Positions 1 to 64,000 of a DNA stretch of 64,000 bases are shown here, one piece after another (the first letter of the stretch is position 1; every line of letters starts with the position of its first letter). Where the stretch lies: assembly GCA_030141605.1 (NCBI GenBank), contig JAQGDQ010000071.1:351605-415604 (forward strand). Reading direction: 5' to 3'. This DNA comes from Tubiluchus corallicola. Lineage: Eukaryota; Priapulida; Priapulimorpha; Priapulimorphida; Tubiluchidae. The notes under the pieces were generated by a model. That model did not search any database. It saw only the letters and a list, made by a program, of their open reading frames with translations, and was not told where the DNA came from. The position numbers and the translations under genes are program-made.

Positions 1-417
1 ACGAAATTTGAGCATCCGAGGTAATTATTATTTAATCTAAGCTTTGGTTTAAAAAAGGCTATTGTTTTCAATATTTTAGAGTATTCTTATTCTGAAGTAA
101 TGTTTACACAATCATCCGGTTTTCCTTGAAAGGACAGCAACTTTCCAAGAGTTTGCTAATGTCAATTCACCAAACAATGTGCCATATTTTCCAACTAATT
201 TTCAAATTATATAAATAGAAAAATTTGTCTTATGTTTGGAGTACCAAGCCGCATCATATTGTGCTAGCCAAGTTAACTAAATAGTACTGGAAAAAATTCT
301 GAAAGATATTTATAATTTGCAAGGGTAACTTGGACAAAACTGTCTTGGATAAAAACCAGAACACGAAAATCAAGTATCAGATACAAGTATCAATTAATCA
401 GCTCATAAGAATGTGCT

Positions 418-6151
<5,734 letters not shown>

Positions 6152-6169
6152 TTATGTGACAGTGAATAC

Positions 6170-9100
6170 CTGAAATCAGAAGCAGATCCATAGTAAAGAA
6201 AATGCCACAACACAATTTGCTAACATTCTATACTCTATTTTTAATTTCGCTGCAAACCTGGGAAGCTAAAAAGCTAATTTAAGTAAAATTTGTGTAGTTC
6301 CTTGTTTCACCATCTTATACGTGTACACAAGACATGTGGCTCAGAATTCAGTAAAATATCAATCAAACCAAGAAGCAAGAAAAAGTCATTCCACACAAAT
6401 AAGCGTAATGACAAAAGAAGTGACAATATTAAAAAGAAATTCTATGTGATGCAACAATAAATGATAAAATAATGATAATTTATTTGTAGAGTACAGGAAA
6501 TGACCAATTATTGTCATTAGTTGCACTAAAATAAAAGGTTTACAATTAAAAATAACTGCAATTAAAATACAAGCTCACAATAAAAATTCACCAGTCACAC
6601 TAACTAAATGTTATAATACAGAAATAATTGCTACACGGTCAAAGTTTATCGATGAATTTTTGTAAATTGAACTTTGCATTATTAGCAGGTAAATTCTATG
6701 ACTGCAGCCAGGTAACATATTGACTATTGTAAACAAGGTGATGCAGCCAGCAGCAGCAGGTCAGATTGTGTATAGTTTCTACATAAATCCTGATAGACAG
6801 ACACCAAGTGAATAAGATACAAGTAGATGCATAGAAATAACTAATTGTAGTGCCACACAGCCACAATTACATTGCTCAATAAAATGCAGTATGTAGAACA
6901 AATGTGCACCAAACACCATTTCAGTTCTGTAGAAATAGGCCTATGAATCCAGAAGACAAGGCACATATAATCTAATCATCAGGATAAGTGACATAATAAC
7001 ATAATGTAATGTATTTAAACTAGGCTATTACAGTGTACTGAAAATTTAGAGCGTAGTGCCATAGTGGCAAGTTTTATGTTGCGTTTTTTTACATCCGAGC
7101 AGATTCACTAACTCAACTGCCATTAGTGTTCTGGTCTGGTCCACAAATAATTATTTTAGAAATTTAAACTTAATACCAGTAACCCCTGATCACTGTATAC
7201 ACATCTTGACTTACCAGTACTACTTCCTAAATTTGAAAATTAATTAGAAAGAGTAATACAGTACTCAAGAAACATTTAGTTAGGCAATAGACACGACACT
7301 TATTACTTTATGTGAAGTTAAGTATACCCTATAAATAACTTTGTGAGTCACTCGGTTCAGGCTAATTTAACAGGTCACGCCTGTCAACACTAACAGACTT
7401 TCTATAAATTTTTCACAACAGTTACTGATTTACTGTCAACTCGCACCGGAAGCAGGAAGCTTTGTGCCATCTGGCGAGAGAATTATGGACATTTATCGCT
7501 ATTATTCGTCACGACCACAACATCATGGAGAAAATTATCTTACTTGATCAGCGATAATAATGCAGCAAAAACAATGATTAAATTTTGCTATTCTGTCGCT
7601 TGTCGAACAACTAAACTATAAATAAATTGAGCTGTGATTAAATTGTTATTAAGTGTTGCGCACAAACACTGTTGTTACTATATAGCTGTAAATTGTTCAC
7701 TTCATACATTGCAGGACGAGTATAGATGTATTCTGTTGTTGTTGTTTTGTAGTTCCTGCAGCTTGTCGTAGCTTGTTGTTTTGGCTCTTTTGCGTAGCTT
7801 TTTGCTATTGTTGTTCTTGTTGCTACTGGTAGTGTACTTGCTTTTCTTGCTGCTGCATGCTCTTCTCCCTCTTGTTGTTCTTGCAGTTTAATTCCTCCTG
7901 ACTTCTTGCTCTTGCTGTAGTTTTGTCATTGCTTCTGTTTTTACTTGTTGTTTTCCATTAATTATTGTCCTGAACCAACAACAACGCTTGCTGGTTCAGG
8001 TTTAGCTGTTGTAGCCTTAAATCTTGTTGGAGCTTGTGAAATTAATACAGTAGGCGCTTATTGCATAGAGGACACCATATCAATGAAATATTTGTAAAAT
8101 TTTTTGGCTTCACAACTGCCTGCAAATGCTCAGTAGTATTGTCAATATAAAGCATTGACAACACTATTGTCAATATTATTGTGCGTAGCAATGCCTTGCT
8201 ATCTTTGTTATAATTAGTATGTCAGCTGTCTGACACTTTATTACACAATTGTTTCGCAACTATCTTACCAGTTGCCCTTATTGAATACAATAAATCGACA
8301 TTTCGTTACTAACAATTATAACAGCACAGTGCTATCAAAATGTGTATCTTTTGTTTGGAAGGGGTGGGTATTTTTAATGAGTATTCCATACTACAGCTAT
8401 CTCTTATGCTCACACCACTGTTAAGGGATGGAGATCGAGATTAACCTTTGGAAAGGTCAAGCCTTCTGGGAAGTTAGGCTTATTTCAATGTTAGCAAAAA
8501 GTGTTAGAAGAACTTAGTAATAAATGTGTGATAAGCTCCTCGTGTAATTAGTAAAACCGCTTTAAAGTCGCGATCGCTCCTTGCTTGGACGTTCCTTACT
8601 TGCTCCCATTTCCCCACAAATGATGTAGAAAAGCAGCGCACCGTAAATTTCTGTCAAAAGTATAATATGTTTTTACAAAAAATTAGATAGCCAAGTTTTT
8701 GATAATTTTGCATGAACATTTAGTAAGCTGCAGAAGCTCGAATACGGAAAGCCCCGGTGTGCTTATGAGTAGTGACGAAGTCCACCAGCTACGTCATAAT
8801 TTCCAAGTGAAAGGTGGAACCACCACATCTGAAGACTTCTATACAGCGGTAGTATAAATTAACTATATGCTTTATAGACAGTTTCCTTTGCAATTTGTTA
8901 TATTTTTCTTTGTTTAAGTGACACAACCGTAAAATAAATCCAACATGCTAAGTGACTTGTCCTTTCCCACTGACAACCTACCGTGTGGGAAGCACACCGA
9001 TGATCGTCATAGCCGAACTAATGGCTCCTTTAACTTCTAACTGTTGCTGGACTTTATCGTATGTCTAGTTTCGTTTCAGTACTACGTTCATAATTATAAG

Positions 9101-10145
9101 TGCACAGATATTATAAAATTATTAATGCAAAATCGGTAATTTAAAAACAGGCGAAAATAAAGTTTATCGTTCTTAATGAGAAAATAAGAAAATTATAAAT
9201 TTTAGAGACTTTTTTGTTAACCGTCTAGTAATTCTTAGTCCGTTTGTCGCAGCTTTTATTTACAGCTGCATCCCACGACAAAAATCTATCTGCACAAACG
9301 GTCTCACGCAAATTGTCTCAGACAAAAGTTGTCCTCACACGGCACTTTTTGTGCTAAACAAACTCTGTCATCAGAATTGGAATAAACAATTATTAAATGA
9401 TGCCAGGCAAAAACGACTGCTTTTTGTTGGTTTGATCTGGTTTATTCAACACAAATTGGAGTACCAAGTCTGCACACGACAGCAAGATCAGTTTGTCTCA
9501 GACAGAAAATTAAGAAAAATCTACCCGCGACAAAATTAGTAAAACAGCATTTATTGAGCAAAAATTTGTCTCACGCAAGATTTTAGTGACGGATTTTGCT
9601 TCGTGTGCGTTCTTTAAAAATTAATGATGATTCTTGCGAAAAAAATAATTCTGTAAATTCCGGTTTTACTTCACGATAATTGTCATTAATTAATATGGTA
9701 ATTAATATTGTCAAAGCATATTCGAAAACCAAGTAAAGCAACTTGGAAGTTATTTTGTTATTTTTAATGGTTTTCATATATTCCCAATATAAGCTTTTAA
9801 ATACCAAGGAACGTCATCAAATTTTGTAAAGTGAGAATCTGTGCTTTCCAATTTCCAATTATTTCAATCTACATTTTACGACCTATCATTTCGATTATCA
9901 ATTCTGTTATCTTGAAGCCGCCACCTTCGGTTTCATTTCTAGGGTCTTGCCAGAAACTGTCCAAAAAATAAGCCTACTTCTCAAAACTAGGTACTTCTCA
10001 AAACATGAAAAAGAATTACTGCTATCGTACCACACCTTCGATGCACCAAACTATAAACTGCTTATATAAGATATTACGCAGGTAATATAGAGTTCTATAG
10101 TTATGATGCCAATTTTTTGCTTTAATAATTGCTTTAGGGTTTGCC
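6170..10145. other. Gene-poor stretch upstream of Cdc42
   Basis: About 4 kb expected to hold the Cdc42 promoter and non-coding first exon(s), not resolved. It contains a TTG/TTC-rich low-complexity block (about 7735-8040), a dispersed repeat (8430-8583), and around 9240-9600 repeated phrases such as GTCTCACGCAA and GTCTCAGACA that suggest an old mobile element. No convincing coding region is seen. Confidence 0.5.
8430..8583. repeat. Dispersed repeat, copy 1
   Basis: A block of about 150 bp that recurs in reverse complement at 31262-31405, sharing CTTTAAAGTCGCGATC and GGGAAGTTAGGCTTATTTCA. The copies are diverged. The family was not identified. Confidence 0.7.
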
Positions 10146-10670
10146 TTACAAATTGTCTTTATTGTAAGCTCCGTACAACGCACAACTATCTAACGTTGCT
10201 TCAACGAAGTTTGTACAACAATACGTGTAAGAAATAGGAAAATTTAATGAAGTAGCACATTTTTTACACACATCTTGTAACCCTGCGTTGGTGATACAGT
10301 GGTCAACTACATGCTTCCTGAAGCAATATTCTCGGACTAGTTTTCTGTGACAGCAGTCTTTTACGCAACCATCACGTTGACATATTCTACACCATTTAGC
10401 TGTCTCGGAACTGCCACAGTCAAACTGATTTTGATTCTTTAAGTCTTCGATGAGCCACGTGATTTGATCACCAGTTGGCAGAAAACTCGGGCGTTGATAC
10501 GCCTCATATTTAAGAAAGATACCGCCTCTCCGTTTTCGGTGACTCCTTGTTTGCTGAAATATCCCAACCGAAGATATTGTTTCCACTGTGTAAAGAAAGA
10601 CTAGTGCACAAACGACGAGACTTGATACTTGCATTCTAAGAAATTCGAAAAAAAGAATTAGGTAATGCAT
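10146..10670 (-). CDS. Secreted cysteine-rich pro-peptide, single exon, unknown family
   Basis: An intron-less frame of 174 residues. The second Met (10634, giving 162 residues) is the better start because MQVSSLVVCALVFLYTV begins a clean signal peptide; the first Met would put FFEFLR in front. After the signal comes HRKRR followed by GG, a furin-type cleavage site. The rest holds 13 cysteines, including two CC pairs (DCC and YCC), a spacing I do not recognise as insulin, defensin or any named family. A TATA box lies at 10731-10738, about 60 bp before the first ATG. The poly(A) signal AATAAA overlaps the last codons (10156-10161). The odd cysteine number allows a disulphide-linked dimer. A secreted signal, matrix or effector peptide are all possible; the function is unknown. 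Confidence 0.7.
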   Translation of the reverse strand: MHYLILFFEFLRMQVSSLVVCALVFLYTVETISSVGIFQQTRSHRKRRGGIFLKYEAYQRPSFLPTGDQITWLIEDLKNQNQFDCGSSETAKWCRICQRDGCVKDCCHRKLVREYCFRKHVVDHCITNAGLQDVCKKCATSLNFPISYTYCCTNFVEATLDSCALYGAYNKDNL

Positions 10671-10730
10671 GACAAGTGGACAACGATCAGTTTTCTGAAT
10701 AAAGCTACATTCGTCTACAACTAACCGGCT

Positions 10731-10738
10731 TTTTTATA
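10731..10738 (-). promoter_or_regulatory. TATA box of the cysteine-rich peptide gene
   Basis: TATAAAAA on the minus strand. It predicts transcription start near 10705 and a short 5' leader before the ATG at 10670 or 10634. Confidence 0.6.
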
Positions 10739-11011
10739 ACTAGGTGAAAGAAAACTAACATGAAGTTGAGATTTCTCTTGTTCAGTAGAATCACAAAAAA
10801 CGTTCTGTTTTTAGCTGAGAAAATTCGAAGCGCTCAGCGTAAAAAATAAAACAATGAATTGTGCCTTTTCAAAAAAGTAGGCCTGTATTCGTAAATGAAG
10901 GCCTGTAATAAAGAAGAATTCAAGCTTCAGTTGGCCTTGGAGAATTTATAATTAAGTAGGCCTAGTACTATACCAGTTAAACAGGAATAAAGTCCCAGCA
11001 TCAGAATCTAT

Positions 11012-11014
11012 TAA

Positions 11015-11044
<30 letters not shown>
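11012..11044. repeat. (AATA)n microsatellite
   Basis: About eight tandem AATA units. Confidence 0.9.
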
Positions 11045-11045
<1 letters not shown>

Positions 11046-11080
11046 CAAAACTGAATAGGCCAGCATATCGTATACGCAAA

Positions 11081-11114
11081 ACACGTATACGTATTTAAAT
11101 ATACGTATACGTGT
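11081..11114. repeat. 34-bp palindrome
   Basis: The perfect 13-bp arms ACACGTATACGTA and TACGTATACGTGT flank an 8-bp AT core. The related motif CGTATACG occurs just before it (11069-11076). It could be cruciform-forming or a binding site; no role is evident. Confidence 0.75.
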
Positions 11115-11639
11115 AATTAAAGAAGAAAAACTACACTATTCTCACTAATAAGGCATATGTTTGTCATATTTCTATCTCATAAACTATTAAGTGCAAAAAT
11201 TAGGTTTATTTTTGATAGATATTTACAAACCAGTAGAATTTGCTGCAGTAGATCTTGGCCATATGATTGTGCATATCTCCAATTTGTTCATATAAACAAA
11301 CAGAAGCTATATACGTAGGCCTATACAAAACAAGTGACCGTGTGGGTGAGAGGGTGCATGTGTGTACGTGTGTGTTTGTGCTTCAGCGTCACACATTTGC
11401 TTTCGGAAATTGATACTGCACAATCATATTAGCGATTATTTGCAGAAACAAATCTTTTTCGCATTAGTTTACTAGGAGACCTTTTTCTGTATGTTGTTTA
11501 ATGTCATGCAGATCGTATTCGTTCCACTATCGTCAACATTCACTCGCTAACCCACTTTTCAAAATGTTGTCGCACGAGGACGGAAAACAATGAAGTGTTT
11601 ATCATATTAGCCATTAAATGTAATCCGAGAAAACTCATT

Positions 11640-11860
11640 TTTTACAGCGGTAAGAGTTTTTACATTGGACGGACATTACCAATTTCAGCTGAACATGACC
11701 GTCCTAATGTGTTTAGCAAGATTCATTTGTTGCAGTTGTAACGGTTCTTACATTGGATGAACATCAAGCAGGCTTTAGTCGCCAATTTTCACTAAACTTG
11801 GCCGTCCTAATTTGTTTATCAAAACTCACTTGTTGCAGTTGTAACGGTTCTTACATAGGA
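11640..11860 (+). repeat. Tandem repeat of about 100 bp, two and a half units
   Basis: The phrases GCAGTTGTAACGGTTCTTAC, ATTGGAtGAACAT and ACTTGGCCGTCCTAAT recur at roughly 95-102 bp spacing. The last unit runs into an open frame (about 11838-12001) that starts after TTGTTGCAG, an acceptor-like sequence, and encodes GSYIGRYREGFEAQLQNV and about 35 more residues to a stop. I do not recognise the peptide. Confidence 0.6.
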
Positions 11861-12429
11861 CGATATCGAGAAGGTTTTGAGGCACAACTTCAAAATGTCA
11901 CCTACCCGTGCTTTGATCAGCTTACCAATTTGAATGATGAATTTTCTAAATGTCATCTGCTAATAAAGTCGTTTATAAATAAATATAGGAGCCGTACTGT
12001 ATAAACCAGTAAAACAAATTCTTTAATTAATTCTAATATTAGAGGTGTAAATTATACGAGTAGTGTAACTTCAATATTTAGTGGATCAAAATCCGTTTGA
12101 CTTTCGTCCTGTCTCGTAATTTGGTAGCACCTGCCCTAAGCAGCAAAATACAAGAAATTACATACTTCTTTTGAATAATCAGTTGGTCATAATCAAAAAT
12201 TACCCGAGTCTGTAGCCAGAAGAGCAAAACAATTCAAGTCTTTATAAAAATTCAACCAATCTACGATCACTATTATAATTATGCTGATTAGACAGATTAC
12301 TGCATACCAGAAAGCCAGTCAATCAGCTGGCCTATATCATAAATGTTTTGGTCCGGTACCATTTGACTATAGTGAATGTAGTCATATTTAAAGATAAATA
12401 ATTATATAAGAAAACCAGCAGACAAACCA

Positions 12430-14275
12430 AGTAAACCACAAAGAAGTATTGAGGGCACGGATAACTGATGCAGCTATTATATGGATCTTTTAATCCCGAG
12501 TCGACATGCACACTATAATGTGTTTAATACGATATTTAACACAGGGTATTTTCCAGCAGAATGATCCGAATCTGTTATTATACCTATACATAAATCAGGC
12601 CCACGTAGTGACCCACATAACTTCAGAGGCATTAGTCTTTCAAATGTTATTGGCAAACTTTTTAAAGCTTTTTAGTGTGCAGCAAACTAGAATCTTGGGA
12701 TAAAAACGTGATGACTATACCTGAAATACAAGCTGCATTCCGGCCTAACTATAGAACTGCTGAGCGAAAAACGAAAAACTATATACTTGCTTCGTTGATT
12801 CTAGAAAAGCTTTTGATTCGGTTGATAAAAGTTGTTTGTTATACAAACTTAGTATATTATGAATCAAGGGCAAAGTCTTGCGCATTATTAAAAATCTGCA
12901 TACTTGTACTAAAAGCTTTGTTAAAACGCAGCATGGAGTCACAGACTTGTTTTCTGTCAGTTTAGGTGTTGCTACAAGGATGTACGCTTTCTCCTATGTT
13001 ATTTTCATTGTATCTTAGTAATTTAGAAGCATTTTTGCGAGTTGAAGAAGTAGATCCGGCCTTGCTTGTTGTTACTACTTTATGTTTGTTAATGTTTGCC
13101 GATAATTTAATTTTAATGAATAGTTCCATACAAGGTTTGCAAAACTTGTTAAACCTGTTAAGTGAATATTGTAGGAAATGGATACTGACAGTAAAACAAA
13201 GATTTTAATATTTGAGAAACGAAACATTGCAGTACCTGAACAAATGCCTTTTTACTATAATGGTAATATGTTACGTCACTGTACTGCATATAAGTATCTG
13301 GGAGTATATTTTACTAAAATGGATATTTCAACAAGGCAGAGAGCTCACCACCCACGCCAATTGTCTTGGGGGAACTGGGCAAATATCCCATCAACCTATC
13401 AATTAAAGTAAAAGTCATTAAGCTTTGGCTGCGTTTAGTTTACTACCAGATAATAACCTGTGCAAGGAACCTTACATTTTGTCTAAACAATATAATTTGC
13501 TGTGGTATTTAGGGCTAACAAAAAATACTGTCTGATATTAATCTAGTGTTTTTATTAGAAAATTATATAGTGCCATTGTATATGAATACTTTGCATATTG
13601 CTGAAGGAATATTACAAGCACGCTATGTTACCAATTGGAAAAATTCGAAATGTCGAAGTTATCCTTTTACGGTAAATTTAAAACTTCTTTTAAATTTGAA
13701 TCGTATTTGGTAAATGTAAAGAATATTAAAGATCGTATTGCATTGACTAAGCTTAGAACAAGCGCTCACTCATTGCCTATAGAAACTGGGCGGTATATAA
13801 GACCTCCTATTCCTCGAGAGGGCGTCTATGTGCCAAGTGTAATGAAGTCGGTGACGAATGCCATTTATTCTATTTTGCTGTAAACATAACACTGTCCGCA
13901 ACTTTGAGTTTTATTTGGTAAATGTAAAGAATATTAAAGATCGTATTGCATTGACTAAGCTTAAAACAAGCGCTATTCCACGAGAGGAGCGTCTATGTGC
14001 CAAGCGTAATGAAGTCGGTGACGAATACCATTTATTCTGTTTTGCTCTAAACATAATACTGCCCGCAACTTTCTTGTAAATACAATCACACGTTCTATTC
14101 CAGAATATTACTTTTTAAATATTGATGACAAACTAACTTGTGTAATGCAATCTCATGATGTCACTATTCAATGTGTTGTAGCTAAATTTGTTCGAATTTG
14201 TATGTAAAATTTTGTTGTATGGATGTTTGGTGTTTGATCGGCCCTATTGGCCAAAAATCAATAAATTACTACTAT
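12430..14275 (+). mobile_element. Decayed LINE with reverse transcriptase remnants
   Basis: Broken plus-strand frames give reverse-transcriptase pieces in the right order: ATGYF/IIPIHKSG-like, FRGISLSNVIGKLFK-like, QGCTLSPMLFSLYLSNLEAF (12972-13031), FADNLILMNS (the FADD box with D to N, 13096-13125), and KYLGVYFTK (13291-13317). Further on is a C-terminal block, YLVNVKNIKDRIALTKLRTS then GRYIRPPIPRE and a C-x2-C-H-C-like motif (13699-13885), of the kind seen at LINE C-termini. That block is repeated at 13909-14075. The 3' end is near GGCCAAAAATCAATAAATTA. Many stops are present, so it is a dead copy. Confidence 0.85.
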
Positions 14276-14279
14276 AATA

Positions 14280-14817
14280 TGCAATCAAACTGATGTGCGA
14301 TTTTATACTAGAATTATTAAGTATTTTTAATGCTTGTATTTTTCTGAAATAGACTCTAAATAATTAAATAAAATTTATAAATACGTTAAACGTGTTCAAA
14401 TCAGACTTCAAAAAAGTTTCGTTAGGAATAGGCGAAAAAGAGGAAATCAGCTGTAGGCGTCTTTTAGATATTTGCATCAAGTTTTTTCTATAGCTTCCGT
14501 TGACGTCTTTCGTACCCAATCCGGATGCGCAAATTTTGTTTTCACCTTTGTATATTTACTAGGTAAATATATGTTTATTTGTAAACTCGCCCAGGGCGTT
14601 CCACAACAGGTCAACACTTCTAACAAAAAAACATTAAAAGTAATTTTAAACAATTTGATAATTATTATTATAAATAAGTTCTATGATCGAAGACGCTTAT
14701 TTCAGTTTGTTTGTCTTATGTTTTTCGGAAAGCAAGGAAACAGACTACCTTTTAGCATTTAATGAGTTTGCGTTGTTTACACTCTAAAGCCCCGTAGACA
14801 GACCTTCTTGTAAACCG
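14280..14817. other. Intergenic stretch before the peroxidase gene
   Basis: AT-rich. It includes a 96-codon open frame (14472-14762) without recognisable protein features, which I do not regard as a gene. Confidence 0.5.
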
Positions 14818-14826
14818 TATAAATAG
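14818..14826 (+). promoter_or_regulatory. TATA box of the peroxidase gene
   Basis: TATAAATAG, 72-80 bp upstream of the inferred start codon at 14898. Transcription would begin near 14850. Confidence 0.65.
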
Positions 14827-14897
14827 CTGAAAAACTCCCACATTTGATTCATTTATCTGTTTGGCACTACGTATTCAAAAAGTGAAAGCGTGACAGG

Positions 14898-17800
14898 ATG
14901 TTGGGTGACACGTGAGTTTTTTCTTTTTATTTTTCCCACTCATTGTGCCTTCCTGTTAGGAAAACATTGATTTTGTTCATTGCTAATGTTGTAATAATTA
15001 GTACCATCAAATTACTGGTCATAATAAAAGTTATACGTATTCAAAACATAAAAATGAAAATGAAAAAGTAAGAAAAGATGTTGGCTTTATTCGTAGTCAC
15101 TCAGGTTTAGCTTGATAGCGAACCATTGTTAATTAAGGAAACAAACTGCTGAAACAAACAAAATAACATATTACTATAGAAGTAAAATTACTATTATCAG
15201 TAGTGAAATACGTTAAGCAAGGCCGAGTCATGCATGCACGGATAACCGCCAGGGATCAGTACTCGTTCTTAGCGGATTAATTTGCCTTGCTGATTCTGTC
15301 TATTTACCTTGTATAGGGAAGACATTGCAGTTAATTACGAGCGAGGGTGAAATATTTAATTCATAAATTTTTATAATCGTAATGTCAGGATTATTTTTAA
15401 TGGTGGTAAAAAATGGCAATTAATTAAATATTTTTTATTACTATTAACAAAATTAAACTAAAATTCCACAATGAGCAAAAAATTGTGTTTTATTTGTTGT
15501 GGAATATTTATGCTATATCTATATCTATATTCCGATCATTAAACTTTATTTCGGTGACACTGCAGCTGAAACATCTCTGCTGATTCAGTGTCTTACAGAA
15601 TTAGTCTTAATAACGAGCCAGATTCCGTTCTCTCCATAACAATGCTTATTATATAGGCATAGTGATTTAGTGCCATTTAGTGCCGGTTTACAGCGAAAGT
15701 CGAATTGCAATTAGAGCCGAAACACCGAAATGTTTTTGACTACTTCTGCTCTGTTTTGCTCTTCGTATGAAAATTGAGATTCTTCACTGTCAAATCAGTT
15801 ACTAATGATTTTCATAATCTTAATAATTACAACTATTTGGATTATAACATTTGGCAGCAATTGTTAGTTTGCGATTTTTGCTGAATAACTTGTGATGGAT
15901 TTTTCCATTTTATGCATGCGGGAAAGTTGCATAGGCATAATTTGCCCAATGAAAAACTTACCTTTTATAGACATTACATAAAGATCAAAAACTCATTAAT
16001 GTATATTTTTTGTGTAGATTTGGGTTTAAACTCAGCTTGTACACTTAAAAATAAAAGTTTAGATGCTCAACTGTTCAATTAATTAATCACAATTTTTCTG
16101 GGGTACTTCTCCTTGAAGTAATTATTCGATAGGGTAATTTCTGATTTCCTATAAACCGCTAGGTTTATTAATTTATTTTGGCTTAGCACAATTCGTTGAT
16201 CAACCATTGTGTTAAAGCCAGCTTGTTATGATAACACACATAAGTCAATATCAATTATAAAGTTATAGGTATTTGTAAGACGATGTGTTTGTTGAATCTT
16301 GTGGAATTTATGCAAAATTTCATTTTTTTGCTTTTCCAGGCACCTTAGTCGAAAGTTTCTTCGACACGTGCTCGTCGTGTTAGTGTTGTGTGTGATAACA
16401 TGCAGCGCCAAGAAACTTTCACGTAGGCAGCTGCATGATCTTGTTGAGAAAGCAAAGAAAACGATTGCAGCTAAGCAGAAATGTAAATTCCAGTTTTCAC
16501 ATTTCTTTTTAGCATTTCTTTTCTTTTTTCACATTTTTCACATTTCTACACAAATTTAACGTGGAATAATTCTGAATGTTTATTAATTAATTTATTTTTT
16601 GTAATATTCAGTGAACTAGGACTGTATTACAAAACTACAATATTGGACTGCCGTCCGCTCATAGCGGTGGCAGGACGGATGACATCGCGGGTCACACCAT
16701 GCTGCATGTTTTAATTAAGTCAATCAACGCCTCACCCAAAAGGAAATTCGAATAATAGAGTCGAAATGACAATTTATTATTAGTGTTACGTGTTTGATAA
16801 AGAACAACCAGCTTACCTAGAAGAACGTAGTTTTGCGGCAAAGCCTGTGAAATGTGAACAGAGCTGCAATGAAAGACTTGACCACTGACAAGGGTCTACA
16901 GTAGGCCTTCAGTTTTTATGAGCTCAGGTGTGCACGTGACTAGTGGCTTTAACTAACACAAAGTCAGAATACGAGTCTGTGCTAGATGAAGCCACGCTCA
17001 CATGCACACCTGAGATGTCTACTGTTTACGGTACTGAGAGGTGTACTGCACTCTTGCCAGCATTAAATTTCATTTCCTTAATTTCAGCCCTGTAGTACAA
17101 TATATAACATATACAACAATGTAGTGACATTTACGATAAATATATAAAAATGAGATATAAAACAATAAAAAAGTAAAAAAATTAAATGTATGGCCTGAAT
17201 CAAATTATTTTATTATTGAATTAAAATCGGTTAACTCCAATTTTTATGCTTTAAGCTATTTCTTTAAATCCTTTAAATATGGCTTTTAAGAATAGGCAAT
17301 TAGGCCTAAATGTTTTAATAGTGTTGTTTCCTCATTAATTGAACACTTTTATTTGATTTACAGCGTCTAGCAACAGATACTTTAATTACCACACTAGATC
17401 AGACTCGAGATCGCTCGATGTTGCAAGAAAAGCTGAAGAGTTCAAAGAAACATTGAAGTTACTGGAAGATGCGTAAGGGAGAAATAGCCTTTATTGTAAA
17501 ATATAATAAATGCAATATAACAAACAGAAAAATTACTCACTCGCAAGAACTACAGTCAAATGGCAACCAATATTTCATGTTGAGTGTAGTTGTTGTGTGT
17601 AGTAGTCTGTTTTTATAACGAGTAAGACGTAAAAGGCATAAGTTAAATTTGTTAAATTAAAATTAACTAAATAGGCAATATGCTGTAGTCTAATAATAGT
17701 CTTGCATAAATTCAATACTCTTCCCTTTTCTCCCTATGCCAGCTGTCCGCGTTGTCGGTTGACATGAAATTATAGAGAATACGGTATTTTATAGTTTAAC

Positions 17801-20714
17801 GTTGTGTTACGTAAAACAAATTTTTCGTCATCATGTAGGATATGGTCTGGTTGTAGTTGTCGTGAGTCATACATTATGAATCGAAGTGTGAGAAGTAGGG
17901 TGCATGGATTTTGGCAGTGGAAGCCAATAGTTTCCGCCATTACGTGTGGTCAGTTAACCTGTACAATTAGCTAGACTCTAACTGTTCAATACCTCAGACA
18001 GACAAGACTCCAGCCTGAGTCAGACCCATATCTAGAACAGCAAGAGGCTGACCCAGTCCGATAAGTAGATCAAACCTAGACTGTGAAAAATCTAACCACG
18101 ACTACAGCCAACCTTATACTAGCCTGTTATATGATGCATCATTAAATAAGATTATATAATGATTGTTTCATAATCACGCAACAATTACTGCAATCTAACT
18201 TTTTCATAATGACGCAAAACTTGTTACACAAAGTAGCATTTTTCTTATATTATGTTACGTGTAGTGAAAAGAGTGTTGTCGTTAGTGTGCTAACCAAGGA
18301 TATTGATGCACAAATACGTGTAATATTATAGCTAATTCTATGCAACGTCATTGCTTATGTTCACTGTGAAGCTAGAATTAAATTTTTTTATTTCATTTAC
18401 AAGCGGAGCAAGTAAGGTTGACTCTGCCATGCTCAGAGATGCAGGATTGGAAAATTGCGAGCCGGATCCGGCCAGTTATAACTGTGACCCGGATGCTAGA
18501 TTTCCTACATTTGACGGTTCGTGTAACAATCTCGAACATCCAGACTGGGGCGCTGTCGGATCACACCTAGTCAGGTCTCAGGATGCTAACTACTGTGATG
18601 GAGGTGTGTAGAGCACTCACTTTATTATATGTCTTCTTCGTTTATTGTTAAAAAAATATTCGCAGGCTTCTCATTTTTGTTTAATGTTAATGTTATTCTA
18701 AGCGAACCTTAAGGATCGGGCGTTTGAACATGAGTTTGAAAAATGAAAAAAATTCTATATAAAATTAGGGTCTTAACCACCAATCTGCCAGTGAGTAGTC
18801 ATCATTTGTACAAGTTTTTATGAGTCATTTATTTCAAATGGAATGGTCCCAATTTGCTGGAATTGTTTCAACGTTGTAATTATTTAGCACGAGAGTGACT
18901 ATCCAAAACACATGAAAAATAGATTCAATACTACGGTTTTATGTATTTATTTTAGTCGCCTTCCTTGAAGCAATTCCAAAGGATCTAATAGCTAAACTTC
19001 GGAGTGTTATGTGTTAAGCCAGTAGTCAAGTAGTAGGTTAATCATAAAGTTAGCTGGCCACAGCTCCAGAATAAGCCAGCGAAGCCTGTTTTGTAATCTG
19101 TTCGTGATTTTTGAACCTGTAATTAACCGATAATTTACTAGCCTGGTGATATAAGTTACATGTTTTCTTTGAAACTTTCATTGGATTTTAAGGGTACTCT
19201 GTAGCCTATAACTGCTTTATGTACAAGCATGGTTCTTCGAAAATCAATATAATTTGCTGTAGGGATAATATTACCCTACTTTAACTGATTTGCAGGCGAT
19301 ATAGGTATGGTGGCTGCTAAAATGATTTTTGCTGTTCTTTCTTGAAGACAAGTTATATCATTAAATGCTGCTTATTCCTACAGTTCCCCTTTGTGTATAA
19401 CAGTAACTCAAATGTGGCTGTACAATTGAATTGTATAATTGAATGCAAACTAATATAAGATCTAGTTCTTCTCAGCACGCCAATCTTTTGTGTAATTTAG
19501 TAATTTTGTTAAATCCTGGCGCAACGCTAGGTGTTGATCAGTTGCGACACCAAGAAGTTTTCTGCGTTTGTACTTCTTCTATGGTTTCATCGGTTGCATT
19601 TTCAATAACGATATCTTTGTTCTTCTTGTTGCTGCATGCAAATTTTTGCGCTCTACACATTATCATACTTTTGATTTTGCTAATATTTAATTTCGTCTTG
19701 TTATGGCTCGTCCATTTACTAATGTTTTTGGTGTCGGATTGTAGTTTTTATTCGACAATTTTCAAGTCTGCATTACCCGCATGCATTTCTGTTGAACATG
19801 CTTTTAAACTATTTGGCAAGTCGTTTATCTGTAGCAGGAAAATTGTAGGCCCAGCATAGATCCTTGTGGTATACCAGTTTTGATAATTTTAATTGTTCAG
19901 AATCTTGTCTTATAAAGTTGGACGCACTGGGATCTATTCGACAAATAGGGGCGGAACCAATTTAAGGCTGTCCTCCGTATGCCATAACATTTTAGTTTTC
20001 TTGTTACAATCTCATGATCAAGGATATCAAACGCTTCCTTTAGGTCTAAGCAGAGAACACCTGTAAATCTTCTGTCATCTATATTATTCAGCATTTTACC
20101 TGTGAGTGATATCAGTGCAGTTTCACAGTTAAGGTTTTCTCTAAAGCCAGACTGGTTTTCTGTTAAAAGACGGTGTGTTCAATATAACTGATTAAGCTAA
20201 ACTGCAACTAATCTTTCTTACCGTATCTAATACCTCACTTACAATAGGAAGGATGGAAATTGGGAGTAATTTTTAAGATCGTCCCGGTCATCAATTTTGT
20301 GCACGCCTCCGTTTTTAGTCACCAACAAAAAAGTTATTTCAAAACTGTAAAGTATTATTGATAACTTTATTTAGTTATAGTGAACGTAGCCTTTTCAACT
20401 TTTCCTTGACCTATTTGTTGTTCACTACTAACAAAAAGTCTTATCACTTTCTTGTTCAAACGTCAGGACAGTTTAACCTATTAAAATCGCGTACGTGAGA
20501 ATTTTATCTACAATTTTTCTTATAGAGGGTTCCCTCCGATGTTCCGTCAATGGTGGAGATTTGCCAAACGCAAGATCGATTAGCACCATTATTCACGAAT
20601 CACTGATGACCCCAGAGTTTGAGACAAGCGCGACACTGATGCTGATGCAATGGGGACAATTCTTAGATCACGATATTGTTTTAACTCCGTCAACGCAATT
20701 GCCATTTGATGTAG
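14898..20714 (+). CDS. Animal haem peroxidase (peroxidasin/thyroid-peroxidase type), 5' half only
   Basis: Five exons join in frame: 14898-14911 (Met to the first bases of codon 5), 16340-16482, 17364-17472, 18404-18603 and 20526-20714, giving 218 residues. The second exon supplies a signal peptide (RKFLRHVLVVLVLCVITCSA), so the protein is secreted or in the secretory lumen. Exon 4 has DGSCNNLEHPDWG, the classic start of the peroxidase domain. Exon 5 has LPNARSIS and MQWGQFLDHDIVLTP, with the distal haem-pocket His and the haem-linked Asp. Exon 5 ends at a good donor (G|GTAAGT, phase 1). No later peroxidase exon (catalytic Arg, proximal His) appears before the palindrome at 21192 or after it. 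The gene is therefore truncated, rearranged, or misjoined in assembly. An antisense LINE sits in intron 4. Confidence 0.85.
16560..17100. other. Peroxidase intron with small inverted repeat
   Basis: Part of intron 2. AGCTCAGGTGTGCACGTGAC (16920-16939) is mirrored by CTCACATGCACACCTGAG (about 16996-17013), a short imperfect inverted repeat that may be a MITE remnant. No coding sequence is seen. Confidence 0.45.
19440..20330 (-). mobile_element. Decayed LINE (reverse transcriptase) in peroxidase intron 4
   Basis: Read on the minus strand, 20094-19897 gives FTGVLCLDLKEAFDILDHEI then GIRRTALNWFRPYLSNRSQC, the LINE reverse-transcriptase A/B region. Lower coordinates give INDLPNSLKACSTEM and a KWTSHNKTKLNISK-like stretch. 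The order is correct for one element, with frameshifts and stops between the blocks. It lies opposite to the host gene. Confidence 0.85.
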
Positions 20715-21191
20715 GTAAGTGTGACGACCTTAAATGTTCGTATGTCCATGCGACTGTATGCCTGCAATTTGCAGTACAACATATGTCCACGAGGAGGAGG
20801 AGTGGCCGAAGTTGAGCAATATCTAGATTGGACAGTGAAAGATAGATAAACGCCGGGGCGGGGGGTCATTATTATGCCCCATTGCAAACGTTAATAAAAC
20901 ACTACTGCTGGTTTCGAAGATTTTCCTTGTTAATGAGCTAGGTTCCCGTCACGCCACAACGATCAACATTAAATAGATCCTGCCGTAGAGTGTCGAATTC
21001 TGGTTTGCCAAATCATGATTGGTCGATTGGTGCATACCAAATTGTATTAAAGAAATTTTCGTACATGTTGGTAGTGAAGGAACGGGGAACAAGCACCGTT
21101 TGGTTGAGAAAAAAGCAAATTTCATTTGGGACTTATTAGTAATAAATTGTTTCCGATAGTCAGTATGTTGCCCCCACTCCAAATAAATAAA
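20715..21191. other. Stretch between the last peroxidase exon and the palindrome
   Basis: Nothing recognisable. The expected next peroxidase exon is not here. Confidence 0.5.
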
Positions 21192-21463
21192 GAAAATCCG
21201 CGAAAACCCCTAAAAAAGTGTGAAAACCCGTGTGAAAGTGCGCACGTGACCGAAATCGACGAAAAAGCGCGAAAAACAAAGAAAAACGAAGAAAAGGCGT
21301 GTGAAACGAGGTAAAAATTTTGCAGTTTTTCCCTCCCGCATGGCTTCATTTGGATCGAATGACCTTGAACTCTATAGGTCACGACCAAAGTTCATTGACC
21401 CCTGTCTCTGGATGGCTTCTTTTTTTGACACCCCATTTTAAACCGCGCAAAACCGCGGAAAAA

Positions 21464-21536
21464 AGGAAAGTGTGTGAAAGCGCATGAAAGCGTGTGAAAG
21501 CGTGTGAAAGCGTGTGAAAGTGTGTGAAACGAGGTG
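21464..21536. repeat. Short tandem repeat in the left arm
   Basis: About seven units of a roughly 10-bp GTGTGAAAGC motif. The mirror block on the right arm is at about 25399-25470. Confidence 0.85.
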
Positions 21537-21811
21537 AAAAAGTGCCTCAAACGAAGAAAAGGAGAAGTGGAGTTCCCGCTCGAGTGACTAATTAGTGCTA
21601 ATTGGCGCTAATTGGCGAGCCCCCGCCACCCCTCCGGCCGCGTGCAAACGTCCGTCCCGGGTCGGGGACACCCCCCTGCAACCCACCCTCCGTCACGTGG
21701 AATCGTCCATTGCAGGCAATGAGGGAAATCTTCCCCCCCCACTCGGGTGCAGTGCCGGCCCTTTCATGACCACCGGGTGCCCCTTCGCGACCACTTCTCT
21801 CGCGGGTTTAG

Positions 21812-21850
<39 letters not shown>
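21812..21850. repeat. (TG)n run in the left arm
   Basis: Longer than its mirror (CA)n at 25074-25096, so the arms differ here by repeat length. Confidence 0.9.
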
Positions 21851-21851
<1 letters not shown>

Positions 21852-22049
21852 AGATTTATTTCAAACGCCAAAGTTCGATAAATGCATTTTCACAAATCTT
21901 TTTTATTGATGGATTACAAAAAATTTTTTTACATTTTTTATGCAAAATACATACGTGCTAAAACTAGATTATTATTATTATGGTGACGTGATAGTTCTAC
22001 ATTTTACGTTTTTTCGCAAATTACACAAATTACGCAAATTACAGTAAAA

Positions 22050-22640
22050 CTACACTAATGACGACGAGTGAGTACATGGATTGTCGTCGTCGTCGTCGAT
22101 GTGATACAGACAAACGTTATTGTTGTTAAAAACGAATTCGTTAAATTTGCGGAAAACGCGAGAGAAATCCTCGACCTTTGTCCCGCCCATCATTATTATG
22201 CTTCCGGTGTGAAAAATGTTCAGAGTAATTTGCTCGCATTTGCAAGTTAGTTTGGGAAATAGTTCCACTTCGTAAAACACTTCTCTAAATGAATGCGTCG
22301 AAGGACGAACGAGTTCTTCGTACAGTGCACCCAGTTTCAATCTGCAGCGAATTTTGGCTCTGGCGGTGATGGTGCGAAGTGCGATCCCGTCGGCGGGCGT
22401 CAGTCCGAGACCTTTCGAGAGTTCTTCGATCGCATTGCGTAGTACTTTTTCCTCCGAAAAACCGTTGGCCACCACGGAGCCGGAGGCAAAAATCATCAGC
22501 GTCCCGCCCAGTCGCTTTAGCAGAACCATTTGCGGTTTTCTTTCGTAGCGTCTTCCGCCCGTTCTCCGCCGGAGTTCGTTCAGATCGAAGCGCTGCGAGA
22601 ACGAAGCCGTGGCGACGATGTTGACCGTTTGGACTGACAC
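22050..22640 (-). CDS. TATA-binding-protein-like protein, left-arm copy
   Basis: Mirror copy of the right-arm gene at 24276-24866; see that entry for motifs. About 196 residues from the first recognisable TBP residues to the stop. The frame is open upstream but no ATG lies in it before the first TBP strand, so the start is unresolved and coordinates mark the homologous region. Differences from the other copy include Val for Leu after KPQM, Leu for Ile in GIAL, and Arg for His in EDFSR. A mirrored AATAAA lies at 21902-21907. Confidence 0.75.
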   Translation of the reverse strand: MSVQTVNIVATASFSQRFDLNELRRRTGGRRYERKPQMVLLKRLGGTLMIFASGSVVANGFSEEKVLRNAIEELSKGLGLTPADGIALRTITARAKIRCRLKLGALYEELVRPSTHSFREVFYEVELFPKLTCKCEQITLNIFHTGSIIMMGGTKVEDFSRVFRKFNEFVFNNNNVCLYHIDDDDDNPCTHSSSLV

Positions 22641-23092
22641 GTTAGAACGTAGTTGGCAATCGTTTCGGACGCCCGAACCGCTCTGCCTCGTCCGTTGCTC
22701 TGCCAACGTATGGCGGGCGGCGGGTGCTCGCTTTCCAGATCCTCTACGCGTATGACCACGCGATTTTTGGGGAGATGTTTTTTGACGAAATTGTACATCT
22801 CTGCTCCCTTGACGTAGGTGATCCTGCCTCTGGTGGTCTGTCGTAGAATGTTTTCCAATTCTGCGTACTCGATCATTCCCTCCTCCCACGAGATGCCGTG
22901 TATGTGTCTGATTAGGTAGTTGTAGGTGGATCGCTTGTGCTGGGGAACACGATTCCAGGGGTGGGGCGGTTTGAAGGTGTAGTTGTGATATATGCCGGTC
23001 TCTATTTCGCGAATTACCAAATTTTTGACCAGGTATTCTTCTTTTCCGCACTGGAAGGCATCTACGGTGAGAACTATGCTCGATTCAGACAT
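22580..23092 (-). CDS. 170-residue protein, nuclease-like unnamed family, left-arm copy
   Basis: Mirror of 23824-24336. It starts MSESSIVLTVDAFQCG and keeps the motifs FKPPHPWNR, HGISWEEG and ITYVKGAEMY. It differs from the other copy by Asn for Asp after AEMY and Glu for Asp in DLESE. Its ATG lies within the end of the basic-protein frame and its own end overlaps the TBP-like frame. Confidence 0.75.
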   Translation of the reverse strand: MSESSIVLTVDAFQCGKEEYLVKNLVIREIETGIYHNYTFKPPHPWNRVPQHKRSTYNYLIRHIHGISWEEGMIEYAELENILRQTTRGRITYVKGAEMYNFVKKHLPKNRVVIRVEDLESEHPPPAIRWQSNGRGRAVRASETIANYVLTCQSKRSTSSPRLRSRSASI

Positions 23093-23315
23093 CTGTGACG
23101 ATGGGGGGTCCTTCTACGCCGTCGGCAACGAGTTTTCCTTCGATGACGATTTGCTTGTGATTGTTCACAAATTCCAGAGACTTGATTTTTTCGAAGGTGT
23201 ATTTTTTTATGACCTTGTTGGGGGCACTCTTGCGTGCGTTGGCGCGCTTGCCGCCCCGCGTCCCCGCTTGTTGTTGTTGCTTGCGAGGAACGGTGGTTAG
23301 AGGTTGTTTGAAATC
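23085..23315 (-). CDS. Basic protein, left-arm copy extending into the centre
   Basis: The frame runs from the centre through the arm and ends TDV at 23087-23085. It has a QQQQ and Gly/Arg/Lys-rich stretch (GTRGGKRANARKSAPNK), then IKKYTFEKIKSLEFVNNHKQ, and an acidic-neutral tail. At 23316-23318 a CAG preceded by a pyrimidine run (TTGTTCTTCTTCTCTTG) looks like a 3' splice site that would place the first codon of the exon at GAT (23315). No ATG starts the frame nearby, so an upstream exon is likely. The product is unknown; the basic segment suggests nucleic-acid binding. Confidence 0.5.
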   Translation of the reverse strand, partial: DFKQPLTTVPRKQQQQAGTRGGKRANARKSAPNKVIKKYTFEKIKSLEFVNNHKQIVIEGKLVADGVEGPPIVTDV

Positions 23316-23624
23316 CTGCAAGAGAAGAAGAACAATAGTTATAGTATTGTTGTTCGCTAACGACAACTAGGCATTTTTGATGAGCCATTCTTTCAGATTT
23401 CTAGGTTTTTTGGGGGCAGTGGGGGTGAGCACCATCGGCGGCGATGGAGGGGGCGTCGCGGAAATTACGAGTTTGTCTTCTTCTTTATCATCATCTTTCT
23501 CCTCTTCCTCCTCCTCCTCTCGAAAGATGTCCATTCGTGTCCCTCTCTCGCGTCTGCTTTTACACGGAGGGGCGGAGGTGCCGACGTCCGTGTCTGGCAG
23601 ACTTCTTTCCGTCCAGTTTGTCCA
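23292..23624. other. Unique centre of the palindrome
   Basis: A 333-bp single-copy spacer between the arms. Genes on both arms point away from it, so it is the natural place for a bidirectional promoter. It also carries an acidic open frame on the minus strand and an acceptor-like site for the left-arm basic gene. Confidence 0.75.
23367..23534 (-). CDS. 55-residue acidic ORF in the palindrome centre
   Basis: Starts MDIFREEEEEEEKDDDKEED and ends PKKPRNLKEWLIKNA. The frame is open further upstream into the right arm (antisense), so the ATG at 23534 is only the likeliest start. It has a strongly acidic N-terminus, a proline-rich middle and a basic tail. It could be a small regulator or the C-terminal exon of a lost larger gene. 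It is present once, unlike the arm genes. Confidence 0.4.
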   Translation of the reverse strand: MDIFREEEEEEEKDDDKEEDKLVISATPPPSPPMVLTPTAPKKPRNLKEWLIKNA

Positions 23625-23831
23625 GTTCCTCGCAAGCAACAACAACAAGCGGGGACGCGGGGCGGCAAGCGCGCCAACGCACGCAAGAGTGCCCCCAACA
23701 AGGTCATAAAAAAATACACCTTCGAAAAAATCAAGTCTCTGGAATTTGTGAACAATCACAAGCAAATCGTCATCGAAGGAAAACTCGTTGCCGACGGCGT
23801 AGAAGGACCCCCCATCGTCACAGATGTCTGA
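23625..23831 (+). pseudogene. Basic protein, right-arm copy lacking its 5' part
   Basis: The arm boundary falls inside this frame, so only about 68 codons remain (VPRKQQQQAGTR to TDV). The portion before the boundary is different sequence with no matching start. It ends TGA at 23829-23831, overlapping the next ATG (23824). Confidence 0.55.
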
Positions 23832-24336
23832 ATCGAGCATAGTTCTCACCGTAGATGCCTTCCAGTGCGGAAAAGAAGAATACCTGGTCAAAAATTTGGT
23901 AATTCGCGAAATAGAGACCGGCATATATCACAACTACACCTTCAAACCGCCCCACCCCTGGAATCGTGTTCCCCAGCACAAGCGATCCACCTACAACTAC
24001 CTAATCAGACACATACACGGCATCTCGTGGGAGGAGGGAATGATCGAGTACGCAGAATTGGAAAACATTCTACGACAGACCACCAGAGGCAGGATCACCT
24101 ACGTCAAGGGAGCAGAGATGTACGATTTCGTCAAAAAACATCTCCCCAAAAATCGCGTGGTCATACGCGTAGAGGATCTGGAAAGCGACCACCCGCCGCC
24201 CGCCATACGTTGGCAGAGCAACGGACGAGGCAGAGCGGTTCGGGCGTCCGAAACGATTGCCAACTATGTTCTAACGTGTCAGTCCAAACGGTCAACATCG
24301 TCGCCACGGCTTCGTTCTCGCAGCGCTTCGATCTGA
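23824..24336 (+). CDS. 170-residue protein, nuclease-like unnamed family, right-arm copy
   Basis: A complete ATG-to-stop frame. The motif order is LTVDAFQCG (10-17 region), an acidic-hydrophobic strand (YLVKNLVIREIETG), FKPPHPWNR, YLIRHIHGISWEEG, ELENILRQTT and ITYVKGAEMYDFVKKHL. From memory this layout resembles short uncharacterised ORFs common in invertebrate genomes and mobile or viral elements, and the opening strand with an Asp recalls RNase H/DEDD-exonuclease folds. I cannot confirm a catalytic set, so function is inference. The start is fixed by similarity of the copies. The ATG has a weak context (C at -3, T at +4) and sits inside the end of the basic-protein frame. Its last 20 codons overlap the TBP-like frame, which is -1 relative to it. 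Confidence 0.75.
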   Translation: MSESSIVLTVDAFQCGKEEYLVKNLVIREIETGIYHNYTFKPPHPWNRVPQHKRSTYNYLIRHIHGISWEEGMIEYAELENILRQTTRGRITYVKGAEMYDFVKKHLPKNRVVIRVEDLESDHPPPAIRWQSNGRGRAVRASETIANYVLTCQSKRSTSSPRLRSRSASI

Positions 24337-24866
24337 ACGAACTCCGGCGGAGAACGGGCGGAAGACGCTACGAAAGAAAACCGCAAATGCTTCTGCTAAA
24401 GCGACTGGGCGGGACGCTGATGATTTTTGCCTCCGGCTCCGTGGTGGCCAACGGTTTTTCGGAGGAAAAAGTACTACGCAATGCGATCGAAGAACTCTCG
24501 AAAGGTCTCGGACTGACGCCCGCCGACGGGATCGCAATTCGCACCATCACCGCCAGAGCCAAAATTCGCTGCAGATTGAAACTGGGTGCACTGTACGAAG
24601 AACTCGTTCGTCCTTCGACGCATTCTTTTAGAGAAGTGTTTTACGAAGTGGAACTATTTCCCAAACTAACTTGCAAATGCGAGCAAATTACTCTGAACAT
24701 TTTTCACACCGGAAGCATAATAATGATGGGCGGGACAAAGGTCGAGGATTTCTCTCACGTTTTCCGCAAATTTAACGAATTCGTTTTTAACAACAATAAC
24801 GTTTGTCTGTATCACATCGACGACGACGACGACAATCCATGTACTCGCTCGTCGTCATTAGTGTAG
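24276..24866 (+). CDS. TATA-binding-protein-like protein, right-arm copy
   Basis: The two halves of the TBP saddle are visible. Repeat 1 has TVNIVATASFSQRFDLNEL, LMIFASGSVVANGFSEE and a helix to LSKGLGL. Repeat 2 has FYEVELFPKLTC, LNIFHTGSIIMMGGTKVED and VFRKFNEFVF. The pattern F-x-S-G-x-x-V-x-x-G and E-x-E-L-F-P is diagnostic of TBP. Of the four DNA-kinking phenylalanines, three positions are Phe (IFASG, LFP, IFHTG); the first lies near KPQM and is not Phe. The size (about 196 residues) fits the TBP core of about 180 with an Asp-rich tail (HIDDDDDN). The protein is far from host TBP, as in viral TBP homologues. No in-frame ATG precedes the domain, so coordinates start at the first TBP-like codons; a -1 frameshift from the 170-residue frame, splicing or a non-AUG start is needed. 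Poly(A) signal at 25015-25020. Confidence 0.78.
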   Translation: MSVQTVNIVATASFSQRFDLNELRRRTGGRRYERKPQMLLLKRLGGTLMIFASGSVVANGFSEEKVLRNAIEELSKGLGLTPADGIAIRTITARAKIRCRLKLGALYEELVRPSTHSFREVFYEVELFPKLTCKCEQITLNIFHTGSIIMMGGTKVEDFSHVFRKFNEFVFNNNNVCLYHIDDDDDNPCTRSSSLV

Positions 24867-25014
24867 TTTTACTGTAATTTGCATAATTTGTGTAATTTGC
24901 GAAAAAAACGTAAAATGTAGAACTATCACGTCACCATAATAATAATAATAATCTAGTTTTAGCACGTATGTATTTTGCATAAAAAAATGTAAAAAAAATT
25001 TTTTGTAATCCATC

Positions 25015-25020
25015 AATAAA
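25015..25020 (+). terminator. Poly(A) signal after the right-arm TBP-like gene
   Basis: AATAAA about 150 bp after the TBP-like stop. It is mirrored at 21902-21907 on the minus strand. Confidence 0.6.
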
Positions 25021-25073
25021 AAAGATTTGTGAAAATGCATTTATCGAACTTTGGCGTTTGAAATAAATCTCCA

Positions 25074-25096
25074 CACACACACACACACACACACAT
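25074..25096. repeat. (CA)n run in the right arm
   Basis: Mirror of the longer TG run at 21812-21850. Confidence 0.9.
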
Positions 25097-25398
25097 CTAA
25101 ACCCGCGAGAGAAGTGGTCGCGGAAAAGGGAGGGCACCCGAGAGAGAGAAGTGGTCGCGGAAAAGGGCCGGCACTGCGCGAGTGGGGGGGGGGAAGATTT
25201 CCCTCATTGCCTGCAATGGACGATTCCACGTGACGGAGGGGTGGGTTGCAGGGGGGGTGTCCCCGACCCCCGGGACGGACGTTTGCACGCGGCGGAGGGG
25301 TGGCAGGGGCTCGCCAATTAGCGCCAATTAGCACTAATTAGTCCTCGGCGGGAACTCCACTTCTCCCTTTTTCTTCGTTTGAGGCGCTTTTTACCTCG

Positions 25399-25470
25399 TT
25401 TCACACACTTTCACACGCTTTCGCGCACTTTCACACACTTTCACGCGCTTTCACACACTTTCACATGCTT
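25399..25470. repeat. Short tandem repeat in the right arm
   Basis: Repeats of about 10 bp, TTTCACACGC/TTTCGCGCAC type, mirror of 21464-21536. Confidence 0.85.
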
Positions 25471-25538
25471 TCGCGCGGTTTTGCGCGGTTTAAAATGGGG
25501 TGTCAAAAAAAGAAGCCATCCAGGGGTCAATGAACTTT

Positions 25539-25565
25539 GGTCACGTGACCTAGAGTTCAAGGTCA
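25539..25565. promoter_or_regulatory. CACGTG palindrome and nuclear-receptor-like half-site in the right arm
   Basis: GGTCACGTGACC (25539-25550) is a 12-bp perfect palindrome around an E-box. TCAAGGTCA (25557-25565) matches an extended nuclear-receptor half-site. The left arm keeps TGACCTTGA but has a degraded version of the E-box palindrome (GGTCACGACC). Function is unproven. Confidence 0.4.
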
Positions 25566-25733
25566 TTCGATCCAAATGAAGCCATGCGGGAGGGAAAAAC
25601 TGCAAAATTTTTACCTCGTTTCACACGCCTTTTCTTCGTTTTTCTTTGTTTTTCGCGCTTTTTCGTCGATTTCGGTCACGTGCGCACTTTCACACGGGTT
25701 TTCACACTTTTTTAGGGGTTTTCGCGGATTTTC

Positions 25734-26282
25734 GCACTTTTTTAGGGGTGTTTTTCCCCACCCCCCCGGGCAGCCAAAGGGGGGGTGGGGAAATCGGCCA
25801 GAGGCAAAACATCTATACTACTGAGGCCGAAATACCTGGGAAAGTTAAAGTTGTCCAAAAGTCCTGTAAGACCTTCACGACCTGGTAGAACCAGTACTTG
25901 ACAATAATTATTGAAATTATCTCTTTTACTGCATTTGTCACAGACTGGCAATGTTTAAAGCATGTGACGCAAATTGTGGCCTTCAACTATAGGTGACAGT
26001 AGGAAATTGTAATAAAACCCATCGACCTGTTTTTGTGACTTGATTATAGCTTTTTAATATAAGGCTTAGTTCTAAAAATCCTAACGTTGATTGGGATAAT
26101 ATGTACAAAACATCCAGGTTACAGAATTCTTGAGATTCGAACACCAAACTATCACTGTCCGTTTGTTTTGGATTTTTTTTTGTAAAAAATAAACCAAAAC
26201 AGGTACACCAGGGGAAAGTAATTTTTGTTATTATAATGGTTATTCTCGCGGTGATTTCCAAATAGTTGTTTTCTTTTTATAG
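25734..26282. other. Stretch between palindrome and first RhoGEF exon
   Basis: Begins with C-rich and G-rich runs (25756-25790). An open stretch at about 25803-25886 reads KTSILLRPKYLGKLKLSKSP and could be an exon, but its possible donor is out of phase with the next exon, so I do not call it. Confidence 0.4.
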
Positions 26283-40385
<14,103 letters not shown>

Positions 40386-41178
40386 ACAGATTAATTTTTG
40401 ATGTAAACTGTCTGTGATGAGATATGTAAATAAATTTTATTGTTCAGTAAAACAGTAGCTTTTAATTGGCTTTTTTCCTTTTTAACTTATTGTTCAAACT
40501 AGCGATATTATAATCAATATTGCACATGCAAAAGCATTAAAAGAACCTTTCTAAGATGATTAGCACTATTGGCACTAATTGGGAACTCTTCGCTCTCCGT
40601 TTACTAAATGTAGTGTTCGGCTAACTTCGTTTATTTTTAGATACAAATTGTCTCAAACAAGGCCATTAGCTACTCAGGGAAAGAGTTACAATAGGAGTGG
40701 AAATATGAGTACATTTCCAGAACAAAAGTATTCTTGTAAGTTGAAAGGGAAACAATTTTATAGCAGGAGGTTTCACTGATAACTTGTGCATACACAGTCC
40801 ATTTGAAGAGTTCCACTATTACCTGGTATAGACTGGAAAGCGAAGTTGACAAAGCACGCAGAAAAATATTATCATTGGTAGAGCATTCCAAGCTAACGGA
40901 TATTCTTGAAAACTTTAGATTTCCTTGGAAATCAAATCTCACAGTTTTCCGTCATCTGCAGAAGCTGTATTCCTCATATCTGTATAACCTCAAAGGCCTG
41001 TCTCCAAGAGGTGGATCTCGTGGGACTCATCGATACTTATAGCCCCTTTTTGCCCTTCATTCCAATGCAGAAATCGAAGTTTTAACAATGAGGAGATCAT
41101 CCTTGTCAATGGCGGTTCCGATCTTTTAGAACTGGCGACCATTTCAAATACACTTGTGGGAAAATCACCAGTGTTATG

Positions 41179-41229
<51 letters not shown>

Positions 41230-42105
41230 ATGCGTGTGTCCAAAATCTTTCAACCAAGAGCTGTGTGTGTGCGTGCGTACGTGCGTGCGTGTGTATGTCC
41301 AAAATCTTTCAACCAAGAGCCGTTGAATTTAACAAAATTCACTAACTGGAATAGTCAATAGAGTGATATAATTCACAAGTACTGCTGAGATGAACTAATA
41401 GATCATGCGACTACAATACTGCAAAACTATCCGCTTGTTACAGAATAATTTTTTCGAAAGCTCACAATGACTTGGTCAAACCTAACATTAAAATTTCGTC
41501 TTCTGTCTGGATCCTCAGGACTTTTTCTTCTGTCTTTTTGAATTGTCTTTCACAAAGCCAGTTCAGTCAAATTCTGTAGATGTTTCATGAAATCGCGCGT
41601 TTGTGTTTGAAGCAACCCTTCCCTATTCAGAATATGCTGGCCGACAGTATGGCTTCAAACAGTTCCATAAGATCAGAGAGTTATTCAACGTGTTGGGTTT
41701 TGCAAGGTTACACGTGTATGATACAGATTTCTTGTGACGTATCAGCACGACGAATAGGCCACCAATACCAGGTAAGAATTAAACATTTTGTAAATTAATT
41801 TCTCCCAATTTTCATTTACAGAATTTTGTAGTTTGTAAATTTTTGGAAAATTTGTTGATCGTGTTCACACTTATAAAAAAAGTTTTCATGAAATTATATA
41901 TTCATTGCATTATAGCTACTGTAGTCTCAGTGTATTTCAAGAAATTAAGATTACGTGTATTTTAGAAGTGAACTAAGTTTTACACCTAAATGTTAGTGGA
42001 TTCTCACCTAGCATTAACGATAACCTACCATTTCTCTAGTTAACGTGCATTGTAGAACAACTTTAAAAAACGTTTTTTATTTGCCATCTGACAAAAACGT
42101 TTTTA
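40386..42105. other. Intergenic stretch after the RhoGEF gene
   Basis: Holds the RhoGEF poly(A) site and two TG/CG-rich runs (41179-41240 and 41264-41297), each followed by CCAAAATCTTTCAACCAAGAGC. An 79-codon frame at 40803-41042 shows no recognisable family. Confidence 0.5.
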
Positions 42106-44457
42106 GTGTGCATGTCACGTTTAATTTTAGGTTATTGAGGCAAACATCACTTAGACTAGTACAGCAGTTTTTATTCGTTAATTTATAAAAGAGGTATATT
42201 TAAACTTTAGTCAATTATATTCAAAACATTAACGCAGTTACGTACTTAAGGCCTAAACTAATTGTAAGAGAGAAATTTTTAGACGATGCCACTGCATACA
42301 TAAACCATAGGGAATACAGTAATATCAAATTTAATTATCGTCTTTTTATTCAGATTTTCAATTTAGAATAAACACTTGGCACTCACGACCAAGTGGTCAC
42401 TAAGCTAACTGTGTTAAACCAATGACACACGGCCGCCAAAACACACAAACCCGCCGACGTCGGCCATGATAACTCTCCTTAACAGGGCTGTCTCTCCCAT
42501 TAATGCAAACCAGGCAGTTGCGCAGGGCACCAAATTTTGGTTGGCGTCAAATTCTGGAAGTAATTATTTCATTTTGAAGTTTAGCTTAAGTAATAACATA
42601 GCGTATGTGTAATAACATAGCTTAAGTAATAACATTGTGTATGTGTAATAACATAGCTTAAGTAATAAAATTGTGTATGTGTAATACCATAGCTTAAGTA
42701 ATAACATTGTGTATGTGTAACATAGATTAAGTAATAGCATTGTGTATGTGTAGTAATATAGCTTAAGTAATAACATTGTGTATGTGTAATAACATAGCTT
42801 AAGTAATAACATTGTGTATGTGTAATAATATAGCTTAAGTAATAACATTGTGTATGTGTAATAACATAGCTTAAGTAATAACATTGTGTATGTGTAATAA
42901 TATAGCTTAAGTAATAACATAGCGTATGTGTAATAACATAGCTTAAGTAATAACATTGTGTATGTGTAATAATATAGCTTAAGTAATAACATAGCGTATG
43001 TGTAATAACATAGCTTAAGTAATAACATTGTGTATGTGTAATAATATAGTTTAAGTAATAACATTGTGTATGTGTAATAATATAGCTTAAGTAATAACAT
43101 TGTGTATGTGTAATAACATAGATTAAGTAATAACATTGTGTATGTGTAATAACATAGATTAAGTAATAACATTGTGTATGTGTAATAACATAGCTTAAGT
43201 AACAACATAGCGTATGTGTAATTCTTTAAGTGCGCAACACTAATCAAACGAAACGAACCATAATCTTTCTGTCGAAATGGATAATTCATCGATGCTAGGA
43301 AGTTAATTCCTACAGCAAAACACTTTCTAGTTTAGTTTTATTTGTATTTCTAAGATTACATCATTCCACTCAGACATTTCTTGCGCGTGATTTTGCAAGC
43401 ATTTTCTATTCTATGCATCGAGCAGCCTCGCTACGTAAGTGCTTATTGTAATGACCCTTACGTTAATAAACACTTCTTTCTATAGCATTTGTCTAATTAT
43501 GCCAAATAAACTTACAAGAGTCGAAGTGTTTAGGAGCGGAATTATACAGGAAATGAAAAGCAAGAAAGCTAGCGGGTGACGGGTGGCGGGTGGCGACAAT
43601 GAACAGCAGAAAGATTCGCCAGTGAAGCATTTGCAACAAAACCAGAGTTATGAAGCAGATGAAGCTAGTGAAATGGATGTACACGAAGAAAGAAGTTAAA
43701 GTTTCAAGGATTTCCTGACGAATAGCTGAGGGAAAATCTAAACAAGAAGAGCTGAAATCACAGAAATTTGATTGCTCCTGTAATAGGGTTATAAAGTCAG
43801 TTTCAAATTTAGTCAACACAATACAAGCTGTAGATAGGTAATTGACCACACTTAATTAGTTCACTATCACACATGCATAAGTCTAACACACAGGTACCAT
43901 TATACTTTATTATAATATCATACAAGAAAAATTCAAATTTGCTGATGCTGTGTGAACCGGGGTGGAAGGGGTTGACCGTTGTTCAAATTCCGTCAACACA
44001 GCACAAACTGTAGATCTATCACACATGCATAAGCCTAACGCACAGGTAGCATTATACTTTACTATAATATTATACAAGAAAAATTCAATTTTGCGGGTGC
44101 TGTGTGGACCGTGGAAGGGGTTGACCGTTGAAGAGGGGGCGCTAAAACTAATTTTCCCTAAGGCCTACTAAGGAAAATTGTGTTAGCCATGACCCCTTAG
44201 ATCTGAATAAAAAGACGATACTTCAATTTGATATTACTGTACACCACATGGTTTATGTATGTATTTTAAATTTCTCTCATGCAATTAGCTTAGGTCTTAA
44301 GTACGTAATTGCGTTAATGTTTCGAACAGACATCAAAAATAATTCACTAAGAGTTTAAATATACCTGTTTTATAAATTAATAAATAAATACTGCTGTACT
44401 AGTCCAAGTGATTTTTGCCTCTGTAATTTAAAATTAAACGTGATATGCACACTCAGA
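42106..44457. mobile_element. Element with about 260-bp terminal inverted repeats
   Basis: The left end (42106-42365) is an imperfect reverse complement of the right end (44205-44457). They share AGTGTGCAT at the tips, GACTAGTACAGCAG, AACATTAACGCA and CGTCTTTTTATTCAGAT. The interior has a 36-bp minisatellite and a direct repeat (about 43800-43978 against 43979-44130). No transposase frame and no clear target duplication are seen. Confidence 0.75.
42588..43219. repeat. 36-bp minisatellite, about 17 units
   Basis: Unit of the form ATAACATAGCTTAAGTAATA plus ACATTGTGTATGTGTA. Since 36 is a multiple of 3 and no unit has a stop in one minus-strand frame, a 241-codon frame appears; I do not consider it coding. 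Confidence 0.95.
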
Positions 44458-46340
44458 CTACCTAGAGCCCACCCTGCTCGTTAAATTATAGAAGCCATTG
44501 AAAAGATTCACACTTGTGAAACTACTAGCTGTTCGCGTCTGTAGTGTAATGTAACTACAAAAACTTATAAATTAAGTATCTTAGCGCATTATATCGTTGT
44601 ATGTAAAAATGTCCTACCGAAGAGAGACACTGCCAGTTCAAGCATTTTTCGTTCTTTGATTTGATACAGTGAGTTATCATTGATAGACGGTGCTATACTT
44701 AATTTCTCTAAGGAAAAAGCCAGAAAGGCACTTAGTATATATGCTAAACAGTCCGTTCATCGCTTATGTTTTCCTTTATTGCTATTTTGATGATTGCTGT
44801 TCATTGCTAGTTTTGCTGCTAGCTAAAATACTCGTGTTTATCTAACTGTCTTTCATGTTTGGCATCAAAATTTCATCAATTGTTGGTTTTTTCCATCCTT
44901 AAAGGAAGACAGGGTGATTTTTTTATATACCAGCCCATTTCAAGTCCGATAAAAGGGATACATTTTAACACAATTAATACCGCAAAAGTAGTTCTCATAA
45001 TTAAATAATAGATTAAAAATTTAATTAACGGCGGGCTAGCCCACCTATTGATGACATCACCAATTAACATAATTTTCAAAGGCAAAAATACTCCACTAGC
45101 TTGTTTGAACTGTTTGAAAAGTACAGTGGTATTCAGTGTGTTGTATCAAAGCAAGGCAAGTTTTAATATAAAAATTCAAATTTCAGAATAAGTGCTGTGC
45201 TCACGCATGAGCTGTCGAATGTTTGTAGTTCGTCGCAAACTAACGCATCTGAACAGAGAGGCACAGCACCTGTTTTTTGTGCATTGCGTTTCTGAAATGC
45301 AGGCGCTAGTGCCCGTCTAGCTAACGAATGGCGAAATGCATGTAACAGCGAAGAACTAGTGGCGCGAACGTGAAATTGTATTTCTGGGGTATTAATTATT
45401 TCACGTAAGTCATTTTTGAAAAAAAGAGTATGTTTCCTTTCAATATTTTAAAGAGTAGATTGTTTTGACCTACAGTTTAAGATTAGGCCTGGTTTTACTT
45501 TAATAATAATAATCTTGATTCTAGTTACTCAATTAAGTCATTAATTTTCCACAGAAATTTCAGGATCAAAATTGATGTTAATTGTTAGATTCACTCCAGT
45601 GTAAGAGGTCTAACAGTGGAAATGCTGAAATTAGTTTACCAAACAAAAAGAATGAACTTTGGGCTGCTTTAATCATTGGAAATAGGGAAATAGGGAGACA
45701 AAATCCAGGCTGTATCCCATCTATTTTCAAATTTCCTGTCTCTGGGCTTTAGTATCAAAATTTAATTTACTGTATCTTTGTTCCATCATTCATGTTCTGT
45801 CATTGTTTTAATTTTGTCGGAAAAATTTATTTGACCCAACATCTTGGTCTGTGGATAGTTTTTTCCTAGAAACGGAGAAGGGTTTTTATGGGATATGAAA
45901 AAGGGTGGTTATATTTTCACTGTTTGTGACGTTTTTCTGCCTAGACCCGAAGTCTCATTTTCATTTTCTTTTCGGGACTGTGCAGTGATTGTAAAATGCT
46001 TAGCAAGAAAAACATTTTTACGTTTTAATTTGGTTTTCCCACAAAAATAAATCTGTGTATACGAGTTACGTGCCTATTCCGACAGAACTATAACTACAAT
46101 GTATTACCGGTTTATTTCCTAAACGCTATTTCGCCAACTTAAACATCGAAATTTTAAGTTTCGAAGTTTTACAAACGACGAGTAAAATCATCAGCAATAC
46201 AAGTGCACTAATTCTCAGATTATTTTCCCACTAAACTGTGAATTTTACTCTTGTTGTTGGAGTGTGTCCCATTCTTTTGTGCTTGCTAAACTATTTTGGG
46301 ATAAATTGCGCTAAGCATTCTTTCATGTAAGTCATTTTTG
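44458..46340. other. Intergenic stretch upstream of the chitinase-like gene
   Basis: No gene seen. Contains one single copy (about 45428-45502) of the 79-bp unit that is tandem at 46348-46584. Confidence 0.5.
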
Positions 46341-46347
46341 AAAAAAA

Positions 46348-46584
46348 ATAGTATGTGTCCTTTTAATATTTTAAAGAGTAGATTGTTTTGACCTACAGTT
46401 TAAGATTGGGTCCGGTTTTACTTTATATAGTATGTTTCCTTTCAATATTTTAAAGAGTAGATTGTTTTGACCTACAGTTTAAGATTGGGTCCGGTTTTAC
46501 TTTATATAGTATGTTTCCTTTCAATATTTTAACGAGTAGATTGTTTTGACCTACAGTTTAAGATTGGGTCCGGTTTTTACTTTA
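46348..46584. repeat. 79-bp tandem repeat, three units, just upstream of the chitinase-like gene
   Basis: Units share AGTAGATTGTTTTGACCTAC and AAGATTGGGTCCGGTTTTAC. The third ends about 130 bp before the first coding exon, so it lies in the promoter or leader region. A diverged unit is at about 45428-45502. Confidence 0.9.
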
Positions 46585-46716
46585 TATTATACTTTATATA
46601 TTTTACTTTAATTTATAACACGGAATTATATAGAATAATTTTTGCTTGCATTACAATTTTTTTCTACTAATGATTGATAACTAACGATCATGAAAATACT
46701 CGATTATTTTTGCAGT

Positions 46717-47895
46717 ATGCAGGGGATAGGTGTTTGCCTGGTATTGGTATTACTGGCAGGACTATCATCTACTGAAACTCAGCCAGGTAAGTATTAATTT
46801 GGTTTCACATTTTAAATACAGTTTGACGTCGGTTAGTTAAATTATTTCGCCATTATTAGGTGTAAGACATTAAGAAAATGAACATATCTGTATCTCTATA
46901 AGTTCAGCAGTTGTTTCACTGATTGTTTGATTGGTTTTTTTCAACATGAAATTTTGACAGCAAATGTCTGGAGAATCTTAATTAACGCTGGCGCAATTTT
47001 TGGCAAATTCTTTTTTTCATTTACGGTTTGTGTGGGATTTTGATAAAAGTAAATCAAATGTTATTGATATGAACCTTTGTTTCCGTGCCTGTGCCGTTAA
47101 TGAAACACCATTGTTTAGTAGCCAAATTAGCGATGTTACTATGTTTTAAATGTGTTAATCAGAATTTAACAATCCATTGCGATTCCTTCCATCTACGATT
47201 AACAGCTATCTGTTGGTGAGCATAAACCGCAATCGTTTGTTAAATTCTTTGTTTTCACACTACAATCAAAGACTAATTATCCAAAACACCATATTATGGT
47301 TAGGTAATTAGTAATTACAGTAAACAGTTAAGTGTAAGTAAACTAACAGTTCCCTTGGTTGGTGACCTAATATTATGCAATAATGAACGCTAATCCTAAA
47401 GAATTTTAAGATACTTTTCTTTCAACTCTTTTTTTTCATAACTAAACATACATGTTTATCCACTTTTGCTAGCTTCAAGCGGAAAATTAATTTTTTTTCT
47501 TCCTTTGACTCTAGGTCCTCATAATATTAATTTTAAATACGTAAAGGTTAAATTATTATTAAAAGATAGGCACGTGTGTCTCTTCTTTCCCATTATTGAA
47601 CATTATTTTATTATAAACTAACACATTCGTATAACGTTCAATTTTCATTCGTCTTAAATGCAAAATCTGATAATTTTTTATTATCTGATACATGCGCATT
47701 AACTAATTAATTATATTAGTAACAATTCTGAGAGGGTGGCTGACCTCGATGACTTATAGTTCTTTCGCCACCCTTTCACCACTAATCAATAATTACTTTT
47801 GCACTTTGTAATGTTGTATTATTGTATGTTGTATAGATTTATAAATCTGTTAGTTATGTATTTTGCTATTTTAAAAATGGTGATAAACTAATAAA

Positions 47896-47941
<46 letters not shown>

Positions 47942-50900
47942 TACTCATGGGATTGAATTAAGAACGCCCGCGTTCACACGTGTCTGTGTTGTCTAGTCAT
48001 TGGTTTGAATTCCAAAGGTTTCTGGTTCAAATATATTGTGTTCACTTTACCAATAACTGATAATCTCGAATTTAAACTTATAACTAATTAGCTAATTATT
48101 TTATTTAATTACTTTCCAGAAGTTCCAAGTCATCTTCATGACTACGATTCCTACGTGCGGTTCTGCTTTTACCCGGGGGAGGCAGCTCGACGTCCCGCGC
48201 CAGCCACGTTCTTACCAGAAGACATCGACCCCTCAACTTGCACGCACATCGTGTTTGGATACGCCACAATATTGGATAATGAGCTGACGGCCAAGTCAGA
48301 GTCAGATTTAGGTAAGTTGCTTGTTGCAAAGTGCTTTTGCCAATATGGTGTTATTGTTTACCATCCAAAGAAATTTCTGTGCTCATTGCGATGATGATGA
48401 TGATTATGGCGACGACGACAACGATGATGATTCAGCTTTAAGTAGAACAGACAAACAAAGCTGCAATGAGATTTTTTATTGCCCACGATAAATTACGAAT
48501 TACAACTACATAACAGAGATTAGTCACACAGGGCAACTACACGTAGCATTTTTTAATTTTTTTATATGACTGTCTTTCGTATCGAACACGCAACCTCCTG
48601 TACGGAGCTCGGACGTTTTACCTATCAGGCTACGCAGCCACTGTATTTGCCTAAGTGTTTGAAGAGAGACAGTACGACGTGACTATTAAACGAATACACA
48701 ACATTGTCGTTCTGGCTATTGAGATTGCAAGCTGAGGTAAAAAGGTATCGAGGTTTAGGGACTGAAGTCGTGGACACTGGGTAGTGGGTTTTGAGTTTAA
48801 ACAGGTACTGTGGGTAGAAATACCAAAAAACGTCAGGTCTATTTTATACACTCCCGAAATACTTTTCAGATTGCACGCAAAGTGTTAAAATTACTTGAAG
48901 ATCACCAGTCGAATATTCATTCACGAAAAAAGGTTTATAAATAGAAGTAAATAAGTATAATCATTTTACTAGTTTTACAATCTGTTCACAAACCTACTAA
49001 ATTGACAATATGATAAAAATCATGGTTTTTTGGTTCTTTTCTTAGAGAAGCGGTACGAAATCTCGACTTCACACTTAATCGCATTTAGATATAGATCTAG
49101 TAACTAATTTAATCTACAGCCAAAGGGAAGAAATAAAATGAGGTCTGCAACATCTTGATGGCTCTGCTTGTTAAATGGTTTCAGCTTATCGTAGCCCCGA
49201 ATGCACCACTCATATTTTACGCCTAGCACACGAACGCAGCGCACCCTGTGCTTAACTCCCCAGCCTGTGGTATCATTGATGACTTTCTTTTCTGGCTAAT
49301 TATCACATTGGACACAATTCAATTCAATTCAATAATTTTTTATTTGGCTGATTTGCAACACAAAACATTAAACTATATACGTAATGATAGCAACAATGCG
49401 ATAACAAAAACAGGTATGGTTTGAAAATTCTACAGAGTAGGATCGTGAACTTTCCAGACTCACCCCGAGACATGTCTTCTGTTCCTGAAATGGTAACTCG
49501 CGTAATTTCGTAACTTTGAAGCTCGTAGCTCTAATTTTAAATGCTTTTACTCACTTTCTGCATATAGTATTTTTTAGCACTTCTAGTTTTAGTCTAGGTA
49601 AATTTTAATTGTATGTTTTTGTGGCTTTTATGCTGAAATAAATAGTACAATGAATGGATCAATCATAAATCAATCATTCTGACATGCTCTTCTCCTCACT
49701 TCTTAGCTTAACAAACCCAAATGAGGTTCAGTTTTAGTTATTTCAATGGCAAATAAAAAAAATTGATTTAATTTTGCTTTAATTTTGTTGCGTTTTTCCA
49801 ACTTTTTTGTTAAATGATAAAGCACATAAAAATTGACGATATAAAACACATTGAAAAATCCCTGGTAAAGACCTACTTAACAATAACCAAGGTACACGGT
49901 GCAAGAAAGCAACAAACTGAACAAAGACCTGATCAAGTAAAAGTGCATTCAAAGCTGTGGTACAAGGAAAAAACCTAATGAAGCAATGAGTATTGAAGTA
50001 ACTTTCCACAAATTTTATATTTTGTCAGAATTTCAAGAGGCCATTTATGCACTTTAACCCATGTCACAAAAATGATGTGTCGCATTCATTGTTAAACCAA
50101 ATTTTGAGCTAAACGTTTTTTAAAACATCGTTATTGCATTGTTTAAGACGCTGGTTGGGCTTTAAATTGCTATTTGCAGTAATACCTAACTAAAAAATCC
50201 GTTTGCACTAACTGTTTCTGTCGAAGCATTTAATAAAATTCTTTTTTAGAATTGTTTCAGAGAATCCTGGCCCTAAAAAACCAAAATCCAGATCTGAAGG
50301 TACTGCTAGCAGTAGGCGGTTGGGCAGAAGGTTCACAGCGTTTCAGCAATATGGCGTGGTCTCTCAACTCACGTCTTACCTTTGTTAATTCTGTACTTCA
50401 TTTCCTGAGACAATATGGTTTCGATGGACTAAATGTCGACTGGGAGTTTCCGGGCTACGAACGAAGAGGTGGACATCCTTCAGATAGAGACAATTTACCA
50501 CTGCTCTTAGAGGTATTGATATAAAAATATTAGTAGTATTTGACAGGCTATAACACTCTAACTGCTTTGCTCTTGAAATTCATCTTTTCAAGCATTTTAA
50601 AGCAGGTTGTTAGTTCTGCTAGTTGACCGTCGGTTCTTCGTGTCTATATGGTGTAGTTTTGGCTTGAACAAATTAATGCAAAGTGAGGACTCTTCTTACC
50701 CAATATCTCTGTGTCAATTTTAAATTTATGTACAATTGTGTGTTTAATTTTTAGGAGCTTCACAAGATCTTTACGATGGAAGCCAAGTTTTCCGGCAACA
50801 ATCAACTAATCTTGGCCACCACGATACCGGGCGCTAAATACTGGATAGATTTGGGTTACGACATCCCGAAAATCTCTTCGTGCGTTTATAAATACGTTTC

Positions 50901-53900
50901 TTATTTTTGATGAAAATAATTGGTACTAATAACGCTATTTAAAAGTTGAATTATCAGTGAATGATAAATTATTATGTAGAAGATAACCGCCCTGCAGGTC
51001 AAGTGACTAACCTCAAAATTGTCCTTGAAATCTATCATCTACTACCATTAATCCTTGCAAAGCGCCTTGTGTAAAAAACATCTCTGGTTATTTGTGCTCA
51101 AAGAGAAAAAGCTTCTCATAATATTCTTGATTTCTAAATGCAGGTTTAGTGATTATTTACCAATGATGACTTATCACCTTAATGGAATATGGAACAAACA
51201 CGCTGGTCATGGAAGTCCTTTGCATCCTCACTCCTACGATGTGGACAAAACTGCGAATATTGTAAGTGAAGAGGTCGCCTTTGAAATATCTTTGTTTTTA
51301 GTAATTTCAGTTAAGTGTAAGACAACTTGGAAAATCACACACAAGCAAGGGCAGCATTTTTGTGTCATGTGTGTGAAAGGGATAAATTATTGGAAAATCA
51401 CGGAAGCACTTTTGAGACTAATAGCTATGAAGATGCGGTATGATCGTTTTCCTTAGATAACCTAGTAATCTTCCATGCCATATAGTGTTCCTTGGTTTTT
51501 AGGGTACTTGGATAACCTAATAATCTTCCATGCCATGTAGTGTTCCTTAGTTTTTAGTGTACTTGGATAACCTAATAATCTTCCATGCCATGTAGTGTTC
51601 CTTAGTTTTTAGTGTACTTAGATAATCTAATAATCTTCCATGCCATATAATGTTCCTTAGTTTTTAGTGTACTTAGATAACCTAATAATCTTCCATGCCA
51701 TGTAGTGTTCCTTAGTTTTTAGGGTACTTAAATAACCTAGTAATCTTTCATGTCATATAGCGTTCCTTAGTTTTTAGTGTACTTAGATAATCTAATAATC
51801 TTCCATGCCATGTAATGTTCCTTAGTTTTTAGTGTACTTAGATAATCTAATAATCTTCCATGCCATGTAATGTTCCTTAGTTTTTAGCGTACTTAGATAA
51901 TCTAATAATCTTCCATGCCATATAATGTTCTTTAGTTTTTAGTGTACTTAGATAATCTAATAATCTTCCATGCCATGTAGTGTTCCTTAGTTTTTAGTGT
52001 ACTTAGATAATCTATTAATCTTCCATGCCATGTAGTGTTGCTTAGTTTTTAGTGTACTTAGATAATCTAATAATCTTCCATGCCATGTAGTGTTCCTTAG
52101 TTTTTAGTGTATTTAGATAATCTAATAATCTTCCATGCCATATAACGTTCCTTAGTTTTTAGTGTACTTAGACAATCTAATAATCTTCCATGCCATATAG
52201 CGTTCCTTAGTTTTTAGTGTACTTAGATAATTTAATAATCTTCCATGCCATATAGCGTTCCTTAGTTTTTAGTGTACTTAGATAACCTAAATCCTATTAT
52301 CGTTGCTTTTTTTTAAGGAATTCATCGTCCAATATTGGATAAACCATGGAACGGATCCAAAGAAATTGCTGCTGGGAATTCCTCTTTTTGGACAGACTTA
52401 CACTCTCCAAGACCCATCTGACCACATGTTAAATGCACCTATTGTAGGAAGTGGCAAGGCTGGACACATGTATCAACAGGAAGGAATGATGCCGTACTAC
52501 GAGGTTTGTGCCCACAAAACTTTGCTTGAGCTTATTCTTATTAAGATTTTCGGCTTCTTGTGGATTGGTAAACACCAATCTTATTACTGCTTAAGTGATA
52601 GATTTAGCCAACTGAACAACTGATAATGCTTCTTGCGAATATTTTTTGAATGACTTACAGATCTACGTCTTCACTCATAATAAATGAATAAATTACGACA
52701 AAATTTGCAGATTATAAAGATTCGCAAATCTGTTTCGGAAAATTCACAAACATTTTAATGGTACCAATGTGCGGCATTTGTCACATTTGCAAATAAATAA
52801 AAATTGTGGTTTATTTCTATTAATTTTAATGACTTGCATTACTTAAATCTTTTGTAGGTGTGTTCTGAAGTGATGCCAAGCTATGAAAGCTTTTGGGTTG
52901 AAGATCAGCTTGTTCCATTTGCTTACAAAAATGACCAATGGATTGGCTACGAGGATTCAAGGAGTATTAGTGAAAAGGTAACAATCCTTTGCAGTATATT
53001 TGGACAAGTTCTAGAACTTCCATCACCAAACTTTCACTAATTTTTTTGTACGTATTGTTGACCACAGTTAGCATTCAACTGGTTACTGATCACCAACTTT
53101 TGTAATTTTTGCAACGCATTTGCATGTTATCAACGGGCCTCATTTTTCCCTGACTGACAATAGGGTTCGTCTAACTAGTTTTTGTTTGTAGGTCAAGTAT
53201 GTGATCGACAATCACCTTGGAGGCGTTATGGTCTGGGCATTAGGTTTTGATGATTTTAAAGGTCATTGTAATCATGGAAGGAATCCTCTGTTGACCACAA
53301 TAAAAACAGAATTGCTGGAAGTGACACAGGTGACCTATGTAATCCACACAAAATCTTCAAATGTTTTACAGCAGTTGCCGCACAAGTATGAAACGGGTGC
53401 AGTAGAACCACATTATGCAACATCACATCACGGTGAGACGTACAGGCGTCATACTGTGCAACATCGGCGACACTACGTACAACATGTATCCCATCAGCAA
53501 GAAGGACAACACCCTGTTCATGGATATGATGAGCACCATGCCTACCATGGGCACAGTCGCAGTCGCAGAGTGGAGTCATCATATTCACGGCACGGGAATT
53601 ATCACGATGCGTATCCTCATCAAACACAAGGAAGTTACATACCATATCAAGAACACGAAATGATTCCCCACGAAACGTACAATTACGAAACATATCCACA
53701 CAGAGATGCATATGAAGTCTACCCTAGCAACAGCTATCCTTATGACGCTCACAATTATGTAATATATCTGCCGGAGCAGTATGACGTGCACCCTCATCAA
53801 ACACATGAGAATTACGGTGCATATTCAGCACATGGACAGTATGATGATTTCGAAGTACATCCTCGTGAAAGTTCTGAAATATATCCAGTAAACGAGCCGC

Positions 53901-56344
53901 ATGCGTACCCTTATGAAAAAAGCAATTATTACGATACTTACCCTGGGTCTGAACTCTATGAAGTTCATCCTTATGAAAGTTATGGTTATGAAACACACCC
54001 TGATGAACTGTATGCTGAACATGGACATTATGAAGGGCATCCTCGTGAAACATACCCTGAACATGGACATTATGAAGGGCATCCTCGTGAAACATATCCT
54101 GAACATGGACATTATGAAGGGCATCCTCGTGAAACATACCCTGAACATGGACATTATGAAGTGCATCCTCGTGAAACATACCCTGAACATGGACATTATG
54201 AAGTGCATCCTCGTGAAACATACCCTGAACATGGACATTATGAAGTGCATCCTCATGAAACATACCCTGAACATGGACATTATGAAGTGCATCCTCGTGA
54301 AACATACCCTGAACATGGACACTATGAAGTGCATCCTCATGAAACATACCCTGAACATGGACATTATGAAGTGCATCCTCGTGAAACATACCCTGAACAT
54401 GGACATTATGAAGTGCTTCCTCATGAAACATACCCTGAACATGGACACTATGAAGTGCTTCCTCATGAAACATACCCTGAACATGGACACTATGAAGTGC
54501 ATCCTCATGAAACATACCCTGAACATGGACACTATGAAGTGCATCCTCGTGAAACATACCCTGAACATGGACATTATGAAGTGCATCCTCGTGAAACATA
54601 CCCTGAACATGGACATTATGAAGTGCATCCTCATGAAACATACCCTGAACATGGACATTATGAAGTGCATCCTCATGAAACATACCCTGAACATGGACAT
54701 TATGAAGTGCTTCCTCATGAAACATACCCTGAACATGGACACTATGAAGTGCATCCTCATGAAGCGTACCCTGAACATGGACACTATGAAGTGCTTCCTC
54801 ATGAAACATACCCTGAACATGGACACTATGAAGTGCATCCTCATGAAACATACCCTGAACATGGACACTATGAAGTGCATCCTCGTGAAACATACCCTGA
54901 ACATGGACATTATGAAGTGCATCCTCGTGAAACATACCCTGAACATGGACATTATGAAGTGCATCCTCATGAAACATACCCTGAACATGGACATTATGAA
55001 GTGCATCCTCATGAAACATACCCTGAACATGGACATTATGAAGTGCTTCCTCATGAAACATACCCTGAACATGGACACTATGAAGTGCATCCTCATGAAA
55101 CATACCCTGAACATGGACATTATGAAGTGCTTCCTCATGAAACATACCCTGAACATGGACACTATGAAGTGCATCCTCATGAAACATACCCTGAACATGG
55201 ACACTATGAAGTGCATCCTCATGAAACGTACCCTGAACATGGACACTATGAAGTTCATCCTAATGAATTATATCCTCATGAAGAGTATCCTGAACATGGA
55301 CACTATGAAGTGCATCCTCATGAAACGTATCCTGAACATGGACACTATGAAGTGCATCCTCATGAAGAGTATCCTGAACATGGACACTATGAAGTGCATC
55401 CTCATGAAACGTATCCTGAACATGGACACTATGAAGTGCATCCTCATGAAACGTACCCTGAACATGGACACTATGAAGTGCATCCTCATGAAACGTATCC
55501 TGAATATGGACACTATGAAGTGCATCCTCATGAAACGTACCCTGAATATGGACACTATGAAGTGCATCCTCATGAAACGTACCCTGAACATGGACACTAT
55601 GAAGTGCATCCTCATGAAACGTACCCTGAACATGGACACTATGAAGTGCATCCTCATGAAACGTACCCTGAACATGGACACTATGAAGTGCATCCTCATG
55701 AAACGTACCCTGAACATGGACACTATGAAGTGCATCCTCATGAAACATACCCTGAACATGGACACGATGCATATGAAAGCTATCCAGGCCACTATGATAC
55801 GTATCCATCACATGTTTCCACAGTTGGTATTCCATTTCCACACCATACAGCTTATTCTTATGAAGGGTATCCTACAAATCAATCCTATGAACAATATCCA
55901 CGTAATACTTACAACGATTATGAATTACCTGGTACTGTTGGACACGAGACATATCCCAGTAATACTCATGGGGGCGAAAGCCTTGGCCCAGTAGTTGCCC
56001 AGGAAGAGCAGAGGCCATATAATCCAGAATTGGAGGAAACAAAACTTTCGGATTCCGGTTCATCTGCTTCTGGAAGAAACGGCGCTGTGGGAATGGCTAC
56101 AGAAAGTACGCAATGTGAGGTGAAAGGACCAGGTCCCTCTTGCTCCGGACATTCGCACATGGTAATGGCAAATCCAATAAACTGTCGCAAGTACTATCTA
56201 TGTCTGTGGCAGAACACACCCAATGAAATGCGTGTTCCAATGAACTGCCCGGAGGGAACAGTCTTTCATCCATTCAAATACATGTGTGATGATAAGGAAA
56301 ATGTTGATACATCCGTAATATGTAAATGTGGAGAAGAGTCGTGA
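46717..56344 (+). CDS. Secreted GH18 chitinase-like protein with His-rich 14-mer repeats and a chitin-binding domain
   Basis: Eight exons join in frame: 46717-46786, 48120-48311, 50250-50512, 50755-50879, 51144-51261, 52318-52503, 52858-52977 and 53192-56344, giving 1408 residues. Residues 1-20 form a signal peptide (GVCLVLVLLAGLSS). The GH18 domain (about 40-380) shows YVRFCFYPG, CTHIVFGYA, LLAVGGW, FDGLNVDWEFPG (145-156), MTYHLNG, LLLGIPLFGQTY and GVMVWALGFDDF. The general acid Glu153 is present, but DxDxE reads NxDxE and the usual MTYD reads MTYH. Next is a Tyr/His-rich linker, then about 42 copies of YPEHGHYEVHPHET-type 14-mers (about 632-1216), and an eight-Cys peritrophin-A/CBM14 domain (about 1332-1408). 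It probably sits in a chitin-based extracellular material where His could bind metal. An in-frame ATG at 46690 is an alternative start, though TTTTTGCAG before 46716 looks like a splice acceptor. Confidence 0.93.
47730..47945 (+). mobile_element. LINE/SINE 3' end with (CTTG)n tail in chitinase intron 1
   Basis: A 3'-end-like segment with GGGTGGCTGACCTCGATGAC and a later GATAAACTAATAAA, ending in about ten CTTG/CTTA units, as at the tails of L2/CR1-type elements. Confidence 0.55.
49319..49680. mobile_element. LINE-tail-like segments in chitinase intron 2
   Basis: A repeated AATTC (49316-49331) next to TTTTTTATTTGGCTGATTTG resembles a minus-strand LINE tail. About 49540-49680 resembles a plus-strand LINE 3' end (GCTGAAATAAATAGTACAAT). 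No coding remnant was found. Confidence 0.35.
51452..52291. repeat. 56-bp minisatellite, about 15 units, in a chitinase intron
   Basis: Units share TAATCTTCCATGCCAT and GTTCCTTAGTTTTTAGTGTA. It lies between the fifth and sixth exons and nearly fills the intron. Confidence 0.95.
54012..55764 (+). repeat. 42-bp coding repeat array (about 42 units) in the chitinase-like gene
   Basis: Units encode YPEHGHYEVHPHET with variants HPRET, LPHET and GHPRET. A pattern of variants repeats with a period of eight units (about 336 bp) in the middle of the array, so larger blocks were duplicated. The end contains one odd unit (NELYPHEEYPEHGHY) and two EYGHY variants. Confidence 0.97.
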
Positions 56345-57545
56345 TATGTAGCAGTAGACTAATTTGTTTTTGTGTGCCAGTCCTTGCTGTTTACCTGTGA
56401 CCATGTTTAATCCCTTTTCAAAAGTGGGAGGAATAGTGTCCTAGTAATGCTTAGCAGTATCTTTTTATTACCTAGATCATTGGAAATAAATGTAATTGAC
56501 TAAAGCAGCAACCGAATTGCAACAGCGGAAAACTGATAATTTCATTTCTGCCTTTTTGAACATCATCGATCAGGTTTTATTACTTGAGGTAATATTTTTT
56601 TTAAAAGGAAACACTTGTTTTGTAGCTGAGCAGAACTTCCTTAGCCTTTCGTTTAAGACTTTGGTGCTCGGTACTCTTGCTGCTTATGCCCAAAACAACT
56701 AGACCTGCTACTGCCGGCAAAAGTATATTTTTTCCAAAGTTACTAGTAGAAGCTTTAGTGTAGTTCTATAGCTTTATTTACAGTATGTTTTAGTGATAGT
56801 ATTTATGTTGCTAGTAGTTGATTTAGGCCAAAGCTACAGAGCTATAATCTGGTTTTTTTCCTTCATTAGCTGGTTCTGTTTCGATTACTTTATTCCTCAA
56901 ACTGATTTTAAAAACAAGTGATTTTCTCAACATTATTATCTGTATATTCGTGCCAAAATTTGGGCATCGTTAACTTATTGATTATAATGATTTCAGTTTA
57001 TAATTCCTAATACAATTTAAATTACGCGTAAGTTCAAAATTTAAATAAAAAGAATTTTTGTGCATGAAATTAATGTTATGTTGTTATAGCAACGTTCACT
57101 TTGTTGTTGATGTTTTGTCGTTTATTGTTAAGACAGAATGCATCTTTTGCATACCGTTGTTGTTATCCTTGTTAATAGTATTGTTATTATTTTTGCATAA
57201 AATTGATTTTGAATTATGCACATTCTAAAGCGAGCAAAATGACATTAAGATTGGAGTACACTGTAAAAATGAATAAAAATTATGCCCAATAGCGTAATTT
57301 TTGTAATTCAGTTTTATTAATAAAGCTATAATGCAAAATCGTTGAGTATTATGATAATTTTTATTATTTGTACAAAAACTACATGTTGTTATCGCAATTG
57401 TGACATTTTAAGGCCGTTTTTATATATTTGTAATAAATCTATATACAAAACTAATTCTAAGGACTTAATCCAACAGTAAAATTTAACATTGCAATTTTTT
57501 GATAACCGGAAGTAAGTAATGCTTCATGCATGCCCTGAATTTAAC
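56345..57545. other. Convergent intergenic region
   Basis: 3' flank of both the chitinase-like gene (AATAAA at about 56486) and the minus-strand Tyr/His-rich gene. No other gene seen; the short frame 56496-56702 is not convincing. Confidence 0.5.
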
Positions 57546-59877
57546 TTAATAACAATAACATCGTTGGCCACCTACTGGACGATGTAAAGTGTTATCATGG
57601 CGAATCGGACTCGTTGAATATCCATGCTGTCGGTATTTACTGGGATGGCCGTAGCTGTAATCGTCGTTAGCATATCCGCCATTGTGATAAGTTTTCGTTG
57701 ATGGATAATCGTAGCCGTAGCCGTCGTAAGAATGGCTTAATATTGGTCGAACTATGTCGTACTTGTATAACGTTTCTGGTTGATAATATTCATGGCCTTC
57801 CCTAGGACAAGAAGCAAAGCATTTAATTATGTTCATCGACTTGTTAATTAAACTATATTAACCCCGATGTATATACTCGGTGTAGCAATAGATGCATTTC
57901 AAAAAAAGAGTTAAAATTCAAGCGAGACCACGTGACTAAAATACACATGCAATCGCTGCAGTTGGGTGTTTAAATAAACTTGTTATTCTTTATAGTAAAA
58001 TATTTCGTTAAAATATTTTTATAGTAAAAGAGAAATAAAAAGCGGTTTCTACTGAAAAATTTTCGTATGTCTACGATTTAACTTCTAATAAAGTCATAAC
58101 TTACTTTACTGATATTTTGGTAATTGGTTAAAAATATATTAACATAGCTTCTGTTTTAATAAATTTAATAATTTTACGAAGTGCACTGTAGTGACATCTA
58201 TTAACGAATAAGTTAATTAATCAGTGTTCTGTGCCCACTGCGAACCTTACAAACTGGTTTTAGGCATGATTGCGTTATCCATCGTTAAACAAGAAATTTA
58301 ATAATCACGATCAAGTGAATTTAAACAAGTGAACAGCTGTTTTAAAAGCAAACAAACTAAGTATGATTTCAGTAACACTTGATTTCAGACAATGTTGTTC
58401 ATATAATTTGCCAGATAATTACTATCAAAACAATTTGTTACTTTTTGGCGCTTGTTAAATTGCAAAACAATATAATAAGTTTCAGCCGTTTTGAATTATA
58501 ACTTTAGTTTAGTTTTGTTTAGTTTTGTCTGTATGCTTACTTGTAATCGTAGTCGTAACCTCTAGATTTTGCTGAGGTCTCCTTCGCGTAGGATTTATCT
58601 TGACTAGTCAAAGTTCCGTGAGCCCGACCAGAGCGAGAAAATGAGGTTTCGCTACTTTTCTGCCCATCTCCTTCCAACTTGCCTTTGCTCACCGGTCCGT
58701 ACGTTGTGGTGTGAAAATAAGTTTTTGGAGCTGGTGCTACTTTGTGATAGGCTGCTGTGTTGCCCTTATAGCCGTGTGGAACAGCACCTCCGGGAGCAAA
58801 CGCCACATCGTTCCGGTACGATGGCCCACTGGCGCTTACCATGCTAAGTACAGCAACGGCTAGAACGGCAACAAGAATCGTATCCCTGCAACGAAAATTT
58901 GCATTAGCCTTGTGTTAAGTGCACAGGTAAGAAGTGTATCATCATCATGATCATCGCCGTCGTCTTCATCGTAGTTGCATTCATCATTCGTCATTATCAT
59001 CATCAAAACAGCAGCAGCAGCAACAGCAATAGCAACAACGACAACAACAACAACAATTACTTCTACAACTACATTACTATTACTGCTACTGCTACTAAAA
59101 CTACAACAATAATTACAACAACAGTAGCATGATTAACAGTAACAACGACGGTAGCATCAGCAACAAGCAACATCAACATTATAACTACCCGGAACTGGTA
59201 TTTGCCAGATGATAAAGTTCCCAACTCTTACAAGCATGGGTCTAAATTCAACTTAAAATTTGAAACAAAAACTTTTGCAAAATTTAGATTTACAGTTTAA
59301 GAACGTGGTCCTAATTCTGAATTTTCGCATCTTTTTAACATGTTTATTTAAAAAATCAATTAATTGAATAAGCTTTGAAATCAGTAATGAGCATAAGTAT
59401 CCACTTTTTTAAAGAAAATTGCACAAACGTGGATGTAAAAATACGTCAAAAGCTTGTTGTGCGCTTCAGTACTAAGTTCGCACTATAATTTGCAAATTTT
59501 ACAAATAAATTTACATTTCATTATTAACAAGAAGATAATATTATTAGATAACATTATTGTAATCCTTTTATAGAATATTTCAATTACAAGCTGTTATTTC
59601 GATACTATTTTTGTAGTTTTAAACTTCAAATCAAACGTTTGCACATTTTTTTTTAAATTGATTATTTATGCTGACTGCTGAATTGAGCAAATTAGACTAG
59701 ACTGCTGATCAAAAATTTTAAACTTGCTAATAAAAAACATTTTCAGAAAATGAATAGGACTCTGTGCATCGTTAATTTATAAAGCTAGCAACTAAATGAC
59801 TTTTTACAGATTTATCAAAATCATTCAAACGTTTACATCAAGTTTTGAAATAAAAAAACAGTTACTCGCACTTACAT
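57546..59877 (-). CDS. Secreted Gly/Tyr/Ser/His-rich protein, 200 residues, three exons
   Basis: Minus-strand coding exons are 59877-59876 (AT of the start codon), 58885-58541 and 57801-57546, all with GT-AG introns. The start codon is split: AT from exon 1 and G from exon 2. The protein begins MDTILVAVLAVAVLSMVSAS, a clear signal peptide. The mature part has a Gly/Tyr/Thr-rich first half (PKTYFHTTTYGPVSKG), a Ser-rich middle, and a Tyr/Gly/His-rich end (SHSYDGYGYDYPSTKTYHNG, ending CYCY). There is no catalytic motif. Composition suggests a structural matrix, cuticle or adhesive protein, perhaps cross-linked through tyrosine. It converges on the His-rich chitinase-like gene. I do not recognise a named family. 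Confidence 0.85.
58920..59180. repeat. Trinucleotide-rich low-complexity block
   Basis: CATCAT, CAGCAG, AACAAC and ACTACT runs in intron 1 of the Tyr/His-rich gene. Confidence 0.85.
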
Positions 59878-59958
59878 TTTGAAGTTTTGCTCTCTGACCG
59901 TAGGCCTGCGATTGTGGAACAATTTGACAACTGTGGCAGTCGGGAAAATGTGGAAAGC

Positions 59959-59966
59959 ATTTATAG
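59959..59966 (-). promoter_or_regulatory. TATA box of the Tyr/His-rich secreted protein gene
   Basis: CTATAAAT on the minus strand, 82 bp before the split start codon. Predicts a leader of about 50 nt. Confidence 0.65.
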
Positions 59967-61013
59967 AGGCCAATTAGAAACGTCCTCCAAATGATAGCGG
60001 TCATGGCGTAAAAACTGGGTGCCAATTTCAGGAAAATGCACTAGTTTCTGGGCGGAAAATTACCATCGTTAGCGTATATACAGGATATTAAGCCCTACAT
60101 TTATAGACAATAACGCTGTGTTAATGTTTAAAGGTTTCCAGCAAGAAACACGGGTTAGTTGTTCGTTTTTTTCTATTTTTATGTGTTAGGCAAACGTGGA
60201 CACCAAAACTTTAGTATAAATTATCGAAACTTCAGTATAATGACGAATTGGTTTATGACAATTTATAAGTGACTCCTCAATTAGACATATTACGTACGTT
60301 GTGTTTCAGGAAATGATAATTCGTTGTATTTTCTAAAAAATAATCATATGTATCTGTAAACTTAATAAAGATTTAAATTGTTTATTACAGAAAAATATCC
60401 GTTTCATAGACAGATCATTGTATAACAAGTTTCAATAAATTTTTATTAGAAAAATGCAGTGTTTCTACTACATCATTTCCGGCCACCCGTCTTACTTGAA
60501 TACACAGTTACTTTGCAAACCTTTCAATTATTATGTCTTTTTTCGCTATATTACATCAACCCATATACATTTGTACCTCTAATGATATCGAAAAAGCAAA
60601 ATATTTAATGACGACTACGTGTTTTAACAAGCTCGGTTATACGTGTTAGCAACTTGTGCAACTTAGCAACAACGAACATGATAGCAACTTTTTGACATTT
60701 GTTTTAAACTTACGAATTCTAATTAATATTACTCTAATTAATAGCAGTTGTGAATTGAGTTCGATTCCTCCAATGTTCACTGTTTAAATAAGTACTTGAC
60801 TGTGGTTACGTTGTGCTGATGCTTTGCTGCTGTTATTCACTATGAGATTTTGCAGTATTATTTGTTCACTTAACATGCTTCATTCAATAGGACTTTCTGG
60901 ACAACCCAATGCCCATTCTTAAAAGTTACGTCTCTTTGCGGTGTAGAAGGTATTGGGTTCGACTCTTCAGTCCCTTATAAGCATCTCGTTGACAAAACTA
61001 ATGTCTAATGTGT
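59967..61013. other. Intergenic stretch
   Basis: About 1 kb of AT-rich sequence upstream of the Tyr/His-rich gene. Nothing further recognised. Confidence 0.5.
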
Positions 61014-61137
61014 CTAGACATAGACATAGACATAGACATAGACATAGACATAGACATAGACATAGACATAGACATAGACATAGACATAGACATAGACATA
61101 GACATAGACATAGACATAGACATAGACATAGACATAG
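61014..61137. repeat. (AGACAT)n hexamer array, about 20 units
   Basis: Near-perfect hexamer repeat. The Arg-His and Leu-Cys frames inside it are artefacts. Confidence 0.97.
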
Positions 61138-61195
61138 AACATTTATTTTCTCCAATTAGTTTAACATCAAACGTTTTTTAAATATTAAGTAATTA

Positions 61196-61420
61196 TAATC
61201 ATGGAGCAGGGCAGGGAAGGACCGTAGGGTCTTCTAGTCTCCTGCCATTTCTTATAAATAGATTAAGACATTAAAAATTAACGGTGATGCTGCAGATAAC
61301 AAAAACAAAAACAAATAAGAAAAAAATAATAATAAAAACAGTATAAATGATACAAATTATTCAAAAAGAACTGAAAACAAAAAATAATAAAGTTAGATCT
61401 AAACAAAACAATACAATTAT
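61196..61420 (-). mobile_element. LINE 3'-end-like fragment
   Basis: On the minus strand, ATGGCAGGAGACTAGAAGAC and CTACGGTCCTTCCCTGCCCT end in an AT-rich tail, like a LINE 3' UTR. No coding remnant. Confidence 0.4.
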
Positions 61421-62095
61421 TCAGTAATTAGGATTATTATATGTAGTAGTTTCAAATGGGGTCTTATTAACAGGGGAATTTGGCCAAGGTTAGTGAGTAA
61501 AGTTAAAAACTGAGAGTACGGAAAGAAAAAAATAAGCATAAAAAGTGTAATATAGAAAAATTTATGAGAAAAAGTAACTATGAGAAAGAGCAACAATTAC
61601 TTAGGAGATGAGTTTACTCTAGGTAAACTAATGTGTGGAATTATAGTACTAGTTACAAATTAGTCAGTGCGTGCCCTTGAGATGTATGCAACTAAGCAGA
61701 GTAGGACTAAACCCAATAATTATTTGTAAACCTGTAAATTGGTGAGCAAGCTTCGCAGTAAACCGTTTGCCGTAAAAATAGATGCGCATATTATGAACAA
61801 TACCAAGTTTTAAATACGAATACAGAATTTGGAGATTCTAATGTGAATTAAACGAAAAATTCAAATTTTCAAAAAATATCTTTTATCCATTAAGTTAAAT
61901 CATTACTGACTTTAAAAAACTGTTCGATACCTTTCTGACACTTTAAATCGTTTTCTCTTGATTGGAAGTTGAAGTGGTGAGAGCGAGTATCTGTGCACTA
62001 TCCTGATTTTTTTGTATTTTTAATTTCAATGCCAAAAATGTTTGCTTGTTCATGTACATCATATCTATGTTAACTCGTCTTAAGAAACTGCTAAT

Positions 62096-62213
62096 GTCTA
62101 CGGCCATATCACATTGAATACACCGGTTCTCGTCTGATCACCGAAGTTAAGCAATGTAGAGCGTGGTTAGTACTTGGATGGGGGACCGCCTAGGAATACC
62201 ACGTGCTGTAGAC
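62096..62213 (+). rRNA. 5S ribosomal RNA, copy 1
   Basis: 118 nt, beginning GTCTACGGCCATATCAC and ending GTGCTGTAGAC, followed by TTTTT, the Pol III stop. The internal promoter region (GAAGTTAAGCAATG, TACTTGGATGGG, GACCGCC) is kept. Helix changes are compensated: ACATTG pairs with CAATGT, and CGTGG with CCACG. One change, GGGGGACC for GGGTGACC, sets it apart from copy 2. Confidence 0.95.
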
Positions 62214-62218
62214 TTTTT
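62214..62218 (+). terminator. Pol III terminator of 5S copy 1
   Basis: T5 run directly after the 5S 3' end. Confidence 0.8.
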
Positions 62219-62553
62219 AGCTAGTGACTATTAACTATCAAAGTGTGTGCACAACACGACCGTTTCATTTTGACAGTATTGTTTTTGATTTTTGGAAGTT
62301 GAAGTGGTGAAAATAAATGTCTGTCTCGACATTATGTTGATTTTTTTTGCATTTTAATGTGAAAGACTATCTACTTGTTGCATTTCTCCAATATTATACA
62401 AAGTAAGGAAAAATGAAAATAAAACTAGAAAATCAGCCACTGTCCTTCAAAAATGATTTTTGATTTTCATAAAAAATCAAAACAGATACTTTGTTACTAC
62501 GTTCACCTTCATCTATCTATTATTTCTATATTATCTGTCTATAACAAAATGCA

Positions 62554-62609
62554 GAAGTTAAGCAACCTCAAACCTGGTTTTGCGTTTGAATGGGTGACTG
62601 CCCGGTACT
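62554..62609 (+). pseudogene. 5S rRNA-like fragment in the spacer, copy 1
   Basis: GAAGTTAAGCAACCT then TTGAATGGGTGACTGCC resembles the 5S internal control region, but the 5' and 3' thirds are missing. Repeated at 63650-63708. Confidence 0.55.
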
Positions 62610-62918
62610 TACATTTTTCTAAATGATCAGGAAGGGTGATGACAAATGCTGTAAGATCTTTTTCACCACTCAAAAATGGATTTTTGTTCTGACAAATATT
62701 TTTAAATGAAGAATCTTTTTGCTTGTTCATGCTTGATCATTCCCATGTTTAATTATGTCATATCTAGAAGGTAATATACTTAAGCACGGTATTCAACCTC
62801 CCTGACATTTTATAATTTCATGTGATATTTCTGTTTATACTTTGCATTAAAATGCTAAAAAGGTTTACTTGTTCATGTACATCATTTCTATGTTAACTCA
62901 TCTTAAGAAACTGTTAAT

Positions 62919-63036
62919 GTCTACTGCCATATCACATTGAAAACACCGGTTCTCGTCTGATCACCGAAGTTAAGCAATGTAAAGCGTGGTTAGTACTTGG
63001 ATGGGTGACCGCCTAGGAATACCACGTGCTGTAGAC
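62919..63036 (+). rRNA. 5S ribosomal RNA, copy 2
   Basis: 118 nt, 823 bp downstream of copy 1, with shared flanks. It has GTCTACTGCC in place of GTCTACGGCC and GAAAACACC in place of GAATACACC, but a standard GGATGGGTGACCGCC. A T5 terminator follows. The G-to-T change near the 5' end may weaken helix I. Confidence 0.93.
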
Positions 63037-63041
63037 TTTTT
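63037..63041 (+). terminator. Pol III terminator of 5S copy 2
   Basis: T5 run directly after the 5S 3' end. Confidence 0.8.
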
Positions 63042-63195
63042 AGCTAGTGACTATTATCTATCGAAGTGTGTGCACAACACGACCGTTTCATTTTAACAGT
63101 ATTGTTTTTGATTTTTGGAAGTCGAAGTGGTGGGAATAAGTGTCTGTCTCGACATTATGTTGATTTTTATTTGCTTTGCATTTTAATGTCTAAAA

Positions 63196-63466
63196 CTATC
63201 TAGTAGTAGTAGTAGTAGTAGTAGTAAAATCTTTATTCGCCATTATAAAACATTGACCATCATATTAAAAGACAGACAATCAGTGTTAGTCCATATAAAA
63301 AACATACACTGTTCTAGGCAAATGCGTCTGGTGCAAGCTAAACTATAAGTGCAACTAGAAATTCAAAAAATAAAATATAAACTAGTTTAGTAAGGTCTAG
63401 GAAAAATGAAATTATGATTTGAGTAAGTATCATCGTGTTCGTATGTCGGATAATGTCAAAAACTAT
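63196..63466 (-). mobile_element. Retroposon insertion in the second 5S spacer
   Basis: About 270 bp present in the second spacer and absent from the first. It starts with (TAG)n and AAAATCTTTATTCGCCATTA, which read in reverse as a LINE tail with (CTA)n. The flanking AAAACTATCTA sequence appears on both sides as a likely target duplication. Confidence 0.65.
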
Positions 63467-63649
63467 CTATTTGCTACGTTTCTCGAATATTACACAATGT
63501 GAAGAAAAATGAAAATAAAACTAGAAAATCAGCCACTGCCCTTCAAAAATTATTTTTGATTTTCATAAAAAATCAAAACAGATACTTTGTTCCTACGTTC
63601 ACCTTAATCTATCTATTATTTCTATATTATCTCTTTTCAACGAAATACA

Positions 63650-63708
63650 GAAGTTAAGCAACCTGGAACCTGGTTTGGTTTTGTGTTTGAATGGGTGACT
63701 GCCCTTGG
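63650..63708 (+). pseudogene. 5S rRNA-like fragment in the spacer, copy 2
   Basis: Repeat of the 62554 fragment in the next tandem unit, slightly diverged (GAAGTTAAGCAACCTGGAAC, then TTGAATGGGTGACTGCCC). Confidence 0.55.
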
Positions 63709-64000
63709 CTTACATTTTTTTAAATGGACGGGAAGGGTTCTGACAAAAGCTGTAAAATCTTCTTCAACACTCAAAAATGGATTTTTGTTCTGACAGATAT
63801 TTTTGTAAAACTATGTCACGAAGATTTTGCATATTGTGTTTTTTTGTTCCACATGTGTGCGCCATTTTTGTTCCAGTGGCAAAATTCGATTTTATGCGTG
63901 ATAAACAATTTACAGTTTTAAATAAATCTTTTTGTATTAAATAATTGGAACTTATCCGTGATTGTATTTATATTTTGGTACGGAACTGCCGGGAAAAGAG

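What the first reader, a model, noticed from the sequence alone, without database searches (positions are those of the whole stretch)
21192..25733. A 4.5-kb palindrome carrying two outward-facing copies of a TBP-like gene cassette
Two 2.1-kb arms in head-to-head orientation each carry a basic protein, a nuclease-like 170-residue protein and a TATA-binding-protein-like protein, packed with overlaps, in GC-richer DNA than the host. TBP homologues are known from some large DNA viruses; I know of no small mobile element or virus end built as a TBP-encoding inverted repeat. It could be the terminal repeats of a larger DNA virus or Maverick-like element with its middle deleted, or a self-contained fold-back element. 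A mobile element with its own TBP could redirect host transcription to itself.
Basis: partly seen in the sequence, partly recalled or inferred. Interest (0 to 1): 0.88.

Follow-up and report, generated by a model that had tools for sequence, protein, structure and literature searches.

The report
TBP-carrying Polinton end, misassembled as palindrome
The "palindrome" is the end of a virus-like transposon (a Polinton, or Maverick) that carries its own gene for a TATA-binding protein, an unusual cargo; the double-armed shape as drawn in this window is very probably an assembly join, although other copies suggest that fold-back forms of this end may also exist.

Summary
The repeat is in the letters: arms 21192-23291 and 23625-25733, 95.9% identical. 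The TATA-binding-protein (TBP) gene is well supported: Pfam TBP E=1.4e-21; all 44 PDB fold matches below 1e-3 are TBP chains or fusions. The parent looks like a Polinton/Maverick. Copy C1626 has the same end (another terminus subtype) and cassette, then runs on to at least 12.6 kb with an ATPase-like ORF, an integrase (rve E=1.8e-17), capsid-like ORFs, a weak adenovirus-type protease match and PolB-like sequence. C2073 carries PolB and the other end. Those ends share only about 84 nt, so the 2.1-kb arms are not the element's own terminal repeats.

The palindrome cannot be trusted as one locus. In 13 contigs this arm lies exactly 342,517 bases from the contig end; the 11 read match the window exactly from 22950 to at least 27045. 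The junction at 23625 lies in a 9-nt inverted microhomology; three other copies have different fold-back junctions with 8-10 nt overlaps. Most likely: a Polinton lineage with its own TBP for host RNA polymerase II, plus snap-back derivatives and assembly false joins.

The parts
21192..23291 (-). left arm: left end of a Polinton copy (outermost ~90 nt missing), cassette read towards the terminus
   Evidence: terminus comparison
23625..25822 (+). right arm up to the terminus ...CTATACTACT| (5'-AGTAGTATAG read inwards); part of the sequence shared by 13 contigs
22053..22676 (-). TBP frame, left copy (conserved domain from about 22637 down; no ATG upstream in frame)
   Evidence: Pfam PF00352 E=1.4e-21, 2 stretches; PDB TBPs
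24240..24863 (+). TBP frame, right copy (98% identical protein)
22583..23092 (-). 170-aa ORF, no family recognised, left copy
23824..24336 (+). 170-aa ORF, right copy
23088..23366 (-). basic ORF, left copy (no ATG); overlaps the start of the 170-aa ORF (ATGTCTGA)
23625..23831 (+). basic ORF, right copy, cut at its 5' side by the fold-back junction
23370..23624 (-). unique centre: tail of a ~330-aa ORF that is long in the parent copies (L024 3988-5001, L028 3986-4984)
23625..23633 (.). fold-back junction: 9-nt microhomology GTTCCTCGC; parent copy C1626 matches to 23633 and then goes on differently
22912..22950 (.). most likely zone of the false join between the left locus and the shared piece
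21466..21529 (.). 10-bp direct repeats GAAAGCGTGT x6.4 in the outer non-coding part (mirror copy 25399-25465)
25753..25793 (.). terminal hairpin: perfect 15-bp stem, 11-nt loop
   Evidence: the region 25660-25840 folds with z -3.6

Best explanation
The cassette is the left end of a Polinton/Maverick (endogenous adintovirus-like element) in this genome, an animal's to judge by its genes. The lineage has acquired a TBP gene, read outwards together with a basic ORF and an unknown 170-aa ORF. SHOWN: a copy with this end also carries an integrase and further ORFs in Polinton order; a PolB-bearing end has the same terminal letters; the TBP family is clear. SHOWN for the window: its right half recurs in 13 contigs at the same distance from the contig end, so the palindrome as a locus is very probably an assembly join; the shared piece itself contains a fold-back junction in a 9-nt inverted microhomology. 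INFERRED: such junctions arise when a displaced 3' end of linear, protein-primed DNA snaps back on itself, primes on 8-10 matching bases and copies the end again, as in snap-back defective genomes of other linear DNA viruses. INFERRED: the TBP binds element promoters and recruits host TFIIB and RNA polymerase II. It keeps three of the four residues that line up with TBP's intercalating phenylalanines, and the segment YEVELFPKL lines up with the TFIIB-contacting stretch (residue roles recalled). It may be made by a -1 frameshift, a splice or a non-AUG start, since no ATG precedes it.
For: copies, shared piece; Polinton genes; termini; junctions; TBP; no in-register stop in the TBP stretch in 11 of 12 copies compared.
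Against: No contig read holds both ends of one full-length parent; the PolB end rests on one contig (C2073), and in C1972 terminal letters lie inside the PolB region. No 6-bp target duplication in the two both-ended derivatives compared (C47, C229). Protease and ATPase matches lie under the Pfam cut-offs, and the capsid-like ORFs matched no Pfam family above cut-off. In-vitro or assembly chimeras could also give microhomology junctions. C47's two termini are of different subtypes, which one simple snap-back would not give.
Confidence: 0.78

Rival explanations
1. The whole palindrome, junction included, is an assembly or library artefact (fold-back chimera); the genome holds only single TBP ends of normal Polintons. 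(This overlaps with the best explanation, which already takes the join as false; it differs on the junctions.)
For: Same right half at the same distance from the contig end in 13 contigs (11 read); N gaps beside the shared piece in 5 of the 11; the innermost 400 nt of the arms have 0 differences.
Against: Other junctions (C47, C229, C197) differ from each other and lie in stretches without N; arm-to-arm identities inside them are 94, 96 and 89% in the best piece, not the near-100% of a read fold-back.
Confidence: 0.35
2. The palindrome at 21192-25822 is a real 4.6-kb non-autonomous element (a snap-back derivative) inserted as a unit beside the peroxidase gene.
For: Arms differ by 9 substitutions in 1283 coding bases plus repeat-length changes, as separately ageing copies would.
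Against: At most one of 13 such joins can be right (inference); the window differs from 10 of 11 other contigs at 22949 and is identical to all 11 from 22950 on; no target duplication seen; left end truncated.
Confidence: 0.08
3. The arms are long terminal inverted repeats of a larger virus with its middle deleted.
For: Termini outward, genes inside the repeats; the parent is a Maverick-type element.
Against: The PolB end in C2073 matches the TBP end over only ~84 nt and has no match to the TBP cassette.
Confidence: 0.06
4. The TBP is a recent copy of the host's own TBP gene.
For: It is a TBP.
Against: Only 18-27% identity to solved TBPs in the fold alignments; its closest relative found is an unnamed 145-aa protein at 58%.
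Confidence: 0.03

Closest known systems
Polinton/Maverick elements (endogenous adintoviruses)
   Same: rve integrase with chromodomain, PolB of the PF03175 type, weak adenovirus-type protease match, packaging-ATPase-like and capsid-like ORFs, ends reading AG...CT (the expected gene set is recalled)
   Different: carries a TBP gene at one end; TATA and TBP occur 0 times in the two papers on Polintons and related viruses that I searched for those words (PMC11071308, PMC10120064)
Virus-encoded TBPs (asfarvirus B263R, nimavirus wsv303, Heterosigma akashiwo virus TBP, herpesvirus TBP mimics)
   Same: divergent TBP in a DNA virus; of the 5 viral fold matches below 1e-3, the two with names are an algal-virus TBP and an asfa-like B263R homologue; three kept phenylalanines are also described for B263R (passages of PMC5825884); wsv303 seen in a passage of PMC10871703; the herpesvirus mimic in a listing (PMC12529657)
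   Different: those sit in large or herpes-type viruses; this one is in a small integrase-bearing element
Endogenous elements with TBP genes in the alga Cymbomonas
   Same: TBP genes in integrated viral elements (passage of PMC10675990)
   Different: [quoted passage not shown] tied to mirusvirus-like capsids, not to the Polinton-like viruses of that genome
Snap-back (self-complementary) AAV genomes
   Same: one end of a linear DNA duplicated head to head, with an unpaired loop in the asymmetric kind (passages of PMC8235507)
   Different: different virus; here known only from an assembly that contains false joins

Membership tests
Polinton/Maverick | retroviral-type (rve) integrase | tested here: met
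   PF00665 E=1.8e-17 plus chromo E=8.4e-6 in copy C1626
Polinton/Maverick | family B DNA polymerase | tested here: met
   PF03175 E=2.5e-10 in C2073; 948 nt of that ORF are 99% the C1626 sequence. The part of the ORF present in C1626 alone gave no Pfam hit
Polinton/Maverick | adenovirus-type cysteine protease | tested here: inconclusive
   PF00770 E=0.0043 and 0.0071, below the curated cut-off
Polinton/Maverick | packaging ATPase | tested here: inconclusive
   P-loop ORF; best AAA/FtsK hits E=0.0056 and 0.0097, under cut-off; no PHROGs hit
Polinton/Maverick | double jelly-roll major capsid and penton proteins | tested here: inconclusive
   ORFs in the expected place and size; no family above cut-off, none for the major-capsid-like ORF in PHROGs; likeness recalled only
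Polinton/Maverick | terminal inverted repeats beginning AG... | tested here: met
   AGTAGTATAG at the TBP end and at the PolB end of C2073, ~84 nt shared
Polinton/Maverick | 6-bp target-site duplication | tested here: inconclusive
   absent in the 2 both-ended derivatives compared (C47, C229); no full-length copy with both ends held
Polinton/Maverick | length about 15-20 kb | tested here: inconclusive
   C1626 runs at least 12.6 kb to its contig end
TATA-binding protein | two TBP repeats | tested here: met
   PF00352, 2 stretches, E=1.4e-21
TATA-binding protein | saddle fold | tested here: met
   secondary-structure order fits; 44 of 44 PDB hits below 1e-3 are TBP chains or fusions, though the model is poor (pLDDT 36, TM-score to the query's length 0.30-0.36)
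TATA-binding protein | binds and bends TATA-like DNA | not testable with these tools
   three of the four aligned phenylalanine positions kept (alignment; roles recalled)
Snap-back derivative | inverted duplication of one end with short microhomology at the junction | tested here: met
   9 nt window, 9 nt C47, 10 nt C229, 8 nt C197. A stricter rule with a long exact anchor found only C197 of these three
Snap-back derivative | formed in the living genome and not in library or assembly | not testable with these tools
   no reads held

The most novel reading that the evidence does not exclude
A Polinton lineage of animals carries its own TBP, making a virus-specific pre-initiation factor that places host RNA polymerase II on Polinton promoters, and its TBP end is repeatedly amplified as head-to-head snap-back satellites during protein-primed replication.
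Probability: 0.3. Interest if true: 0.75.

Novelty: new variant of a known kind. Interest (0 to 1): 0.55.

Why it matters
The viral TBPs met in this work belong to large or herpes-type DNA viruses. One in a small integrating Polinton would show that control over promoter choice has also been taken up by the compact virus-transposon group that is considered ancestral to most eukaryotic double-stranded DNA viruses (abstract of PMC7805220, listing), and would let viral TBP function be tested in a small system. The palindrome itself is a warning: repeats of such elements can glue one long piece to a dozen contigs.

Tried and rejected
Splice model: I first took the acidic 'MDIF' frame in the centre (23370-23534) as a first exon joined to the basic ORF. 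The parent copies show it to be the tail of a ~330-aa ORF, so I dropped the claim; a splice is not excluded.

Viral contig scans with TBP, the 170-aa ORF, P0001, P0002 and two alignments found no relative. The basic ORF hit only one contig whose long ORF looks like a phage tape-measure protein (name recalled), rejected as a low-complexity match. An iteron pattern found nothing, nor did the genome-contig scan or Rfam over 20-27 kb.

-1 slippery heptamers: none of those listed lies in the overlap just before the TBP domain in the 170-aa ORF's frame; one, AAATTTG at 23024, lies early in that ORF; none taken as convincing.

Target duplication at the window's own ends: none; the 6-nt CCCCAC shared near the two flanks is what chance gives (estimate by hand).

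Junction overlaps: the rule needed a 21-base exact anchor and gave 8 nt for C197, no inverted match for C47, a gap of 8 for C229, and a meaningless 36 for the window (its query held the arm itself); with a looser rule gave 9, 10 and 8 nt for C47, C229 and C197.

Paper searches: no title or abstract start listed reports a TBP in a Polinton. In one search, 15 papers held at least 3 of Polinton/adintovirus/Maverick/TBP and 14 were listed; TBP occurred 0 times in 13 of these and 3 times in PMC7786948, whose text I did not read. One search listed three papers holding both 'TATA-binding protein' and 'Polinton' (PMC10132985, PMC10675990, PMC7786948); I saw passages of PMC10675990 only. The original adintovirus paper is not held, so 'not in print' is not claimed.
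Full report
WHAT IS IN THE WINDOW. Two inverted arms, 21192-23291 and 23625-25733, flank a 333-nt unique centre. They align at 95.9% over 2135 columns. In 22009-23291 against 23625-24907 there are 9 substitutions and no indel in 1283 bases; over the whole arm there are 44 substitutions in 2076 aligned columns and 16 gap events, many of them in short repeats. The first 400 nt from the centre have no difference. Each arm reads outwards through a basic ORF, a 170-aa ORF and a TBP frame. A stop-free frame as long as the TBP one (344 codons) occurred in 0 of 300 dinucleotide shuffles, while 38 of 300 reached 177 codons, so the 170-aa ORF is not remarkable by length alone; the second codon position is lowest in GC in all four frames checked, as in coding DNA.

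THE TBP. Pfam TBP E=1.4e-21 over two repeats; the PDB sequence search finds TBPs, best E=1.6e-9. The AlphaFold model is of low confidence (pLDDT 36), but its order of strands and helices fits the TBP saddle; the 44 PDB matches below 1e-3 are all TBP chains or fusions. Of 5 viral structures below 1e-3 the two with names are a Heterosigma akashiwo virus TBP and an asfa-like B263R homologue. In the alignment three of the four positions that line up with TBP's intercalating phenylalanines are phenylalanine, the first being glutamine; YEVELFPKL lines up with YEPELFPGL, the TFIIB-contacting stretch (residue roles recalled). At the sensitivity of the tool, only two relatives were found among 5.8 billion proteins: P0001 (58% identity, 145 aa) and P0002 (30%, E=7e-6), on contigs without a name. 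No ATG precedes the domain in frame.

THE PARENT. Searching the window's own assembly (343.5 Mb, 2344 contigs) with the coding arm gave 46 matches, 40 of 68 candidates being scored. Copies C1626 and C2033 contain the end, the cassette (with a deletion in C2033) and the centre, and continue beyond 23624 with sequence 95% alike for about 1308 nt. C1626 then carries, in order, an ATPase-like ORF, an unknown ORF, an integrase with rve E=1.8e-17 and a chromodomain, penton-like, pVI-like and major-capsid-like ORFs, an adenovirus-type protease (PF00770 E=0.007, below cut-off) and part of a PolB-like ORF at the contig end, at least 12.6 kb from its terminus (the capsid and PolB names there rest on recalled likeness). 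C2073 holds the PolB end: PF03175 E=2.5e-10 and the terminus CTATACTACT at 5815. This is the gene set of a Polinton/Maverick (recalled). The PolB end of C2073 shares only ~84 nt with the TBP end, so the element's own terminal repeats appear short and the TBP cassette single-copy. Against this, C1972 has terminal letters inside the PolB region, a rearrangement I did not follow.

THE TRUE TERMINI. The last letters ...CATCTATACTACT or ...CATCTATCCTACT were found in 25 of the 30 loci L010-L039 and in the window; outside the shared piece they are followed by different sequence from locus to locus. In the window the right terminus is 25822; the left arm begins at 21192 without the outermost ~90 nt. 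A perfect 15-bp hairpin lies at 25753-25793, just inside the terminus.

WHY THE PALINDROME IS NOT TRUSTWORTHY HERE. For ten contigs (C1850, which holds the window, C2271, C1781, C2066, C2, C2200, C2159, C14, C2228, C2185) the distance from this arm's coding end (window 24907) to the contig end is exactly 342,517 bases, and in three more (C457, C628, C2254) the mirrored arm starts at 342,518. Sequence was compared in 11 contigs besides the window (C2228 was not): all match the window letter for letter from 22950 into the flank, to at least 27045-27891 where the fetched stretches stop; the rest of the 342.5 kb was not read. In 10 of the 11 the first difference leftwards is at 22949; C2271 agrees to 22826. 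Left arms and left flanks differ. Five of the 11 stretches have an N gap directly beside the piece that starts at 22912. Thirteen undiverged copies of such a piece are not credible biology; it has been joined to many contigs that end in a Polinton. At most one join can be true.

FOLD-BACK FORMS. The shared piece itself turns back at 23625. The parent copy C1626 matches the window to 23633 and then diverges, so the junction sits in a 9-nt inverted microhomology, GTTCCTCGC. Three other contigs show different inverted duplications of the same end: C47 (23314 to 21918), C229 (23464 to 21764) and C197 (23478 to 22115), with overlaps of 9, 10 and 8 nt (the stricter rule recovered only C197). C354, with its twin in C2254, has arms to 22957 and 22824 around a piece of parent interior. 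Arm-to-arm identity in the best aligned piece is 94.4 (C47), 95.9 (C229), 89.2 (C197) and 97.7% (C354). This is what snap-back priming on displaced linear strands would leave, as described for AAV (passages of PMC8235507). Against it: in-vitro or assembly chimeras can look alike, C47's termini are of two subtypes, and no target duplication was seen in C47 or C229.

CONSTRAINT. Of 12 copies compared with the window's left arm, 11 have no in-register stop in the TBP stretch; the diverged C387 has one. C2 has a frame-shifting insertion, and six copies have gaps that I did not sort by frame. Over the 11 close copies, TBP substitutions fall 27/24/47 on codon positions 1/2/3 (summed; shared changes counted repeatedly), a mild third-position excess consistent with past selection followed by decay. 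Between the window's own two arms the coding changes are mostly amino-acid changes, as in dead copies.

FUNCTION. Most likely the TBP acts as the element's own initiation factor for host RNA polymerase II. This is inferred from the family and the kept residues; nothing here tests it.

NOVELTY. None of the listings of my ten paper searches reports a TBP in a Polinton (searches named under Tried and rejected), but the founding adintovirus paper could not be read and most listed papers were not opened. I call it a new variant of a known kind.

Noticed in passing
window 22950-64000 (C1850 from about 374,550 to its end): This stretch appears to be part of a piece attached to 13 contigs; what lies right of the palindrome in this window may belong to a different locus from what lies left of it (read to 27045-27891 only).
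   Followed up: partly
L041 4177-4339 (C1972): Terminal-repeat letters, inverted, stand inside the PolB region of this copy in place of PolB sequence: another rearranged or fold-back copy.
   Followed up: no
window 26979-27308 and 29529-29988: Two inverted, 86-93% alike stretches with CAGTGGTTCCC...GGAACCACTG ends, looking like hAT-type miniature elements or the two ends of one (type recalled).
   Followed up: no
window 20477-20812; 37195-37566; 52291-52620; 55949-56341: Host gene exons: animal haem peroxidase, a PH domain (just below cut-off), a GH18 chitinase and a CBM_14 domain behind a long HETYPEHGHYEVHP repeat.
   Followed up: no
window 21271-21617 and mirror: The outer non-coding part is built of several 10-bp direct repeats (GAAAGCGTGT, CTAATTGGCG, AAACCGCGCA), perhaps replication or promoter iterons.
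   Followed up: no
L028 3041-3985: In copy C2033 an internal deletion leaves basic, 170-aa-ORF and TBP pieces in one open frame.
   Followed up: no
C1443 11023-11913; C1846 200537-201443; C284 7323-7813: PolB-like DNA at 83, 75 and 72% identity: other Polinton subfamilies in the same genome; whether they carry a TBP is unknown.
   Followed up: no
P0002: A second divergent TBP-like protein (182 aa, 7.8-kb unnamed contig) sharing IFHTG and YEVELFP with this one; possibly another viral TBP.
   Followed up: partly
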